NCBI GenBank assembly: GCA_902825945.1
Contig: CADECY010000036.1
Span: 1-64,000 of the forward strand
Direction of reading: 5' to 3'
DNA from: an uncultured Acidobacteriota bacterium
GTDB taxonomy: Bacteria; Acidobacteriota; Terriglobia; Bryobacterales; Bryobacteraceae
Length of the DNA stretch: 64,000 nucleotides
In this document: in pieces, positions 1 through 64,000 of the stretch
How positions within the stretch are numbered: position 1 is the stretch's first letter
Layout: each line of letters starts with the position of its first letter
Position numbers and translations under genes: made by a program
Notes under the pieces: generated by a model
Database searches by the model: none
Seen by the model: only the letters and a program-made list of their open reading frames with translations
Told to the model about the DNA's origin: nothing

Positions 1-704
1 GGCGCTCCGCCCGGAACCACGCGTGCGGTTGCGGGGATGTGATCGGGCCGGGGCGGATCCATCTTTTTCGAGAGGTTGGTGACAAGGCGGTTGATGTTGA
101 CCGAATAGACGATGATGTTGTTTTCCTGTGCCGTCAGGAGCGCCTCGCGGAGGCGGCCTTCGCTGCCCTTGTCGCGTGTTTCGGCGATCAGGAGCAGGAT
201 GCGGCGTTGGCTCTTCGGACGGCCCCGGAGTGTCCGAGTGGCTTCGAATACGGCATCGACCATTGCCGACGTGGACGAGCCTGGGTTGATTCGCTCGAGC
301 GCGCGGGTGAAGGCCTTGCCATCATTGGTGAAGCCTTCGGTCATCCACATCATGCGGTGATCGAACTTCATGATGGCGGCCTCGCCCTGTTGCCCGATCA
401 GCAGGCCCTCGATGAGCGGCCCGATTTTTTTGATCTTGGGCAGGAATGGCTCGACCATGTTGTTGGCCTGAACCGCGACCACGAGCGAGATCGGGACATA
501 GGAGACCTCGACCTTGATGTCCTGCGGCTTGCCGTTGTCGGTGAGGGAGAAGTCCTTTGCTTCCAGTCCGTTGACGAACTTGTGGGTGCGCTTGTCAACC
601 ACCGTCACCGGCGCGACGACTTCGGATGTTTCGACGACAAGCCGGGGTTCCGGCTGGCCGAATGCCGCCGCCAACGAACAAAGGAAGAGTATCGGACGCC
701 GCAT
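1..704 (-). CDS. VWFA-related exported protein, 3' end beyond the left edge
   Basis: The minus-strand frame is open from an ATG at 704 to the window edge (234 codons visible). It begins with a signal peptide (MRRPILFLCSLAAAFGQ), then a short beta region with an FVNGLEAKDFSL-type segment that precedes the VWFA fold in acidobacterial VWFA-related proteins (TIGR03436 type). The VWFA-like part has strands such as ISLVVAVQANN, KFDHRMMWM and RRILLLIAETRDKGSE. The canonical DxSxS metal site is replaced by VQANN, so metal binding is doubtful. AGGAG sits 5 bases before the ATG. Likely exported, and its role is unknown. The family call is by motif and order recognition, not by a search. Confidence 0.8.
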   Translation of the reverse strand, partial: MRRPILFLCSLAAAFGQPEPRLVVETSEVVAPVTVVDKRTHKFVNGLEAKDFSLTDNGKPQDIKVEVSYVPISLVVAVQANNMVEPFLPKIKKIGPLIEGLLIGQQGEAAIMKFDHRMMWMTEGFTNDGKAFTRALERINPGSSTSAMVDAVFEATRTLRGRPKSQRRILLLIAETRDKGSEGRLREALLTAQENNIIVYSVNINRLVTNLSKKMDPPRPDHIPATARVVPGGA

Positions 705-798
705 GCTAGCTCCTATCGTACCAGGATGCTTCCCGAGCATTTCCGGTTTCCGGCGATGCTCAACCTTAACGATATCACTACGCGCGCTGTGCGCGCGG

Positions 799-957
799 CT
801 AGCCTTGGCGCCGCCTTCCGCGGAAAATCGCAATTCCAACCAACCCAGTACCGATGGCGACCATCGTACTAGCGGCTGGTGCATCGAACTGATCGTGCGT
901 CATGTCTTCGCCCACAGCGACGCCGATCCACAGAGTCATCCACAACAGGAACTTCAC
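799..957 (-). CDS. 52-residue PEP-CTERM-like micro-protein
   Basis: A GTG at 957 follows GAGGAG by 5 bases and opens a 52-codon frame ending in TAG at 799. The N-terminus (MKFLLWMTLWIGVAVGE) looks like a signal peptide. After about 8 residues (DMTHDQFD) comes APAAST, a hydrophobic run (MVAIGTGLVGIAIF) and a basic tail (RGRRRQG). This order of short P-x-x-S/T motif, one membrane helix and an Arg cluster is that of a PEP-CTERM sorting signal, although the motif reads APAAST instead of PEP. A -10-like TATACT lies 30 bases upstream. The mature peptide would be very small. Exosortase processing is inference. The alternative is a small two-helix membrane peptide. Confidence 0.6.
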   Translation of the reverse strand: MKFLLWMTLWIGVAVGEDMTHDQFDAPAASTMVAIGTGLVGIAIFRGRRRQG

Positions 958-987
958 AAAAACTCCTCGGTAACACGGACTACAGCG

Positions 988-993
988 AGTATA
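988..993 (-). promoter_or_regulatory. -10-like element for the micro-protein gene
   Basis: On the minus strand the sequence reads GGGTATACTCG, an extended -10-like element 30 bases before the GTG start at 957. No good -35 is seen at the usual spacing. It resembles the GGTANAAT motifs in front of several other genes in this window. Confidence 0.35.
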
Positions 994-1539
994 CCCTCAA
1001 ATGAGGACATTGGGAAGGGGTATCGCGTTACAGACGTACTAAAAAGATCACTTCGGTACCACGAGGCTCCTGGTACTCCCTAACGGTGGGAATCTGGGGA
1101 GTTGATCTCCATCTTCTGAATGCCGGACCTTGATCGTGATCGAGCGCCAGATTTCTCGAGTCGTGCCGTAATTCTTTCATTGGCAAGTGACTGTATCTAA
1201 TGGAGATCCAACGATGACTTCTTTTCTGAGGACCTCGACATCGTGACGATCGATCCCGCCACGGCCACCCGGCGATTGCCTTGCGAGTCCAGTTCCGATT
1301 CGGGAGTGCGGGTGGCCGCTCAACCGACCGCATGCGCGGAGTGGGCCGACGGTCGCTTGCGGACAGGCAGGCTGTGCCTGCAGGCGCCTCGGTCCGTCGA
1401 TGGATCGGTTCCGCGCAGCGCCGAACCTCCACTCATGTCGGCCGGTTGTCGGCGGCGGGCCGAAGTTGTGGCGCGAGGAGAGCTCAGACAAACTGCAAAC
1501 GACAGACCCGCTGTGCCCGGCGGTGATGGCCCGTTGTAC
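994..1539. other. Gene-poor stretch
   Basis: No convincing gene was found. Several overlapping frames of about 80 to 130 codons exist on both strands, but they lack ribosome sites, recognisable motifs and sensible composition. The stretch may hold a decayed gene or the regulatory regions of its two flanking genes. Confidence 0.5.
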
Positions 1540-1553
1540 TAAGATGGAGGATC

Positions 1554-2387
1554 ATGTACGTCGCGTTGAACGGCACCCTCGTGGCCGGTCGCACCCCATG
1601 GCCGGAGTTCGCGCAACTGGCGGCAAAGACCGGATTCCCTGGCACCGATGTCAATATCGCCAAGGCCATGGAAGCAGGTGTCGGGCCCACGCGCAAGCTG
1701 CTTGCCGATCTGAAGCTGAAGCCCGCCGTGGTGCCGCTTCCGGTCGAGTTCCGCAAGGACGCGGAAACGTTTCAGCAGGATCTCGTGAAGCTCGCTCCCG
1801 CTGCCGAGTTCGCGAAAGCGATCGGTTGTCCGCGAATGACCACCTGGATTCTGCCTTCGAGCGAGTTGCCGAAGCCCGAACAGCGCCGCATCTACAAAGA
1901 TCGCTTTCAGGCCTGCGCGAAGATCCTCGAGCGATCGGGCGTCCGGCTCGGGCTTGAAAACGTGAGCCCCGTCCATCTGCGAAAGCGGTTCGCGTACGAG
2001 TTCATTTATCGCACCGATGAAATGCTCGAGTTCGCCAAGGAGTGTGGCCCGAATGTTGGCCTGCTGCTCGATTCCTGGCACTGGCACCACGCGGGTGGCA
2101 CGCTCGCCGATATCGCGGCGGCGGGCAAGGATCGTATCGTGCATGTCCAACTGGCGGACGCGCCGGACTTTCCGCCCGACAAGATCCTCGACAATGAACG
2201 GCTCATGCCGGGTGAGGGCATTGCGGATCTCGTGGGATTCCTGAAGGCGTTGAAGAAGGCGGGCTACGGCGATGGAATCAGTCCGGAAGTGTTCGGCCGG
2301 GGACTGAAGGACATGGCGCCAGAGGCAGGTGCGAAACTCGGGCTCGAAACCACGCTGGCCGTCATGCGCAAGGCGGGCGTTGCCTGA
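1554..2387 (+). CDS. Sugar phosphate isomerase/epimerase (xylose isomerase-like TIM barrel)
   Basis: This 277-residue protein has the AP endonuclease 2/xylose isomerase-like barrel pattern. Candidate metal-binding residues are visible in order: Glu in RLGLENVSP, Asp/His in LLDSWHWHHAGG, His in IVHVQLAD and Glu in SPEVFGRG. Members of the family isomerise or epimerise sugars or cleave related substrates, and the substrate cannot be read here. The start has GGAGG 3 bases upstream. The stop overlaps the murQ start by one base (TGATG), so the two are co-translated. This suggests a role in amino sugar or cell-wall sugar handling, which is inference. Confidence 0.85.
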   Translation: MYVALNGTLVAGRTPWPEFAQLAAKTGFPGTDVNIAKAMEAGVGPTRKLLADLKLKPAVVPLPVEFRKDAETFQQDLVKLAPAAEFAKAIGCPRMTTWILPSSELPKPEQRRIYKDRFQACAKILERSGVRLGLENVSPVHLRKRFAYEFIYRTDEMLEFAKECGPNVGLLLDSWHWHHAGGTLADIAAAGKDRIVHVQLADAPDFPPDKILDNERLMPGEGIADLVGFLKALKKAGYGDGISPEVFGRGLKDMAPEAGAKLGLETTLAVMRKAGVA

Positions 2388-3289
2388 TGCTCGGCGGGCT
2401 GCTGACCGAGCAGCGGAATCCGTCATCGGAGGGAATCGACGCGAAATCGACGCTCGAAGTCCTTCGCGTCATCAATGAAGAGGATCGCAAGGTGGCCGAG
2501 TCGGTGGTGACGGAACTGCCGAACATCGCGCGAGCGGTGGATGGCATCGTCGAACGCCTCCAGCGCGGCGGGCGGCTGTTCTACATCGGAGCGGGTACGA
2601 GCGGACGCCTCGGCGTGCTCGATGCCGCCGAATGCAAGCCGACCTACAACGTGCCGTACGAAATGGTCCAGGGCATCATCGCGGGTGGCGAAAAAGCTCT
2701 GTCCCGAGCGACGGAAGCGAGCGAAGACGATCCCGCCGCAGGGGCGCGCGATCTGCTTTCGCGTGGCTTCACGGCCAACGACACGCTCGTGGGAATCGCC
2801 GCCAGTGGACGCACGCCCTATGTGTTGGGCGCGATCGACAAGGCTCGCGAACTCGGTGCGTTGACCGCCGGAATCAGTTGCACGCCCGATTCGGAACTGT
2901 CGCGGCGCGCCGAGATCGCGATCACGCCGCTGCCGGGTCCGGAAGTGGTGACGGGTTCCACGCGAATGAAGGCGGGAACGGTCACCAAGCTGGTGCTGAA
3001 CATGCTCACCACCGGGTCGATGATCCGCATGGGCTACGTGTTCGGAAACCTGATGGTCAACGTGCAGCCGACCAACGACAAGCTGCGCGCTCGCGCCCGG
3101 CGGATCATCGGACACGCAGTGCCCACGGACGAAGAGACGGCGGCTCGATTGTTGCGCGACGCCGGGGATCACGTGCCAAGCGCCATCGTGATGGGACGGC
3201 GTGGCGTCTCGCTCGAAGCCGCGCGGGCGCTCATCGACGCGGCGCGGGGTAGAATCTCGACCGCCCTGGAGTTGGAGTGGAATGGATAA
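2387..3289 (+). CDS. murQ: N-acetylmuramic acid 6-phosphate etherase
   Basis: MurQ cleaves the lactyl ether of MurNAc-6-phosphate to GlcNAc-6-phosphate and D-lactate in cytoplasmic peptidoglycan recycling. The 300 residues match the family length. The SIS-domain sugar phosphate site is clear (IGAGTSGRLGVLDAAEC), followed by GIAASGRTPYV, the GPEVVTGSTRMKAGT signature and NLMVNVQPTN. The gene starts on the last base of the preceding isomerase gene and its last codons overlap the murA start, so all three are probably one transcript. No MurNAc kinase (AnmK) or MurP transporter is visible nearby. Confidence 0.95.
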   Translation: MLGGLLTEQRNPSSEGIDAKSTLEVLRVINEEDRKVAESVVTELPNIARAVDGIVERLQRGGRLFYIGAGTSGRLGVLDAAECKPTYNVPYEMVQGIIAGGEKALSRATEASEDDPAAGARDLLSRGFTANDTLVGIAASGRTPYVLGAIDKARELGALTAGISCTPDSELSRRAEIAITPLPGPEVVTGSTRMKAGTVTKLVLNMLTTGSMIRMGYVFGNLMVNVQPTNDKLRARARRIIGHAVPTDEETAARLLRDAGDHVPSAIVMGRRGVSLEAARALIDAARGRISTALELEWNG

Positions 3290-4547
3290 GTTTCTGATCG
3301 AGGGCGGGATTCCGCTCGAAGGCGAAGTCGCCATTGGCGGCGCCAAGAATGCCGCGCTGCCGTTACTCGCCGCCTGTCTGTTGACGGAAGAGCCGGTCAC
3401 GCTCCACCGGATCCCTGGCGTCAAGGACGTGCGCACGATGCAAAAACTGCTCGAGCACACTGGAGCGGTGATCGAGGATCTGGGCGGCGGTTCGATTCGC
3501 GTTCACGCCGCCGAGATCAAGGAGCCGGAAGCCCCGTACGATGTCGTGAAGACGATGCGGGCGTCGAGCCTCGTGCTCGGTCCGCTCGTGGCCCGCGCGG
3601 GGCGCGCGCGTGTGTCGCTGCCCGGTGGGTGCGCGATTGGCGCGAGGCCGATCAACCTGCACGTGGCGGCGCTCGAGCAACTCGGCGCCACGCTCGAACA
3701 GGAGCACGGCTACATCGAAGCCCGGGCGGAAACAGGTTTGCGCGGCACGCACGTTCACTTCGATCGGATCACGGTTACCGGTACCGAGGACGTTCTGATG
3801 GCGGCTGTCTTGGCGGAAGGCGAGACCGTGATCCATCACGCCGCCCGCGAACCCGAAGTGGTGGACCTCGCCGATCTCCTCATGAAGATGGGCGCCAAGA
3901 TCGTGGGCGCGGGTACTTCGACCATCCACGTCCATGGCGTGAAGAGGCTTCACGGCGCCGAGCACAGGATCATCGCCGATCGGATCGAAGCCGGAACGTT
4001 CCTGATCGCTGGAGCGATTTCGAACGGTGACCTGCTCGTGAAAGACTGCGTGCCCGGGCACCTCGACGCTCTCGTGACGAAGCTTCGTCAGGCCGGGGCC
4101 ACCGTGACGGAAGCCGGACCAACGGCGCTACGCGTGAAGGGCACGCGCCGGCTCCATTCGGTCGACATGAGCACCGAGGAGTATCCGGGCTTCGCGACCG
4201 ACCTGCAGGCGCAGTACATGGCGCTCATGACGCAGGCCGACGGCATCTCGATCATTGTCGAGACGATCTTCGAGAACCGCTTCATGCATGCGCTCGAACT
4301 GGCTCGAATGGGCGCCAACATCCGGCTCGAGGGGCGCCAGGCGCTGATCGCGGGACCGCGCCGGTTGACCGGTGCGGCCGTGATCGCGAGCGATCTGCGC
4401 GCGAGCGCGTCGCTGGTGCTCGGGGCCCTTGTTGCCGCTGGCGAAACCTTGATCGACCGTGTCTATCACATGGATCGCGGCTATGAACGAATCGAAGAAA
4501 AACTCGCGAGCGTGGGCGCGCGGATTCGGAGGGTTCAAACGAAATGA
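3282..4547 (+). CDS. murA: UDP-N-acetylglucosamine 1-carboxyvinyltransferase
   Basis: MurA transfers enolpyruvate from PEP to UDP-GlcNAc, the first committed step of peptidoglycan synthesis. The protein starts MDKFLIEGG and is 421 residues, the usual length. Both inside-out alpha/beta domains are present, with the substrate-binding GGAKNAALPLLAA near the N-terminus. The catalytic loop is LPGGCAIGARP, with Cys at about residue 117, so the enzyme should be of the fosfomycin-sensitive type. The ATG lies 8 bases inside the end of murQ and is preceded by GGAG; a longer frame to 3201 is rejected because it only overlaps murQ. The 3' end overlaps the rhodanese gene by 4 bases. Confidence 0.96.
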   Translation: MDKFLIEGGIPLEGEVAIGGAKNAALPLLAACLLTEEPVTLHRIPGVKDVRTMQKLLEHTGAVIEDLGGGSIRVHAAEIKEPEAPYDVVKTMRASSLVLGPLVARAGRARVSLPGGCAIGARPINLHVAALEQLGATLEQEHGYIEARAETGLRGTHVHFDRITVTGTEDVLMAAVLAEGETVIHHAAREPEVVDLADLLMKMGAKIVGAGTSTIHVHGVKRLHGAEHRIIADRIEAGTFLIAGAISNGDLLVKDCVPGHLDALVTKLRQAGATVTEAGPTALRVKGTRRLHSVDMSTEEYPGFATDLQAQYMALMTQADGISIIVETIFENRFMHALELARMGANIRLEGRQALIAGPRRLTGAAVIASDLRASASLVLGALVAAGETLIDRVYHMDRGYERIEEKLASVGARIRRVQTK

Positions 4548-4906
4548 AGCACAGTCCGGGATTCCTGGCGATTGTGGACGACGCGAAGTCGCGCGTCCAG
4601 GAGATGACGGTCGGCGAGTACAAGGCTCTTGGCGAGCCTCATGTCCTGGTCGATGTGCGCGAGGACAGCGAGTGGAACGCCGCGCACGCCGCTGGTTCGA
4701 TCCACCTGGGGAAGGGAATCATCGAGCGGGATATCGAAAACACCGTGCCTGACAAGGACGCCAAGATCGTGCTCTATTGCGGCGGTGGATACCGTTCGGC
4801 CTTGGCCGCCGACGCGCTGATGAAAATGGGTTATCGGAATCCGGTTTCTCTGGCCGGCGGCTGGCGTGCCTGGAACGAAGCCGGATTGCCGGTCGAAAAA
4901 CCGTAG
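4544..4906 (+). CDS. Single-domain rhodanese-like protein
   Basis: This 120-residue protein has one rhodanese domain spanning nearly its whole length: HVLVDVREDSEW near the N-terminus, then IVLYCGGGYRSA with the active Cys at about residue 79, and a closing SLAGGWRAWNEAGLP. The six-residue active loop (CGGGYR) fits sulfurtransferases that carry sulfane sulfur as a persulfide. There is no signal peptide, so it should be cytoplasmic. The ATGA overlap with murA indicates translational coupling, although a functional link to peptidoglycan synthesis is not evident. Confidence 0.9.
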   Translation: MKHSPGFLAIVDDAKSRVQEMTVGEYKALGEPHVLVDVREDSEWNAAHAAGSIHLGKGIIERDIENTVPDKDAKIVLYCGGGYRSALAADALMKMGYRNPVSLAGGWRAWNEAGLPVEKP

Positions 4907-4911
4907 CGCGG

Positions 4912-4917
4912 TATAAT
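4912..4917 (+). promoter_or_regulatory. Consensus -10 (TATAAT) before the OFA transporter
   Basis: GCGCGGTATAATCGCC places a perfect TATAAT 10 bases before the ATG at 4928. With a start site 6 to 9 bases downstream, the transcript leader would be almost absent. The nearest -35-like TTGCCG is about 20 bases upstream, which is long. Confidence 0.45.
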
Positions 4918-4927
4918 CGCCTGACCG

Positions 4928-6190
4928 ATGGTGCAAGAAAACCTTCCGAATCGCTGGACCCTGGCATCCGCCGCGGTGTTGATGCAAGTCTGCCTGGGGA
5001 TCATCTACGCTTGGGCCGTTTTTCGCGGGCCGCTGGCGGCGGCTTATGGCTGGGACAAGACGGTGACGATCGCCCCGTATCGATGGTCGACGCTGTTCTT
5101 CACAGTCGCGATGGTGATCGCCGGATTCTGGCAGGACAGGAAAGGTCCGCGCCTCGTCGGCACGGTGGGCGGTGTCCTGCTCGGCGCCGGATGCCTGCTC
5201 GCCAGTTTCATCGGCGACACTCCCCAGGGCTTGGTCTTTGCCTATGGCGTGATCGCGGGACTCGGCGTCGGCTTCGCCTACGTGACTCCGATCGCGACGT
5301 GCGTGAAGTGGTTTCCTGACAAGCGCGGCATGATTGTCGGGCTCGCGGTGATGGGCTTCGGACTCGGATCGCTGCTCTTCGCACCACTTCTCGAGGCGCT
5401 GATGGGCTCCGATCCGGCACAGTTCAAGACCACGATTCCACGTACGTTTCTGATCCTGTCGGTGCTCTTCTTCGTCCTGGTGCCCGGATGCGCGCAGTTT
5501 TTCCGCGTGCCGCCGGCCGGGTGGAAGCCCGAGGGTTGGAATCCTCCCGCAGCCGCCGGCTCGGCCAAGGTCGATTACACGCCGAAGCAGATGCTCTCGA
5601 CCGGCGTTTCGTTCCTCACGGTGTGGCTCGTCTACTATCTCGGCAGCGGCATCGGACTCACGTTGATCGGCGAAGCCGCGCCGCTGATCCGCGAGATCGG
5701 GGCCGCCGGCGCGGTGATGAGCGCAGGCGCCGCACTCGGTGTTATGTCGGTCTTCAACGGACTGGGGCGGCTCGGCTGGGGCACCGTTTCCGACAAGTCC
5801 GGCCGGACCCACGCGCTGCTCGCCATGTGCGGAATCTACGCGCTCACCTGTGGTCTGCTGATGCCGAACGCGGCGTCGTTCTGGCCCGTGCTTGCGGGTG
5901 TCTGTCTGATCGGATTCTGCTACGGCGGATTCCTGGCGATCATGCCCTCGCTAACCGCCGACTACTGGGGCTCGAAGAATGTCGGCGCCAACTACGGCCT
6001 CGTCTTCTCGGCTTGGGGCGCGGCCGGGTTCACCGTTCCCGGATACTTCGCGCCGATCATCGAACGCGCCAAGCAGGCGGGCAATGTCGCCGTTGGCTAT
6101 CACCAGGTCTTCCTCACGCTTGCCGGGATGGCCGTCGTCTGCGGCTTGATCTCGCTTGCCTGCCGGCGTCCCGCCGCGGCGCAAGCCTGA
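4928..6190 (+). CDS. MFS transporter, OFA (oxalate/formate antiporter) family
   Basis: The 420 residues form about 12 membrane helices. The N-terminus (NRWTLASAAVLMQVCLGIIYAWAVF) is typical of the OFA branch of the major facilitator superfamily. The loop after helix 2 carries WQDRKGPRLVG, a variant of the MFS G-x-x-x-D-R-x-G motif, and the second half has a matching GTVSDKSGRTH loop. GVGFAYVTPIATCVKWFPDKRG is another OFA signature. These proteins exchange small carboxylates across the inner membrane, and the true substrate is unknown. A TATAAT lies just upstream, so the gene may have its own promoter. Confidence 0.88.
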   Translation: MVQENLPNRWTLASAAVLMQVCLGIIYAWAVFRGPLAAAYGWDKTVTIAPYRWSTLFFTVAMVIAGFWQDRKGPRLVGTVGGVLLGAGCLLASFIGDTPQGLVFAYGVIAGLGVGFAYVTPIATCVKWFPDKRGMIVGLAVMGFGLGSLLFAPLLEALMGSDPAQFKTTIPRTFLILSVLFFVLVPGCAQFFRVPPAGWKPEGWNPPAAAGSAKVDYTPKQMLSTGVSFLTVWLVYYLGSGIGLTLIGEAAPLIREIGAAGAVMSAGAALGVMSVFNGLGRLGWGTVSDKSGRTHALLAMCGIYALTCGLLMPNAASFWPVLAGVCLIGFCYGGFLAIMPSLTADYWGSKNVGANYGLVFSAWGAAGFTVPGYFAPIIERAKQAGNVAVGYHQVFLTLAGMAVVCGLISLACRRPAAAQA

Positions 6191-6212
6191 CCCTTTACAA
6201 TGGAGAGAATCC

Positions 6213-6821
6213 ATGAGGAAACTCGGTCTCTCGATTGCTTGCCTACTGATCCTTCTTTCCGGCTGCGGCTCTGCTCCCGCGCCGCCCAAGTTCCGTGCCA
6301 AGTTTGAAACATCCAAAGGCGCCTTCGTCATCGAAGTCATCCGCGACTGGTCGCCGAAGGGCGCCGATCGCTTCCACGAACTGATCAAGAGCGGATTCTA
6401 TGACGACAACCGCTTCTTCCGGGTGCTGCCTGGATTCGTGGTCCAGTTCGGTTTGAAGGGCGATCCCGATACCGATATGAAGTGGCGAGACAGCAAGATC
6501 GACGACGATCCGCCGCTGCAGTCGAACACTCCGGCGACCGTGGTGTTCGCCACCGGCGGTCCGAACACGCGTACCACCCAGGTCTTCATCAACCTCGCTC
6601 CCAACGAACGCCTCGATCCCCAAGGTTTCACGCCGTTCGGGCGCGTGGTCGAAGGTATGAGCGTGGTGGCGGAGCTTTACTCGGGCTACGGCGAGGGAGT
6701 CCCGAACGGCAACGGGCCCGATCAGAACCGGATCGTGCGGGAAGGAAATGCCTATTTGAACCGCGACTTTCCGAAGCTCGATTTCATCAAAAAGGCGACG
6801 GTCATCTCCGAACAGAAGTAA
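6213..6821 (+). CDS. Cyclophilin-type peptidyl-prolyl isomerase lipoprotein
   Basis: The protein is 202 residues and starts with a lipoprotein signal whose lipobox is LLSGC, so it should be anchored on the periplasmic side of a membrane. The rest is a cyclophilin domain: FHELIKSGFYDDNRFFRVLPGFVVQFG, TVVFATGGPNTRTTQVFINL and FTPFGRVVEGM. It should assist folding of exported proteins. The ATG at 6213 was preferred over a longer frame because it gives the signal peptide. A TACAAT -10-like hexamer and GGAGAG precede it. Confidence 0.9.
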   Translation: MRKLGLSIACLLILLSGCGSAPAPPKFRAKFETSKGAFVIEVIRDWSPKGADRFHELIKSGFYDDNRFFRVLPGFVVQFGLKGDPDTDMKWRDSKIDDDPPLQSNTPATVVFATGGPNTRTTQVFINLAPNERLDPQGFTPFGRVVEGMSVVAELYSGYGEGVPNGNGPDQNRIVREGNAYLNRDFPKLDFIKKATVISEQK

Positions 6822-6823
6822 CC

Positions 6824-6982
6824 ATGGCCAAGCGTCCGAAACCGAAGCCTCCCGCCAAGCGGAACTTCGCCGCCTTCGCCGCGACCAACCAGAAAGCGGG
6901 GCCGATCAAGGATCGCCGGTCCGCGCGGGGCGGAGCCAAGAATACGATGCGCGAGGACCTTTCACAGCGGGATCAAGGGTAG
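6824..6982 (+). CDS. Small basic protein of unknown function
   Basis: A 52-residue frame begins 2 bases after the stop of the preceding isomerase gene and ends at TAG 6980-6982. It is rich in Lys, Arg and Pro (MAKRPKPKPPAKRNF at the N-terminus, later KDRRSARGGAKN), has no hydrophobic stretch and looks disordered. Composition suggests nucleic acid or ribosome association, but there is no recognised motif. Tight spacing after an expressed gene is the main support. A TAGAAT hexamer overlaps its stop codon. Confidence 0.5.
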   Translation: MAKRPKPKPPAKRNFAAFAATNQKAGPIKDRRSARGGAKNTMREDLSQRDQG

Positions 6983-7049
6983 AATAGAAGAAATGCAGGT
7001 GATGCAGGCTGGCGCGCGCAAGTTGCTCTACCTCTAGCTGGAGCCCGAG

Positions 7050-7496
7050 GTGATTACGAGCATCTGCCAACAACTGGGGCTCGACTGCCAGGTGGAAAAC
7101 ACGCCGCGCGGCATGATCGTACACGCTCACGCCAACGGACGCCAGGCGCCGCTTCTGCTTTTCGACGCGCAGGACCCGGGCAATCTCGGATGGTTCGCGC
7201 GTTGTCAGTTCTACGTCAACGGCAATACCGGTGGCGTCCTGCAAACCCCGATCACGATCGCCAATCATCGCGATCCCGGCGGCTTCATTTCGCCTTCGGG
7301 AATCCGCTTCCGGATCGCCAAAGAGCTTCCGGCCACCTTCCGGATGCCGGGCCACAAGCCGGTGAGCGAGCAGATGGTCTACGGGGTGGTGCACAACTTT
7401 CTCGAAGCGCTTTTGCGCACCGGTGTCGCGCTTTGCGGCGGCAACGTGGTCAAGCCGCTGGCTGGGCGCGGCGAATCCAACGCGCCGCGCGGGTAG
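7050..7496 (+). CDS. Unknown protein, possibly 5'-interrupted by an in-frame TAG
   Basis: The 148-residue frame starts at GTG 7050 with GGAG 6 bases upstream. I do not recognise a family. It has four Cys (in ICQQLGLDCQ, ARCQFY and ALCGGN), no signal peptide and no membrane helix. The same frame continues upstream through a TAG at 7035 to an ATG at 6993, which follows a TAGAAT and an AGAAG. The upstream codons (MQVMQAGARKLLYL, stop, LEPEV) read like natural protein, so the ancestral start may be 6993 with a nonsense change, or the gene may simply start at 7050. The stop abuts the stop of the convergent CotH gene with no gap. Confidence 0.55.
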   Translation: MITSICQQLGLDCQVENTPRGMIVHAHANGRQAPLLLFDAQDPGNLGWFARCQFYVNGNTGGVLQTPITIANHRDPGGFISPSGIRFRIAKELPATFRMPGHKPVSEQMVYGVVHNFLEALLRTGVALCGGNVVKPLAGRGESNAPRG

Positions 7497-8795
7497 CTAC
7501 TTCTCGAGTTCCTCGCGCAAGTAGCTGGTCCGTTCGCGGACGAACGGTTCGAGTCCGGGGATCGGCATTCCCTGCCGGAAGTGTTCGGTGAACGAGCGCT
7601 CGAACTGCACGGTCGGGTACATCTTGTTGGTGTCGGCCTCGACCCACGGCCGGATGAGATCCCGGAGCGCGGACATTCGTGCCAGCAAAGTGTCCGGGTG
7701 CGCCGCGCCGTCGAGCAAGGCGCGAACCTTGGCCTGATAGTGCGCGCGAAGATCAGGATCGCTCTGGAACTTCTGCGCGAGCGGGCGGATGTTCTGCGCC
7801 GGACCGGGCGGCGGAGGTGGCGGTGCCGGTTGGCCGGGCGGCGGTGGACCCGGCTGGAATCGCGGCACGAAATCGAGCGGCAGCCGGATCAACTGTTCTA
7901 TCGGAAGGTTCATGCCGAAGCAGCCCCAAGACTCGTTCGGGTCCCATGGGAACGTGATGAACCGGCCGTCGGACTGGCGATGATACAGGAAGTAATTGTG
8001 ACCCGACCCGATGTAGGAATCGAGGTTCACGGTCAGGTTGTCGAGGGCCAGGAACGCGGCCGCGGCGTCCATGTCGAGCTGAGTGGAGAGCTCGGAGAGC
8101 GGGCGGTTGTTCAGCGTATCGGCGAGCGCGATCAAATCCGACCAGTCGTCCGCCTCTTCGTTGTTCTCCTTCTCGTAGGCGCGGCGGTAACGTTCGGGAT
8201 CGGGTCCCATCCACTGGAGGGTTCCCATTGGGTCGCCCTTGTAGAGGTTGCCTTTCTCCTTCCTGCCGAATCGCGATTCCACGAAGGCGCTATCGACGCC
8301 TTCGACGAGGAAGTAGAGGCCCCAGTATTCTCCGTTGATCGTTACCGCCGCGTAGTTGACGCGCGGAGCGGGGAGGCCCGCCGCGGCGGCGAGTTCGTAG
8401 TAGACCTTCTCGCGGACGAAAGCCGGGTCCTTGAAGGCGTTGTTCAGATTCAACGAGTCCAGGCCCGCGATCTTCTGGCCCTTGACGAATTCGTTGAGCT
8501 TCAGCTTGAACGATTTCTTCTTGCCGGGATAGGTTCGGTAGCTCGAGTTTCCCTTGAAACGGACGCCGATGTTGTCGAAGTGAACCTCGCCCCAGTCGAA
8601 GTCCGCTTCGAGATAGACCGGGTCGGCGAGGCCTTCGAAGTTGGCACGGAGACGTTCCCACCAATCCGGTTGATGGAAGGTGAGGCGTATCTCGTGGACT
8701 TGGTCGCCATCGAACAATGGATGCGTCTCCGGGGTGCTCTGGGCCAGGCACACCGCCGCCACAAGCAGGAAAGTGAAGCGCGCCGTGGGGATCAT
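7497..8795 (-). CDS. CotH kinase family protein, exported
   Basis: This 432-residue protein has a signal peptide (MIPTARFTFLLVAAVCLAQ) and a CotH-type kinase fold. Typical segments are VRFKGNSSYRTYPGKKKSFKLKL, LDSLNLNNAFKDPAFVREK, TINGEYWGLYFLVEGVD and FITFPWDPNESWG. CotH-like kinases phosphorylate proteins on or outside the cell, as in spore coats. A proline-rich insert (about residues 310 to 335) interrupts the C-terminal half. The gene starts close to a divergent HTH gene, which may share its control region. The target is unknown. Confidence 0.85.
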   Translation of the reverse strand: MIPTARFTFLLVAAVCLAQSTPETHPLFDGDQVHEIRLTFHQPDWWERLRANFEGLADPVYLEADFDWGEVHFDNIGVRFKGNSSYRTYPGKKKSFKLKLNEFVKGQKIAGLDSLNLNNAFKDPAFVREKVYYELAAAAGLPAPRVNYAAVTINGEYWGLYFLVEGVDSAFVESRFGRKEKGNLYKGDPMGTLQWMGPDPERYRRAYEKENNEEADDWSDLIALADTLNNRPLSELSTQLDMDAAAAFLALDNLTVNLDSYIGSGHNYFLYHRQSDGRFITFPWDPNESWGCFGMNLPIEQLIRLPLDFVPRFQPGPPPPGQPAPPPPPPGPAQNIRPLAQKFQSDPDLRAHYQAKVRALLDGAAHPDTLLARMSALRDLIRPWVEADTNKMYPTVQFERSFTEHFRQGMPIPGLEPFVRERTSYLREELEK

Positions 8796-8849
8796 GAGCC
8801 GATCATATCATCTGGTACTACCGAAAAAATATTTTGTCTTGACATGGGA

Positions 8850-8855
8850 TAGAAT
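8850..8855 (+). promoter_or_regulatory. -10-like TAGAAT in the divergent CotH/HTH spacer
   Basis: TTGACATGGGATAGAAT occurs between the divergent genes. The TTGACA and TAGAAT are only 5 bases apart, so they cannot be one promoter. TAGAAT itself sits 17 bases before the preferred ATG of the HTH gene. Confidence 0.3.
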
Positions 8856-8872
8856 CGGTGGTTTCATGGAAC

Positions 8873-9493
8873 ATGCCCGCCGCTGTTCGAGTCTTGCGCG
8901 ACCCCGCCCAGGCTTCCGCGGCGCTTCAGCCCGGCCGTCTCGCCCTCCTGGAGCGTCTCGCCGAGCCCGGGTCCGCCGCCGGTGTCGCTCGCCAGATCGA
9001 CATGCCGCGGCAGCAGGTCAACTATCACCTGAAGGAGCTCGAGAAGCACGGTCTGGTCGAATTCGTCGAGGAGCGGCGCAAGGGCAACTGCATCGAACGG
9101 ATCGTGCAGGCGACTGCGCGCTCCTATTTGGTCAGCCCGGAGGCGCTCGGCAAGCTCGGCTCGACGCCGGAGGAGCGGCGCGACCGTTTCTCGGCCGCCT
9201 GGCTCGTTTCGGCCGCGGCGCGCGTGATTCGGGATCTTGCCGTGTTGGGATTACGTTCTCAGCGGGCGGGGAAGCGGCTGGCGACGCTGACGCTCGAAAC
9301 CGAGATCCGCTTCCGCAACGCGCACGAACGAAGCGCGTTCGCCGAGGAGTTGTCGGAAACCCTGGTCCGGCTCACCGCCAAGTATCACGACGTGGAGAGT
9401 CCGGGCGGGCGGCCGTTCCGCGTTCTGGCGGGCGTATGGCCGATGATCACCAAAACAGAGGAGGATGGGGGCGAGAGTGCCGCATTGGAATAA
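8873..9493 (+). CDS. HTH (ArsR-like) transcriptional regulator
   Basis: About 206 residues. The N-terminal third is a winged helix-turn-helix of the ArsR type: RLALLERLAEPGSAAGVARQ, then the recognition helix MPRQQVNYHLKELEKHGLVEFVEERRKG. The remaining 120 residues are mostly helical and unrecognised. A GTG at 8858 is an alternative start; the ATG at 8873 was chosen because the family usually begins about there. The downstream SRPBCC gene starts 3 bases later, a known pairing of ArsR regulators with AHSA1-like proteins. It probably controls its own operon and perhaps the divergent CotH gene. Confidence 0.8.
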   Translation: MPAAVRVLRDPAQASAALQPGRLALLERLAEPGSAAGVARQIDMPRQQVNYHLKELEKHGLVEFVEERRKGNCIERIVQATARSYLVSPEALGKLGSTPEERRDRFSAAWLVSAAARVIRDLAVLGLRSQRAGKRLATLTLETEIRFRNAHERSAFAEELSETLVRLTAKYHDVESPGGRPFRVLAGVWPMITKTEEDGGESAALE

Positions 9494-9496
9494 ACC

Positions 9497-10396
9497 ATGA
9501 GCGAACGAAAACACGACATTGAAATCGAGATCGACGCACCGGCCGGCCTCGTCTGGAAGGCGGTCACCGAGGGCCAGGGAATCACGCGCTGGTTCGCGCC
9601 GGAAGCCGAAGTGGTGCCCGGACCCGAAGGAAGCATCCGGGTGAGTTGGGGGCCCGGCATGGAAGGTACCGCGCGCCCTTTCACCGTGTGGGAAGAGGGC
9701 AAGCGTGTTGCCTGGACAGAGGATTACGGTGGACGCCCGAAGGTCATCGAGCTGATTCTCGAGGGTTCGGGTGGCAAGACCAAGCTGCGATTGGTGCACT
9801 CGGGCTTCAGCGCGGATGCGAGCTTCGATGGCGAGTACGAGTCGACCCACGGCGGCTGGCACATGTTCCTCGCGATGCTCCGCCATGGGCTGGAGCATCA
9901 CGCGCTCGAACCTGCGGAACCCGTCTGGAAGTTCACAATGGTGCCGGTGCCGCAACCCGAACTGGCGCCGAAACTCGCCGCTCAGTTCTCGGGTCCGATC
10001 GAGGAAGGCGCTCCGTTCCGCCTGGATTGGCCGGGCGCCGCACTCACGGGTACCGTACTGCGCACGCCTCGTCCCGGGTATGCCTGCCTCGCTGTCGATC
10101 AGTGGAATGGCTCGATCCTCGGGCTCTTCGTCGAGCGCGCCGGACCGCAATCAATGGTTACCGTTCAGGCGGTCTCTTTGGACCGGCACGCCGTGAAGCG
10201 GCGGGGCTGCCCGCAGCGATCGGCGAGTTCCTGGCGCGCCTCGGTGGGTAGATTGCGCTACCGCTTGCCGAGATCGGCGAGCGTCTTCGCAATCAGATTC
10301 CCGGGATTGGCTCGAATCCGCTGGTCGACGCGGCGGTCCTGCTTCGGAAGCGCGGCAATAGCGCCTTCGGTGGACTTTGCCCTTTCGTCGAGATAG
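9497..10396 (+). CDS. SRPBCC/AHSA1-like protein, probably frameshifted near 10193
   Basis: The first about 140 residues are an SRPBCC (AHSA1-type) domain: IEIDAPAGLVWKAVTEGQGITRWFAPEAE and later ESTHGGWHMFLAMLRHGLE. A second, shorter domain follows to about residue 230. After LDRHAV the frame turns Arg/Ser-rich and runs 139 bases into the convergent sulfatase gene. In the neighbouring frame a natural-looking end (EAAGLPAAIGEFLARLGG) stops at 10251, seven bases before the sulfatase gene ends. One missing base near 10193 would join them into a protein of about 251 residues. Role: lipophilic ligand binding or co-chaperone-like, paired with the upstream ArsR regulator. Confidence 0.75.
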   Translation: MSERKHDIEIEIDAPAGLVWKAVTEGQGITRWFAPEAEVVPGPEGSIRVSWGPGMEGTARPFTVWEEGKRVAWTEDYGGRPKVIELILEGSGGKTKLRLVHSGFSADASFDGEYESTHGGWHMFLAMLRHGLEHHALEPAEPVWKFTMVPVPQPELAPKLAAQFSGPIEEGAPFRLDWPGAALTGTVLRTPRPGYACLAVDQWNGSILGLFVERAGPQSMVTVQAVSLDRHAVKRRGCPQRSASSWRASVGRLRYRLPRSASVFAIRFPGLARIRWSTRRSCFGSAAIAPSVDFALSSR

Positions 10397-12114
10397 TCGA
10401 GCGCATTCAACGCCAGCATCGAGAGATAGGGGCCGTGCTTCGACTGGTTGGCGTACTCGACGAGCAGCGGCAGAGCCGCGTCGAGATCGGCCTGCATTCC
10501 GTGCTTTGCCAGCGCTTCCGCCGCGATGATTCGCACCGAGGGCGAGGTGTCTTGCAAGGCCCGCGTCAGTTCGGCTCGGGCCCGCTCCACCGCTTTCGCT
10601 CCGCGAATTCGGATGCCGAGTGCGCTCCAATAGCGAACCGCGGAATCGGAGTCGCTGAAGCCCTCGATCACCGCTGCGAGATCCTCTTCGCGGCGCGCCG
10701 AAGCGAGCCCCGCCATGCGCATCACGCGATCGACCGGATACTTCGAAGTGTCATGTCCGAACTCATACGGCGTCGATCCCTTCGATCGCTCGTGGATCTC
10801 GTTCTCCGGCAGGAATCCGACGTCCTTGATCCGCCGCGCGAGATCTTCTTGTGCCTTCCGCATCCGGGCCACGATCTTGGTGTGCGCCGGCGAATCGGCC
10901 AGGTTCTTCACCTCGTCGCGATCGGATTGAAGGTCGAACAACTCCTCGGCCGGTTTCTGGCGCCAGAAGCGATCCTGCTCTGCGTTGAGCTTGCCCTGCT
11001 GGTGGAGTTCGTGCCACTTTGCCGTTGTCGGTGTTTCGAACATGTAGGCGACATGCTGACCGTAGATGCGATCCGGAAGGTAGTGGCGTACGTAGACGTA
11101 GCGCTTGTCGCGAACCGACCGGACCATGTCATAACGCTCGTCCATCCGCCCGCGGAATCCGTGGATGTAGGGCTGCTCGGGCGCGGCATGCGGTCCGAGG
11201 AAGGCGTGCCCTTGGTGATAGTCCGCCGGCCGGATTCCCGCGAGGCTCAGCACGGTTGGCGCGAGATCGACGAAGCTCACCAGACGATCCGTCTCGCCGC
11301 CGGGCCGATAGCGGCGTGGACGCAGTTGGCGGAACTTCTCCGGAATGTGCACGATCATTGGCACGTGCAGGCCCGAGTTGAACGGCCAACGCTTGCTGCG
11401 CGGCATCCCCGATCCGTGATCGGAATAGAAGAACACGATCGTCGAGTCGGCCAACCCGTCTTTCGCCAACTGATCGAGCACGCCGCCCACCTGCCCGTCC
11501 ATCGTTTCGATGTTGTCGTAGCTCTGCGCCCAATCGTGCCGGACCTCGGGGGTGTCGGGATGATAGGCCGGAATCCGCACTCGCGCGGGATCGTGGCGAA
11601 GCTGGTGCGGCCGCGTCCGGATCTGGCTTTCGTGGGTAATCGTGAAGTTGAAGACGGCGAAGAACGGCTGGTCCGCGCGGCGGTTGCGCCAGTGGGCCTT
11701 GTTGCTCGATTCGTCCCACGTGCCTTCGGGCTTTTCGAGGTTGTAGTCTTCCTTGACGTTGTTGGTGCAGTAGTAGCCGGCCTCGCGCAGGAATTGCGGA
11801 AACATTTTCATGCCCGCGGGCAACCGTGTGTTCGACCGCATGTGCTCGGACCCGGTGGAAGGCGGATACATCCCACTGATGATGGTGGTGCGGGCGGGTG
11901 CACACACCGGCGCGCAGGACCAAGCGTTTCGATAGCGCAGCGCATTCGCCGCCAGTGAATCGATTCGAGGCGACTTCGCGTACGGATCGCCGAAGCAACC
12001 GAGGTGCGGGCTCATGTCCTCGCAGGTGACCCACAGGATGTTCGGTTTCGCCGAATCCGCCGCGCCCGCGAGCGAAGTGGCCGCGGCGGCTGAAAGGAAC
12101 TGCCGGCGTTGCAT
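10258..12114 (-). CDS. Tat-exported sulfatase with C-terminal HEAT-like repeats
   Basis: This 618-residue protein begins with a Tat-like signal (MQRRQFLSAAAATSLAG). The sulfatase core shows VTCEDMSPHLGCFGD for metal binding, CAPARTTIISG with the formylglycine Cys at about residue 71, and IVFFYSDHGSG. The Asp-Asp usual at the first metal site is Glu-Asp here. A domain of about 100 residues at the C-terminus (PSVRIIAAEALAKHG, YLSMLALNALDYL) is HEAT-like. Enzymes of this type hydrolyse sulfate esters outside the cytoplasm, probably from polysaccharides, and need a formylglycine-generating enzyme not seen here. The downstream gene on the other strand stops nearby. Confidence 0.92.
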   Translation of the reverse strand: MQRRQFLSAAAATSLAGAADSAKPNILWVTCEDMSPHLGCFGDPYAKSPRIDSLAANALRYRNAWSCAPVCAPARTTIISGMYPPSTGSEHMRSNTRLPAGMKMFPQFLREAGYYCTNNVKEDYNLEKPEGTWDESSNKAHWRNRRADQPFFAVFNFTITHESQIRTRPHQLRHDPARVRIPAYHPDTPEVRHDWAQSYDNIETMDGQVGGVLDQLAKDGLADSTIVFFYSDHGSGMPRSKRWPFNSGLHVPMIVHIPEKFRQLRPRRYRPGGETDRLVSFVDLAPTVLSLAGIRPADYHQGHAFLGPHAAPEQPYIHGFRGRMDERYDMVRSVRDKRYVYVRHYLPDRIYGQHVAYMFETPTTAKWHELHQQGKLNAEQDRFWRQKPAEELFDLQSDRDEVKNLADSPAHTKIVARMRKAQEDLARRIKDVGFLPENEIHERSKGSTPYEFGHDTSKYPVDRVMRMAGLASARREEDLAAVIEGFSDSDSAVRYWSALGIRIRGAKAVERARAELTRALQDTSPSVRIIAAEALAKHGMQADLDAALPLLVEYANQSKHGPYLSMLALNALDYLDERAKSTEGAIAALPKQDRRVDQRIRANPGNLIAKTLADLGKR

Positions 12115-12127
12115 GAAGGCGTGGGTC

Positions 12128-13291
12128 CTACGCGCTCGCCAGGAACTTGCGGATCCGCTCGAGAGCTTCCATCAGATTCTCCATCGAGTTGGCGTAGCTG
12201 AACCGCAGATAGCCGTCGCCATAGGCGCCGAAGGCCGTGCCGTCGAGACAGGCGACACCCGCTTCGTTGAGGAGACGCTCGGCAAGCACTTTCGACGGAA
12301 TTCCAGTGCCCGTGACATTCGGGAACGCATAGAAGGCACCTTCCGGAAGCGCGCAACGGAATCCGGGAAGCTGATTGAGTCCGCCGACGAAGACATCGCG
12401 GCGGCGGCGGAATTCGGCGACCATCGCCTCGGCCTCATCCTGCGGACCGTCGAGCGCGGCGATGCCCGCGCGCTGGGTCATCGATGCGGTGCACGAGTTC
12501 GAGTTGACCATTAGCTTGTTGACCGCGTCCACGAGCCACGTGGGCATGACGCCGTAGCCCAGGCGCCATCCGGTCATCGCGTAGGTCTTCGAGAAACCGT
12601 CGAGAATGATCGTCTTCTCCTGCATTCCGGGGAGCGAGGCGATCGAGAGCGGTTGCTCGCCGAAGACGAGCCGCGAATAGATTTCGTCGGAGAGCACCAC
12701 CAGGTCGCGATCACGAATCAGGTCGGCGATCGCGCGGATATCATCGGCCGGGATGATGCCGCCGGTCGGATTCTGCGGGGAGTTGAGAACCACCATCTTC
12801 GTTCGATCGCTGAGGCTCTTCTTGAACACGTCGAGATCGAACGAGAAGCCGCGCGATTCCACGAGCGGAATCGGCACAGGTTTGGCTCCCGCGACGTGAA
12901 TCATCGACTCGTACATGGGGAAGCCCGGGTTCGGATAGATCACCTCGTCGCCCTGATCGAGCAGCGCGAGCATCGGGAAGAAGATGATCGGCTTGCCGCC
13001 TGGCACCACGCACACGTGCTCGGGGCCTGCCTTGATGCCGCGGGTCCGCGAGATGTAGTTCGCGATCGATTGACGCAACTCCGGCAATCCCTGCGTGGGC
13101 CCGTAGTGTGTCCAGCCCTGATCGAGCGCAGTCTTGCAGGCTTCGATCACGTGTTTCGGCGTGTCGAAATCGGGCTCGCCGATTTCGAGGTGAATGATGC
13201 TCTTTCCTTGCGCCTCGAGCGCGCGGGCCTTTACCAATACGGCGAAAGCGCCTTCCACGAGGATGTTGTTCATGCGCGCGGCAAGTTTCAT
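12128..13291 (-). CDS. PLP-dependent aminotransferase class I/II
   Basis: The 387 residues match the aspartate aminotransferase superfamily (fold type I). Visible landmarks are HLEIGEPDFDTP, THYGPTQGLPELR, VVLNSPQNPTGG, VVLSDEIYSRLVF and the PLP lysine in DGFSKTYAMTGWRLGYG at about residue 234, with RFSYANS near the C-terminus carrying the carboxylate-binding Arg. It should be a cytosolic transaminase for amino acids, exact substrate unknown. The gene ends 13 bases before the sulfatase start on the same strand. Confidence 0.93.
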   Translation of the reverse strand: MKLAARMNNILVEGAFAVLVKARALEAQGKSIIHLEIGEPDFDTPKHVIEACKTALDQGWTHYGPTQGLPELRQSIANYISRTRGIKAGPEHVCVVPGGKPIIFFPMLALLDQGDEVIYPNPGFPMYESMIHVAGAKPVPIPLVESRGFSFDLDVFKKSLSDRTKMVVLNSPQNPTGGIIPADDIRAIADLIRDRDLVVLSDEIYSRLVFGEQPLSIASLPGMQEKTIILDGFSKTYAMTGWRLGYGVMPTWLVDAVNKLMVNSNSCTASMTQRAGIAALDGPQDEAEAMVAEFRRRRDVFVGGLNQLPGFRCALPEGAFYAFPNVTGTGIPSKVLAERLLNEAGVACLDGTAFGAYGDGYLRFSYANSMENLMEALERIRKFLASA

Positions 13292-13369
13292 GCGGGGGTT
13301 GTCCTGGAGTGGGGTGGGATGGGCGCCGGGGGGATGAATCGCTCGCGGCGCAAGTTGACATTGTAGCGC

Positions 13370-14149
13370 CTAGCCCGCCTCTTCCTGCATCCGCCGCACG
13401 ACGAACGTGGCGAACCGCCGCGGAACAAAGCGATGGAGCTGAATCAGGATCCGGTTCGACCAGCCGCAAACGTGGAGTACCTTGCCAGCCATGGTCGCGT
13501 GATAGACCTGCTCCGCCACCGACTTCGCGGAGGGAAGACGGCGCCGGAACAGACGCGACGGGCCGAGTTCGGCGTTCGCCACGAATTGAGATTCCGTCGG
13601 CCCGGGACATACGCAGATCGCCTTGACGCCCTTGCCTTGCAACTCGTTCGCCAGCGCTTCGGTGAAGTGCAGTACGTACACCTTCGTCGCGTAGTAGACC
13701 GCCATCAGCGGACCGGGTTGAAACGCCGCGGTGGAGGCGATGTTGCAGATCCGCCCGAATCCGCGCTCGACCATCGGCCGGAGAAAGAGTTTGGTGAGCA
13801 CCGTGAGCGATGTGATGTTCACCTGGATCATGTCGAGTTCCTTGTCGAGGCTGGTCTCACGGAAGTGCCCCCACAATCCGAAACCCGCGTTGTTGATCAG
13901 AATGTCCACCTGATGCCCGGCGGCGGTGACCTGCTCGAAAAGAGAGCGCGCGCCGGCGGGACTGGAGAGGTCGGACGTGAACACCGAGACCTTCGACTTG
14001 CTGTCTGCCCGCAACCGCACGGCCAGTTCCTCGAGCGCGTGCTGGCTGCGCGCGGTAAGGATCAGGTCGAACCCCGGCCGGGCAAACTCGCGCGCGATTG
14101 CCGCGCCGATGCCCATCGAGGCTCCGGTAATGAGAACGGTCTGATTCAT
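13370..14149 (-). CDS. Short-chain dehydrogenase/reductase
   Basis: A classical SDR of 259 residues. The cofactor loop is TGASMGIGAAIA near the N-terminus, followed by ILINNAGFGLWG, the catalytic Ser in CNIASTAAF and YxxxK in VYYATKVY. The C-terminal 60 residues carry a basic, hydrophobic tail as in membrane-associated SDRs acting on lipids. The substrate is unknown. The start overlaps the end of the beta-lactamase-like gene by 4 bases on the same strand, so the two share a transcript. Confidence 0.92.
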   Translation of the reverse strand: MNQTVLITGASMGIGAAIAREFARPGFDLILTARSQHALEELAVRLRADSKSKVSVFTSDLSSPAGARSLFEQVTAAGHQVDILINNAGFGLWGHFRETSLDKELDMIQVNITSLTVLTKLFLRPMVERGFGRICNIASTAAFQPGPLMAVYYATKVYVLHFTEALANELQGKGVKAICVCPGPTESQFVANAELGPSRLFRRRLPSAKSVAEQVYHATMAGKVLHVCGWSNRILIQLHRFVPRRFATFVVRRMQEEAG

Positions 14150-15078
14150 TGAGTGAGGCCTTCCAGAAGGTGTCCGGTGATCCTCGCGATCGCCTTGTTC
14201 CCTTCATTGTCGGGAGACCAATCGGGCTCGCGCATGCCATCCACTGTGATGGCGATGGCGACGCGGCCACGCTTGGTATAAACGATTCCGGCGTCGCTGC
14301 GCAATGTGTCGAGCGCGCCCGATTTGCTGGCGACCTTCAGGCGCCACTGCCGTCCGATGCCGTCCTTGAACTGCTGCCGCTCGAGGATCGCGATCATCTG
14401 ACGGGAAGCCTCCGGACTCACCACCTTGCCCGATTCGATCATCTCGAGAAGCATGGCCATCTCACGAGGCGTCGAGTAGCCGATGCCGTAGCGCTCATTC
14501 CCGGGCTTGCGCCCTTCCTCGCTCCAGCCCTCCGGCTCCTTCAACGCGTTTCCATCGCCGCGGATCTTGCGCAATGACCGGGTGTTTTTCAGCCCGAGGG
14601 CCTCCATGCGCTCGTTGACCGAATCGGCTCCGAAGCGGCTCAGGAGCAGATTGGTCGCCGTGTTGTCGCTCACGACGATCATCAAATGGACCAGATCGCG
14701 AAGCGGCAGCGCCACTCCTTCCGAGAGTTCGCGGAGCACACCCGAGCCTGAGACCTTGTCCTGATCACGCAGCACGATCGTGTCGCTCCATTGCGCTTTC
14801 CCTTCAGCGACGGACTGAAAGACGGCTACCATGATGGGCAGCTTGATGGTGCTCGCCGTGCGAACTCTGTCATCGGCTCGCAACGCGAACGATTTGCCAG
14901 TATCGAGATTCTTGGCATAGACGCTGATCGTTCCGGGAAAGTTACGCACTACCCCGGCGAGGTTGCGATCCATCCGGTCCATGGGGGATGGCTCGCCCTC
15001 CGCAATTGTAAAGAATGCTAAAAAAGCCAGAAACCCGCGCAAAATCAATGGTGAAAGCCCTCTCTGGTAGCGTATCAT
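14146..15078 (-). CDS. Class A beta-lactamase-like serine hydrolase
   Basis: From the ATG at 15078 the protein is 310 residues with a signal peptide (LILRGFLAFLAFFTIAEG). The three penicillin-recognising motifs are present: S-T-I-K at about residues 76 to 79, S-D-N in VVSDNTATN at about 137 to 139, and K-S-G in VASKSGALD. The omega-loop ExxLN motif with the deacylating Glu is not obvious, so it may be a poor beta-lactamase or a related peptidase. A longer frame to 15267 is rejected because it crosses the divergent regulator gene. It shares a 22-base spacer with that regulator. Confidence 0.85.
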   Translation of the reverse strand: MIRYQRGLSPLILRGFLAFLAFFTIAEGEPSPMDRMDRNLAGVVRNFPGTISVYAKNLDTGKSFALRADDRVRTASTIKLPIMVAVFQSVAEGKAQWSDTIVLRDQDKVSGSGVLRELSEGVALPLRDLVHLMIVVSDNTATNLLLSRFGADSVNERMEALGLKNTRSLRKIRGDGNALKEPEGWSEEGRKPGNERYGIGYSTPREMAMLLEMIESGKVVSPEASRQMIAILERQQFKDGIGRQWRLKVASKSGALDTLRSDAGIVYTKRGRVAIAITVDGMREPDWSPDNEGNKAIARITGHLLEGLTQ

Positions 15079-15100
15079 CTCGGGATAGGGGGCTTTCAAT

Positions 15101-15514
15101 ATGAGCACACAAACAACACTAGCGCATAATGGTTTCTCAGGATCGATCCGGAGCACTCGCCAGAAGTCGGCGATCCGGTCGGCCTTCGAACGGACCAAGC
15201 GGCCGCTGTCGCCCGCTGAAGTCCTGACACTGGCGGCACGCGAGGCATCCGGTCTCGGCATTGCCACCGTTTATCGCAACATCAAGACTCTCGTCACTGA
15301 CGGATGGCTCACACCGGTCGACCTGCCGGGTGAGGCGCCGCGGTACGAGATCACCACTCGCACCCGCCACAATCACTTCTACTGCAAGAGCTGCGGTAAG
15401 GTCTTCGATGTCGGACTCTGCGATGTCAATACCAAGAAGGTGCTGCCGCGTGGCTTCAAGCTTTCCGGACACCAGACTTTGCTCTACGGCAATTGCTCCG
15501 AGTGCGTCAACTGA
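15101..15514 (+). CDS. Fur-family metalloregulator
   Basis: A 137-residue Fur/PerR/Zur-type repressor. The winged helix includes RSTRQKSAIRSAFERTKRPLSPAEV and the recognition helix GLGIATVYRNIKTLV. The dimerisation domain has HNHFYCKSCGKVFDV and a C-terminal CSEC, which together make the structural Cys4 zinc site. The spread of His residues does not allow an Fe, Zn or peroxide assignment. It is divergent from the beta-lactamase-like gene with a 22-base spacer and GGGGG before its ATG. Regulation of that gene or itself is inference. Confidence 0.9.
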   Translation: MSTQTTLAHNGFSGSIRSTRQKSAIRSAFERTKRPLSPAEVLTLAAREASGLGIATVYRNIKTLVTDGWLTPVDLPGEAPRYEITTRTRHNHFYCKSCGKVFDVGLCDVNTKKVLPRGFKLSGHQTLLYGNCSECVN

Positions 15515-15554
15515 CGCAAGCTGGGCTGAACCGTTAGGTTAGGCGGGCTCGGCG

Positions 15555-15587
15555 GAAGCGGCGCCGGCGTCATGCAGACGCCGCTTC
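15555..15587. terminator. GC hairpin after the Fur-family gene
   Basis: GAAGCGGCG at 15555-15563 is the perfect inverted copy of CGCCGCTTC at 15579-15587. A nested alternative is GGCGTC-atgca-GACGCC. It lies 40 bases after the stop codon. No T tract follows, so it may be a factor-dependent terminator or an RNA end-protecting hairpin. Confidence 0.35.
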
Positions 15588-15983
15588 AGGCGCGGCCGAG
15601 CCTGGATCAGAATTGATCTACGACCGGGATCACGGTTTCCGGCCGTGCGATTGGCGAAGTGGGGTCACCGGCTGTCTGGATAGAGCAGCGATTTCACCCG
15701 CACGCTCGGTACGTCGTGCCGGCGGCCTCGACCACCGAGATCAGATCACCTGATCCGTGAGTTCGGTGACCGGACGCTCGACAATGGCGAGATCCATCTG
15801 CGGGTGTTGAGCCGGTTGTCTGATATGTTCACCTCAATAGAGGCGTCGGCGAGGACCATAGGTCCTTCGAGATCCTCCGGAGATGCATCCCGGTGACGGT
15901 CTCGGTTTGCCTGTGCGGTTGGTTCTTGCTTGGCTATTTGTGACGCGGGCGGCGAGCGGCGCGGCGATTCGTGGCTCAAACTC
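15588..15983. other. Stretch without a supported gene
   Basis: No gene found with ribosome site or recognisable motif. A plus-strand frame near 15740-15890 and a minus-strand frame of 77 codons overlap each other, and neither is convincing. It may contain remnants. Confidence 0.45.
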
Positions 15984-16442
15984 TTATTGCTTCACCAGTA
16001 CAGTGACCGTCTCCATCTCCCCACCCGGAGTCTTCACGCGCCGGACCTGCGTCAACTCCGACCCATCCGCCGAGACCCGCCACTCGTCTCGCATCTCGAC
16101 CTTCTCAGTCCCCTGGAATTCGAGATCATGCGAAAAGTGAAGCGTTTCACCGTCCCACCGCAACACGCTCCGAAGCTCATTACTTCGGATCTTGTTGACC
16201 GACGCCTTGCCCGAAGTGTCGTATCGATACTCGGCCTTGCCAGGAGCCATCCCACCCGCCTGCTCGGTGGAAACGCGCAACACGGAACCCTTGTGCTCGA
16301 TCTTCGACACCAGCTTGTTCGGAAGCGGCAAGTCTCCGAACTTCGATCGATCGGGATCGAGCTTCCAGGTTCCAGTGAAATTGGGCTCGGCGAACGCGAG
16401 CGCGGTAACGAGCACGGCGGCGGCTGACAGAGTCCGCGACAT
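15984..16442 (-). CDS. Small exported protein of unknown function
   Basis: The 152-residue protein has a signal peptide (MSRTLSAAAVLVTALAFA) directly followed by EPNFTGTWKLDPDRSKFG, a lipocalin-like opening common in exported acidobacterial proteins. The remainder is predicted beta strands with alternating charged and hydrophobic residues, consistent with a small beta barrel. There is no catalytic motif. It ends upstream of the gene-poor stretch and lies on the same strand as the large beta-propeller gene, whose end is 17 bases before its start codon. Confidence 0.7.
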   Translation of the reverse strand: MSRTLSAAAVLVTALAFAEPNFTGTWKLDPDRSKFGDLPLPNKLVSKIEHKGSVLRVSTEQAGGMAPGKAEYRYDTSGKASVNKIRSNELRSVLRWDGETLHFSHDLEFQGTEKVEMRDEWRVSADGSELTQVRRVKTPGGEMETVTVLVKQ

Positions 16443-16459
16443 GCTCCCAGTGTATCCGC

Positions 16460-19393
16460 TTACTGCGGACGTTGAACGGTGATCGTGATCGGATCGCTCT
16501 GAGTCGCGGTCGAAAGGCTGCGGACCTGAGCCACGTAGATTCCGGGCCGCAGGTCGTCAGGGATCTGAGCGGTGATCTGTCCGGGAGCCGTCTGCAGCAG
16601 CGGCAGCGGAACGTCGGAGAGGGTCACGCATGATCCGCCCATCACCGTGGGCAGAGGCACCAGCTCGGCCGTGGCGGCCACGGCCAGATTGGTCCCGGTC
16701 ACCGTGACGAACGACCCGGGCGAAAAAGTGTTGGTGCCCGTGTTCGCGTTCACGACACCACGGCTGCCGGCGGAAATCAGCGGCCGGACCGGAGCCCCGC
16801 TGCGCTGCAGCGGAATGACGGCGAGTCCCGATAGCGTGATGACGTAGGCTGTGCCCTGCGCGTCGACCACCATGTGCCGCGCCGGGACGTTTGCCCGCTG
16901 CGCACCGAACACCAGGATCGGCGGATTGTCGGGGGCGATCGCCACGACGGACTCGGCGCCCGTGCGGATGTTCACCAACTCGATCGTGGGCCGCGCATCG
17001 TCACGCGTCGCGGCGAGGATGTTGGCCCGCACAGGAACGGTGAGCCGCACGAACTGGTTCTCATCGATCGGGTAGACCGAGGCGACATTGCGCTGGCCGG
17101 CACTGACGACGGTTTGCGTCGGAGGCTGCCCGGGCGCGGCAGGCGGCCCGAACTGCGTCACGCCGGGACGCTCGGCACCGCCGATTACCGAGAGCGACGG
17201 GCTCAGAATCAACCCGTTCAGCAGGAAGTACGAACCGCGCGGAGCACCGATCGACGGACCGAAGTAGCTTTGGATCGGCGCCTGATTGACGGTGCGGCGC
17301 ACTGTGTACTGATCGGAGAGCGCGTCGTAGAGATACGCGTTCCCGTCTCCGCCGAGCAGCACCATCTTGTCACCTTCGTTCGTCATCGCGAAGAAGATAT
17401 TCGGCGCACCCGCGACGGCCGTCGTGGTCGTGTTGTTCGGAGAGATGATCGGGCTCGCCGGGCGCGGCACGGCCTGATTGCCGAGCAGGCGCCAGATGCC
17501 GCCGTTCGACATCACGAACTGCACGCCCGCCTGACTCACGCCGATCGCTCGCGGCGAAACCACGCCAGCGCCACCGGCTCGAGGCAACGGCGGGAACTCG
17601 ATGTTCGAAACCACGCGCCGCGCGTCGAGGTCCACCACGCTGATCGACTCGCCGCCCGTGTTGCCGACGTAGAGCGTGTTCTTGTCGAGCGACAACGCGA
17701 TCGAGTGCGGAAGCTGCCCCACGTCGATCGGATCGATGAATCGTTGCCGCCGGATATCGAAAACCTCGATCCGGTTGTAGCCGGAGTTCGCCACGTAGAC
17801 GCGCTGCCGGCGGTCATCCAGGGCAATCTCCCACAGCCCTTCGCCGTTGTTGAGCGACACTGGTACCGGATAGACCACGCCGCGCTGATCGGCTTGGCGG
17901 AAATTCATATACACGCGAATCGTATTCGGCATGTTGATCGCTTCGCGCGATTGCAGCGTGACGTTGATCGGAGCCCCGTTGCCGAGGCCCGCGCCGGTGA
18001 AAACGTTGGTACCCGGCTGACGGGCGACCCCGGTGCGGCCGGGCTCCATGATGAAGTCGACCGTCGATGGCGCCAACCCGCTGGTCACCTGCGTGACGAG
18101 CGCCGTCGTCAGAACCGGAACCGCGTAGGTGAGACGGCCCGATCCGATATTGTTCACCTTGACGGATGCCTTCGAGATCCCGCGATTGCAGGCATCGGCG
18201 GCGAGGAAGACCTGGGTCGTGTCCGGCACGATGATCGGATAATCGAAGATTTGGCCGACTGGCAGGTCAATGATTCCGCTCTCCGATGTCGCGAAGGCGC
18301 GAGTGCCATCGCTGGTGATCAGGATCTTTCCGAGAATGCTTTCGGGCATGCGAACACCGAGCCGTGCGCCGAGATGCCGCGAACTCGAAATGATCATCAC
18401 GTCCGACAACGGCCGCGAATTCGGCGTGCCCGGGGCGATATTGAAGGCACCATAGACAGTTTGCGCGTCCGGCGAGAAAGCGCTTCCGCCGAAGTTGTTC
18501 TGCAGGTTGATGCCCGGATTGCCGCCCTGTTGCGTGATGATGAAGGGATAGTTCGAGGTGCTCATTTGCGCCACGACCGAAAGGGTGGTGACGTCATACA
18601 GGGTCGATCCAGCCATCACCTTGGAACCGTCAGGCGACATGGCAAGCACCGTCGATTGGCCGGTGACGGTGCGATTACGCAGCACCGTTCCGGATGCCAC
18701 CTCATATACGAAGAGCGTGGTCGTGGCGTTGTTGGCGTTCTGATTGATCGCCACCATGCCCACGATGAACTGACCGTCCGGCGTGCGGACCAGCCGTCCC
18801 GGGAACGCGGTCTGCGGGCGGCCGAGAAACACGGCGGGTAGCGGATTCGGCGTACTGATCGCAGGGGGGGAGGCGACTGGGATCAACTGCAGGCCCGCCT
18901 CCTGGTTCTTGTCGTAGATCAACAGGGTGTTCTGTTGGTTGTTGGCGCCCGTGCCCTGCGTGGTGATCAGCACACGCCCATCGAAGCCAACCTCGACCCC
19001 CTCGGGCCTAGCCGGCAGGCTGACGCTCTGCACTACCCGCTGCCCGGCGAGATCGATCACCGAAAGCGACGCGCTCGAAACGTTCGCCACATAAAGGAAC
19101 TCGCTGTCCATCGAGATCGCGGCCGAGGAAGGGAAGTTGCCTACTTCGATCTGGCCCACTTCCTGCTGTGTGATGTAGTTGTATACGTACACACGATTGG
19201 CGCCCGAGTTCACCAGATACAGCAGATTCCGCGACTCGTCTAGCACCAGATCGCTCGGCTGCCCCGAAAACGGAACCACGGTTCCGAACTGGGCGCCGGG
19301 CGGCGTGGTGAACTGCCCGAGCAACGGCAGCGCGATCAATACCGGCAGGAGGCGATGAAGCCTCGTTAATCCAGAACGCAATTGCAAAGCCAT
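16460..19393 (-). CDS. YVTN-type beta-propeller exported protein with Solibacter-type C-terminal domain
   Basis: From the ATG at 19393 the protein is 977 residues with a signal peptide (LLPVLIALPLLGQ). Two propeller regions carry YVTN-like repeats: NLLYLVNSGANRVYVYN, FLYVANVSSASLSVID, then in the second half RVYVANSGYNRIEVFD and TLYVGNTGGESISVVD. Between them is a beta domain resembling a choice-of-anchor module. The last about 90 residues (NTFSPGSFVTVTGTNLA to SDPITITVQRP) match the IPT-like domain found at the C-terminus of many Solibacter proteins (TIGR03437 type). Probably secreted or surface-bound, ligand unknown. A longer frame to 19594 is rejected because it overlaps the divergent DUF192 gene. 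Confidence 0.82.
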   Translation of the reverse strand: MALQLRSGLTRLHRLLPVLIALPLLGQFTTPPGAQFGTVVPFSGQPSDLVLDESRNLLYLVNSGANRVYVYNYITQQEVGQIEVGNFPSSAAISMDSEFLYVANVSSASLSVIDLAGQRVVQSVSLPARPEGVEVGFDGRVLITTQGTGANNQQNTLLIYDKNQEAGLQLIPVASPPAISTPNPLPAVFLGRPQTAFPGRLVRTPDGQFIVGMVAINQNANNATTTLFVYEVASGTVLRNRTVTGQSTVLAMSPDGSKVMAGSTLYDVTTLSVVAQMSTSNYPFIITQQGGNPGINLQNNFGGSAFSPDAQTVYGAFNIAPGTPNSRPLSDVMIISSSRHLGARLGVRMPESILGKILITSDGTRAFATSESGIIDLPVGQIFDYPIIVPDTTQVFLAADACNRGISKASVKVNNIGSGRLTYAVPVLTTALVTQVTSGLAPSTVDFIMEPGRTGVARQPGTNVFTGAGLGNGAPINVTLQSREAINMPNTIRVYMNFRQADQRGVVYPVPVSLNNGEGLWEIALDDRRQRVYVANSGYNRIEVFDIRRQRFIDPIDVGQLPHSIALSLDKNTLYVGNTGGESISVVDLDARRVVSNIEFPPLPRAGGAGVVSPRAIGVSQAGVQFVMSNGGIWRLLGNQAVPRPASPIISPNNTTTTAVAGAPNIFFAMTNEGDKMVLLGGDGNAYLYDALSDQYTVRRTVNQAPIQSYFGPSIGAPRGSYFLLNGLILSPSLSVIGGAERPGVTQFGPPAAPGQPPTQTVVSAGQRNVASVYPIDENQFVRLTVPVRANILAATRDDARPTIELVNIRTGAESVVAIAPDNPPILVFGAQRANVPARHMVVDAQGTAYVITLSGLAVIPLQRSGAPVRPLISAGSRGVVNANTGTNTFSPGSFVTVTGTNLAVAATAELVPLPTVMGGSCVTLSDVPLPLLQTAPGQITAQIPDDLRPGIYVAQVRSLSTATQSDPITITVQRPQ

Positions 19394-19489
19394 CTCGAAG
19401 TACGTTACCCTAAACCCTTCCACAAGGGACAAGTTTCGTATGATTCTCCCCACCAGCGCAACCTGTAGCGTACCGGTGGGTTGAAGGAG

Positions 19490-19840
19490 ATGGACCTTCT
19501 GACGATCCGCAATCTCTCGAAGAACACCGTTCTCGGCGACCGCATTGAAGCCGCCGACACGAGTGAGAAGCGGCGAACCGGTCTCCTGAAGCACACGGGG
19601 CTCGGAACGGGAGAAGGGCTATGGATCGTTCCGTGCGAAGGGGTGCATACGTTCGGCATGAAGTTCGCGATTGACGTGGTCTACGTCAACAAGAAAAAGC
19701 AGGTAGTCAAGGTTCGTCCCAACATGGTCCAGCGCCGGATTTCGCTTTGCCTGCGTGCGCACTCTGTGGTCGAACTGCCGGTTGGCGTGATCGAGGCGAC
19801 CATGACCGTACCGGGCGATCAGTTGGGTTTCGAGAAATGA
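19490..19840 (+). CDS. DUF192 family protein
   Basis: About 116 residues spanning a DUF192 domain: KRRTGLLKHTGLGTGEGLWIVPCEGVHTFGMKFAIDVVYVNKK, then a C-terminal VVELPVGVIEATMTVPGD. The function of the family is unknown, although it is often exported or linked to cell-envelope systems; no signal peptide is seen here. A TTG at 19481 is an alternative start because AAGGAG directly abuts the ATG at 19490. The last codon overlaps the next gene (ATGA), so it is translated with the Tad cluster. Confidence 0.8.
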   Translation: MDLLTIRNLSKNTVLGDRIEAADTSEKRRTGLLKHTGLGTGEGLWIVPCEGVHTFGMKFAIDVVYVNKKKQVVKVRPNMVQRRISLCLRAHSVVELPVGVIEATMTVPGDQLGFEK

Positions 19841-20817
19841 TTCGCAAGACCGCTGTGCTGCTGCCCCTGCTGATCGCGGCCTCCTGCTCGCAACGCCAGG
19901 TCGCGCGCGTACGGGCGCCGAAACCAACCCCCGCCGCCGAGCATCCGATCCGCCAGACGCTGCAAAGGCAGATCACTCGAGCCGTGGACGCTGGCGACGG
20001 AGACATCGAGATCGTCGCGCTTCGCCGGACGCTCGCCAACGACGCGAAGAACCTCGCGGCCCGCAAGCAACTGGCGGCGAAATACGCCGCTGCTGGATTC
20101 CCGGAACTCGCGCTCGATCATTACCGGATCGCGGCCGCGCAGTTCCCCGAGGATCCTGCTTTGCAAATCGAAGTAGCCAAGCAGTTCCGCTGGCTCGACA
20201 TGCCCGGCGAAGGTGCCCGCCTTCTCGACGCGTTTCTGGCGAGCCGCGCCGATGCTCCTGCAGCACTGCACGCTTGGGCCGGAATTCTGCACGACGAGTC
20301 GGGCGAATTGGCGGTGGGCGAAACCGAGCACCGCAGGGCGATCGAGCGGTCTCCGGAGCCCCGCGAATACCTGCACAACAACCTCGGCTACAACCTGTTG
20401 CTCCAGGGCCGCGGCGCCGACGCGCAGCGCGAATTCCGCCGTGCGCTCGAGCTCGCGCCACGGTCGGAGATCGCGCGCAACAACCTCGCTGAGTCGCTCG
20501 GCGAATCGAAAGAGGCTTTGACGCACTGGCAGTCGATTCTGGGCCCCTCGGCGGCGCACAACAACCTCGCGGCGGTACTGATCGAGAAAGGCCAGTACCA
20601 GGATGCGCGCAAAGAGCTCAATATCGCGCTAGGATATAAACCGGACAATGCAGCGGCGCTGCACAATCTGGCGCTCGTTTCTCAGTTGGATGGGCAACCG
20701 GCGATTCTGCCCATGAACCGCGCCACCGCATCCGCATGGCGGAAAATCGCGGCCGCGATCAAGGGCGAAAAGCCGGACGCCAAACCGGCGGTTCCCATCC
20801 GGGCCGCCCGAAAGTAA
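19837..20817 (+). CDS. TadD-like TPR lipoprotein
   Basis: From the ATG at 19837 the protein is 326 residues. The N-terminus (MIRKTAVLLPLLIAASC) is a lipoprotein signal with Cys 17 as the likely lipid site. The rest is tetratricopeptide repeats: ARKQLAAKYAAAGFPELALDHYRIA, YLHNNLGYNLLLQGRGADAQREFRRALELAP and AHNNLAAVLIEKGQYQDARKELNIALGYKPD. In Tad pilus systems TadD is a TPR lipoprotein of the outer-membrane subcomplex, which fits this place directly before the pilin gene. Confidence 0.82.
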   Translation: MIRKTAVLLPLLIAASCSQRQVARVRAPKPTPAAEHPIRQTLQRQITRAVDAGDGDIEIVALRRTLANDAKNLAARKQLAAKYAAAGFPELALDHYRIAAAQFPEDPALQIEVAKQFRWLDMPGEGARLLDAFLASRADAPAALHAWAGILHDESGELAVGETEHRRAIERSPEPREYLHNNLGYNLLLQGRGADAQREFRRALELAPRSEIARNNLAESLGESKEALTHWQSILGPSAAHNNLAAVLIEKGQYQDARKELNIALGYKPDNAAALHNLALVSQLDGQPAILPMNRATASAWRKIAAAIKGEKPDAKPAVPIRAARK

Positions 20818-20834
20818 CAGGAGAGTCATTTTTT

Positions 20835-21023
20835 ATGATGAAACGCTTTTTCGTCCGCCTCTGGAAAGAAGAGCAAGGACAGGACCTGGTGGAATACGCG
20901 CTGATCGTTGCCGCCGTGGGTCTCGCCCTCATCACGACCGTGAATCAGTTGTCGCAGGCCGTCGTGAGCCTTTACTCGAGCATCACCGAAGGCTTGACGA
21001 GCATTGGAGCGTCCGGCCAGTAA
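20835..21023 (+). CDS. flp: Flp-type major pilin
   Basis: A 62-residue class IVb prepilin. After a short basic leader (MMKRFFVRLWKEEQG) comes the conserved QDLVEYALIVAAVGLALIT, with cleavage expected between Gly 15 and Gln 16 and the Glu-Tyr pair at mature positions 5 and 6. The hydrophobic stretch forms the fibre core, and the short C-terminus (SLYSSITEGLTSIGASGQ) would be exposed. AGGAGAG lies about 8 bases upstream. The required prepilin peptidase (TadV/CpaA) is not in the window. Confidence 0.93.
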   Translation: MMKRFFVRLWKEEQGQDLVEYALIVAAVGLALITTVNQLSQAVVSLYSSITEGLTSIGASGQ

Positions 21024-22476
21024 ACCGCTCTCGCTTCCCCGCGCCTGGCTGGCGCCCGACTTGGCGTTGTCGGCAGCCTTCGTAACGGCCTTCTTCTGCC
21101 TGTTTTTGTTCGACGGCGGAACGAAGCTGTTTCGAGACTCCGACACCGGGTGGCACATCCTCACGGGAGAACGGATCCTCGCGACGGCCTCGTTGCCTCG
21201 CACCGATCCGTACTCGTGGAGCCGTCCGGAGGGCCCGTGGTTTGCTTGGGAGTGGGGAGCGGACGTGTTGATGGCGGTTGCGCACCGTAAAGCCGGACTT
21301 CCGGGCGTGGCGGCACTCTATGTATGCGCCATTTCGGTGGTCACTTGGTTGTGGTTCCGGCTCAACTGGCGCTTGGGATCGAGCTTTCTCCTTGCGTGCG
21401 CGTTCGCCTCGCCGATGCTATCCACCGCGAATCTGCATTGGCTCGCCCGTCCACATGTTCTGAGCTGGATACTGTTGCTCGCCTGGATTTCATGGCTCGA
21501 GAGAGGGGACCATCGATTCCGCTGGTGGCACGCTCTGGTTGCGTGCGCGATGGGCTGTCTTTGGGCGAACTTGCACGCGAGCTTCTTCTTCGGCGCGGTT
21601 TTCGCGCTGATCTACGCGGTGGCGCGGCGCCACCATCTCGCAACCGCGTTCCTGTTCTCGATGGGGACGCTGATCAACCCATACGGCCTCGAATTGCATC
21701 GTCACTTGGCCGCCTACGTCACCAACGCGGAGCTGCTGAAACGGGTCGGCGAGTTCCAGACGTTCAACTTTCACTCGGAAGGCTCGGCGCAGATCATCCT
21801 GACGTTTCTGCTCGCCTCGATCGGGATGACCCTCGCGGCCACGCAGCGGAGATGGACACACGCGCTGCTGTTGCTGGTGATGATCGTGGTGGCGCTGCGG
21901 TCCGCCCGGGGACTTCCGGTTCTCGCGCTGCTGCTTCCCTTCGCCGCGGCCGCCATCTCGACATCGCTCGGCGAGTCGAGCGATCCGTGGCTGGTTTCGG
22001 TACTGCGCTACTCGGCCAACCTCCGGAAGCTCGACGCGGGGCTTCGCGGATACGCGTGGATGCCGGTCCTGCTGCTACTGATTTGGGGCGCGGCAAACCT
22101 TCCGGCGATGCGCCGCCGAGCCGGATTTCCGGCGGATCAGTTCCCCGTGGCCGAGTCGGATGCCGTCGCCGTTCTGCCCGCCCATGCGCGCGTGCTCGCC
22201 CCCGACAAGTTCGGCGGCTACCTGATCTATCGCTTTGCGGGCGAAAGAAAAGTCTTCTTCGACGGGCGAAGCGACTACTACGGGATCGATTTCATGAAAC
22301 AATATATCGATCTCGTCCAAGTGAGGCCGGGCTGGGAAAAGCGACTCGCACAATGGCGGCCAACGCACGCGCTGCTGCCGCCGGACTATTCTCTGCTCGC
22401 CGCGCTCGAACGCGATGGTTGGAAGCGGCTCCACACCGGCAAGACCGCAGTCCTGCTGGCGGAGCCAACCCGATGA
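21004..22476 (+). CDS. Polytopic GT-C-like membrane protein within the Tad locus
   Basis: The 490-residue protein begins at a TTG inside the pilin gene and has about 10 membrane helices up to residue 370. The first periplasmic loop holds FRDSDTGWHILTGERIL and FAWEWGADVL, an acidic start like the catalytic loop of GT-C glycosyltransferases. The last about 110 residues are soluble (LAPDKFGGYLIYRFAGERKVFFDGRSDYYG), as in several GT-C-like proteins. This suggests lipid-linked sugar transfer, perhaps onto the pilin or another exported protein; no family was confirmed. Start choice is uncertain because no later ATG fits. Confidence 0.6.
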   Translation: MERPASKPLSLPRAWLAPDLALSAAFVTAFFCLFLFDGGTKLFRDSDTGWHILTGERILATASLPRTDPYSWSRPEGPWFAWEWGADVLMAVAHRKAGLPGVAALYVCAISVVTWLWFRLNWRLGSSFLLACAFASPMLSTANLHWLARPHVLSWILLLAWISWLERGDHRFRWWHALVACAMGCLWANLHASFFFGAVFALIYAVARRHHLATAFLFSMGTLINPYGLELHRHLAAYVTNAELLKRVGEFQTFNFHSEGSAQIILTFLLASIGMTLAATQRRWTHALLLLVMIVVALRSARGLPVLALLLPFAAAAISTSLGESSDPWLVSVLRYSANLRKLDAGLRGYAWMPVLLLLIWGAANLPAMRRRAGFPADQFPVAESDAVAVLPAHARVLAPDKFGGYLIYRFAGERKVFFDGRSDYYGIDFMKQYIDLVQVRPGWEKRLAQWRPTHALLPPDYSLLAALERDGWKRLHTGKTAVLLAEPTR

Positions 22477-22541
22477 GCGCTCGTAACTTTATCGCAAATC
22501 TCGTGTTGATAGCCCTAGTGGGCGGAACGGAACGGTACTGA
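22473..22541 (+). CDS. Possible 22-residue hydrophobic peptide
   Basis: ATG at 22473 overlaps the preceding stop (ATGA) and opens 22 codons (MSARNFIANLVLIALVGGTERY), ending 5 bases before the cpaB ATG. The middle is hydrophobic enough for a short membrane segment. The overlap could merely couple translation of cpaB. Support is positional only. Confidence 0.25.
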   Translation: MSARNFIANLVLIALVGGTERY

Positions 22542-22546
22542 TCTCG

Positions 22547-23503
22547 ATGGATCGGCAAAAGATGCTCTACATTTTCGGCGCCGCCTGGCTGTCGGCCGCG
22601 CTGCTGACATGGTTCCTGTACGCCAAGACGAAGGCCCCGAAAACGGACAAGACGGAGCCGGTGGTCGCGGTCACCCGCGACATGTCGTCCGGCGCCAAGC
22701 TAACCAAGGCCGATCTCAAGCTGATCCCCATCCGCGTTCAGGATCTGCCCAAGGGCGCGATGACCAAGATCGACGAGGCGGTGGGCCGTGTACTCGTCTA
22801 TCCAGTCGCCGCCAACGAGCCGCTCACTCCGATCCGCATCACCGCGCAGGCAGGACAGGAAGGGATCGCCTCCGTTATCCCGCGGGGCTATCGCGCCGTT
22901 TCAGTTCCCTACACGGATGCCACCGGAGCCGCCGGACTCGTGCAGCCGCGCTCGCGCGTCGATGTCATGTTCACCCGATCCGGTGGAAACGCGGCTGAGG
23001 CGATGACCGTCACGGCACTGGAAGACGTGGAAGTTCTCTCGGTCGGCCGGACCATCGACGTGCAACAGATCTCCGCGCCAGCGGGTACGCCAGGCACCAC
23101 GACGAAGGCCCCAGCGCGACCGGCCAATCAGACCGCCACGCTGCTCGTCACCCCGGAACAAGCCCGCAAGCTCGAACTGGCCAAGAACAACGGCAAGATC
23201 AGCCTCGCGCTGCGGAATCCGCTCGACTCCACGACCACCAACGGGAACGCCGAGAGGCCGCAGGCCGCCACCATGGATACGATCGACCCGGCTCTCCTCG
23301 CCATCCTCGGCAAGCGCGGACGAAAGGCCGGTCCGCTTCGCTCGAGCGTCGCCAATCCGAACGAGTGGAACGCGTTGATCGGCGAAGACGCCAGGCCCCC
23401 AGTCAAGAAGGAAGCCGCGCCCAAAAAAGAACCACCGCCCAAGCCGCGAGTGGTCGTTGACGTTTTCCGCGGCGACAAACACACCCAGGAACAGTTTCAA
23501 TGA
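22547..23503 (+). CDS. cpaB: Flp pilus assembly protein CpaB (RcpC)
   Basis: 318 residues with one N-terminal membrane helix (FGAAWLSAALLTWFLYA) and then an SAF domain: VVAVTRDMSSGAKLTKADLKLI, GAMTKIDEAVGRVLVYPVAANEPL and GYRAVSVPYTDATGAAGLVQPRSRVDVMF. These are hallmarks of CpaB/RcpC, which works with the secretin in the periplasm, possibly by binding peptidoglycan or pilin. The C-terminus is a Pro/Lys-rich tail of about 40 residues. The stop overlaps the secretin start (ATGA). Confidence 0.92.
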   Translation: MDRQKMLYIFGAAWLSAALLTWFLYAKTKAPKTDKTEPVVAVTRDMSSGAKLTKADLKLIPIRVQDLPKGAMTKIDEAVGRVLVYPVAANEPLTPIRITAQAGQEGIASVIPRGYRAVSVPYTDATGAAGLVQPRSRVDVMFTRSGGNAAEAMTVTALEDVEVLSVGRTIDVQQISAPAGTPGTTTKAPARPANQTATLLVTPEQARKLELAKNNGKISLALRNPLDSTTTNGNAERPQAATMDTIDPALLAILGKRGRKAGPLRSSVANPNEWNALIGEDARPPVKKEAAPKKEPPPKPRVVVDVFRGDKHTQEQFQ

Positions 23504-24906
23504 GCCTCCGTTTCAGGCCGTCCGCGTCCTACCTGATTCCCTTTTTCCTCGCACTCCTGCTCGGACAAACCGCGCCTCCGCGCGAGATGACGATGACTGT
23601 CGGGCGGGGTGAACTCATCCAGTTCGGCTCCGATATCGCGCGCGCCGCGGCTTCGGAACCGAAGATCGCCGACGTCGTCGTCGTAAGCCCGCGCGAGGTG
23701 ATGATCAACGCCAAGAGCACCGGCAAGGCAACGGTAATCGTGTGGGAGCAGGGCGCGATTCCGGCCCGCTACAACATCACGGTCAATGCCGATTCCGCGC
23801 CGTTCGATTCGATCAAGCAGAAGATCTCGGCGAGCTTGCCCGACTCGACGATCGCGGTCACCGGAAACGAAGAGACGATCGTGCTCACCGGATCCGCTAA
23901 AGACGCGGCGCAAAGCAAACAGGCCGAATCGCTTGCCGCCACCTATTCGAAAAAGGTCATCAATCTCCTGCAATTGCCGCCTCCCGCTGAACCGCGCCAG
24001 ATCCTGCTGCAGGTCAAGATCGCCAGCGTCGACCGGGTGCGTCTCAGCGAACTCGGGTTCAACTACTTCAGCCGCAACCCCACGACAATTGGTTCGCTTA
24101 CCACCCAGCAGTTCCAGTTCCCGCGCTTCAGCCAACTGCAGTTTCAGGATCAGAACTTCGCCAACACCACGGTCAATTTCGCCGACCTGCTGAACCTGTT
24201 TGCCTTCCGCCCCGACCTCAACATCGGCGCCACCATCCGGGCGTTGCAAAGCCGCAATCTCCTGCAGATTCTCGCCGAGCCGAACCTGATCGTGATCGAG
24301 GGCAAGGAAGCGAATTTCCTCGCGGGCGGTGAATTTCCGTTCCCGACGATTCAATCCACCACCACCGGCGGCGCGATCTCGCCGGTCATCACCGTGCGCT
24401 TTCGCCGCTTCGGAATCGAGCTGACCTTTACGCCCACCGTCACCCACACGGGCGCGATCAACCTCAAGGTCAACCCGTCGGTCAGCGCGCTGGACTTCCA
24501 GAACGCGGTTCAACTGCAGGGCTTTCTGATTCCGGCCATCTCCACCCGCACGGCCGAAACCGAAGTGCTGCTGAAAGACGGCGAGAGCTTCGCCATCGCC
24601 GGGCTGATCGACAATCGCGTCATTCAGACGATGAGCAAGATTCCGTGGTTGGGTGACGTGCCGGTCGTCGGCAATTTGTTCCGCAGCCGGTCCAATCGCA
24701 AATCGACCGACGAACTGCTGGTGGTGGTCACGCCGAGATTCGTGAAGCCGCTGGCCGCGGGCGAGCAGGTGAAGTTGCCCGACATGGTCGAAACATGGTT
24801 GCCATCCGTGGCCGAGGAAAAGAGCCGAGGCGGTGGCAAGAAAAAGGAAGAGAAGAAACCGCAGTTCCAGGGACCTCGTGGACATCAGGAGCCTGAAAAG
24901 AAATAG
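23500..24906 (+). CDS. cpaC: Tad pilus secretin CpaC (RcpA)
   Basis: The 468-residue outer-membrane secretin has a signal peptide (LIPFFLALLLGQ), an N-terminal pilus secretin domain (MTVGRGELIQFGSDIARAAASEPKIADVVVVSP, about 28 to 100), a BON-like domain with TIVLTGSAKDAAQ (about 105 to 160) and the C-terminal secretin domain from about 170 to 430, including NLLQILAEPNLIVIEGKEANFLAGGEFPFP and IPWLGDVPVVGNLFRS with its beta-lip signature. The tail is Lys/Glu-rich. It forms the gated channel through which the Flp pilus leaves the cell. The next gene starts inside its 3' end. Confidence 0.95.
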   Translation: MSLRFRPSASYLIPFFLALLLGQTAPPREMTMTVGRGELIQFGSDIARAAASEPKIADVVVVSPREVMINAKSTGKATVIVWEQGAIPARYNITVNADSAPFDSIKQKISASLPDSTIAVTGNEETIVLTGSAKDAAQSKQAESLAATYSKKVINLLQLPPPAEPRQILLQVKIASVDRVRLSELGFNYFSRNPTTIGSLTTQQFQFPRFSQLQFQDQNFANTTVNFADLLNLFAFRPDLNIGATIRALQSRNLLQILAEPNLIVIEGKEANFLAGGEFPFPTIQSTTTGGAISPVITVRFRRFGIELTFTPTVTHTGAINLKVNPSVSALDFQNAVQLQGFLIPAISTRTAETEVLLKDGESFAIAGLIDNRVIQTMSKIPWLGDVPVVGNLFRSRSNRKSTDELLVVVTPRFVKPLAAGEQVKLPDMVETWLPSVAEEKSRGGGKKKEEKKPQFQGPRGHQEPEKK

Positions 24907-26164
24907 TTCCGCTTCGCGCAGGAAGGGCGCCACGTCGTTTCAGATGGTGGTGCTCTTCGTGCCGGTTCTGCTCGCGTTCATGGGCTTCGCGGTCGACTAT
25001 GGCCGTTTGTACATGATCCGCGCCGAACTCCAAACCGCCGCGAACGCCGCCGCTCTCGCATCCGCGGCGCGGCTGGCGGGCTTTGACGCCGCGCTCGATC
25101 TCGCCTCCGAATCGGCGAATCTCGCGGTTGGGGAAGCGGGTGGATTCGCGAACAAGATCGATTATGGCGGACGCACCATCGGCGGCGGCGATACCCTAAC
25201 AAGCACGGTCGAGGAGCCGCAGTACTTCGAAACCGCGGGTGACGCGACGGGAACCAGCGACGGTTCCGCCGGCACCGGCACCGCTCCCGCGCGTCATGTT
25301 CGAATCACGCTCGCGGCCCAGGCTCCCACCGTCTTCTTCCGTTTTCTGCCGCTCGGACAGGAAGGCCGGGTCGATGTCCGCGTGAGTGCGGTTGCGGGCG
25401 CGAGCGCGCCGCTGTGCGTCGCCTGCGGAATCGAACCGATCGTCATCGCCGCGCCCGACGCCACCGAAACAACGGACTTCGGATTCGTCGCGGGTACCCG
25501 CTACACGCTCGGCTTCACCTGCAACGGTCAGCCTCAGCCCCAGCCGGTCGCTGGATCGGTGCAGCGCATCCCCTACCTGCTGTTGAACCGCTACGATCTG
25601 GACTCCGAGGTTCCGGAACAAACGCAGGGCTTTCGCATCGGACTGTCGGGCCTTCCCGGCAATGTCAGCGAATTGAAGAGTTGCGTGAACATCACTACTC
25701 CCGAAACGATCTGGGAAACCGCCGCTGCGGTCGCGTGCAATCAGAACAACGTTCCCGGTGTCGTGCGGGGATTCACCTGCGGTCTCGCGAATCGCTTCGA
25801 ATCGGGCGTCTACTCCGGCTGCGAAACCGTGCAGGACAGCGACGTCTGGTCACAGAGCGTGATTCCTGACAGCGATCTCACCGACACCGACGACTACCAG
25901 ACTACCTACGCGGGCAATACCCGCCGCGTGATCACCATCGCCATCGCTGAGACGCTGGCCGATCCCACCGCGATCACGATCCTCGGCTTCCGCCAATTCC
26001 TGTTGAATCCGGTGGCCAACACCACCAACATCAACCCGCTCGACAACAACGGGCGCTTCCTGGTCACCTACGTCGGCAGCCCCGTACCGCTCCGTGCAGG
26101 CCGTGTCTCCGGATGCCCCGCGCCAGTCGCCGTTGGTCCGGGAAAGGTGGTGCTGCACCAATGA
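24878..26164 (+). CDS. TadG/TadE-like pseudopilin, large
   Basis: A GTG at 24878 (RBS-like AGGGA upstream) gives 428 residues. The N-terminal part is basic (DIRSLKRNSSASRRKG) and is followed by ATSFQMVVLFVPVLLAFMGFAVDYGRLYMIRAELQTAANAAALASAARL, the TadE/TadG anchor and helix region. The remaining about 330 residues are unrecognised and contain Cys clusters such as CVACG and SVYSGCE. No VWFA domain is seen, so it is not a full TadG. A GTG at 24833 is possible but would consist of the Lys-rich overlap with cpaC. It should be a minor, periplasm-facing component of the pilus. Confidence 0.75.
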   Translation: MDIRSLKRNSSASRRKGATSFQMVVLFVPVLLAFMGFAVDYGRLYMIRAELQTAANAAALASAARLAGFDAALDLASESANLAVGEAGGFANKIDYGGRTIGGGDTLTSTVEEPQYFETAGDATGTSDGSAGTGTAPARHVRITLAAQAPTVFFRFLPLGQEGRVDVRVSAVAGASAPLCVACGIEPIVIAAPDATETTDFGFVAGTRYTLGFTCNGQPQPQPVAGSVQRIPYLLLNRYDLDSEVPEQTQGFRIGLSGLPGNVSELKSCVNITTPETIWETAAAVACNQNNVPGVVRGFTCGLANRFESGVYSGCETVQDSDVWSQSVIPDSDLTDTDDYQTTYAGNTRRVITIAIAETLADPTAITILGFRQFLLNPVANTTNINPLDNNGRFLVTYVGSPVPLRAGRVSGCPAPVAVGPGKVVLHQ

Positions 26165-26661
26165 GAATCCGCAATCGCCGTGCCACCGCGTTGATCGAGT
26201 CCGCGCTCTGGATTCCGATCCTGATGGGTCTGTTCGTCGGGATGGTGCAACTTGCGCGGGTCTCCTACACCTACTACACACTGCACAAGGTACTCTACAA
26301 TTTCGCGCGAACCGCGGGCACCACGCCCGGACTCAACTTCTGCGCCGACGATGGCACGCTCGACTCGATCAAGACATTCGCGCTTGCCGGTGTTCCTGGC
26401 GATGAAACGGCGACGATCCTGCCGAATCTGACCGCCGATCAGATCGAGATCCGTATCGAACGCGTGAATGCCGACAACGGCGCGCTCGACGAATGCGACT
26501 GCTCCTCCACCGGGTGCGACACAGCGAGCGGCGGTCAGCCGCCGGATTTCGTCGTCGCCTCGATTCCGGACGGCTATCCGGTCACCTTCACCTTCATCGG
26601 ACTCGCGCTCGAGCCGATTCCGCTGCGCGCCCAAGTCCGCGTGCCATTCGGAGGGAGCTAG
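26161..26661 (+). CDS. TadE-like minor pseudopilin 1
   Basis: ATGA overlap with the preceding gene. The 166 residues begin with MRIRNRRATALIESALWIPILMGLFVGMVQLARVSY, a short basic leader and hydrophobic anchor in the TadE pattern with Glu at position 12. The globular part carries CADDG and a CDCSSTGC cluster, so disulfides are likely. It should sit in the inner membrane and be exposed in the periplasm. Confidence 0.78.
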   Translation: MRIRNRRATALIESALWIPILMGLFVGMVQLARVSYTYYTLHKVLYNFARTAGTTPGLNFCADDGTLDSIKTFALAGVPGDETATILPNLTADQIEIRIERVNADNGALDECDCSSTGCDTASGGQPPDFVVASIPDGYPVTFTFIGLALEPIPLRAQVRVPFGGS

Positions 26662-26665
26662 AGCG

Positions 26666-27178
26666 ATGCGCAGAGCAACATTCCGGCGTTCGGGGCAGGC
26701 CCTGATCGAATACGCACTCGTCTGGTCTGCCATCTTCTTCCCGATTACAATGATGATCATCTTCACCGGGCAACTGTTGTGGGCCTGGCACGCGGTGACC
26801 GAGTGGACCAAGCAGGGAGCGCGCTATGCCGCCACCCACTGTTACCAGAACGCCGGCAACAACGTGGTCACATGGATGCGCGAGAATGTCCCGTTCACGC
26901 CCGACATGGGCCAGTTCCAGGGCGGCGGGGTCGATGTCGAGGTCACCTTCTACTCGCGCGACCCGGAGACCGGAACGCTCGGCGACTTCGCCTGTGACGG
27001 CGCCGAATGCAGCCGTGAGTGCGTGCCCGACGCCGTGCGCGTCAATGTGCCAAACTACGAATTCCGTGGCATTCAGAGCTACTTCGGTTTGCCCGCCGTC
27101 ACCATCCCGAACTTCTCGACCACGATCCCTATCGAAAGCGCCGGCTGCACGCCCGATTCCGAGGACTGCACGCAATAG
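26666..27178 (+). CDS. TadE-like minor pseudopilin 2
   Basis: The 170-residue protein starts MRRATFRRSGQALIEYALVWSAIFFPITMMIIF, the TadE anchor with a Glu-Tyr pair as in Flp pilins. The globular part has six Cys (HCYQN, FACDGAECSREC, GCTPDSEDC), again suggesting disulfides. It is the third TadE-type gene in succession and is separated from the previous one by 4 bases. It may act in pilus initiation or as a tip component, which is inference. Confidence 0.78.
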   Translation: MRRATFRRSGQALIEYALVWSAIFFPITMMIIFTGQLLWAWHAVTEWTKQGARYAATHCYQNAGNNVVTWMRENVPFTPDMGQFQGGGVDVEVTFYSRDPETGTLGDFACDGAECSRECVPDAVRVNVPNYEFRGIQSYFGLPAVTIPNFSTTIPIESAGCTPDSEDCTQ

Positions 27179-27195
27179 GCGGGAGCAACGAACGA

Positions 27196-28368
27196 ATGTC
27201 CACATCGATCCTAGTCGCCTCGAGCGACGAACACTTCCGGGAAATGGTTCGCGAGAACCTGCTCAACGTGCCGAACTCGCGGCTCGTCGCCGAGTATCCA
27301 GAAGTCGCATCCAACCTTTACATTCGCGTGTTGCAGGATCTCGAACGCCACCCCGACTGCGGCCTGATCATCGATCTCGCGAGCGACCCAGCGGAAAACC
27401 TCCGAGTCATGGAGAAGGTGAAGCAGGCAGCGCCGCATCTCTACATCATCGCGTCAAACTACTCGGCCGAAGGTGAACTGGTGATCGACGCGCTTCGGTC
27501 GGGCGCAAACGATTTCCTCACTCAGCCGATTCGCCGCCTCGACTTCCGCGACGCCATCGGACGTTTCGAGAAAGCTCCCAAGCACGCGGTCAGCACGCAG
27601 AGCCGTCTCGGCAAAGTGTTCACGTTCATTGGAACCAAGGGCGGAGTCGGCACCACCACGCTTGCCGTGAACTTCGCCTCGGTGCTGGCGCAACGCAAGT
27701 CCAACGCCGTGCTGCTCGATCTCGACTGGGTCGCCAACGACGCCTGCATGCAACTGGGCGTGCAGCCGCAGTACACGCTGCTCGAAGTGGGCGAGAATCT
27801 CGCGCGCATGGATCAGGCGTTGTTCGAGGGCTTCGTGGCGCGCGATTCGCTCGGCTTCTTCGTCGTTGGGCCGCCTGACTCTCTCGAAAACCAGGGCTAC
27901 TTCACCGAGCCCATGTTTCGCGACTTCGCCAACTTCCTCGTCGAAAAGTACGAGGCGGTGGTGATCGACGGTGGCCGCCGCATCAGCGATGAACTGGTGA
28001 TGAGCGCGATGCAGGTTTCGACCACCGTGTTCCTCGTGGTCACGCAGGAGTTCGCCTCGGTCCGCAATGCGCAGCGTTATCTCGCCTACCTGATGCGGAT
28101 GGGCTTCAATCAAGATCAGATCAAGATCGTCATCAATCGATACGACAAGAAGGCCAGCTCCGATTTCGCGAGCCTCGACCAGATTCAGCAGACCCTCAAT
28201 CAGCAGGTGTTCTACGGAATCCCGTCGTCGCCAGTCGTGGTCCGCGCGATCAACAGGGCGCGGCCGTTCGTCGGCAATCGAGAGGCGGCACCCGATCTCG
28301 ATCGCGCCTTCCGCTCGTTCGTCGATAAGGCCACCGGGGCCAAGAAGGCCGTCGGAGAGACCGCGTAA
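27196..28368 (+). CDS. cpaE: Tad pilus localisation ATPase CpaE (TadZ)
   Basis: The 390-residue protein has a response-regulator-like N-terminal domain (about 1 to 125; ILVASSDEHFREMVRENLLN, IDALRSGANDFLTQPI) and a ParA/MinD-type ATPase domain with a deviant Walker A (GTKGGVGTTTLAV, about 146 to 158) and LLDLDWVANDACM. CpaE/TadZ positions the pilus machinery at the membrane or pole. The receiver part lacks the usual acidic pocket (ASSDE, LIIDLASD), so phosphorylation is uncertain. The stop overlaps the cpaF start (TAATG). Confidence 0.9.
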   Translation: MSTSILVASSDEHFREMVRENLLNVPNSRLVAEYPEVASNLYIRVLQDLERHPDCGLIIDLASDPAENLRVMEKVKQAAPHLYIIASNYSAEGELVIDALRSGANDFLTQPIRRLDFRDAIGRFEKAPKHAVSTQSRLGKVFTFIGTKGGVGTTTLAVNFASVLAQRKSNAVLLDLDWVANDACMQLGVQPQYTLLEVGENLARMDQALFEGFVARDSLGFFVVGPPDSLENQGYFTEPMFRDFANFLVEKYEAVVIDGGRRISDELVMSAMQVSTTVFLVVTQEFASVRNAQRYLAYLMRMGFNQDQIKIVINRYDKKASSDFASLDQIQQTLNQQVFYGIPSSPVVVRAINRARPFVGNREAAPDLDRAFRSFVDKATGAKKAVGETA

Positions 28369-29687
28369 TGGGCGCAAGCCGGACCGTCGTCAAGCCCGGA
28401 GCCTCGGGAACCGACCGCTGGTTCGCGATCAAGACCCAGATCCACTCCCGTCTGTTGAATTCGCTCTCGCCCGATCAGTTGCGCGGCATCACGAAAGATG
28501 GCATGCGCGATCAGGTGGGAACCACCGTCGAGCGCCTGGTCAAGGAAGAGAACATTCCGATGACCGTCAACGAGCGCGAGCGCCTGATCGAAGAGGTGCT
28601 CGACGAGGTCTTTGGCCTCGGTCCGCTCGAGCCACTCATGAAGGATCCGACCATCAGCGACATTCTCGTCAATGGCTTCGAGAATGTCTACGTCGAGCGT
28701 GGCGGCCAGATGGTGGAGACGAACGTGCGCTTCAAGGACATCGCGCATGTCCGCCTGATCATCGACCGTATCGTATCGAACATTGGGCGCCGCATCGACG
28801 ACTCATCTCCGATCGTCGATGCGCGTCTCGGCGACGGTTCGCGTATGTGTGCCGTCATTCCACCGCTGAGTTTGATCGGTCCCGTGATGTCGATCCGCCG
28901 CTTCGGGCGCAAGCTGCTCACCACCGACGATCTGCTCAAGAACGAAACGCTCACCTCCGGCATGCTCGATTTCCTGAGCGGCTGCACCGAGGCTCGCTTG
29001 AACGTAGTCGTCTCGGGCGGGTCGGGTTCGGGCAAGACCACGATGCTCAATACGCTTTCGCGGTTCATCCCCGAGGAGCAACGCATCGTCACCATCGAAG
29101 ATACGGCCGAACTGCAACTCCAGCAATCGCACGTCGTGCGTCTCGAAACCCGCCCGGCGAATATCGAGGGCGCCGGAGCCATCACGCAGCGCGACCTCGT
29201 GATCAACGCGCTCCGCATGCGTCCCGATCGCATCATCATCGGCGAGTGCCGCGGCGGCGAAGCGTTCGACATGATGCAGGCGATGAATACGGGCCACGAC
29301 GGATCGATGACCACGGTCCACGCCAATTCCGCATTCGAAGCGTTTTCCCGTCTGGAAACGATGGTGATGATGGCGAGCCAGCACGTGCCCGATCACGTGA
29401 TCCGGCAGATGCTTGCCGCGGCCGTCAACATCGTCGTGCACATGCACCGTTTGAGCGATGGCTCGCGCAAGATCACGAGCATTTGCGAGGTCCGCGAGAC
29501 CGACGGCATGACCACCGACATCAAGGAAATCTTCACGCTCGACCGAGAGGGACTGAGCGCGAGCGGCAAGGTGAAGGGCCGGTTCCGCGCGACGGGCGAG
29601 GTTCCCAAGATCATGCATCGCCTCAAGGCGTGGGGCATTCACCTTTCGAACAGCATCTTCTCTGAACAACAGGTGCTCAAGGCCTAG
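28368..29687 (+). CDS. cpaF: Tad secretion ATPase CpaF (TadA)
   Basis: The 439-residue hexameric ATPase powers Flp pilus assembly. Visible are the N-terminal domain with GLGPLEPLMKDPTISDILVNG, the Walker A GGSGSGKTTMLNTL at about 217 to 230, the Asp box RIVTIEDTAELQL, Walker B RPDRIIIGECRGGEAFDMMQAMNTGHDGS, and the His box VHANSAFEA. It sits in the cytoplasm under the TadB/TadC platform. The coding order CpaE, CpaF, TadB, TadC with tiny gaps is the conventional one. Confidence 0.96.
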   Translation: MGASRTVVKPGASGTDRWFAIKTQIHSRLLNSLSPDQLRGITKDGMRDQVGTTVERLVKEENIPMTVNERERLIEEVLDEVFGLGPLEPLMKDPTISDILVNGFENVYVERGGQMVETNVRFKDIAHVRLIIDRIVSNIGRRIDDSSPIVDARLGDGSRMCAVIPPLSLIGPVMSIRRFGRKLLTTDDLLKNETLTSGMLDFLSGCTEARLNVVVSGGSGSGKTTMLNTLSRFIPEEQRIVTIEDTAELQLQQSHVVRLETRPANIEGAGAITQRDLVINALRMRPDRIIIGECRGGEAFDMMQAMNTGHDGSMTTVHANSAFEAFSRLETMVMMASQHVPDHVIRQMLAAAVNIVVHMHRLSDGSRKITSICEVRETDGMTTDIKEIFTLDREGLSASGKVKGRFRATGEVPKIMHRLKAWGIHLSNSIFSEQQVLKA

Positions 29688-29690
29688 GGC

Positions 29691-30674
29691 ATGGGATTCT
29701 TCATCGTCGCCGGCGTCATTTTCACCGTGGCTTTCTGGATTGCCGCGCACTATGTGTTCGGCGTTCCGGAGCAGCAGGCAGAGCAGGCGATCGCGTCGCG
29801 TCTCCGTGAACTTCGTGCGCGTAGCGGTTCCCGCGGTTCCAGCGGTGGCGATCGACGTGCGGACCTCATGCGCGCCGAGCAGAAAGGCACCTTCGCCATC
29901 TTCTCGGACTTCGTCGCCTGGGTCGGCGTGCTTCGCCGGTTGCAGGAGACGATCGATCAGGCCAATCTGAAATACCGCGCCGTCGATGTGTTCGTGCTGT
30001 GCGTGATGATCGGAGCCGGTGTATTCATGCTGCTCGGCCTGTTCGGCATGGACAACATGATCCTGCGCGCGCTCTTCGCTTTCGGTGTCGGGCTCATTCC
30101 CGTCATGCTGATCCAGCGGCTTCGCAATCGCCGTCTTGCCAAGTTCGAGGAGCTATTCCCCGACGCGATCGATCTGTTCAACCGGTCGATGAAGGCCGGC
30201 CACACGATCCACAGTGGACTCGAAACTATCGCCTCGGAATCGCTCGACCCGGTGAAGATGGAGTTCCGCAAAGTGACCGAAGAACTCGGCCTGGGCTCCC
30301 AAATCGATCAGGCACTGCTCAACCTCGGCAAGCGAATCCCGCTCATCGATCTGAAGTTCTTCATCACGGGTCTCATTCTGCAACGCCAAACCGGCGCGAA
30401 CATGGTCGAAGTGCTCGAGAACATGTCGCTGCTGGTGCGCGAACGTCTCAACATGGCGGCGAAGATGAAAGCGCACACCGCGCAGCAGCGCATGTCGGCT
30501 GGACTGCTCTGCGCGCTGCCGGTCGTCGTCGGCATCGGATTCTGGATCGTGAAGCCCGAGTACATCCAACTGCTCTACACCGACGAGACGGGCAGCAAGT
30601 TTCTCACTTATGCGATCGTTTCGGAAATCATCGGGATTCTGGTGATCCGCAAGCTCGCCAATCCGAAGTTCTAA
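29691..30674 (+). CDS. tadB: Tad inner-membrane platform protein TadB
   Basis: 327 residues with an N-terminal helix (MGFFIVAGVIFTVAFWIAAHYVF), a central pair of helices (VFVLCVMIGAGVFMLLGLFG and ILRALFAFGVGLIPVMLI) and a T2SSF domain (FPDAIDLFNRSMKAGHTIHSGLETI to about residue 285), ending with two helices. TadB forms the platform that transmits CpaF motion to the pilin. It starts 3 bases after cpaF. Confidence 0.93.
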   Translation: MGFFIVAGVIFTVAFWIAAHYVFGVPEQQAEQAIASRLRELRARSGSRGSSGGDRRADLMRAEQKGTFAIFSDFVAWVGVLRRLQETIDQANLKYRAVDVFVLCVMIGAGVFMLLGLFGMDNMILRALFAFGVGLIPVMLIQRLRNRRLAKFEELFPDAIDLFNRSMKAGHTIHSGLETIASESLDPVKMEFRKVTEELGLGSQIDQALLNLGKRIPLIDLKFFITGLILQRQTGANMVEVLENMSLLVRERLNMAAKMKAHTAQQRMSAGLLCALPVVVGIGFWIVKPEYIQLLYTDETGSKFLTYAIVSEIIGILVIRKLANPKF

Positions 30675-30678
30675 CACC

Positions 30679-31623
30679 ATGGTCATTACGGCGGCGCTCT
30701 TCTTCATCCTGGCCTTCGCGACGATTGTCGCGATTGTCTGGTCCGGCTATCACGTCTTCGCCGACCAGGAGAATCCGCTCGAGGATCGCCTGATGGAACT
30801 GCAATCGGTGGCTGTCGCCTCGGGCGAACCGCGCCGCGTAATCCGCCGCCGCGCCGGTGGCGGCTTGCTGAACAGCCTCCTGTATCTGATCAGCATCGCG
30901 CCGGGCGGGGAAGAATGGCTCCGCGACAACGAACGCGAACTCCGTGCGGCGGGTGTCCGCCGTCAGGAGATGATCGCACTCTATAGCGTCGGCCACGCGC
31001 TCTTCTTCCTCGCGCTCATGAGCCTGATGCTCTACCTGCAGTGGGAGAATCCCTTTTCGTCGAAACTCGGCGGACTCGCCGCCGCGTTCATCCTCGGCTG
31101 GCTCCTCCCGAAACAAATCCTCTACCGTCTGGTGAAGCGCTACAAGGCCCGCCTGCACGAGGCCTTGCCCGATACGATCGACATGCTCGGCATCGTCCTC
31201 GGCACCGGACTCGCGCTCGATCAAGCCCTCCTGCGCGTGAGCGAGGAAATGCAGCACATCTACCCGGAACTCGCGAGCGAATTCTACACGGTCGTCATGC
31301 AGGTCAAGGCCGGGCAGGAGCGCTCGAAGGCCTTCAACCAACTCGTCCGCCGCACCGGGATCGAAGACATCAAGTCGCTTTCAGCGATGATCGTCCAGAG
31401 CGAGAAGTTCGGCACGAGCCTCTCGCAGGCGCTCAAGGTCTACGCGGAATCGCTCCGCACGCGCCGCCGCCTTCGGGCTGAAGCCGCGATCGGCAAGGCC
31501 GGCATCAAGATGCTCTTCCCGATCGTGCTGTTCATCCTGCCCGCATTGTTCGTGATTACGCTCGTCCCCGGATTGCTGACCACGCTGCGAGATCTTCGCG
31601 GCGGCATCGGCGGCGGACGATAG
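30679..31623 (+). CDS. tadC: Tad inner-membrane platform protein TadC
   Basis: 314 residues, the partner of TadB: N-terminal helix (AALFFILAFATIVAIVW), inner helices (LYSVGHALFFLALMSLMLYLQW), a T2SSF domain with LPDTIDMLGIVLGTGLALDQALLRVSEE and AMIVQSEKFGTSLSQALKVYAESLRTRRRLRAE, and a C-terminal hydrophobic segment. It begins 4 bases after tadB and is the last gene of the locus. A gap of 107 bases to the next gene probably contains the end of the transcript. Confidence 0.93.
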   Translation: MVITAALFFILAFATIVAIVWSGYHVFADQENPLEDRLMELQSVAVASGEPRRVIRRRAGGGLLNSLLYLISIAPGGEEWLRDNERELRAAGVRRQEMIALYSVGHALFFLALMSLMLYLQWENPFSSKLGGLAAAFILGWLLPKQILYRLVKRYKARLHEALPDTIDMLGIVLGTGLALDQALLRVSEEMQHIYPELASEFYTVVMQVKAGQERSKAFNQLVRRTGIEDIKSLSAMIVQSEKFGTSLSQALKVYAESLRTRRRLRAEAAIGKAGIKMLFPIVLFILPALFVITLVPGLLTTLRDLRGGIGGGR

Positions 31624-31730
31624 GTGAAGTAGACGAAGGCACTGCGGCGCCTCCTGAGCAAGGTGGGGGTGGGCCGGGTGCTTGATGGACTGCCCCGGAT
31701 GAGAGCGCGTGTTATCATCGCGGAAAGCTC

Positions 31731-32483
31731 ATGGCCACTTCGACCATCCCGGTGAAGAACGCCGTGCCCGCCGCTCCGGGGGTTCCCCGGCACTCCGCGA
31801 TGGTTCGAGTGACACACTGGCTCACGGCTCTGTGCGTATTCGCGCTGTTGCTGAGCGGAGTCGAGATCATCATTTCGCACCCGCGCTTCTACTGGGGCGA
31901 AACCGGGAATGTGATGACGCCATCGCTCTTCGATATTCCGATCCCCGCGTCGCGGCCGTGGGTCGACACCGGCTACGGCTACGTGCTTCCGGATCAGAAC
32001 GGCTGGAGCCGGAACCTCCACTTTCAATCAGCCTGGGTCGTCATCGTCACCGGCCTCGTGTATTTGATCACGAGCCTGCGGCGCCGCCACCTGCGTGACA
32101 ATCTGCTGCCAGAGCGCGGCGGCATGGATTGGCGCGCGCTTACCAAGGAGATCACCGATCATCTGCGGCGGCTCCCGCAAGAGGCGGATGCCCACTCTTA
32201 CAATACCGTGCAACGCCTGACGTATCTGGCCGTCATCCTGCTTCTATTCCCCCTGGCGATTTGGACTGGACTCGCGATGTCTCCCGCGCTGGTGTCGGTG
32301 TTCCCGTTCCTCGTGGAACTGCCGGGCGGATTCCAGTCCGCGCGTACGATTCACTTCTTCGTGTCCCTGCTGCTGGTCCTGTTTCTGGTGGTGCATGTGG
32401 TGATGGTTTGCCGAGCCGGCTTTCGGACCCGGATCACCGCCATGATCACGGGCCGGGTCCCCGCCCGAAAGAAGAATCCATGA
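31731..32483 (+). CDS. Cytochrome b (hydrogenase/thiosulfate reductase type)
   Basis: A 250-residue membrane protein with about four or five helices and paired histidines suited to haem: MVRVTHWLTALCVFALLLSG near the N-terminus, HFQSAWVVIVTGLVYLI, and RTIHFFVSLLLVLFLVVHVVMVCR near the C-terminus. It matches the cytochrome b561/Ni-Fe hydrogenase b subunit group and probably passes electrons between quinone and the next protein. A TATCAT hexamer lies 12 bases before the start. The molybdopterin oxidoreductase gene overlaps its stop (ATGA), so the two form one module. Confidence 0.85.
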   Translation: MATSTIPVKNAVPAAPGVPRHSAMVRVTHWLTALCVFALLLSGVEIIISHPRFYWGETGNVMTPSLFDIPIPASRPWVDTGYGYVLPDQNGWSRNLHFQSAWVVIVTGLVYLITSLRRRHLRDNLLPERGGMDWRALTKEITDHLRRLPQEADAHSYNTVQRLTYLAVILLLFPLAIWTGLAMSPALVSVFPFLVELPGGFQSARTIHFFVSLLLVLFLVVHVVMVCRAGFRTRITAMITGRVPARKKNP

Positions 32484-33217
32484 GCGAATGGTCCCGCCGG
32501 AGGTTGATCACTACCGGACTCGCGGGTACGGCCAGCGTCTCGGGCTTGGCAGTGGCTGCGCACTTGGCGAATCAGTATGGCTTGGTCCCGCCCGACTCCA
32601 GCGGAATCTACGGCCCGGGGACCACGCTGACGTACGCCTCGCAGCGGATGTTGACGCGTCATTCGCTGGCACGTGAGTTCTCGCCGGGCGAAATCTCGAA
32701 GGCTCCGTTCGCCAAACTGCGGCCTTTCAAGAGCGGCGAGTTCGACCGCTTGCGCGCTGGAGGATTCGCGGACTGGCGAGTCCAAGTGGAGGGAATGGTC
32801 GCGCGCCCGTCCGCGATTCGGCTCGGTGAGTTGAAGAGCCTTCCTTCGCGCACACAAGTCACGCAGTTGGCCTGCGAGGAGGGCTGGTCGTTCATCGCCG
32901 AGTGGACAGGCGTGCAGTTATCGCGGGTGTTGAGCCTCGTGGAGGCAGTTCCGGGGGCGCGCTACGTCGTCTACTATTCGTTGCAGCCGAACTGGTGGCA
33001 CAGCATCGACATGGCCGATGCGATGCATCCGCAGACGCTGCTCGTCCATGGGATGAACGGGGGAGAGCTTCCGTTCGGACACGGTGGTCCACTGCGGCTG
33101 TCCATCCCCCGGCAACTCGGCTACAAGAGTGTTAAGTTCGTCACGCGCATGGTCGTCACCGATAGTCTGGAGCGGTTCCGCAAGGGTGGCAACTACTCGT
33201 GGTACGCGGGGATCTGA
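32480..33217 (+). CDS. Sulfite-oxidase-fold molybdopterin oxidoreductase, Tat-exported
   Basis: The 245-residue protein starts MSEWSRRRLITTGLAGTASVSG, a Tat-like signal. The Mo-cofactor core has the ligand Cys in VTQLACEEGW (about residue 132), followed by SIDMADAMHPQTLLVHGMNG and GGPLRLSIPRQLGYKSVKF. It resembles the catalytic subunit of YedY/MsrP-like enzymes, which reduce oxidised methionine or similar S/N-oxides, but here the partner is a b-type cytochrome encoded just upstream. Substrate and direction (oxidase or reductase) cannot be read. Confidence 0.85.
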   Translation: MSEWSRRRLITTGLAGTASVSGLAVAAHLANQYGLVPPDSSGIYGPGTTLTYASQRMLTRHSLAREFSPGEISKAPFAKLRPFKSGEFDRLRAGGFADWRVQVEGMVARPSAIRLGELKSLPSRTQVTQLACEEGWSFIAEWTGVQLSRVLSLVEAVPGARYVVYYSLQPNWWHSIDMADAMHPQTLLVHGMNGGELPFGHGGPLRLSIPRQLGYKSVKFVTRMVVTDSLERFRKGGNYSWYAGI

Positions 33218-33323
33218 CATACGCGCGGCCCGGATTGCTCGACCAGTTTCCGGAATAGCTCTTTTGCGGGTACCGGCGTTTTCCGGTGAGAATGTTCGGT
33301 TCGGATTCGCACTATTTGGATAG

Positions 33324-34268
33324 ATGCCGAAGAAGGGACCGGAATTGGTGGACCAGACCGCGAAGCTGATCGCGGAACTCGATATCGAGGGTCTGCTCGA
33401 GTTGATGGGGATCGACCCCGGCGCGGAGATCCTCGAGAGCGAGCCGGTGCAGCGCGAGTTGACGCTCCCGCAGATGCGCATGGACCATGCGTCGCGGCTG
33501 ACGCTGCGCGGGGTCGAGGGAAAGGTAATCCACGTGATCGAGTTCCTGGGGCGCTGGGCTGATGACGCTGGAGAGCGAGCGCGGCTGTACGGTCGCGCTG
33601 TTGAGGTGAAGTATCAGCTTCCGGTGAACTGCGTGGTGGCGCCGTTGACGGCTCGCGGGGCTCCACCGCGGATTCCGAGAGTGCACAGCTACGGTCCGTT
33701 GGACCGCCACCGGTTCCGCTATGACGTGTTCATGCCCTGGCGGATCTCGGCCCGGCGGATTCTGTCGATGGGCCGGCCGCAGTTGTACCCGCTGATCGCT
33801 TTGGCACGGCACAGCTGGAAGGAACTGGTGGAAGCGAAGCGGCGGCTGGGCGGGCGGGAGAATGCCGAGATCCAGCGGCGACTGATGACGTTCGCGACCC
33901 TATACTATACTCGGGATGAGATCCTCGAGATCTTCGGGGAGGGCAATTCTATGATCATGGAAGAGATCGTCAAGGAATCTCCAGTCTTGCAGGAGATCAT
34001 GCAGGAGATGATGCAGGAGTCCGTGGCTCGGGCCCATGCCAAGGGCGTAGAGTCTGGGCGACGTACATGGATGCGCAAAGGGCGAGTCGAGCAGGCGCGC
34101 GAGATGCTGCGGAGCTGCCTCGCCGATCAGTTCCCCGAACTCGTGGCGATGCCCGAGATCGACCGTCTCAATGCGGACGAAGCCAAGAACGTGCTGGTTC
34201 AGGTGATCAAAGCGAAGTCGGCGAAGTCCGCTCGCGAGATCATTCGCAAGGCTACCGCGCGGACTTGA
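33324..34268 (+). CDS. Rpn/PD-(D/E)XK-like protein 1
   Basis: The 314-residue protein has a PD-(D/E)XK-nuclease-like core: MDHASRLTLRGVEGKVIHVIEFLGRWADDAGERARLYGRAVEVKYQLPVNCV, as in Rpn recombination-promoting nuclease/putative transposase families, where the second position is usually EFQ and here is EFL. A helical region and a charged, coiled tail (MEEIVKESPVLQEIMQEMMQESVARAHAKGVESGRR) follow. Residual nuclease activity is doubtful. A related gene is at 46435. It ends 17 bases inside the convergent hydrolase gene. Confidence 0.6.
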   Translation: MPKKGPELVDQTAKLIAELDIEGLLELMGIDPGAEILESEPVQRELTLPQMRMDHASRLTLRGVEGKVIHVIEFLGRWADDAGERARLYGRAVEVKYQLPVNCVVAPLTARGAPPRIPRVHSYGPLDRHRFRYDVFMPWRISARRILSMGRPQLYPLIALARHSWKELVEAKRRLGGRENAEIQRRLMTFATLYYTRDEILEIFGEGNSMIMEEIVKESPVLQEIMQEMMQESVARAHAKGVESGRRTWMRKGRVEQAREMLRSCLADQFPELVAMPEIDRLNADEAKNVLVQVIKAKSAKSAREIIRKATART

Positions 34269-36213
34269 AATTCAACTGCTGGTCGAGAAACGGATAGGCC
34301 TCCGCACCATCGATCCGGTGCGGACCATCGAACCGCGCCACGCGCCCCTTGCTCGCGATCCCGAGCTTCTTGAACGGCTCGAGCGCCTGATCGATTTCGC
34401 GATCAGCCGCCCAGCGTGGTTCGATCACGATCCCATCCGTGTCGCCCATCTCGACCATGAAGGCGCGAGGTGCGATGAGTGTCGCCAGATCCGAATGGTC
34501 GAAGCCGTTCAACATTCCGAAATTGTACTGGTCTTCGACATTGGCGTAGTGCGGATAGGCGGTGCCCATCGTCAAGTCGGTGGTCTTCGCGGTCCAGTCA
34601 TTGAAGTGACCGCTACAAATAACGGCCTTGAATCTCGGTACGCCCGGTCCGGTCCAGATCGCGGTGAAGCCGCCGTAGGAAAGCCCATAGAACGCGAAGC
34701 GGTCACGATCGACGAACGGCAGTGTCTGGAGGAAATCGATCGCCCGGTTGAACTTGGCGACATCCATGCCCGCCGGTGTCATGCCGACCGGATGTCCGCG
34801 GCGAATCAACTTTTGCCGCTCGGCGTTATCCTGCGTGGCGATCATCACCGCGAAAACGATGTAGCCGCGTTCGACGAGCCGCAGGCCGAACTTGGAGTAT
34901 TCGGCTCGCGCCTTGGGATCGAGTCCGATCGAATCCTCGGGCTTGCCAGCGAGACCGTGCGACACGAAGACCACCGGCCTGCGTTCGCCCGGTTTGATGC
35001 CTTTCGGCACACACAGGATTCCGTACGAATGGACGTTGTCGTAGAGCTTCACCTGTAAGCGGTATCCGGTAAACCCAGGCTCGTCGTAGACACGAACGCT
35101 CTTCGCCGTCACCGGACCCGAAGGCGGCGGATAGACGCCCACCATGTCGAAGTAGGCTTCGCGCTTCGATGCGAGCGATGTCTCGTAGGCGGCAGGCGAA
35201 GAGAAGTCCGGCTTCCACTTGGCATCGCGCTTGCGCCAGGATTCGAGTGCCATGTTGCGGTAGTAGGATTCCCATTGGCGGAACTGATGACTGGCAATCG
35301 TTGCCGCGCGTTCGGGGTCAAGCCGGACGGTCCAACTGGCTGGCGCCTGCGGGACAGGCGGCATCTCGCGCGGCTGCACCAAGGTGGCCAGATCCTCTGG
35401 CGCGAACTTCGCGCGCAGTTTCCACAGCAAGCGGTCCGGCGGAAGATCCCACTCCGGCGTCCCCTTGGCATTGTCACGCGTGAAGACCGCATCGAATCGA
35501 TTGTCGAGCGCGGCGGCGAGCATCGCCGTCTGCGCGCCTTGCCCGATTCCCGCGACCCACATCCGGCCATCGACATTCGGCCGCGACCGCAGCCAGTCCG
35601 CCGCCGCGAGCACCTGTTGGACCTCGCTTCCGATCACATGCCGGCCGGTCTGGTAGGCGAGACGCATCAGCCATTGGCGATCCTCGAGCCACACCTGGCC
35701 AAAGGCCCGCCGCTGCGTAAAGAACGGCACGAACACGACTCGTTCGGCTTGCGTTCCGCCATACTTGGCTACGAACTCCGCGACCGAAGCCGTCGCATCG
35801 GGAATCGCAATCGCAGCCGGATACTTGCCCGGCGTCACCGGTTCGAGCAGAACTCCGTAGAGGCGGACGAGTGCTCCCGAGAAGCCAGCCGTGGGTCCGA
35901 TCGAACCGATTCGCAGGATCGGCCATTGCACATAGGACGCGCGGATGCCCGCCGCTTCCCCGATGGTTTCGATCACCGGCTCCGGCTTGCGAAACTCGTC
36001 GAGGGCACCGATCGCCTCGCGGATCGCAGGCTTGATCGCCGCGGCATCCACGGGTCCAGGCTTCTTCCAACGGCTTTCGTAGAAGGCACGCAGTTCGCCG
36101 TATTGCTCGGCCACGATGTCGCTGGGAAAGTCCCACCGCGTGGTATTCGGAAGGATTTCGGGGCTCTGAGCCCACAGGAATGGACCGGCGAGCAGCAAGG
36201 GCAGAAAACGCAT
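34252..36213 (-). CDS. Exported tandem alpha/beta hydrolase with one degenerate site
   Basis: The 653-residue protein has a signal peptide (MRFLPLLLAGPFLWAQ) and two alpha/beta-hydrolase halves. In the first (about 100 to 290) the nucleophile elbow is MWVAGIGQGAQTA, with Gln where Ser is expected. The second (about 380 to 630) has RFAFYGLSYGGFTAIW with an intact G-x-S-x-G, an Asp in GDTDGIVIEP, and a likely catalytic His in FDGPHRIDG. This is like acetyl xylan/dienelactone hydrolase-type esterases, and the first half may be structural. Probably degrades plant or microbial polysaccharide esters in the periplasm. Its end overlaps the convergent Rpn-like gene. Confidence 0.8.
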   Translation of the reverse strand: MRFLPLLLAGPFLWAQSPEILPNTTRWDFPSDIVAEQYGELRAFYESRWKKPGPVDAAAIKPAIREAIGALDEFRKPEPVIETIGEAAGIRASYVQWPILRIGSIGPTAGFSGALVRLYGVLLEPVTPGKYPAAIAIPDATASVAEFVAKYGGTQAERVVFVPFFTQRRAFGQVWLEDRQWLMRLAYQTGRHVIGSEVQQVLAAADWLRSRPNVDGRMWVAGIGQGAQTAMLAAALDNRFDAVFTRDNAKGTPEWDLPPDRLLWKLRAKFAPEDLATLVQPREMPPVPQAPASWTVRLDPERAATIASHQFRQWESYYRNMALESWRKRDAKWKPDFSSPAAYETSLASKREAYFDMVGVYPPPSGPVTAKSVRVYDEPGFTGYRLQVKLYDNVHSYGILCVPKGIKPGERRPVVFVSHGLAGKPEDSIGLDPKARAEYSKFGLRLVERGYIVFAVMIATQDNAERQKLIRRGHPVGMTPAGMDVAKFNRAIDFLQTLPFVDRDRFAFYGLSYGGFTAIWTGPGVPRFKAVICSGHFNDWTAKTTDLTMGTAYPHYANVEDQYNFGMLNGFDHSDLATLIAPRAFMVEMGDTDGIVIEPRWAADREIDQALEPFKKLGIASKGRVARFDGPHRIDGAEAYPFLDQQLNFKSAR

Positions 36214-36240
36214 ATTCCTCTACGATACACGCGACCTGCG

Positions 36241-36786
36241 TCAGTCAGGAAAATCGATGAAGCGAGGAGCGATCGCCTCCGACATCCAGACGGTATCGTT
36301 GCTCGCGTAGAACTTGACGCCCGCGGCGAACGCCTCACCGGAGCGAACCCGGAGGAGCACGGGATTGCGGTCCTTGCGAAGCCCGACTTTGGTTGCCGTC
36401 TCGCGATCAGCGGACAAGTGCACATGATTCCGGCCCATCGGTTTCAGTCCTTCCTTGCGAATCATGCGCACGATGCTCGCGGCCGTTCCGTGGAATAGGA
36501 GAGCGGGCGGCCGCGCCGGTGAACCCGGATCCTCGATCTCCGTCGAGTGGCCGTATCGCGCGCGGATGCGCCCGCCTGCAATCTCGAATCGCACCTTGTC
36601 CGATTGCCGCAGCACCTCTGAGATGTCGGTCAGCGATGCGTGCGAGAAGCGTTGCTGCTTGCGGGCAATGCCCGCGAGCAGCGCATCCACGTCGACCCAG
36701 CCCGACGGGTCGAGCGTCAGACCGTACCGTTCCGGATCATGGCGGAGCGCGTGCGAGATCGCCTTGCTGAATCGGACGTAGTCCAT
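36241..36786 (-). CDS. kptA: RNA 2'-phosphotransferase (Tpt1/KptA family)
   Basis: The 181-residue protein begins MDYVRFSKAISHALRHDPE, the typical KptA/Tpt1 N-terminus with the RHxP-type motif. Further landmarks are GWVDVDALLAGI, LLFHGTAASIVRMIRKEGLKPMGRNHVHLS and KVGLRKDRNPVLLRV. The family transfers an internal RNA 2'-phosphate to NAD, making ADP-ribose 1'',2''-cyclic phosphate; in bacteria its target is unclear because tRNA introns are rare. An ATG at 36822 is an alternative but lies across the divergent gene's start. Confidence 0.88.
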   Translation of the reverse strand: MDYVRFSKAISHALRHDPERYGLTLDPSGWVDVDALLAGIARKQQRFSHASLTDISEVLRQSDKVRFEIAGGRIRARYGHSTEIEDPGSPARPPALLFHGTAASIVRMIRKEGLKPMGRNHVHLSADRETATKVGLRKDRNPVLLRVRSGEAFAAGVKFYASNDTVWMSEAIAPRFIDFPD

Positions 36787-36815
36787 TGGAGATTCGTCTC
36801 GGATAACATGGTCGC

Positions 36816-37997
36816 ATGACACGCAGAACCCTGCTTTCCACCGCCGCCGCTTTGCCGGCCGCCGCGCAATCCACGTCCAGCCGCAAGAAGGTCAACGTCG
36901 GAATCGTTGGCGGAGGTTTCGGGTCGAGCTTTCATTGGCATCTCGATCCGGGCTGTACGGTCGCCGCTGTCTGCGATATCCGGCCGGACCGGTTGCAACG
37001 GCTGGGCGAAGTCTATCGATGCGGGAATTCGTATAAGGAGTTCCGCGCCATGCTGAAGCATCCGGGGCTCGATGCCGTCGGCGTATTCACACCCGCGCCC
37101 CTGCACGCGTGGATGGCGGTTACGGCGATGAAGGCCGGCAAGCATGTCATCAGCGCCGTGCCCGCCGCGATGACGGAAGAGGAACTGGTCGAGATTCTCG
37201 ATACGGTGAAGCGAACCGGGATGAAGTACATGATGGCCGAGACGAGCTACTACCGGCCCGAGATCATCACGTGCCGCGAGTGGGCGCGCGAGGGGCGGTT
37301 CGGCACGATCTTCTACAGCGAGTCCGAGTATCATCACGAGGGCCTGATCCCGCTGATGTACGACGATCGCGGATTTCCGACCTGGCGCCACGGACTGGCG
37401 CCGATGAACTATCCCACTCACTGCACTGGATGCATCGTTCCGGTCACCGGCGAACGGCTGACGGAGGTGACCGCGTATGGCTGGGGCGATGGCCATGAGG
37501 TTCTGAAGACCAACCAGTACAAGAATCCTTTCTGGAGCGAGGTGGCCTTGTTCCGCACCAGCGGCGGCCACTCGTCACGCATCTCGATCGCGTGGCATAT
37601 CGCGGCGGGCGGTACCGAGCGCGCGTTGTTCTACGGCGACCGGATGAGCTATGTCATGCAGCGGCCGGAAGGTTCTCCGAACACCGTCTTTCGAATCGCC
37701 AAGGATGGTCAGACGCAGATCGACGAGAACGGATATCCGGAAGGCAAGATGGAGCGCGAGAAGTTCACGCAGCCGGATCATCTCGAGCGGTTACCCGAAG
37801 CGATGCGCGTGAAAAGCGGACACGGCGGGTCGCACACGTTTCTCACCCACGAATTCGTTTCGGCGATCCAGGAAGACCGGCATCCGTCGGTCAATATCTG
37901 GGAGGCGATTGCCTATACACTGCCGGGGATCGTGGCACATCAGTCGGCTTTGAAGGATGGGGAGCGGCTGAAGATCAAGGATTACGGCAAGGCGTGA
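36816..37997 (+). CDS. Gfo/Idh/MocA-family oxidoreductase, Tat-exported
   Basis: 393 residues starting with a Tat-like signal (MTRRTLLSTAAALPAAAQ). The NAD(P)-binding Rossmann region is NVGIVGGGFGSSFHWHL and AVCDIRPDRLQRLGEVY, followed by FTPAPLHAWMAVTAMKAGKHVISAVPAAMTEEE. The canonical EKP motif of this family is absent (KHVISAVP), so the usual catalytic Lys is missing. A C-terminal beta-sheet domain follows. Enzymes of this family act on sugars and cyclitols. It is divergent from the phosphotransferase gene with a 29-base spacer holding an ATAACAT hexamer. Confidence 0.82.
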   Translation: MTRRTLLSTAAALPAAAQSTSSRKKVNVGIVGGGFGSSFHWHLDPGCTVAAVCDIRPDRLQRLGEVYRCGNSYKEFRAMLKHPGLDAVGVFTPAPLHAWMAVTAMKAGKHVISAVPAAMTEEELVEILDTVKRTGMKYMMAETSYYRPEIITCREWAREGRFGTIFYSESEYHHEGLIPLMYDDRGFPTWRHGLAPMNYPTHCTGCIVPVTGERLTEVTAYGWGDGHEVLKTNQYKNPFWSEVALFRTSGGHSSRISIAWHIAAGGTERALFYGDRMSYVMQRPEGSPNTVFRIAKDGQTQIDENGYPEGKMEREKFTQPDHLERLPEAMRVKSGHGGSHTFLTHEFVSAIQEDRHPSVNIWEAIAYTLPGIVAHQSALKDGERLKIKDYGKA

Positions 37998-38013
37998 TCT
38001 GAAATCGGCGATA

Positions 38014-41000
38014 GTGTTAGTAGTGACACTCCGATTTGGCCGAGTAGTAATCCCACTCCTCTTGTCCGCCATGAGGGCGTTTGGCGCGCCGCTGGATTGC
38101 GCAGCGCAAACCGGGCCAACACACACGATGCGCGCGACTGGTTTCGCGGAACTGGCCGCCGATATCGTGATCGTGTGCCACGGCGGCACGCCGGCTGCTG
38201 CCGGGGCACCGTTGCGCCAACGTGTCCTGACCGTGACCGCACTCGATGACGTTGACATCACGTCGAAGGACTTGGCAGTGGTTCAAGGCCGGATTTGGAC
38301 GGAGGCGTTTCTTTTCGTTGACGAGCCTGTTCCCAGCGGATTTTTCGTATGCTCCGCTTCAGACGGGATCTGCGGCGGAATCGGAAGCGGGAACGGCATA
38401 GGCGTCTATTCGGTCTCCGCAAGGAATGCTTACCAGGGCCGCCGAGTTGCGCCAAACGCAGTTGAGTTCTTCCTTGCCTGGGACGATCCTGGGGACCTCA
38501 CTTCCCGCATCATTCGTTTGGTTAACGTCCGAACCAACCCCAGCCGCCTTTCCGTCCGGCAAGCGGCGAACGTCCGAGTGCAGGTACGGTGGGATGGTCC
38601 GGAGATCCTTCACTCGCGCGAAATCGTTGCCGGATTCGCGCAAGAGCCGATGGACTTGTCGACTCCTTCGTTGCCGTTGTTGCCGAGCGGAGCAACGATT
38701 CGGCGGAGTCTGGGATCGGTTCGCGTAATTGAGCGATTCGCATCTGCCTGGAGGCGGCGAACAATCCGCCTGCCCCTTGGAGACACGGACCCGAGGGTCG
38801 CCCATCTGTCTCCTGTGCCGACCGTACCTCAGTCGCTGCTGGGTGTCATCTACGGCACCGAAACCGGATTTCATTGGACGCGCTCAGGCGCAATCAACGA
38901 TCCGTTCCTCACCATCTCCGGAGGAAACCCCGATGACATCGGCTTGGCTGCGACTGGTACGAGGATCATGGTCCGATTCTCCTCAATACCGGGTGGCACC
39001 GCGCTGTGGGTTCCCGGCCGGCTCCCTGTGCGCTCCCTCGGTTCTGGCACGAGAAACGGAACCGCGACCTTGATCACGTCCGCCGGACGGGGCACGGGAC
39101 CGTTCGTAGATGCGCCCTTGCAGCCAGACGGTTTCGCGGAATTGACGGTTACTGGCGGACAAGCCACAGCAATCTGGGAGATCGTCAATAGCTCGTTTGT
39201 CGATCTCGAAGACCTCCAGATCGAAGTGCTGGCGCGTTACCCGGCGTCGTCGCCTCCGATCCTCGTCGAAGCCTTCCTCGCCCCCGCGCGTCTCAACGGC
39301 TCGACTCAGGTGCCCGCCTTCGCGATCCCCGGCGGAACCAGCCAGAACTGCTCCTACTCGATCCGGGCATTGCCGAACCCGATCCCCGCGACCGGCGGGC
39401 TCGTTGAACTCGATGTCGATACGAGTCCAGGCTGCGGTTGGAGTCCGTCGCTTTCGTCCGGGCCGTGGATCCGGTTCGACTCCTCACGCGGATACTTTCA
39501 AGGCAAGGGTATCGTGCGCTTCGCCGCTGACGAGAATCCCGGTGCGGCACGCTCGGCGACCGTGCAGATTCAGGGACGGCAGGTGACGCTGACGCAAGGC
39601 GGCGCGGGAGTCTCCCTGCCAGTGCCTTTGATCAACTCGCCAGCGGAGGCGCAGGTCGTGTCGTCATCCGCCGTGACGCTCGGCTGGCAAGCGGTGCCCG
39701 GAGCAACAGGATACTCGGTGTGGGTAAATGGGCCCCGCGGGGATGCGGCGAACGCGGCGGTTCCATCGTCCAGCAACTCCGTCGTCGTGAGCCTGCCGCC
39801 GGGCCGATATCAGGCGCGCGTCCGCGCTTGCTCGGGAGGATACTCGGACGACCGCTGCGGACCCTATTCGCAACGGAGCTTCAGCGTGGTTCCTGGGCAA
39901 ACACCCACCGGCACAGTAACCGTCGTCGCGCCAGCGGACGCTGCCGAAATTACGTCCTCGACGAACGAGTTTCGGTGGCAAGCGCTACCGGGCGCCGTTT
40001 GGTATCGAGTTGCGATCACCGACGGCAACCGTCCCGTGGCATCCGTTCGCGTGGATGCTCCGGCGACATCCACGATTCTCACCCTCCCGTCGAGTTTCAA
40101 CTACCGGCTGAAGGTCTCGCCTTGCGCCGCGGCATGCTCCGATGCAGGGGTTCCGACACCCTTTCGTGTCCAACTCGCCGCGGTTCCGTCCGCGAGTCCC
40201 ATCGTCACCCGAGCGGATGTCAGCGGCGGCAACCAACTCGACGTCGCGTGGAACCCTCTGCCCAACGCGGACCTCTACCAAATCCAAGTGGTGCAACCGA
40301 ACACCGGACCGGGCGGAGGCGCACTGACCGTTGCCGCTCGACAAGTCTCCACCACATCGCTACGCATCGGTGTCCCCGCTGGACCCGCCTCCGTCCTGGT
40401 CGCAGCCTGCAACGCCGACGGGTGCGGTCCGTTCAGCATCCCCGCACCAATCAATCCCTCCGGGCCGAATCCATCGTTGCCAACGATCGGAACTCCGATG
40501 GCCGGAGTCCTTTCCCAGGGTCCCACCGTGTTGTTCAGTTGGAATCGAGTGGCCGGAGACAACGGGACCAACACCACCTACCGGCTCTACGTCGCAGACT
40601 TGTCGCGTTCAGTCACCGCCGCCGATGTGTATACGGCCGCCAACTTCGCGGCGGTGCAGCTGCAGACCGATGGACGGCGATACGATGCCGTGGTTGTTGC
40701 GAACCCCGGATCGCCGGGTCAAGCAGTGGGTCCGCCCACTGGATTCCAACTGGCGGGATCGAGCCCGTTCGCTCCTACGCTGGTGAGTCCGGGGCATGAT
40801 AGCTCAGTACCGCAAGGAGTGGTCCGCTTGGGTTGGGGGCCGTTCGCGGGCGGGCCCTATCACTACTTCGTGACTGCGACTGGTGGATCGCCTTCGTTCT
40901 CCGGCATGTCGGATGGATCGTTCGTCGAACTTCCGCTGAACGCGGTGAACGGCCAGCCGACACGTTATAGCGCGGTGATTCGGGGCTGTTCGCTCGACGA

Positions 41001-41109
41001 CTACGCGTCTTTGTGGGCGAACTGCCGTGCTGCGTCGGATTTCTATTGGAACGCTTGGTCGAACACAGCGGGCGGTTCCGGTGTCACCAACTTCACGGTG
41101 CTGCCATAA
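38014..41109 (+). CDS. Large exported protein with BACON-like and Fn3-like domains
   Basis: From the GTG at 38014 the protein is 1031 residues with a signal peptide ending near FGA (TLRFGRVVIPLLLSAMRAFGA). The first about 430 residues are unrecognised beta structure. At about 450 to 530 is a BACON-like domain: CSYSIRALPNPIPATGGLVELDVDTSPGCGWSPSL, then FDSSRGYFQGKGIVRFAADENPGAARSATVQIQG. Three to five fibronectin-like repeats follow (SPAEAQVVSSSAVTLGWQAVPGATGYSVWV, VAPADAAEITSSTNEFRWQALPGAVWYRVAI), with Cys pairs. It is likely a surface or secreted binding protein. A GTG at 38023 is an alternative start. Confidence 0.75.
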   Translation: MLVVTLRFGRVVIPLLLSAMRAFGAPLDCAAQTGPTHTMRATGFAELAADIVIVCHGGTPAAAGAPLRQRVLTVTALDDVDITSKDLAVVQGRIWTEAFLFVDEPVPSGFFVCSASDGICGGIGSGNGIGVYSVSARNAYQGRRVAPNAVEFFLAWDDPGDLTSRIIRLVNVRTNPSRLSVRQAANVRVQVRWDGPEILHSREIVAGFAQEPMDLSTPSLPLLPSGATIRRSLGSVRVIERFASAWRRRTIRLPLGDTDPRVAHLSPVPTVPQSLLGVIYGTETGFHWTRSGAINDPFLTISGGNPDDIGLAATGTRIMVRFSSIPGGTALWVPGRLPVRSLGSGTRNGTATLITSAGRGTGPFVDAPLQPDGFAELTVTGGQATAIWEIVNSSFVDLEDLQIEVLARYPASSPPILVEAFLAPARLNGSTQVPAFAIPGGTSQNCSYSIRALPNPIPATGGLVELDVDTSPGCGWSPSLSSGPWIRFDSSRGYFQGKGIVRFAADENPGAARSATVQIQGRQVTLTQGGAGVSLPVPLINSPAEAQVVSSSAVTLGWQAVPGATGYSVWVNGPRGDAANAAVPSSSNSVVVSLPPGRYQARVRACSGGYSDDRCGPYSQRSFSVVPGQTPTGTVTVVAPADAAEITSSTNEFRWQALPGAVWYRVAITDGNRPVASVRVDAPATSTILTLPSSFNYRLKVSPCAAACSDAGVPTPFRVQLAAVPSASPIVTRADVSGGNQLDVAWNPLPNADLYQIQVVQPNTGPGGGALTVAARQVSTTSLRIGVPAGPASVLVAACNADGCGPFSIPAPINPSGPNPSLPTIGTPMAGVLSQGPTVLFSWNRVAGDNGTNTTYRLYVADLSRSVTAADVYTAANFAAVQLQTDGRRYDAVVVANPGSPGQAVGPPTGFQLAGSSPFAPTLVSPGHDSSVPQGVVRLGWGPFAGGPYHYFVTATGGSPSFSGMSDGSFVELPLNAVNGQPTRYSAVIRGCSLDDYASLWANCRAASDFYWNAWSNTAGGSGVTNFTVLP

Positions 41110-41116
41110 TCAACGA

Positions 41117-42295
41117 ATGGTCCGGTTTCTTGCGACACTCGTCATCCTGTTTCAGTTCTCCGTATTCGCCCAGAAGAAGGCAATCCGTCCGCCGAAGCCC
41201 GGTGGTGGGCCGTACAGTTCCGGTATCGAATCCGGCGATCTCGTCTACGTGTCGGGCCATGTCGGCCCCGAACCCGGCGGCGGATTCGCGCCGGGCGACA
41301 TCCGCACCCAGACGCGGCGTTGCCTCGAACTGGTAGGCAAGGTCCTTGCCGAAGCCGGACTGACGCATGAACATATCGTTTCGACCACGCTCTACCTGAC
41401 GGACATTCGAACGGCCGATGCCGCGGACGCGGCGTGGCGCGAATTCTTCAAGCGCGACTACCCGGCGCGGTCCGACCTCGAATCGCAGCTTCTGATCCCC
41501 GAAGCGCTCGTCGAGGTGAGCGCGGTGGCCGTTAAGGATCTCGCAAAGAAGCGCGTGATTCGCCCGGAGGGTTGGCCGGAGCCGGCGCGCCCGGTCAGCC
41601 ATGCGGTGGAAGCCGTGGGGACTCTCTATTTCTCCGGTCTGCGTCCGGTGGATCCGGTGACGGGCAAACTCGCGGGCGACACGATCCAATCGCAGACCGA
41701 GCAGGTCATGAAGAATCAAGAGGCGATCCTGAAGGCCGCCGGAATGACGTTCGCGGACATGGCGGCCACGAGGATCTATCTGACCGAGCCGCCGGACTAC
41801 GCGGGACTCAACGAGGTCTACCGCAAGTTCGTCTCCGCGCCGCCTCCCGCGCGGGCGACGATTCAAACGGCGCCTGTCGAGGTCGGGCACCTGGTGCAGT
41901 TTCAATCCGTCGCCGTCAAGGGCTCGGGAGAAGGCAGGCCCACTGGCGAAGGAATTACGTCTCCGATCCACAGCTACTCCGTCAAGGCGGGAAGAAAGCT
42001 CTACATCACGGGCATGACCGGGCGGCAGCCGGATGGCAAGTTCGCGCGCGGCGATATTCGCGCGCAGACGCGTCAGGCACTGAAGACGATCGAGGAGCAA
42101 CTCACCCGGCATGGGATGACGTTCGCCGATACGATCGACTCGGTGGTATGGATTCGCGATGGACGGCTCGCCGCGGCGATGAACGAAGTCTATCGGGAGA
42201 TCGTGAAGCCGAATCCGCCGGCCCGAGCGACGGTCCGCATCGCGCCCAGCTCGCCAGAGTCGCTGATCGAGATCATGATGATCGCGTCCAAATGA
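41117..42295 (+). CDS. Exported protein of three tandem RidA domains
   Basis: The 392-residue protein has a signal peptide (MVRFLATLVILFQFSVFA) and three RidA (YjgF/YER057c) domains in a row: about 20 to 140, 145 to 260 and 270 to 390. Each retains the P-A-R of the active region (PARSDLESQLLIP, PARATIQTAPVE, PARATVRIAPSS). RidA deaminates reactive imines, or acts in stress and signalling. Single-domain proteins normally trimerise, so three copies in one chain could mimic a trimer. A signal peptide on RidA is unusual. The gene lies 21 bases before the SoxC-like gene. Confidence 0.85.
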   Translation: MVRFLATLVILFQFSVFAQKKAIRPPKPGGGPYSSGIESGDLVYVSGHVGPEPGGGFAPGDIRTQTRRCLELVGKVLAEAGLTHEHIVSTTLYLTDIRTADAADAAWREFFKRDYPARSDLESQLLIPEALVEVSAVAVKDLAKKRVIRPEGWPEPARPVSHAVEAVGTLYFSGLRPVDPVTGKLAGDTIQSQTEQVMKNQEAILKAAGMTFADMAATRIYLTEPPDYAGLNEVYRKFVSAPPPARATIQTAPVEVGHLVQFQSVAVKGSGEGRPTGEGITSPIHSYSVKAGRKLYITGMTGRQPDGKFARGDIRAQTRQALKTIEEQLTRHGMTFADTIDSVVWIRDGRLAAAMNEVYREIVKPNPPARATVRIAPSSPESLIEIMMIASK

Positions 42296-42316
42296 GAATG
42301 GAGTAAACTATCCTGC

Positions 42317-43564
42317 ATGCCTGAAGACCTGTTGGCACACAAGCCGCAAAGGCGGCGATTTCTGCGAATCGCGACGGCGATGACGGGTGCGCTGGCCGGC
42401 TGCTCCGATTCCGGCGCCAAGAAAGACGCCGCCGCAACCATGGAGGAGACTGAGCCGAGTCTGCTCGGAAAGATCGCCTCGCCATATGGCGAACGCGCCA
42501 AGTTCGAGAAGGCGAAGCGCAGCACGCGCGAATCGAAGACGCCCGCCGCTGGATCGAGCGGAACGCCTCTCCAGGATACTTACGGCATCATCACGCCGAG
42601 TTCCCTGCATTTCGAGCGGCATCACTCCGGAGTCCCGGAGATCGATCCCGCCAAGCACACGCTTCTGATCCACGGCATGGTGGAGCGTCCGCTGGTGCTT
42701 TCCGTTGCCGATATCAAGCGAATGCCATCGATGTCGCGTATCCATTTCGTCGAGTGCTCGGGCAACAGCGGTGGCGAATGGAGCGGCAAGGGCGGACCCG
42801 ATCCACAGCGCTCTCACGGATTGGCGAGTTGCTCGGAGTGGACCGGCGTGCTGCTTTCGACCCTGCTCGCCGAGGCGGGCGTCAAGAAAGAGGCCAAGTG
42901 GCTGCTCGCAGAGGGCGCCGACGCGTGCAAGATGGGACGCAGCGTCCCGATCGAGAAGGCGATGGCCGACGCGATGGTCGTCTACGGACAGAACGGCGAG
43001 GCGATCCGGCCCGAGCAAGGATATCCGCTGCGGCTGTTGTTGCCGGGATGGGAAGGCAACATCAACGTGAAGTGGCTCCACCGGATTCATCTCGCTGATC
43101 AGCCTTTCTACACGAAAGACGAGACCTCGAAGTACACGGACCTGATGGCAGATGGCAAGGCTCGCATCTTCACTTGGGAGATGGACGCCAAGTCGGTGAT
43201 CACGGCTCCATGCGGCGGGCAGAAGCTCGAAGGCAAGGGCTTCCGTGAGATATCGGGCTTGGCTTGGTCGGGGCGGGGCCGAATCGAAAAGGTCGAGGTG
43301 TCGACCGACGGCGGAAAGACCTGGGCCGCGGCCCAACTGCAGGAGCCCCGCTATCCGAAGGCGTTCACGCGCTTTCGCTTGCCGTGGACTTGGGATGGAA
43401 GCGATGCGGTGCTATCTTCGCGCGCCATCGATGAAACCGGATATGTGCAACCATCGCGGCAGGCACTGATTGATGTCCGCGGGACCAACTCGCAATATCA
43501 CTGCAATTCGATCAAGGCGTGGAAGGTGGCGGCGGATGGGAGCGTGACGAATGTGGAAGCGTAG
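42317..43564 (+). CDS. soxC: SoxC-like sulfane dehydrogenase molybdenum subunit
   Basis: 415 residues starting with a Tat-like signal (RRRFLRIATAMTGALAGCSD). The sulfite-oxidase fold is complete: Mo ligand Cys in RIHFVECSGNSGGEW (about residue 147), SEWTGVLLSTLLAEAG, then ADACKMGRSVP and the dimerisation domain (SGLAWSGRGRIEKVEVSTDGGKTW). SoxC with SoxD oxidises the sulfane sulfur of protein-bound thiosulfate in the Sox system. The stop region overlaps the SoxD-like gene. None of soxX, soxA, soxY, soxZ or soxB is in the window, so the role may be independent sulfite oxidation. Confidence 0.88.
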   Translation: MPEDLLAHKPQRRRFLRIATAMTGALAGCSDSGAKKDAAATMEETEPSLLGKIASPYGERAKFEKAKRSTRESKTPAAGSSGTPLQDTYGIITPSSLHFERHHSGVPEIDPAKHTLLIHGMVERPLVLSVADIKRMPSMSRIHFVECSGNSGGEWSGKGGPDPQRSHGLASCSEWTGVLLSTLLAEAGVKKEAKWLLAEGADACKMGRSVPIEKAMADAMVVYGQNGEAIRPEQGYPLRLLLPGWEGNINVKWLHRIHLADQPFYTKDETSKYTDLMADGKARIFTWEMDAKSVITAPCGGQKLEGKGFREISGLAWSGRGRIEKVEVSTDGGKTWAAAQLQEPRYPKAFTRFRLPWTWDGSDAVLSSRAIDETGYVQPSRQALIDVRGTNSQYHCNSIKAWKVAADGSVTNVEA

Positions 43565-44093
43565 CGCGGTGGCGGCGGCGATGGTCGCCGCGTGTGCGTT
43601 CGGACAGAAGTTCGCCGTGGGACGTCCGGCCACCGATGCCGACCTGAAGAGCCGCGACATCTCCGTGCTCTGGGACGGCCGGGGATTGCCCGCGGGAAGC
43701 GGAACGGCCGTGCAAGGGAAAGACGTGTATGAGCGGCGCTGTCAGAAGTGCCACGGCAATCAGGGACAAGGCGGAGAAGAGGGGCCGGCTCTGGTGGGCG
43801 GCAAGGGTTCGATCACGACGGCGAAGCCCGTCAAGACCGTCGGCAGTTACTGGCCCTATTCGACGACCCTGTTCGACTATACGCGGCGCGCGATGCCTTT
43901 CAACCGGCCTGGGACATTGACTGATGGCGAGGTCTACGCAGTGACGGCTCGAATGCTGTTTCTCAACGGGATCATCGGGGAGAACGAAGTGATGGATGCC
44001 AAGTCGCTAGCGGCGGTGAAAATGCCGAATCGAGAGGGATTCATCAAGGACAGCCGGCCGGATACGCCCGCGAAGGGCGGGAAGAAGAAGTAA
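43551..44093 (+). CDS. soxD: SoxD-like cytochrome c subunit
   Basis: The 180-residue protein has a signal peptide (MWKRSAVAAAMVAACAFG), a short linker and a single c-type haem motif CQKCH at about residue 64. GPALVGGKGSITTAKPVKTVGSYWPYSTTLFDYTRRAMPFNRPGTLTDGEVYAV carries the axial Met and is the typical SoxD segment. It should be the electron acceptor for the Mo subunit encoded 14 bases before (overlapping start). A hairpin begins 20 bases after the stop. Confidence 0.88.
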   Translation: MWKRSAVAAAMVAACAFGQKFAVGRPATDADLKSRDISVLWDGRGLPAGSGTAVQGKDVYERRCQKCHGNQGQGGEEGPALVGGKGSITTAKPVKTVGSYWPYSTTLFDYTRRAMPFNRPGTLTDGEVYAVTARMLFLNGIIGENEVMDAKSLAAVKMPNREGFIKDSRPDTPAKGGKKK

Positions 44094-44112
44094 AGCCGAG
44101 GACGGAGCTTCG

Positions 44113-44134
44113 GCCGGGCCTTCGGTTGCCCGGC
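44113..44134 (+). terminator. GC hairpin after soxD
   Basis: GCCGGGC (44113-44119) pairs with GCCCGGC (44128-44134) around an 8-base loop. It lies 20 bases after the soxD stop. There is no T tract, so intrinsic termination is uncertain. Confidence 0.4.
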
Positions 44135-44508
44135 TTCGAGATCACCGGAACACCGCCGAATGGTCGAGCTGGGCTCTATTTACCGCGCTGGGCAAACGCC
44201 CAAATGATGAAGTTACAGGCCCCATGCTCGTTCCGGACTTGTGGAGATTGTGGCCGCCCAAGTGCCGGTCCGGACGCTCGACAGATCCACCAGATGTGCG
44301 GTCGTGGGCAGGTGTTCGTGTTCGCGATCGGCCGCCAACGTGGTCGGTTCCCGTGTGGTAGCCCATGTCCATGTCCTCGTATCGAAGCTCCGCCCAGGGG
44401 CGGGGAAGCAGGTCCCACCGAAGCCGAACTGGACCCGCGGGCGGGCATGATGGCGCCGAGTGACTCCGGTCACTGCGCCCGCGTCTCGAAACGGCTACTC
44501 TTGAAGTG
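44135..44508. other. Stretch without a supported gene between soxD and nrfH
   Basis: Overlapping frames on both strands up to 127 codons have no ribosome site or family motif, and their composition is what high GC gives by chance. A short TGGGC-aaac-GCCCA hairpin is near 44200. The nrfH promoter probably lies here. Confidence 0.5.
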
Positions 44509-44970
44509 ATGAAGGGGAAGGACAAGGGCGTCCTGCCGGTCCAGTTGCTCGGTATCCCAGCCGGGATCCTGATCGGGATGGGCTTCTACATCTTCGGCTA
44601 TGCAAAGGGCGCGTCGTACCTCACCACCGATCCGGTAGCGTGCGCCAACTGCCACGTCATGCGCGCTCAATTCGAGGGCTGGCAGAAGGCGAGTCACCGC
44701 TTCGCGGCCACCTGCGACGACTGTCATTCGCCGTCGAACGTGATCGAGAAGTACGCCACCAAGGCCATCAACGGTTTCAACCACTCCCTTGCCTTCACGA
44801 CGGGCCGATACCCGGACGAGATCCTCATCACGCCGCGGAACCATCGAGTGACCAACGGTGCATGCCTCAAATGTCACGCGGAAATGACGTTGGGAATCCG
44901 TGCCGCGCGCCACCGGGACAGCACCGTATCCTGCACTGGCTGTCACCGCGATTCCGGTCACGCCCATTAG
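44509..44970 (+). CDS. nrfH: NrfH-like tetrahaem membrane cytochrome c
   Basis: 153 residues from the ATG at 44509 (a GTG three bases earlier is possible). An N-terminal membrane anchor (LLGIPAGILIGMGFYIFGYAKG) is followed by four CxxCH motifs: CANCH (about residue 45), CDDCH (68), CLKCH (119) and CTGCH (143). This is the NapC/NrfH quinol dehydrogenase pattern, with the TTDPVACANCHVM start typical of NrfH. It feeds quinol electrons to NrfA, encoded 11 bases downstream. Confidence 0.92.
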   Translation: MKGKDKGVLPVQLLGIPAGILIGMGFYIFGYAKGASYLTTDPVACANCHVMRAQFEGWQKASHRFAATCDDCHSPSNVIEKYATKAINGFNHSLAFTTGRYPDEILITPRNHRVTNGACLKCHAEMTLGIRAARHRDSTVSCTGCHRDSGHAH

Positions 44971-44981
44971 GAAATACGACC

Positions 44982-46373
44982 ATGTCCGAATCCACATCTT
45001 CGAAGAACCTGTTCTGGACGATTCTCGCCACGGTGGCGATTACATCCGCGTTGGCGGCCCTGCTGGTCAACGTGGTGGAACACAAGGAAGAGGCCAAGCA
45101 TGCCTTCTTCCGGGTAGTGGAGGTGACCGACGAAACGGATGACCCGGCGGTCTGGGGTAAGAACTTCCCGCTCCACTACGATGCCTACAAACGGACCGTC
45201 GACATGCAGCGCACCCGTTACGGCGGTAGCGAAGCCGAGAAGCGAAATCCGACCGCCGCCGATCCTCGCGACTCGGTGAGCACGGAAAAGATCGAGGAGG
45301 ATCCCCGGTTGAAGCGAATGTGGCTCGGCTATCCCTTCTCAGTCGACTTCCGGGAAGAGCGTGGCCACGCCTACATGCTCGTCGATCAGCGCCACACCAA
45401 ACGCGTGCTCGAGTTCAAGCAGCCGGGCGCTTGCCTGAACTGTCACGCCTCGACCTACAACTTCATGAAGAAGCTCGGTGGTGGCGACATCACCAAGGGC
45501 TTTGAACTGATGAACAAGATGCCCTACGCGGAGGCCACCAAGAGCGTGACTCATCCGGTCGCCTGCATCGACTGTCACGATTCGCAAACGATGGCGCTTC
45601 GGATCACGCGGCCCGCTTTCCTCGAGGGCATCCGCAATTTCAAGAAATCTCAGGGCATCGAAAATTATGACCCGAACACCATGGCTTCGGCCCAGGAGAT
45701 GCGTAGCTACGTGTGCGGTCAATGCCACGTCGAGTACTACTTCAAGGGAGACGAGAAGCGTCTGACCTTCCCCTGGCACAAGGGATTGAAGGCCGATGAG
45801 ATCTACTCATACTACGAAGAGGTCAAGCACAAGGACTTCGTGCACAAAGAGACCGGTGCGCCGGTGCTCAAGGCTCAGCATCCGGAGTTCGAGATCTACA
45901 ACATGGGAATCCACGCCGCGTCCGGAGTCGCCTGTGCCGACTGCCATATGCCCTACAAGCGCGAAGGTGGCACCAAGATCTCCGACCATCAGGTCCGCAG
46001 TCCGATGCTCAACGTGAATCGCGCCTGTCAGGGCTGCCACCGCTTCTCCGAGCAAGAGATGAAGGCTAGAGTCGAAACGATCCAGACCCGCTTCATCGAA
46101 GCCCGGAATGTCGCCATGGACGCCCTGATGGATCTGATCGAGGAGACCAAGCGTGCCCGCGCCGCTGGCGCAACCGATGAGCAGCTGAAAGGTGCGTGGG
46201 CCGGACAACGCAAGGCGCAGTTCTTCATCGATTTCGTCGAAGCTGAGAACTCGGTGGGATTCCACGCTCCAGGCGAGGAACTGCGTTTGCTCACGCAGGC
46301 TCTCGATGCGATTCGGAAGGGACAGATCTCGCTACGCGGGGTCGCGGGAGCAGGCAAGGTCCGGGCGGACTGA
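44982..46373 (+). CDS. nrfA: Cytochrome c nitrite reductase NrfA (all-CxxCH variant)
   Basis: The 463-residue enzyme reduces nitrite to ammonium. An N-terminal signal anchor (WTILATVAITSALAALLVNVV) precedes five haem motifs: CLNCH (about 151), CIDCH (195), CGQCH (245), CADCH (317) and CQGCH (349). Catalytic surroundings are conserved: RGH in FREERGHAYML, CGQCHVEYYF with the active Tyr, and LKAQHPEFEIYNMGIH. The first haem motif, which attaches the catalytic haem by CxxCK in most NrfA, is CxxCH here. That variant is known in other lineages (e.g. Campylobacter). It forms the membrane complex with NrfH. Confidence 0.94.
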   Translation: MSESTSSKNLFWTILATVAITSALAALLVNVVEHKEEAKHAFFRVVEVTDETDDPAVWGKNFPLHYDAYKRTVDMQRTRYGGSEAEKRNPTAADPRDSVSTEKIEEDPRLKRMWLGYPFSVDFREERGHAYMLVDQRHTKRVLEFKQPGACLNCHASTYNFMKKLGGGDITKGFELMNKMPYAEATKSVTHPVACIDCHDSQTMALRITRPAFLEGIRNFKKSQGIENYDPNTMASAQEMRSYVCGQCHVEYYFKGDEKRLTFPWHKGLKADEIYSYYEEVKHKDFVHKETGAPVLKAQHPEFEIYNMGIHAASGVACADCHMPYKREGGTKISDHQVRSPMLNVNRACQGCHRFSEQEMKARVETIQTRFIEARNVAMDALMDLIEETKRARAAGATDEQLKGAWAGQRKAQFFIDFVEAENSVGFHAPGEELRLLTQALDAIRKGQISLRGVAGAGKVRAD

Positions 46374-46434
46374 GTTTGCGGCCAGCCCTCATACGGGGGT
46401 GAGATTTTTCCGGACGAAATCCCACTATGTAGGT

Positions 46435-47352
46435 GTGGGCAAGTACGATGTTGCCGCAAAGAGCGCAGCCATTCGCGACCCGCGCGGATTCCTGTTCATG
46501 ATCGGCAGTGTCGATCTCACCGGAGAGGTCGAGATCGCGAACGTGGGGACGGAATTGGTGATTCCACCCGAACTGGCGGACCGCCTGTTCCGCCTCAAGG
46601 ACAGCCGGGGCGAAAGGCTTGAACTAGCCGAGACCGTTTTCGAATGGGAGGCGCGGGAGGAGCTCGCGATCAGCACACGCGCCGTCATCGCTGCGGAGGT
46701 GCCGGAGCACAGGCATATGCCGTTGCGGGTGTCGATCGCGGTGATGAAGGAGGCGGGTTGCCCGGAGGTGCCGCTCGAACTTCGGGTGGACCGGGGCGAC
46801 GTCGTGCATTTGGTCCGGCCTAAACTCATCCAGTTGTTCGCGCTCGATCCGGTGTCAATCCTGGAACTCCGGCGGCCGGCGCTGCTGCCGTGGGTCGGGT
46901 TGATGAAGGCGGCCACCCAAGCCCAACTGGCCGAAGCGGCGCGAGGAGTCGCGAGCGATGACGAGTTGGCCGCGCAATTCGCGATTCTTGCTGGCGTAAA
47001 ATGGGAACGAGAGCTGATCGATCAACTGCTCGGGAGGTTCGGAAGTATGCTGACTATCGACGTGGCGGAGAAGACGCCATTCGGGAACGAGATTCTGCAA
47101 CGGGGATTCCAGCGGGGAATCGAAAAGGGTGTCGCCGAAGGACGAGAGAAGGGTATCGCTGAAGGCATGGAGAAGGGCTTCGTCAAGGGAGAGCAGGCCA
47201 GCATTCGTCTGTACCTTCAAAGCCGATTTCCCACGCTGTCCACCGCGAATCTCGACCACCTTACGACACCGGATCAGGCTCATCGCTTGCTGCGGGAACT
47301 GTACGCTGCCACTACCGAAGAGCAGGCCCGCCTTGCTCTCGGAAGCCAGTAG
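46435..47352 (+). CDS. Rpn/PD-(D/E)XK-like protein 2
   Basis: About 305 residues from the GTG at 46435; GTG 46399 is an alternative start. The start KYDVAAKSAAIRDPRGFL is characteristic of Rpn-like proteins. Then ADRLFRLKDSRGERLELAETVFEW holds acidic residues of the degenerate nuclease core, and STRAVIAAEVPEHRHMPLRV aligns with the corresponding RAVEVKYQLPV of the gene at 33324. The C-terminal repeats (EKGVAEGREKGIAEGMEKG) are a charged, coiled linker before a short LYLQSRFP segment. Active residues look incomplete. It sits between nrfA and a transporter permease. Confidence 0.6.
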   Translation: MGKYDVAAKSAAIRDPRGFLFMIGSVDLTGEVEIANVGTELVIPPELADRLFRLKDSRGERLELAETVFEWEAREELAISTRAVIAAEVPEHRHMPLRVSIAVMKEAGCPEVPLELRVDRGDVVHLVRPKLIQLFALDPVSILELRRPALLPWVGLMKAATQAQLAEAARGVASDDELAAQFAILAGVKWERELIDQLLGRFGSMLTIDVAEKTPFGNEILQRGFQRGIEKGVAEGREKGIAEGMEKGFVKGEQASIRLYLQSRFPTLSTANLDHLTTPDQAHRLLRELYAATTEEQARLALGSQ

Positions 47353-47463
47353 ACCTGAATGATCCGCTCGATGTGACTCGGCCGCTGCGAGATCTCCCCG
47401 GTCCCGCGCCCCCCACCGGCCGCGACCGGACATCCGCCCGGCCGGATTCGCTATCCTGACAGT

Positions 47464-48270
47464 TTGAACTTCCCCGGCAAGCTCTTCCTCGGTAATCTCG
47501 TCGAACGGCGCGCACTGCTATACCAAATGGTCCGGCGCGACTTCGAACAACGCTACGTCGGCTCGGCCGCCGGATGGCTCTGGGGCCTGATCCACCCTGC
47601 CGTCATGATGATCTGCTGGACCTTCGTTTTCCAGATCTGCGCCAAGATCGAGATGCCGCGAGGCGAGGTCAACCAGAACTACACTCTGTTTCTGCTCGCC
47701 GGGTACTTGCCGTGGCTACTGTTCAACGAAACGATCCAGCGGTCCTCGACCTCGCTCGTCGAGAACGCGAACCTGATCACAAAGACCCTTTTCCCCTCCG
47801 AAATGATTCCGATCTCGGTGTTCTGCTCGTCGCTGGTCAGCCACCTGATGACGCTCGCGATCCTGCTGATCGCGGTCGTGGTCGTGCACGGCTACTTCCC
47901 CTGGACTCTCGCCCTGGTGCCGTTGTATATTCTCTGCACCGGGCTTTTCGCGGTGGGAATCGGCTGGGTGATCTCGAGCTTGCAGGTCTATCTACGCGAC
48001 GCCGCTCAGGCGATGAATGTCGTGATGCAGCTTTGGTTCTGGCTGACGCCGATCTTCGTTTTCGAAACCACCTATCCCGAACGCCTCCGCTTCCTGCTCG
48101 ACTACAACCCGATGGCCTTCCTCGTCCGCGCCTATCGAGACGTCATTCTGCCCGGGCGCAGCTTCGATCCGGACGAACTGTTCATTCTGATGGGCTGGAG
48201 CATCGCCGCTTTCATGATCGGTGGGCTGACCTTCCGGCACCTCAAGCGCGGCTTCGCCGACGTTCTCTAG
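47464..48270 (+). CDS. ABC-2 type polysaccharide export permease
   Basis: A 268-residue membrane protein starting at TTG 47464, with NLVERRALLYQMVRRDFEQRYVGSAAGWLWGLIHPAVMM, the signature N-terminus of O-antigen/capsule exporter permeases (Wzm/TagG type). Six membrane helices follow, ending in VRAYRDVILPGRSFDPDEL and a helix. Such permeases need a nucleotide-binding subunit (Wzt/TagH), which is not adjacent: the next gene 13 bases downstream is a sulfatase. It may use a partner encoded elsewhere for cell-surface polysaccharide export. Confidence 0.88.
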   Translation: MNFPGKLFLGNLVERRALLYQMVRRDFEQRYVGSAAGWLWGLIHPAVMMICWTFVFQICAKIEMPRGEVNQNYTLFLLAGYLPWLLFNETIQRSSTSLVENANLITKTLFPSEMIPISVFCSSLVSHLMTLAILLIAVVVVHGYFPWTLALVPLYILCTGLFAVGIGWVISSLQVYLRDAAQAMNVVMQLWFWLTPIFVFETTYPERLRFLLDYNPMAFLVRAYRDVILPGRSFDPDELFILMGWSIAAFMIGGLTFRHLKRGFADVL

Positions 48271-48283
48271 GAATCTCCACGCA

Positions 48284-49687
48284 ATGTTGACCAGACGAAA
48301 CCTATTTCTCGCCGCCGCGGCCGCATCGCCGCTCGCCGCCCAGCGCAATCGCAAGGCTGCCGCGCAGAAAGCCGCCACCGGACCGAAGCCGAACATCGTG
48401 CTCGTTCTTGCCGACGATCTCGCTGCCTGGATGCTTGGCTGCCACGGCAACAAGGAAATCCGCACGCCGAACATCGATCTCCTCGCCCGAGGCGGCACCC
48501 GGTTCCAGAACAACTTCGCCGTCACGCCGATCTGCTCGGCCAGCCGCGCGACTCTGTTCACCGGCCGCGTCCCGCGCCAGCACGGGATCCACGATTTTCT
48601 GACACCGAAGCCCATCGACCAGCCGCCGCAGGGCCAAAAGGAACTACCCGCCGGGTTCGCTCAGGAGACGATGATTTCGGACGTCCTCTCGGGCGCCGGA
48701 TACGACTGCGGTTACGTGGGCAAGTGGCACATGGGCGGTGATACCAAGCCCGGGCACGGATACTCGTACACGCACACGTTCGACGGCGGCAGCAGCCCCT
48801 ATCAGAATCCGGTCATGTACCGGAATGGCGAGAAGTCGCAGGAACAGGGCTACCTCACCGAAATCACTACACGCGGCGCCACCGAGTTCCTCGACAAGCA
48901 AAGCGCCGCCAAGCCGTTCTTCCTCACGGTCAGCTACTTCAATCCGCACACTCCCTACTCCGGCCATCCCCAGAAGTATTACGACATGTACCAGAACGTG
49001 AACTTCGAAACTACCGGATGGGAGCCGCCAGCGCCGAATGCGCTTCGCGAGAAGGAACTGCTGAAGGATACGGTCGGAAACCTGCGCAAGTGCGCCGCTT
49101 CCACCACGGCGCTCGACGATCAGCTCCCGGCGCTGATCAGGAAGCTGAACGAAAAGGGATTGCGCGATAACACGTTGATCGTGTTCACGGGCGACAACGG
49201 ATTCCTGCTCGGGCGCCACGGGCTTTGGAGCAAGGGGCTCGCCTCTGACCCGATCAATATGTACGAAGAGGTGATGCAGGTTCCGATGATCTGGAACTGG
49301 CCAGGCAAGGTTCCGGTCGAAGGAGTGCGGCCCGAACTGGTGAGCTTCTACGATTTCGTGCCCTCGATCTGCGACGTCGCCGATGCGGCCGCGCCTTCGC
49401 GCAATCTGTGCGGCCGCAGTTACTGGCCGCTCGCCAACGGCAAGGGACTCGATCGGAAGGACCTGTGGCCCACCACCGTCTTCGGACATTTCCGCAACAC
49501 CGAAATGGCGCGCGACAAGTACTACAAGCTGGTGCTGCGCGATGGCGGGCAAGGCCCGGGCGAGTTGTACGATCTCCGTGTCGACCCGCGTGAGAAGCAG
49601 AACCAGTACGAGAACCCGCAGTTCCTCACGATTCGCGAACGGCTGTCGAACGAACTGGCCGGTTGGCGGAAGAAGACGAGCGCGTAA
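48284..49687 (+). CDS. Tat-exported sulfatase
   Basis: This 467-residue protein starts with a Tat-like signal (MLTRRNLFLAAAAASPLAAQ). The sulfatase core has NIVLVLADDLAAWMLGCHG with the two metal-binding Asp, the formylglycine motif CSASRATLFTGR (Cys at about residue 84), VGKWHMGG and IVFTGDNGFLLGRHG. A Ser/Ala form of the CxAxR motif is used. It probably removes sulfate from exported or environmental polysaccharide. The gene follows the permease by 13 bases and is followed by a hairpin. Confidence 0.92.
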   Translation: MLTRRNLFLAAAAASPLAAQRNRKAAAQKAATGPKPNIVLVLADDLAAWMLGCHGNKEIRTPNIDLLARGGTRFQNNFAVTPICSASRATLFTGRVPRQHGIHDFLTPKPIDQPPQGQKELPAGFAQETMISDVLSGAGYDCGYVGKWHMGGDTKPGHGYSYTHTFDGGSSPYQNPVMYRNGEKSQEQGYLTEITTRGATEFLDKQSAAKPFFLTVSYFNPHTPYSGHPQKYYDMYQNVNFETTGWEPPAPNALREKELLKDTVGNLRKCAASTTALDDQLPALIRKLNEKGLRDNTLIVFTGDNGFLLGRHGLWSKGLASDPINMYEEVMQVPMIWNWPGKVPVEGVRPELVSFYDFVPSICDVADAAAPSRNLCGRSYWPLANGKGLDRKDLWPTTVFGHFRNTEMARDKYYKLVLRDGGQGPGELYDLRVDPREKQNQYENPQFLTIRERLSNELAGWRKKTSA

Positions 49688-49695
49688 AGCGCGAA

Positions 49696-49719
49696 GGGGG
49701 GACGGGAGACGTCCGCCCC
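49696..49719. terminator. GC hairpin after the sulfatase gene
   Basis: GGGGGGACG and CGTCC-g-CCCC pair around the loop GGAGA (49705-49709), with one bulged G. It begins 9 bases after the stop and lies where the pseudogene on the other strand ends, so it may serve both. There is no T tract. Confidence 0.45.
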
Positions 49720-49725
49720 GCACGA

Positions 49726-49940
49726 TCAGAACGAATACCGCAGCGCCACCTGCATCTGCCGGTTGTCGATCTTGGTCGCCTAGATCACACCGAAGTTCGG
49801 TGCGCCACCGCGCCGCCGGGGATGTCGAGCAGCGCGAGCAATGCGAGTCCCGGTTCACGACGCCAGGCCCGATGATTGTGTTCAAGTAACCGCCGTTCCC
49901 AGCGTGCTCAAAATCGCCAAGGACTCGCCGATGAGTCAAT
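49726..49940 (-). pseudogene. Remnant of an Oar-like TonB-dependent receptor
   Basis: On the minus strand, the last frame reads NFGVI, a TAG, then ATKIDNRQMQVALRYSF and TGA. That is the normal terminal beta strand of carboxypeptidase-regulatory-like TonB receptors, which end in a Phe-containing strand such as QMQVALRYSF. Upstream, in another frame, NGGYLNTIIGPGVVNRD resembles the GNAG...GPG..N.D segment that lies 30 to 60 residues from the end of those proteins. Two frames and an internal stop show decay. Only the tail is left, so the rest was deleted. Confidence 0.6.
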
Positions 49941-49952
49941 CGGGACCACCCG

Positions 49953-51170
49953 ATGCGAAAACGCCTTGCCATCTCCGCCCTCTTATTGGCCAGTGGTGGA
50001 GCGACTTGGATGGTCTCGCGCTGGGCCCGCGAGGCGAGGCCCGCCTCGCGGCCGCCAGTGTCGAGAGTCTCCGGTGAACGTTCGGTGCGAGCCGTGCGTC
50101 CCGTGCATCCGTTTTCGGTGGTGCCCGGCGGGGTGTTTGGTGGCGAGGAAGTCCGGGATTGGATGCGGCTTGACCCGGTCGTGGCAAGCCACTACGAGGG
50201 CATAGCAGTTGGCGATCTTCGGTCTGTGCGGGTCGCCGTGGAGCGTACGGTTCACGTGTCCTACCGCCGTGGCGACATGGTGTTCTGGACTCCCTACAAG
50301 GTCACGCTGAAGGCCGGTGAGACGGTACTGACCGATGGTGTCAACGAAGTGCGCGCGCGGTGTGGCAACCGGATTTCCGATACGGTGCGGGGCCCGGCCG
50401 AGGCACTCGGAGTCGCGCCGAAAGAGTCAGTCCTCGACGAGACGCTTCCGGGCAATCTTGCGCGCGGCGAGTTTCAGCCCGGCCACGCGCCCGAATGGCT
50501 GGTTGCGGCGGTGAAGGATCCGTCACAGCAGGCCTCGCGCGATGCCGTGGCGATAGCTGGCGGAGGCGCCACCGCTGGTTCGGACTCGTTTGGCGGTGGT
50601 GCGATGGTTGTCGCTGGCGGAGCGGGAGGACTCCTGTCGCTACCTCGCGGTGGAGGCGGCGGCGGTGAATCCACGAGCGGAATTCCACCCGCCGGGTCAG
50701 GCGGAACCAACGAGCCCGGCTCCGGCTCGCCCGGCTCCAGCTCCACGGGCCCCACTGGAGCGACGGGCGCGACCGGAGGCACTGGTTCCGGCGGATCGAC
50801 CGGGCTCCAACTGGCTGGGTCCATCCCGCAACCTGGACTCACGCCGAATCCATGGCTACCGCCCCTCCGCGATTCGATCACCGAAGGGGGTGGAGGCGGC
50901 GCGGGCTCCACGGGCTCTACGGGTCCGGGTGGAAGCGGTTCGGGCGGCAGCGGTTCGAGTGGTGGCACCGCATCGAGGGGTGGTGGAACCGGTTTCACCG
51001 CAGGCAGCGGCTTTACCGGATTCACCGGCGGCACTGGCGGTACCGGCGGGAGCGGATTCACCGGACCCACTTCCTCCATACAGGCCGTGCCCGAGCCCGC
51101 GACGTTCCTTCTCGTCGGCTCGCTACTAGTCTCGATTGGGCTCGTCCGCAAGATGCTGCGAGGAAAATAG
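49953..51170 (+). CDS. Gly/Ser/Thr-rich PEP-CTERM protein
   Basis: 405 residues. A signal peptide (MRKRLAISALLLASGG) is followed by about 170 residues of ordinary sequence (VRVAVERTVHVSYRRGDMVFW), then a long glycine-rich region from about 205 to 365 with collagen-like G-x-T repeats (TGATGATGGTG, GSTGSTGPGG, FTGFTGGTGGTGG). The end is VPEPATFLLVGSLLVSIG followed by LVRKMLRGK, a textbook PEP-CTERM sorting signal. Exosortase should cleave and anchor it, so it may be part of an exopolysaccharide matrix. The exosortase is not in the window. Confidence 0.85.
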   Translation: MRKRLAISALLLASGGATWMVSRWAREARPASRPPVSRVSGERSVRAVRPVHPFSVVPGGVFGGEEVRDWMRLDPVVASHYEGIAVGDLRSVRVAVERTVHVSYRRGDMVFWTPYKVTLKAGETVLTDGVNEVRARCGNRISDTVRGPAEALGVAPKESVLDETLPGNLARGEFQPGHAPEWLVAAVKDPSQQASRDAVAIAGGGATAGSDSFGGGAMVVAGGAGGLLSLPRGGGGGGESTSGIPPAGSGGTNEPGSGSPGSSSTGPTGATGATGGTGSGGSTGLQLAGSIPQPGLTPNPWLPPLRDSITEGGGGGAGSTGSTGPGGSGSGGSGSSGGTASRGGGTGFTAGSGFTGFTGGTGGTGGSGFTGPTSSIQAVPEPATFLLVGSLLVSIGLVRKMLRGK

Positions 51171-51212
51171 CGCCGCTGATTCCAAGAGCGATACAGTATT
51201 AGATCGCCCTTG

Positions 51213-52163
51213 ATGAAACAGCACATCGCTGAACCGTTCTTCGATCCCGGCTCGGAACCGCTCCGATTTCTGCCCGAAGGCCCGCGCCAATTCAGGAACT
51301 ATCCATGCGCGGGAGCCTTTCTCGGTTGGGTCGCGATCCAACATGGCGCAGGCGACGAAACCGGAAGCATCAACGTCCTTGATCTCGAATCGCACGCGAA
51401 CGAGAATCATCCGATGCCGGGCCGGCCTGGATTTTTCGCCGAGACGACGCGCCCAGGAGTCCTGCTGGTGGGGCTCGAGCGGCGTCTGGTCTTCTACGAC
51501 CTGATCTCGCGCTCGATCGAAGATGTTGCGCCGGTGACCGATGACCGCCGCTGTGTGATCAATGAAGGAATGGCGGTACCCGGCGGTGCGTTGTTCGGCA
51601 CCAAGAACCTTACGTTCGATGCGCCGGTCGCCGAAGTCTACTTCTTTGACGCGGCCACCCGCCGCGTGCGAATGGTTCTCGGCGGTCAGATCTGCTCGAA
51701 CGGAAAGCATCTCTACGAGCGCAACGGAACTCGTTACCTGGCCGACATTTGCAGTTTCAAACAAGCTGTCACCCGCTACCGCGTCGGCCGTGACTGGACC
51801 CTAGAGGCCGAAGCCAAGATCGTCGACCATGCGGGGCAGGGAATCTACCCCGACGGAATGCGGTCGAGCGGCGAATCGCTGATCGTCGCTTTCTACGATC
51901 CGCGACCGATGCCGAACGGACACGCCAGGCGATATGGAATCGACACTGGTGAACTGCTCGACGAATGGGTGATCCCCGGATCGCCCCGCGTCACCTGTCC
52001 TGAATTCGTGACCGTCGCAGGCCAGACAAAGCTGCTTTTCACGACCGCGATCGAGGGCATGCCGGAGGAGATTCGCCGCATTGCGCCTTTCGCCGGGCAC
52101 TTGTTCCTGGGGGGCGCGGACGGTCTGGAAGTCCCTCCTCCGCCGCCGCTGGTTGCGGCGTAG
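51213..52163 (+). CDS. SMP-30/gluconolactonase-like beta-propeller protein
   Basis: The 316-residue protein fits the SMP-30/gluconolaconase/LRE family of six-bladed propellers: PRQFRNYPCAGAFLGWVAIQHG, CVINEGMAVPGGALFGTKN, GGQICSNGKHLYERNGTRYLADI, GIYPDGMRSSGESLIVAFYD and VTCPEFVTVAGQTKLLFTT. Asn/Asp/Glu residues that normally hold the metal are scattered (EGMAVPGG, SNGK, YPDGM). No signal peptide. Lactonase activity is plausible. It precedes the sulfite/nitrite reductase by 36 bases. Confidence 0.75.
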   Translation: MKQHIAEPFFDPGSEPLRFLPEGPRQFRNYPCAGAFLGWVAIQHGAGDETGSINVLDLESHANENHPMPGRPGFFAETTRPGVLLVGLERRLVFYDLISRSIEDVAPVTDDRRCVINEGMAVPGGALFGTKNLTFDAPVAEVYFFDAATRRVRMVLGGQICSNGKHLYERNGTRYLADICSFKQAVTRYRVGRDWTLEAEAKIVDHAGQGIYPDGMRSSGESLIVAFYDPRPMPNGHARRYGIDTGELLDEWVIPGSPRVTCPEFVTVAGQTKLLFTTAIEGMPEEIRRIAPFAGHLFLGGADGLEVPPPPPLVAA

Positions 52164-52199
52164 GCCCCAATTCCGATATAGTTTAGGGAGATTCAAAAC

Positions 52200-54467
52200 A
52201 TGAAGGCCTCCAGCGCACTTTGGAAGCAGTCCCTCGCCGGGCAAATCGCCGAACCCCTGGCCACGGAACTCGACATCTACGAGAACGAGATTCTCCTCAA
52301 AAAACAAGGCAAAATCGACGACAAGGTGTTCGCGGAAACTCGCCTGCGCCGGGGCTCTTACGGCCAGCGGTATGACAACGGCCAGCGCCACGATGGCGTC
52401 GCCGCTCGCAAACTCGAGTTCCCGCAGGCGCTCACCAAAGGTCCCGGCACCGAGTGGGATGCGCCGGGAATGCAGCGCATCAAGATCCCCTACGGCGGAA
52501 TGAATGCGCGCCAGCTCGAAGTGATGGCCGAACTTGCCGAAGAGTACTCGGACGGCATCGCGCACGTCACCACGCGGCAAGACTTCCAACTCCACTTCAT
52601 CCATATCGAAGACGCGCCGTCACTGATGCGGCGGTTGGGCGCGGTGGGCATCACCACTCGCGAAGCGTGCGGAAACTCGGTGCGCAACGTAACGGCCTGC
52701 CACCTCTCCGGCATCTGCCGCACCCAGACGTTCGATGTAACTCCCTACGCCCACGCGCTGACTTACTTCCTTCTCGGACATCCGGACTGCCAGGACTTCG
52801 GCCGCAAATTCAAGATCGCCTTCTCTGGCTGTGCCGGCGAATCCTGCGGCTTGGCCAAACTACACGACATCGGCGCCGTCGCCGCCACGCGCGAAGTGGA
52901 TGGCAAGATCCAGCGTGGATTCCAGTTCTACGTCGCCGGCGGACTCGGCACCGTTCCCCAGCAGGCCCGCCTGTTCGCAGAGTTCCTGCCGGAAGAGGAA
53001 CTGCTCCCGGTCTCGCAATCGATCTGCCGCGTCTTTGCCCGGTTGGGTGAGAAGAAGAACCGCAACACAGCCCGCCTCAAATTCCTGGTGTCCAAACTCG
53101 GACTCGAAGAATTCAAGCGGCTGGTGTACGAAGACCGCAAGACTCTGACTCCCGATCCGCGTTGGACCGCGTATCTCTCCGAACTCGACAAGCTCGACGA
53201 GCAGCCGCTGAAGCCGCCTTCGCTACTGCAAATCGAGCCGACCCGCCCGAAGGATTTCGACGCCTGGTACAAGTCGAACGTTTACCAACAGCGCCAAGGC
53301 GGCTACTCGACGGTGACCGTCGCGCTGCCCCTCGGCGACATCACCTCCGATCAGCTCCGTGTGCTCGCCGATATCACGCGCCAGTATTGCAAGGACACCG
53401 TTCGCACGACGGTCGACCAGAACATGGTGCTTCGATGGATCAGTTCCGGAGACCTGCCAGCGGTCTACCGCGACCTCGCTGCCGCCGGACTCGCGGAGGC
53501 GGGCGCGGGAACGATTGTCGATGTCGTCTCCTGCCCGGGAACCGACACCTGCAAACTCGGAATCTCTTCCTCTCGCGGCCTCAGCGGCGAACTGCGCGAA
53601 CGCCTCGCCGAGAAGCAATTCGTGATGGACGAAGCCATCCGCAGGCTGCACATCAAGGTGAGCGGCTGCTTCAATTCCTGCGGTCAGCACCATGTGGCCG
53701 ACCTCGGCTTCTACGGTGTGAGCCGGAACAAAGGCGGCTACACCGTGCCGCATTTCCAGGTGGTGCTCGGCGGACAATTCGAGAACAATGCCGGATCCTA
53801 CGGACTCGCGATCGGCGCGGTGCCCTCCAAGCGAATTCCGGAAACGGTGGACCGCATCACTGGCCGCTACCTCGCCGAGCGTCAGGGCGAGGAGAGTTTC
53901 CAGGCCTGGATCAAGCGGATCGGCAAAGCCGCGAGCAAAGCAATGATCGAGGATCTGACCGCGGTCCCCGCCCATGACGTTGACCCGAGTTACTATGTCG
54001 ATTGGGCCGATGCGCGCGAGTACACGATCGGCGATATCGGCATCGGCGAGTGCGCGGGAGAGGTCGTCAACCCGATCGATTTCCAACTCGCCGCCTGTGA
54101 GCGCCAGGCGTTCGAGGCGCAGTTGGCGTTGGAATCGGGTGACGTTGCGCGGGCCCAGGGGCTGGCATACGATTCGATGCTACACGGCGCGGTCGCGCTG
54201 CTGAAGCAACGTCTGCCGGTGTTTACCGAGGAGCCCGATCAGGTAGTGAATCTGTTCCGCGAGCAACTGGTCGACACGCAGTTGTTCCATGACCCGTTCG
54301 CGGGCGCCAAGTTTGCCCACTATTTCATCAAGGCGCATGAGAAGCGCGCCGGCGCTGTGTCGGCCGATCGCGCGCATCAGTTGATCGAGGAAGCGCAGTT
54401 GTTCATCGAAGCCAGCCACGCCTGCTATGCGCGGATGCGGCAACAACCCGCTGTGGCGAAGGCATGA
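52200..54467 (+). CDS. Siroheme sulfite/nitrite reductase fused to a HEPN-like C-terminal domain
   Basis: The 755 residues contain the two ferredoxin-like halves of a nitrite/sulfite reductase. Motifs: HVTTRQDFQLHFIHI, RNVTACHLSGICR, FSGCAGESCG, the [4Fe-4S]-siroheme Cys sets CPGTDTCKLGISSSRG (about residue 445) and KVSGCFNSCGQHH (about 489). An additional about 125 residues (630 to 755) are all-helical: AACERQAFEAQLALESGDVARAQGLAYDSMLHGAVALL to AQLFIEASHACYARM, which looks like a HEPN-type domain. No signal peptide, so cytosolic assimilatory activity is likely, with sulfite or nitrite as substrate not separable by eye. A TATAGT hexamer is 17 bases before the ATG. Confidence 0.9.
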   Translation: MKASSALWKQSLAGQIAEPLATELDIYENEILLKKQGKIDDKVFAETRLRRGSYGQRYDNGQRHDGVAARKLEFPQALTKGPGTEWDAPGMQRIKIPYGGMNARQLEVMAELAEEYSDGIAHVTTRQDFQLHFIHIEDAPSLMRRLGAVGITTREACGNSVRNVTACHLSGICRTQTFDVTPYAHALTYFLLGHPDCQDFGRKFKIAFSGCAGESCGLAKLHDIGAVAATREVDGKIQRGFQFYVAGGLGTVPQQARLFAEFLPEEELLPVSQSICRVFARLGEKKNRNTARLKFLVSKLGLEEFKRLVYEDRKTLTPDPRWTAYLSELDKLDEQPLKPPSLLQIEPTRPKDFDAWYKSNVYQQRQGGYSTVTVALPLGDITSDQLRVLADITRQYCKDTVRTTVDQNMVLRWISSGDLPAVYRDLAAAGLAEAGAGTIVDVVSCPGTDTCKLGISSSRGLSGELRERLAEKQFVMDEAIRRLHIKVSGCFNSCGQHHVADLGFYGVSRNKGGYTVPHFQVVLGGQFENNAGSYGLAIGAVPSKRIPETVDRITGRYLAERQGEESFQAWIKRIGKAASKAMIEDLTAVPAHDVDPSYYVDWADAREYTIGDIGIGECAGEVVNPIDFQLAACERQAFEAQLALESGDVARAQGLAYDSMLHGAVALLKQRLPVFTEEPDQVVNLFREQLVDTQLFHDPFAGAKFAHYFIKAHEKRAGAVSADRAHQLIEEAQLFIEASHACYARMRQQPAVAKA

Positions 54468-54475
54468 GGGAGGCC

Positions 54476-54991
54476 ATGCAGCATTTTCGAGTGAAGGTAT
54501 TCGCGAAGACGGCCGAGGGCGTCGATCTCCACGCCGCCATTCCGGTCTTCCACCGCTGGATTCAGAAGAGCGCGCTGCCCGAGTTGTTGATCGACGTGGC
54601 GGACTACCAACACGTGCCGAACGGGCCCGGCGTCATGCTGGTGGGCCACGATTCGCACTACGGGCTCGACCAGACGAAGGGCCGCCTGGGTCTGCTCTAT
54701 ACGCGCCGAACCGTGCTCGCCGGATCGGTTGCCGATCGAATCCGCGCCTCGATCGACGCGGTTCAAACCGCCTGCCGCATGCTCGAAAAAGAACCCGAGT
54801 ACGAGGGCAAGCTGGCGTTCGACTACGGCACGCTGGAGATCAGCGTCAACGACCGCGGGCTCGCTCCGAATACTCCGGAATCGTATGCCGCGCTCGCGGC
54901 GGACGTGTCCGCGGTGCTCGGTCCGGAGTGGACGCTCACGCACGTGGGTGAGCCGCGCGAACTGCTCACTGTTTCCGCGATTCACGGCTGA
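54476..54991 (+). CDS. Unknown protein coupled to the sulfite/nitrite reductase
   Basis: About 171 residues from the ATG at 54476 (GAGGGAGG just upstream); ATG 54464, which overlaps the reductase stop, is the alternative. The sequence is MQHFRVKVFAKTAEG, VFHRWIQKSALPELLIDVADYQHVPNGPGVMLVGHDSHYGLD, and no known domain or catalytic set was recognised. The immediate coupling suggests it helps the reductase, for example in cofactor or electron delivery, but that is inference. It ends 26 bases inside the convergent cytochrome gene. Confidence 0.6.
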   Translation: MQHFRVKVFAKTAEGVDLHAAIPVFHRWIQKSALPELLIDVADYQHVPNGPGVMLVGHDSHYGLDQTKGRLGLLYTRRTVLAGSVADRIRASIDAVQTACRMLEKEPEYEGKLAFDYGTLEISVNDRGLAPNTPESYAALAADVSAVLGPEWTLTHVGEPRELLTVSAIHG

Positions 54992-56675
54992 GTTCGTTTC
55001 GCAGCCACGCCGCGTCTTTGTCCGTGTGGCAAAGCAGGCAGGCGTTGGGGCTGCCGGCGGGTCCGAAGCGTGCTGCCGCTTCGGCGTCCGGGATGTCGGA
55101 GATCGTGTGTGTGCGGGCCTTGAAGCCGACAGTCTCGGTGATGCGCGGCATGTGGCACGACACACATCGCGATGCTTCGATATCGGGTTTGTGGCGCGTG
55201 TGCGCTCGTTTCGACTGGCCGCGATGGCAGCTCACGCACATCGCATCCGGATCGTCCTGGTGCTTCAGCGCCTTCAGGTTCGCCGAAGAATCCGGGGGAT
55301 GCGGATCGTGACAGGTGCCGCAGTGTGCGCCACCCTTTCGATAACACGCTGATCGCTCGAACGCCTCCACGATGAAGGTGGTCTCGCGAAAGCGGCCGTC
55401 GAGATAGAACGCGCGCCGTGAGAATTCGAGAAACGGCCGGCTGTGCTGGGGCAAAGTGAAGTCCGGCGAGGAGCCCGAAAAGTTGAGCTGACCTTGGGGC
55501 CCCTTGCGGAGAATCGCGGACTGCCGGTGACACTGGGCGCAGATCGCCACATAAGGTGCGGCTTCGAGCTTGCGGAAATCGACGGGTGGTTCGTGCGCGG
55601 GCTTGTTCGCCGCGCGCTCCCGGATATGCCCGGCCGAAGGGCCATGACACATCTCGCAGTTCACGCCCGGCTCGGCGAACTTCGCCAGCGGACCCGTTTG
55701 CGCCAACTGGCTCGTATGACAGGGCGCGCAGTTGCGTTGGTAGAGTGGCGCGTCGCTGAACGCGGTGAACCCCGCACTCTGGCGGCGAATCGAGCCGGGC
55801 CGGTCGATCTCGTGCCAATAGTTGAGCCACCGCCCGGTCACGCGATTGTACTGGATGGGGAAAACGTGGATCCGCTCGCCCACGCGCGTCGCGTAGGCTT
55901 GTTGCCACTTCGAGCCGATCGTGTAATCGACTGGCAGTCGTTTGCCGGCTGTCTCGAAGTAGTGGCGTCCTCTCGCGAGCAGGGGCCGCAGCCCTTCGAT
56001 CGTCGCGCCGGAGAAATCTCCGAATACCGCGCCTGGCGAATACGGCGCGAACATCTTCGCCATTCCCGTCCCGCTGTGGTCGCGATGTTGTTTGGCATGG
56101 CAGCCTTGGCAGGCGGCCGATCCGGCGTATTGCGCGGGTTGGCTCGGGCCGGAGTTGCGGCGTTCGGGCTCCGATCCGCCTGCTGCTCGGGCCGTCAGGC
56201 GCAGCTTCGGCTCGAGTGTATCCCACGCCGCGCGCGAGTAGGCAGCCGGTGGTACGAATCGATCGAGATACTCGAGCGCGAGCGACGCGGTGGCCGCGCT
56301 CGGCTGTCCGAGCGCCTGCTGCGCCCGGGCGAGTGAGGCGAGCAAGAGCGGATTCTCGGGCAGGATCCGCAGCGATCGTTCCGCGTGTTCGAAGGCGCAA
56401 TCGGGCCGCCGCAAATCGATGCACGACTGCGCGGCGACGTCGTAAGCCACCGAGAGAAAAGCCGAGGCTCCATGCGCGGCGATGAATCGCTCGGCTCGGC
56501 GCAGCCGATCATCGGGCGACTTCGCCTGGAAGACTTGCTCGAGTGCGGAACGTTCGACGGGATCGGGGATTTGATCGAGTAACCGGTAGGTCTTGCGATC
56601 CGTCTCGAATACGACAGTGTCGATGTCTTGCGCCCGGAGCCAGGCGGCGCAGGCCAGCAACACGAATCGCCTCAC
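54966..56675 (-). CDS. Octahaem cytochrome c with N-terminal TPR-like region
   Basis: The 569-residue protein has a signal peptide (MRRFVLLACAAWLRAQ), about 130 residues resembling TPRs (CAFEHAERSLRILPENPLLLASLARAQQALG) and eight CxxCH motifs at about 188 (CQGCH), 315 (CAPCH), 338 (CEMCH), 378 (CAQCH), 451 (CGTCH), 479 (CVSCH), 504 (CVSCH) and 545 (CLLCH). The spacing is loosely like cytochrome c554/multihaem electron carriers. It should be periplasmic and may carry electrons or act on a small N or S substrate. The start codon lies 34 bases from the divergent sigma factor gene. Confidence 0.87.
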   Translation of the reverse strand: MRRFVLLACAAWLRAQDIDTVVFETDRKTYRLLDQIPDPVERSALEQVFQAKSPDDRLRRAERFIAAHGASAFLSVAYDVAAQSCIDLRRPDCAFEHAERSLRILPENPLLLASLARAQQALGQPSAATASLALEYLDRFVPPAAYSRAAWDTLEPKLRLTARAAGGSEPERRNSGPSQPAQYAGSAACQGCHAKQHRDHSGTGMAKMFAPYSPGAVFGDFSGATIEGLRPLLARGRHYFETAGKRLPVDYTIGSKWQQAYATRVGERIHVFPIQYNRVTGRWLNYWHEIDRPGSIRRQSAGFTAFSDAPLYQRNCAPCHTSQLAQTGPLAKFAEPGVNCEMCHGPSAGHIRERAANKPAHEPPVDFRKLEAAPYVAICAQCHRQSAILRKGPQGQLNFSGSSPDFTLPQHSRPFLEFSRRAFYLDGRFRETTFIVEAFERSACYRKGGAHCGTCHDPHPPDSSANLKALKHQDDPDAMCVSCHRGQSKRAHTRHKPDIEASRCVSCHMPRITETVGFKARTHTISDIPDAEAAARFGPAGSPNACLLCHTDKDAAWLRNELSRESRKQ

Positions 56676-56709
56676 CCTACGAAGTTATCATTGAAAGAAG
56701 GCCAGATCC

Positions 56710-57222
56710 ATGACCACCACGCGGGAACGGATTCTCTCGGCGATCCGTGAAAGGATCGTGGCCTATGCGACATCTCGTATAGGGAGAGACTCCGCGGAGG
56801 ATCTCGCTCAGGAGGCGCTGCTCGTGCTGGAACAGAAATACAGCCACCTCGATTCGATGGAGGATCTGCTGCCGGTCTGTTTCCAGGTGCTGCACTTCAA
56901 GATGCGCGATTTCCGCCGCAAAACGGCGCGGCGCGGCGAGTATGACTCGGTGCCGGTGGACGGGCTTCCTCTCGCGGACGGACGCCGCGATCCCGCCGAA
57001 GAGGCCGAACGCGAAGAGACGCTCCAGCGGCTGCGGAAGGCTCTCTCCAAGCTGGGCGGGCGCTGCCAGGAACTGATGCGGATGAAGCTGCAAGGGCGCA
57101 GCTTCCCCGAAATCCAGCGCCTGTTGAAGGTCGAAAAGATCAATACCGTCTACACGTGGGACTTTCGCTGCCGGCAGGAACTGCTCGAGCGGATGGGTGG
57201 AAACTGGGAGGTACGGCGATGA
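56710..57222 (+). CDS. ECF-type RNA polymerase sigma factor
   Basis: 170 residues. Sigma region 2 is IVAYATSRIGRDSAEDLAQEALLVLEQKY and LPVCFQVLHFKMRDFRRKTARRG; region 4 is LSKLGGRCQELMRMKLQGRSFPEIQRLLKVEKINTVYTWDFRCRQELLERM. It should direct a small regulon, perhaps together with the membrane-bound partner encoded directly after (ATGA overlap). GGCCAGATCC-type spacing before the ATG gives no strong ribosome site. A TTATCAT hexamer precedes it. Confidence 0.88.
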   Translation: MTTTRERILSAIRERIVAYATSRIGRDSAEDLAQEALLVLEQKYSHLDSMEDLLPVCFQVLHFKMRDFRRKTARRGEYDSVPVDGLPLADGRRDPAEEAEREETLQRLRKALSKLGGRCQELMRMKLQGRSFPEIQRLLKVEKINTVYTWDFRCRQELLERMGGNWEVRR

Positions 57223-58457
57223 CCGCGCGCGAAGCCGAGTTGCTGCTCGGCGGCTACGCTGCGGGCATCCTCACGGACGAGGAAAGGTCCGGGCTGTTCG
57301 CCGCGGCGCTCGACAATCAGGCGCTGTTCGACGCGCTTGTGGACGAGGAGGCGTTGCGATCGCTGATGGCCGATCCGCGCTCGAGGGCCGAGTTGCTGCG
57401 CGCGGTGACGGCGGAATCGGACGATCCGGCGTTGAACGTCGGCGAAGAGCAGTTCGATTTCGCCCGGACGCGCTCGATGATGCCGGCGGCGGGAGTTCCC
57501 CGGCAGGCTCCCGTGCCCGTGCCGGCGCGCGAGAGCAGGTGGCGGAGGTTCTTCCGGCTAGCACCGTTGGCAGCGTTCAGCGCGGTGGCGGTCGCGGCGC
57601 TCGGCCTCGTGGTGGTGCTGCGGCCTGGGAAGGCTCCTGACCTTCGGACCGCCAAGGTTTCGACCCCGAAGGAGATTGCGAGCGAGGCGGCTCGTGGCGA
57701 TGCCATGCCAGCGGCAGCGCCCAAGCCTGATGGCCCGCCTCCTCGAAAGCCCGAGGCGGTCGCGCGCGCGGTGAACTCCTCCGAACTCGAACTGGACGCC
57801 AGGCTTCGTGGGGCGGAAGCGGATCGAGACCAGTTGGCGATGCGCGATCAGGAAAAGCCCAGGACCGTCCAGCAGGCGGAACCGGCGAAGCAGCCGGCTG
57901 CGGTCGCTCTGCCGGCACCCGTCACCGTGCCTGGCGCCGCGCCCTTGCCCCCGTCGCGGTCCCAATCGCAATCGCAATCCCAATCGTTATCGCAGTCCCA
58001 ATCGCTATCGCAGTCGCAGGCGGTCGAAGAGCGCAAGGCCGATCTGGCACGGGCACCCGTTCCACCAGCCGAGCCTCCGGCCGCTCCCCCCGCTCCCGCT
58101 GCACGCCGAAGCGGCCCCTTCGGCGGATCGCTTTCTGGCCTCGGCGCCCGCAAGGAGAACGCGGTTGCCGCGCCTATCGATGTCTGGATCGAGTTCGACC
58201 GGAGCCGAACCACGCAAACGGAATTCAAGGCAGGCGATTCTGTCCGCATCATTGTCGAGGCACGGGTGAGTGGAAGACTGCGATCGACGATCGACGAGAG
58301 CATCGCCGTCTCCACTGACGCTCGCGCCCGCCAGCGTTACACGATTCCTTCCAGCGGTTCGCTTCGTAGCGAAGCAGGCGAACGCGAGGTGGAACTGACA
58401 TTCGAGCCCACCACCGGAGAAGTGCTCCGGAAGACGCTGCGCATTTCGTTCCGGTAG
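57219..58457 (+). CDS. Membrane-anchored anti-sigma-like protein with SQ repeat
   Basis: The 412-residue protein overlaps the sigma gene by 4 bases. The N-terminal about 100 residues (EAELLLGGYAAGILTDEERSGLFAAALDNQALFDALVDEEAL) resemble anti-sigma N-termini without the zinc HxxxCxxC motif. One membrane helix follows (LAPLAAFSAVAVAALGLVVVL, about 112 to 132), then an Ala/Pro-rich linker with an (SQ)n run (about 248 to 267) and a C-terminal beta domain (IDVWIEFDRSRTTQTEFKAGDSVRIIVEARVSG). The linker would span the periplasm to place the sensor domain. Confidence 0.78.
   Translation: MTAREAELLLGGYAAGILTDEERSGLFAAALDNQALFDALVDEEALRSLMADPRSRAELLRAVTAESDDPALNVGEEQFDFARTRSMMPAAGVPRQAPVPVPARESRWRRFFRLAPLAAFSAVAVAALGLVVVLRPGKAPDLRTAKVSTPKEIASEAARGDAMPAAAPKPDGPPPRKPEAVARAVNSSELELDARLRGAEADRDQLAMRDQEKPRTVQQAEPAKQPAAVALPAPVTVPGAAPLPPSRSQSQSQSQSLSQSQSLSQSQAVEERKADLARAPVPPAEPPAAPPAPAARRSGPFGGSLSGLGARKENAVAAPIDVWIEFDRSRTTQTEFKAGDSVRIIVEARVSGRLRSTIDESIAVSTDARARQRYTIPSSGSLRSEAGEREVELTFEPTTGEVLRKTLRISFR
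57960..58019 (+). repeat. In-frame hexanucleotide-like repeat encoding (SQ)n
   Basis: Sixty bases of imperfect CAATCG/CAGTCG/TCGCAA units encode 20 residues of alternating Ser and Gln with two Leu. The unit is 6 bases, so changes in copy number would alter length without a frameshift. Confidence 0.85.
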
Positions 58458-58463
58458 ACGTCC

Positions 58464-58868
58464 TCAATTCCAAAGGTCCGCCATGAGGTCCGCGACGGCG
58501 AATGAATGCCCTGGAAAGACTACTGACGGAATCGACTCGCCCAACCCGAACATCCGTGCACCCGATGCAGCCGACACTTCGATCTGCACCAGTCTCGGAT
58601 AGGCCACCCAAAATTCGCGGCATCGGTTGGCCAAGCACAACTGTTTGGTTTCGGCCAAAGCCTCGGCCGAGTTCGACGGAGAAAGCACCTCGATCACCAA
58701 GTCGGGTGCTCCTCTCCGGGCATCCTCGGGATCGGTAGCCTCACACCTTTCCCTCCGCACGAACGCGAGATCGGCGTAACGTAGCTCATTCTGAGCCAAG
58801 GATCGGTACGGAACCTCCTTGTCGAGGAACCCAAGGTCTTGGGCTAACCGGGATCGGTTGCCTGCCAC
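58464..58868 (-). pseudogene. N-terminally truncated Uma2 family endonuclease
   Basis: The 134 residues show the Uma2 core: ELRYADLAFVRRERCEA, then ARRGAPDLVIEVLSPSNSAEALAETKQLCLANRCREFWV, with the Asp, Glu and Lys of the PD-(D/E)XK-like site. Intact Uma2 proteins are about 180 to 200 residues, so about 60 N-terminal residues are missing. The frame starts at a GTG without ribosome site and is flanked immediately upstream by the esterase gene on the same strand. It is probably a remnant of a gene lost by deletion. Confidence 0.6.
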
Positions 58869-58906
58869 ACCGATGCCGCTGCAGGATTGCGAGACCGGCC
58901 GCGGCG

Positions 58907-59926
58907 CTACCGCTTCAGATGCTTGTCAAAAAATCGCGCCGTCTCCCGGAAAGCCTCCGCCGACTCCGGCGCGCGGTTCACGATCATGTACTGCCCATGC
59001 GACTGCCCCTCGTAGACAACCAGATCCGCGGTCCCGCCGCCATCGCGCAGCTTGCGATGCGTCCGCACCGTATTGCTCAGAAACAGATCGCGCGTACCGC
59101 TCAATAGCAGCGCCGGCGGAAATCCCGAAAGATCACCGTACACGGGTGACAGCAACGGATCCTTCAGGTCGCGCCCATTGGCGTAGAGCCTTGCCGCGCC
59201 ATCGAGCATGCCGTCGTTGGTGCCGAGCACGTTGTCGATCATCTCGTTGGTGAAGTACGTGTCGCCGGTCTTGGTGAGGTCGGACCAGGGAGTTCCGGCC
59301 ATCAGTGCTCCGGGCAGCGGTACCTTCAGTTCTTTCAGCTTCAGAACGGTGGCGAGTGTGAGTCCGCCGCCCGCCGAGGTTCCGAACATGCCGGTCTTGG
59401 CGGCCGGATTCTTGCGGATCACCTCGCGCCACACGGCGACAGCGTCATCGAGCGCGGCCGGAAAGGGTGCATCCGGCGGCATGCGATAGTCGACTGATAG
59501 CACTTCGATTCCGCCGTGGCCGGCCATGAGGATCGCCTCGTAGGCCGCGGTCTCGCCGCCCGAAAAGACGTAAGCACCGCCGTGAAGGTGGACGAGCAGA
59601 CGTTCGCGATTGACGGGGGCGATCGATGCCGGCCGCACGCGATACACTCGAACCCCGGCGATCTTCGTTTCCTCGACCCTCACTCCGAGACGCTCGCGAA
59701 GTTCGGGCAACTGCTTGGCCCGGACTTCATCGCGTTGTCTGGCGAACGCTCGCCACTCGTCGGCGTTTCGGGGAACCACCGGCGGATTCCAAGCAGGTGC
59801 GATCGCTTCGCGCAACACCGGACTCACGGTTTCAGGAACCGGAACTTCGCGCGCGGCAAGCGATCGCGGTGGAAGGGCCTGAGGCCAGCACAGTGCGGTC
59901 CACAACGGGACCATCATCCATCTCAT
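58907..59926 (-). CDS. Exported alpha/beta hydrolase, hormone-sensitive-lipase type
   Basis: 339 residues with a short signal (MMVPLWTALCWPQALPP). The HSL/family IV features are present: oxyanion-hole LLVHLHGGAYVFSG, nucleophile Ser in GMFGTSAGGGL, Asp in LLSGTRDLFLSN, and His in VYEGQSHGQYM. It should hydrolyse carboxylic esters, probably in the periplasm. It follows an exported protein gene on the same strand by 28 bases, consistent with one transcript. Confidence 0.88.
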   Translation of the reverse strand: MRWMMVPLWTALCWPQALPPRSLAAREVPVPETVSPVLREAIAPAWNPPVVPRNADEWRAFARQRDEVRAKQLPELRERLGVRVEETKIAGVRVYRVRPASIAPVNRERLLVHLHGGAYVFSGGETAAYEAILMAGHGGIEVLSVDYRMPPDAPFPAALDDAVAVWREVIRKNPAAKTGMFGTSAGGGLTLATVLKLKELKVPLPGALMAGTPWSDLTKTGDTYFTNEMIDNVLGTNDGMLDGAARLYANGRDLKDPLLSPVYGDLSGFPPALLLSGTRDLFLSNTVRTHRKLRDGGGTADLVVYEGQSHGQYMIVNRAPESAEAFRETARFFDKHLKR

Positions 59927-59954
59927 TCGAGATAGTGTAGCCGAGCGCGCTGCG

Positions 59955-61328
59955 TCAAAACGTGATGTCGGACTTTGCTCCGAACTTCTTGTAGTTCCGG
60001 AACTCGATCGTGTTCAGCGAGCACTCCGAACTGCCCCGCGAGCATGTGAGCACATCGGACTTCACCGGCAGAAGAAACAGCGCGCCTCCGATGTTGACGA
60101 AGTCGTAGTCGGTGGCCGATTCCACCGTGTCAATCGGAAACTGTGCGGGAAGCTGGAGCGCCTGCATCTCGATTCGCAGCGGCCGCGCGACATCTTTGTC
60201 GATCCAGACGCTGCCCTTGTAAGCCGGGAAGTACCTCTGGCCCGGCGTGACGATGTGCCAGCTCGAACGCTCCTGCGTCACCTTGAAATCGTAGAGCCGT
60301 GCCGGTCGCCTCTGCATTGAACTCGTGCCGCGATACCGGAATTCGGCGACTCCAGGCGTGAACAGGTTCTTCATCAGCGTGATGAACTCACCGCTCGACC
60401 ATGCGCCGTTCTCCATCTTCTTCTTGTCGAGATTGAGGTAGCGCTCTTGCCCATTCTCGACCAGGAGATCCGCCTCGACGTGGTCGAGCGCGCGCCAGTC
60501 TGTCTTTGCCGTCGTGCTGGTGTACCGCGTGGTCATCTGCTTGACGATATAGTTGGGCAGAGTCGACATGTACTTGTCGAGTTCCTCGCGCACCTTGTCG
60601 AGGAATGGATCGAATTCGTTCTTCGTGTTCAGCACCACGGGCGGCGCGGCAGGTTTCGGCGGAGCACTCGGTGCGGCGATGGGCGCAACGGGTTCTTCCG
60701 GCGGTGCGGCAGGAGTACGGCGTCCACGCGCCAGTTTCGGCCGGTCGGGATCTTCTTCGGCCCTTACCGCCTGGATAGTTGCCGGCGGCTCCGGCGCGGA
60801 TTGAGCCTCTTCCTTCTCTTTGTCCTTGCTCTTGTCCTTCGTCTTCCCCTTGGACGGATCCTGGTTCGAACCTGGAACGTTTTGCGCCCGATGAAACATC
60901 GTCTCTTCCATAGGTTGCCGCGCGGCGGCTCTTTCGGCTTCGGTGCCGCGCCGCTCGAACACGATCGACAAGGCGACAAACTTACGGACTTCGTCTTGCG
61001 TCGCGTCGATCACCAACTGATCACCGGGCTCGAAGTCGATCGATTTCACCTTCTTGTGGTCTTTCCAATGCTCGGTGGTCTTGGTGATCTTGATGATCAG
61101 CACGCGCTTGTCTTCGGGTTCGACGAAGATCTCGCTGCCGTCGCGTGCTCGAAAGACTCCGCGAATCGCTGTCACGACACGAAGCGCGTCCTTCACCGAG
61201 CCTTTCGTGTTCTGCTCGCTCGGCCCCTTCGGGAAGGGATCCCCTCCGATGGGTCCGCCGAGTTGCGCGGCGAGCCTCGTCGCAAGAAGGAGCGGGAAAA
61301 GCACGGGGACACGCATGGCAGCTACCAT
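59955..61328 (-). CDS. Exported protein of unknown function with Pro/Lys-rich linker
   Basis: The 457-residue protein has a signal peptide (MRVPVLFPLLLATRLAAQ); the ATG four codons into the frame is equally possible. Residues 45 to 140 form a beta domain (IRGVFRARDGSEIFVEPEDKRVLIIKI), followed by a charged linker (KGKTKDKSKDKEKEE, then Pro/Ala-rich) and a C-terminal domain of about 210 residues: YMSTLPNYIVKQMTTRYTSTTAKTDWRALDHVEADLLVENGQERYLNL, ending in CSRGSSECSL. I do not recognise the family. Cys are few, no catalytic motif. Confidence 0.7.
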   Translation of the reverse strand: MVAAMRVPVLFPLLLATRLAAQLGGPIGGDPFPKGPSEQNTKGSVKDALRVVTAIRGVFRARDGSEIFVEPEDKRVLIIKITKTTEHWKDHKKVKSIDFEPGDQLVIDATQDEVRKFVALSIVFERRGTEAERAAARQPMEETMFHRAQNVPGSNQDPSKGKTKDKSKDKEKEEAQSAPEPPATIQAVRAEEDPDRPKLARGRRTPAAPPEEPVAPIAAPSAPPKPAAPPVVLNTKNEFDPFLDKVREELDKYMSTLPNYIVKQMTTRYTSTTAKTDWRALDHVEADLLVENGQERYLNLDKKKMENGAWSSGEFITLMKNLFTPGVAEFRYRGTSSMQRRPARLYDFKVTQERSSWHIVTPGQRYFPAYKGSVWIDKDVARPLRIEMQALQLPAQFPIDTVESATDYDFVNIGGALFLLPVKSDVLTCSRGSSECSLNTIEFRNYKKFGAKSDITF

Positions 61329-61360
61329 TGTGACGGACTTCCGTCAGGCGCGGTTACGTC

Positions 61361-62296
61361 TCAATTTCCGAGTTCGGCGTTCAGAATCGCGGCGAGCCGG
61401 CGCGCTCCAAGTGCGGCGCGATCGAGCGCGATCTGGCGCGACTTTACCCGGTACTCGTCGGTCAATTGGATCGGATTCTCCTTGCCGCCTCCTTCGTTCC
61501 CGAAGGAGTAGACGAACGAACGGGAGATCTCGAGCCCTTCCTCCACCCACTTCGACGGATCGAGTGTCTCCGCGCTGGATCCGGTGCGCTTGGCCATCAC
61601 CTTCACCACACCATTCACGAAGGTGCCGGTGTCCGCGATGCCGAGTGCGTCGTCCCAATAGGCGTGCAGGTTGTAGGAGCCCACGACGTTGACTGTGTTG
61701 CCACCGAGATCCGACCACGGCTTGCCCGTTTGCGGATTGACCTGATCCTTCTTGAAGCGCGTCGCGCAATGCAGCGGCTGATGGATGTCTCCCACCAGAT
61801 GCAGGAACCACGGTAGCAGGTAGACCGGATCCTTGACGTGTCCAGGACTCGGCTCATTCGCTAGCAGCGGCCTGATCCAGCGGATCTGTGAAAGAACGTT
61901 CGGATCGCGCGGATTCACGGTGTCCGTGCCATCGGTCGAGAACGGAACGTTGATGTAGTGCCAGTCGCGGTGCTGCTTCATTTCCGGGAAACCCGCCTTG
62001 ATCTCGGTGCCGACGGCGTCGCGCTTTCCGTCGTCGTAGAATCGCAGGTCGCCCTTGATGATGTCGGGCCAGAAGGCGGCCTTCATGAACGCGTGGCGGA
62101 TGTTTGCCTTCTGCCCGCCGGGAGCACCGCCGATGAGCAGCGCGAAGTCAGGATGCTGGCGGATCAGCGAGTCCACCCGCGCTCGCGCCTTGTCGTTCAG
62201 AAGGTCGTACGCCAAACCAGCGATCGCCTTGTGGCCAACCGAGTTCCACGCGGATAGCGTCGTGCAAATCAGCAGGAGAAGGGTAGCGGTTTTCAT
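61361..62296 (-). CDS. S1/P1 nuclease family protein
   Basis: The 311-residue protein has a signal peptide (MKTATLLLLICTTLSA) directly followed by WNSVGHKAIAGLAYDLL, where the N-terminal Trp and His bind zinc in this family. Further zinc ligands are visible in AAFWPDIIKGD, DWHYINVPF, FLHLVGDIHQPLH and NLHAYWDDALG. It should be a periplasmic or secreted zinc nuclease that cleaves single-stranded nucleic acids. It overlaps the pheT stop by 4 bases on the same strand. Confidence 0.93.
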   Translation of the reverse strand: MKTATLLLLICTTLSAWNSVGHKAIAGLAYDLLNDKARARVDSLIRQHPDFALLIGGAPGGQKANIRHAFMKAAFWPDIIKGDLRFYDDGKRDAVGTEIKAGFPEMKQHRDWHYINVPFSTDGTDTVNPRDPNVLSQIRWIRPLLANEPSPGHVKDPVYLLPWFLHLVGDIHQPLHCATRFKKDQVNPQTGKPWSDLGGNTVNVVGSYNLHAYWDDALGIADTGTFVNGVVKVMAKRTGSSAETLDPSKWVEEGLEISRSFVYSFGNEGGGKENPIQLTDEYRVKSRQIALDRAALGARRLAAILNAELGN

Positions 62297-64000
62297 ACTC
62301 GCAGTTCGAATCCGGCCGACTGCATGGCCTCGATCATGCGCGTTCGCTCCGCCGTGATCTCCTGCGCGGAGAGTGTGCGATCGGCCGCGCCGATCGTGAC
62401 CCGGAACGAGACACTCTTGCGATCATCCGGCAGCGGAGCGCCCGTGTAGAGGCGCACGAACTCGACGGTCTGCACCAGTTCGCCACCATACGCGAGAAGC
62501 TGGCGTTCGAGATCGCCCACTTGCACGCGCAACGCGGCGAGGATCGAAAGATCGAAGGCGCTCGCCGGGAATCGCCGCAGCGGACGATACCTCACCGAAT
62601 CGGTGGCGAGGCGCCGCGTAGCGCGCAGATCGAGATCCGCCACGGCCGCGCGCCCGGAAACCAGCAGGGGATGTAACTCGCCGATCCGGCCCACTAGCGT
62701 GTCCTTCCACTCCACTTCCCATGCGCGCTTCGGATGTTCGAACGGACGAGCTTCCACCGGCTTGACCTTCGCGCCAGGAAGCAGGCACTCCACGAGCCGC
62801 TTGGCCTCATGGAGCTCGGCCACCCCGTCACCGGACCGCGCGAACACGCAGGCTGCAAGATGCGGAATCTCTTCGGGCAACTCTCCGTCGAGCAGATGGA
62901 TTTCTTGACCGATTTCGAAAAAGCGGAACGAGTCGAGGTGGCGCAGATTGTCGCGAACGTTGCGAAGCACACCGATCACCAGCGAATTCCGCAGCAGCCC
63001 CTGATCGGACGCGATCGGGTTGGTGACTTTCACGTGATGCGCTGGGTCTCCGCCGATCTCGCGGACCTGTTCCTCGCTGACGAACGAGTAGTTGTAAACC
63101 TCGGTGAAGCCCTGACCGGTACAGACCGATCGCAGGGCGTGGAGGTGGTCGCGCTCGGGATTGGCGGCCGGTGGCGTCGCGGGAACCGACGGTGCGGTTG
63201 GGGTGATCGAACCGTAGCCGAGCATTCGCCCCACTTCCTCGAGCAGGTCATCCTTGATCGAAATGTCCTTCGTGGCTCGCCACGATGGCACGGTCACCGA
63301 GAGCGTGCCGTAGCCCGAATCGCTCACGCCGAACTCGAGCGCTCGCAGGATGTCGATCACCTCTTCGGAATCCACCGGCCGTCCCAGTTTCCGCCGGAGC
63401 CATTCGACCGGCAGTTCGATCACCTTGGCCTCGCGGAACGCCGAGCCCTCGTCGGCGACGCCTCCCACGAGGCGAATTCCCGGTGAAACGATGCCGAGAA
63501 GTTCGATCGCGCGCGCCAACGCACGGGTGGTGTTGGCCGGATCCTGCGCCTTCTCGAATCGCATCGAGGCATCGGTCCGGACCCTCAGGCGGGTCGAAGT
63601 CTTGCGCACCGCGCCGGGGTGGAAGTTCGCGCTCTCGAGGACGATTCGCCAAGTGGCGCCGGTAACACCCGATGCGGCACCGCCGATCACGCCCGCGATC
63701 GCTTCCGGTCCGTTGGCATCGGCGATGACGAGGGTCTGCGTGTCGAGCTCATAGGTTTCACCGTTGAGGGCGGTGATCCGCTCGTTCGCGCGAGCCCGCC
63801 GGACGAAGATCGTGTCGCCTTGGAGCTTGTCCCGGTCGAACGCGTGCATCGGCTGCGCGAGTTCGGCCATCACGTAGTTGGTGACGTCGACGATGTTGTT
63901 GATCGGGTTGAGTCCGATCGCGGTGAGCCTCTGCTGCAGCCACAGCGGCGAGGAGCGCACGGTGACGTTCTCGAAGACGAGCGCGCTGTAACGCGGACAA
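62293..64000 (-). CDS. pheT: Phenylalanyl-tRNA synthetase beta subunit, 5' end beyond the right edge
   Basis: The frame is open to the window edge; 568 residues are visible. Landmarks are SPLWLQQRLTAIGLNPINNIVDVTNYVMAELAQPMHAFD of the B3/4 domain, B5 (RKLGRPVDSEEVIDILRALEF), the catalytic-like core (EVYNYSFVSEEQV, RNSLVIGVLRNVRDNLRH) and the anticodon-binding FDX-ACB end (PLRRFPASAFDLSILAAL to SAGFELRV). The N-terminal EMAP/OB region is outside the window. The enzyme attaches phenylalanine to tRNA together with PheS, which is not in view. Confidence 0.97.
   Translation of the reverse strand, partial: CPRYSALVFENVTVRSSPLWLQQRLTAIGLNPINNIVDVTNYVMAELAQPMHAFDRDKLQGDTIFVRRARANERITALNGETYELDTQTLVIADANGPEAIAGVIGGAASGVTGATWRIVLESANFHPGAVRKTSTRLRVRTDASMRFEKAQDPANTTRALARAIELLGIVSPGIRLVGGVADEGSAFREAKVIELPVEWLRRKLGRPVDSEEVIDILRALEFGVSDSGYGTLSVTVPSWRATKDISIKDDLLEEVGRMLGYGSITPTAPSVPATPPAANPERDHLHALRSVCTGQGFTEVYNYSFVSEEQVREIGGDPAHHVKVTNPIASDQGLLRNSLVIGVLRNVRDNLRHLDSFRFFEIGQEIHLLDGELPEEIPHLAACVFARSGDGVAELHEAKRLVECLLPGAKVKPVEARPFEHPKRAWEVEWKDTLVGRIGELHPLLVSGRAAVADLDLRATRRLATDSVRYRPLRRFPASAFDLSILAALRVQVGDLERQLLAYGGELVQTVEFVRLYTGAPLPDDRKSVSFRVTIGAADRTLSAQEITAERTRMIEAMQSAGFELRV

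Follow-up and report, generated by a model that had tools for sequence, protein, structure and literature searches.

The window analysed here is a 64,000-nt stretch of the genome of an uncultured Acidobacteriota bacterium (contig CADECY010000036.1 of assembly GCA_902825945.1). Two overlapping genes were found on its plus strand, one encoding a protein of 755 aa (52200..54467) and the other a protein of 175 aa (54464..54991); the second gene starts within the end of the first, the two sharing 4 bp (ATGA). The first-pass annotation, made from the sequence of the window, had read them as a sulfite/nitrite reductase with a HEPN-like helical tail and a translationally coupled partner, and both open reading frames proved to be real. 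All features of the two proteins given below are on the plus strand. Convergent with the pair, the minus strand encodes at 54966-56675 a protein of the multihaem cytochrome c type, which has CXXCH motifs and matches TPR models weakly. A protein rich in Gly and Ser, whose repeats (GxTGxTG) are collagen-like and whose C-terminus resembles PEP-CTERM, is encoded at 49953-51170.

Pfam search of the 755-aa protein returned NIR_SIR (1.1e-52) and NIR_SIR_ferr (1.5e-39), each in two stretches. The whole-protein score exceeded the curated cutoff for the NIR_SIR family, and the duplicated repeat of siroheme reductases is present. The predicted structure, whose confidence is low near the two cofactor sites, superposed on Escherichia coli SiRHP (2gep, Z 22.9, residues 93-580) and on Mycobacterium tuberculosis NirA (1zj8, Z 22.7, residues 42-580). 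The C-terminal half carries the complete CX5CXnCX3C ligand set for a siroheme-[4Fe-4S] centre, formed by C445-x5-C451 (53532..53552) and C490-x3-C494 (53667..53681), both of canonical spacing and invariant in 28 of 28 reductases. In NCBIfam, the models for CysI, sir (ferredoxin sulfite reductase), NirA and NirB were matched far under every curated cutoff, which places the reductase outside these named groups. The dsrA and dsrB models were also matched far under cutoff, the protein is a single chain, and no ferredoxin family was reported by Pfam.

All four positively charged substrate-binding residues (R/R/K/K) of the canonical assimilatory sulfite reductases are present in the N-terminal half, their correspondence to the MjFsr residues (PMC10229431) being by motif and not by structure. 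R126, K203 and K205 are invariant in 28/28 aligned reductases, the two lysines being the sulfite-type active-site lysines of an RKFK motif (residues 202-205, 52803..52814); R162 is invariant in 9/9 reductases and conserved in at least 95% of the set of 28. K205 aligned with N226 of tobacco nitrite reductase, the residue altered in the N226K mutant structure. The asparagine to lysine exchange at this position of the tobacco enzyme favours sulfite.

The gene neighbourhoods of relatives point in the same direction. One locus (L035) holds in a single run cysN, cysD, cysH, a methylase gene of the SUMT (uroporphyrinogen methyltransferase) type and a gene of the siroheme dehydrogenase type; a DUF2061 small membrane protein (L035:8939-9193) is encoded there between the partner and the siroheme genes. 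Genes of cysH type or for siroheme synthase are present at L040, L048 and L051, and a cysK-type gene is present at the L030 locus. In the genome of the window the reductase gene is not within a cys operon; CysND is encoded on contig C37 and another PAPS_reduct gene, probably CysH, on C62. A search of this genome revealed no further NIR_SIR protein and no second full sulfite reductase. On C197 it revealed a NirB-type fragment that includes a BFD-like domain, next to an MFS gene that looks like a putative nitrate transporter. We weighed whether the 755-aa protein could instead be an assimilatory nitrite reductase, as its best curated matches are the NirA-family and ferredoxin-nitrite reductase models (all far under their cutoffs). 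This is very unlikely given the lysine in place of the tobacco asparagine, the sulfate-assimilation genes that adjoin the pair in relatives, and the NirB-type gene elsewhere in the same genome. Assimilatory sulfite reduction is the best reading because of the active-site residues, the neighbours in relatives (cysND, cysH, siroheme synthesis and cysK) and the separate NirB; judged from sequence, the protein is probably an assimilatory sulfite reductase that converts sulfite to sulfide for cysteine synthesis.

The helical extension noticed earlier beyond the siroheme domain appeared in the reductase model as five helices (residues 625-645, 649-671, 679-691, 704-714 and 722-754), and its start was refined to about residue 622, directly after a conserved GECAGE motif (54045..54062). 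It is not a part of the normal reductase fold, since tail-less sister reductases stop at about residue 620. Residues 622-745 of the tail (622-755, 54063..54464) superposed on the HEPN protein AF0298 (2hsb) with Z 15.8 and rmsd 2.4 over 117 residues. The next structural matches were ST0689, TT1696, TM0613 and human sacsin (Z 12.7-13.5), and HEPN-MNT toxin structures were also among the matches. Profile search with the tail detected 2hsb at E 0.0026, in weak agreement with the structural result. The Pfam HEPN family was matched in 4/19 tailed members (best 3.2e-5) and PaREP1 in 5/19 (1.2e-4); the tail of the window reductase itself gave no Pfam family above cutoff. The tails of another group of reductases (L103-L107) had weak or no support when compared with the HEPN tail and are not claimed as HEPN. 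We concluded that the tail is a HEPN domain by its modelled fold.

RX4-6H is the motif of HEPN RNases, and in AF0298-type HEPN proteins its histidine is typically missing as well (PMC3710099). A conserved RX4-6H was not found in 56 tails; chance-like matches occurred in 18 of the 56 at scattered positions. The tail is therefore probably no RNase, and of the initial HEPN reading the fold stood while an RNA-cleaving role did not. Like AF0298 and other HEPN proteins the tail has the five-helix fold, with weak but consistent profile similarity; unlike them, it is fused to a reductase and does not conserve the RNase motif.

The 175-aa partner was modelled as an alpha/beta protein with a pLDDT of 89. 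It had been left unrecognised in the first reading and it stayed so: searches with partner sequences and profiles against Pfam, NCBIfam and PDB gave nothing significant. DUF934, a protein adjoining some proteobacterial sulfite reductases, was not matched in 21 partner sequences at E values up to 1 in Pfam. In fold searches AdoMetDC, TBP and phosphoglucomutase-like structures were retrieved with a best Z of 7.6, which is in the range of common arrangements. The near-invariant residues are grouped in I43-D44-V45-x-D47-Y48-x-H50 and nearby; the partner alignment contains no conserved cysteine, and no cofactor motif was detected. In four loci a DUF4202 gene adjoins the partner or the pair (L028:1108-1707, L030:6923-7510, L045:8402-9001 and L047:5442-5990); our literature search found no paper mentioning DUF4202.

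The fusion and the partner were mapped across genomes, as the first-pass annotation had proposed, and their co-occurrence is nearly perfect. In the phylum of the window the partner was found in 24 of 297 genomes and the HEPN-tailed fusion in the same 24, with either alone in none. In a second phylum, sampled as the genomes around a Myxococcales genome (L026), the partner was present in 35/235 genomes and the tail in 39/235, including all 35, with adjacent coordinates; three of the four tail-only genomes have divergent-tail reductases and the fourth has a separate 147-aa HEPN-like protein. A scan of genome contigs revealed ten partner loci, with record titles naming Nitrospira, Myxococcales, Kofleriaceae, Phycisphaerales, Miltoncostaea, Miltoncostaeaceae, Deltaproteobacteria, Latescibacterota and Gemmatimonadaceae. 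The partner lies directly 3' of a tailed reductase wherever the upstream flank is visible, at a spacing of -4 to 32 bp in 28 of 29 pairs and of 204 bp in one. Since the two are conserved, and lie side by side, in many phyla, the pairing is not due to chance. The HEPN-like tail, the translational coupling and the co-occurrence together mark tail and partner as a conserved module that belongs to a siroheme enzyme. The HEPN fold and the HEPN-MNT toxins among the structural matches could also be taken to mean that the two form a toxin-antitoxin-like or RNA-acting module fused to an enzyme. We regard this as extremely improbable: the RNase motif is not conserved in the tails, the partner matches no nucleotidyltransferase family, and it adjoins the reductase at every locus where the upstream flank can be seen.

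The N-terminal half of the reductase carries a second cysteine quartet, made up of C167-x5-C173 (52698..52718) and C211-x4-C216 (52830..52847). In a half-versus-half profile alignment (probability 99.3%) C167, C173, C211 and C216 fell exactly opposite C445, C451, C490 and C494. The quartet is invariant in all 52 partner-linked reductases examined (28/28, and 24/24 from the second phylum); NirA and tobacco nitrite reductase are without it in the alignments. Assimilatory sulfite reductases are reported to have arisen by duplication and fusion, keeping one siroheme-[4Fe-4S] site while the motif was lost in one half (PMC10229431). The window reductase departs from the canonical form, whose N-half has no cluster ligands, in that the quartet has been retained. 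A CX5C...CX3C arrangement in the N-half was also found in two other lineages (L108-L110 and L116-L117), several neighbours of which do not have it. Because the second pair is spaced CX4C instead of CX3C, and part or all of the set is missing in related lineages, the quartet might be a relic or another metal site that holds no iron-sulfur cluster. We consider this rather unlikely in view of its invariance among the partner-linked enzymes, its exact alignment with the catalytic ligands and the recurrence of the motif in the two other lineages.

Read from the half-versus-half alignment, the residues of the C-half expected opposite the second site are D406, V440, R482 and H484. They differ from the R/R/K/K set, which makes catalysis at this site improbable and the presence of siroheme there uncertain; judged from the sequence, a cluster alone or a DsrA-like structural siroheme seems more plausible than a second catalytic site. 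In a quick tree of 61 rows the quartet was present in all 38 partner-linked reductases, although support was low (27) for the branch setting all partner-linked rows apart. In a smaller, more careful tree 14 partner-linked rows grouped together at 100/100. Both trees are unrooted and do not tell an ancestral second quartet from a repeatedly gained one. Three reductases inside the HEPN-tailed clade (L171-L173, support 99) have no partner and none of the four cysteines. The link between partner and quartet is suggestive only, as these three are one lineage.

Several features may relate to the handling of reduced sulfur. In L030, L155, L157, L162 and L167 the partner carries a rhodanese domain fused to its C-terminus; all five loci lie in one six-row clade with L153, so these fusions may be a single event. 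The sulfite reductase encoded at L116:3603-5951 has both quartets and, at its C-terminus, a TusA domain; the neighbouring genes there resemble cysK, sat and cysH. In the HEPN-tailed reductases C618 of the GECAGE motif is invariant in 28/28. GEC[AS] is the extreme C-terminus of the tail-less sisters, which end at GEC[AS]x; in these sisters the motif is possibly a C-terminal cysteine arm, and this arm is thus no feature of the tail. Judging by these motifs and fusions, a sulfur hand-off is possible. Zero-valent sulfur has been reported as a product of assimilatory sulfite reductases in a 2026 paper (PMC13188885). Partner and tail might hand over the reduced sulfur in the form of a protein persulfide, via the GECA cysteine, a rhodanese or a TusA domain, and not as free sulfide. 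That reading would account for the rhodanese and TusA fusions, the invariant cysteine and the reported product, but the partner itself has no conserved cysteine and the rhodanese fusions are confined to one clade; we think it unlikely.

An assembly role for the partner was given a similarly low rating. A factor that binds the HEPN tail, aids the insertion of siroheme and clusters and then leaves, with no place in the working enzyme, would agree with the near-obligate pairing, with the siroheme-synthesis genes adjoining the pair in relatives, and with the missing partner inside the tailed clade where the second ligand set is missing. The rhodanese fusion fits sulfur handling better, however, and the partner has no similarity to a known chaperone family. 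The first-pass annotation had suggested a regulatory or assembly module and had passed over the second quartet, the sulfate-assimilation context and the fusions to rhodanese and TusA. These findings speak for a role in catalysis or sulfur handling no less than for one in regulation.

Taken together, we favour with moderate confidence the explanation that the pair is an assimilatory sulfite reductase complex with a HEPN docking tail, a dedicated small subunit and a second [4Fe-4S] centre. Its fold, active-site residues, HEPN tail and near-obligate co-occurrence, and the sulfate-assimilation context of relatives, were derived from sequences and models. In such a complex sulfite would be reduced to sulfide at the siroheme-[4Fe-4S] centre of the C-half, with the N-half supplying the positively charged residues. 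The HEPN tail would serve as a non-catalytic docking platform, and the partner would be a dedicated small subunit bound to the tail and/or the N-terminal half. The N-half quartet would hold a second, non-catalytic [4Fe-4S] cluster, with or without siroheme, comparable to the structural centre of DsrA but here in a single chain. The partner may act at or near this second centre, where it could dock an electron donor or help reduced sulfur onward to sulfurtransferases. A further proposal, which we put forward tentatively, is that these enzymes form a class of assimilatory sulfite reductase in which both ancestral metal centres persist in a single chain, one being the catalytic siroheme-[4Fe-4S] centre and the other a second [4Fe-4S] or siroheme centre. 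An obligate new subunit, docked through the HEPN domain, would then either serve the second centre or hand sulfur onward.

The reductase shares its two-half fold, CX5CXnCX3C ligands and R/R/K/K residues with E. coli CysI/SiRHP, M. tuberculosis NirA and the plant nitrite and sulfite reductases, to which it adds the N-half quartet, the GECA motif, the HEPN tail and the dedicated partner. Its core fold is also related to that of DsrAB, in which one of the two facing cofactor centres is structural, and of the F420-dependent Fsr. In contrast to these, the window reductase has both halves in one chain with aSir-type CX5C motifs, and lacks both a ferredoxin insert and an F420H2-oxidase domain. The tail-less sisters ending in GECA (e.g., L108-L110, which also have the second quartet) have the same core, but neither a HEPN tail nor a partner was found for them. 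Our literature search found no paper describing a HEPN-sulfite reductase fusion. We found no published description of this pair, which we regard as a conserved assimilatory sulfite reductase variant. It places a widespread, unnamed protein family in the context of sulfate assimilation and gives an example of a HEPN domain at work in a setting other than RNA or toxins. Enzymes with both ligand sets could be living intermediates, accessible to spectroscopy and structure determination.
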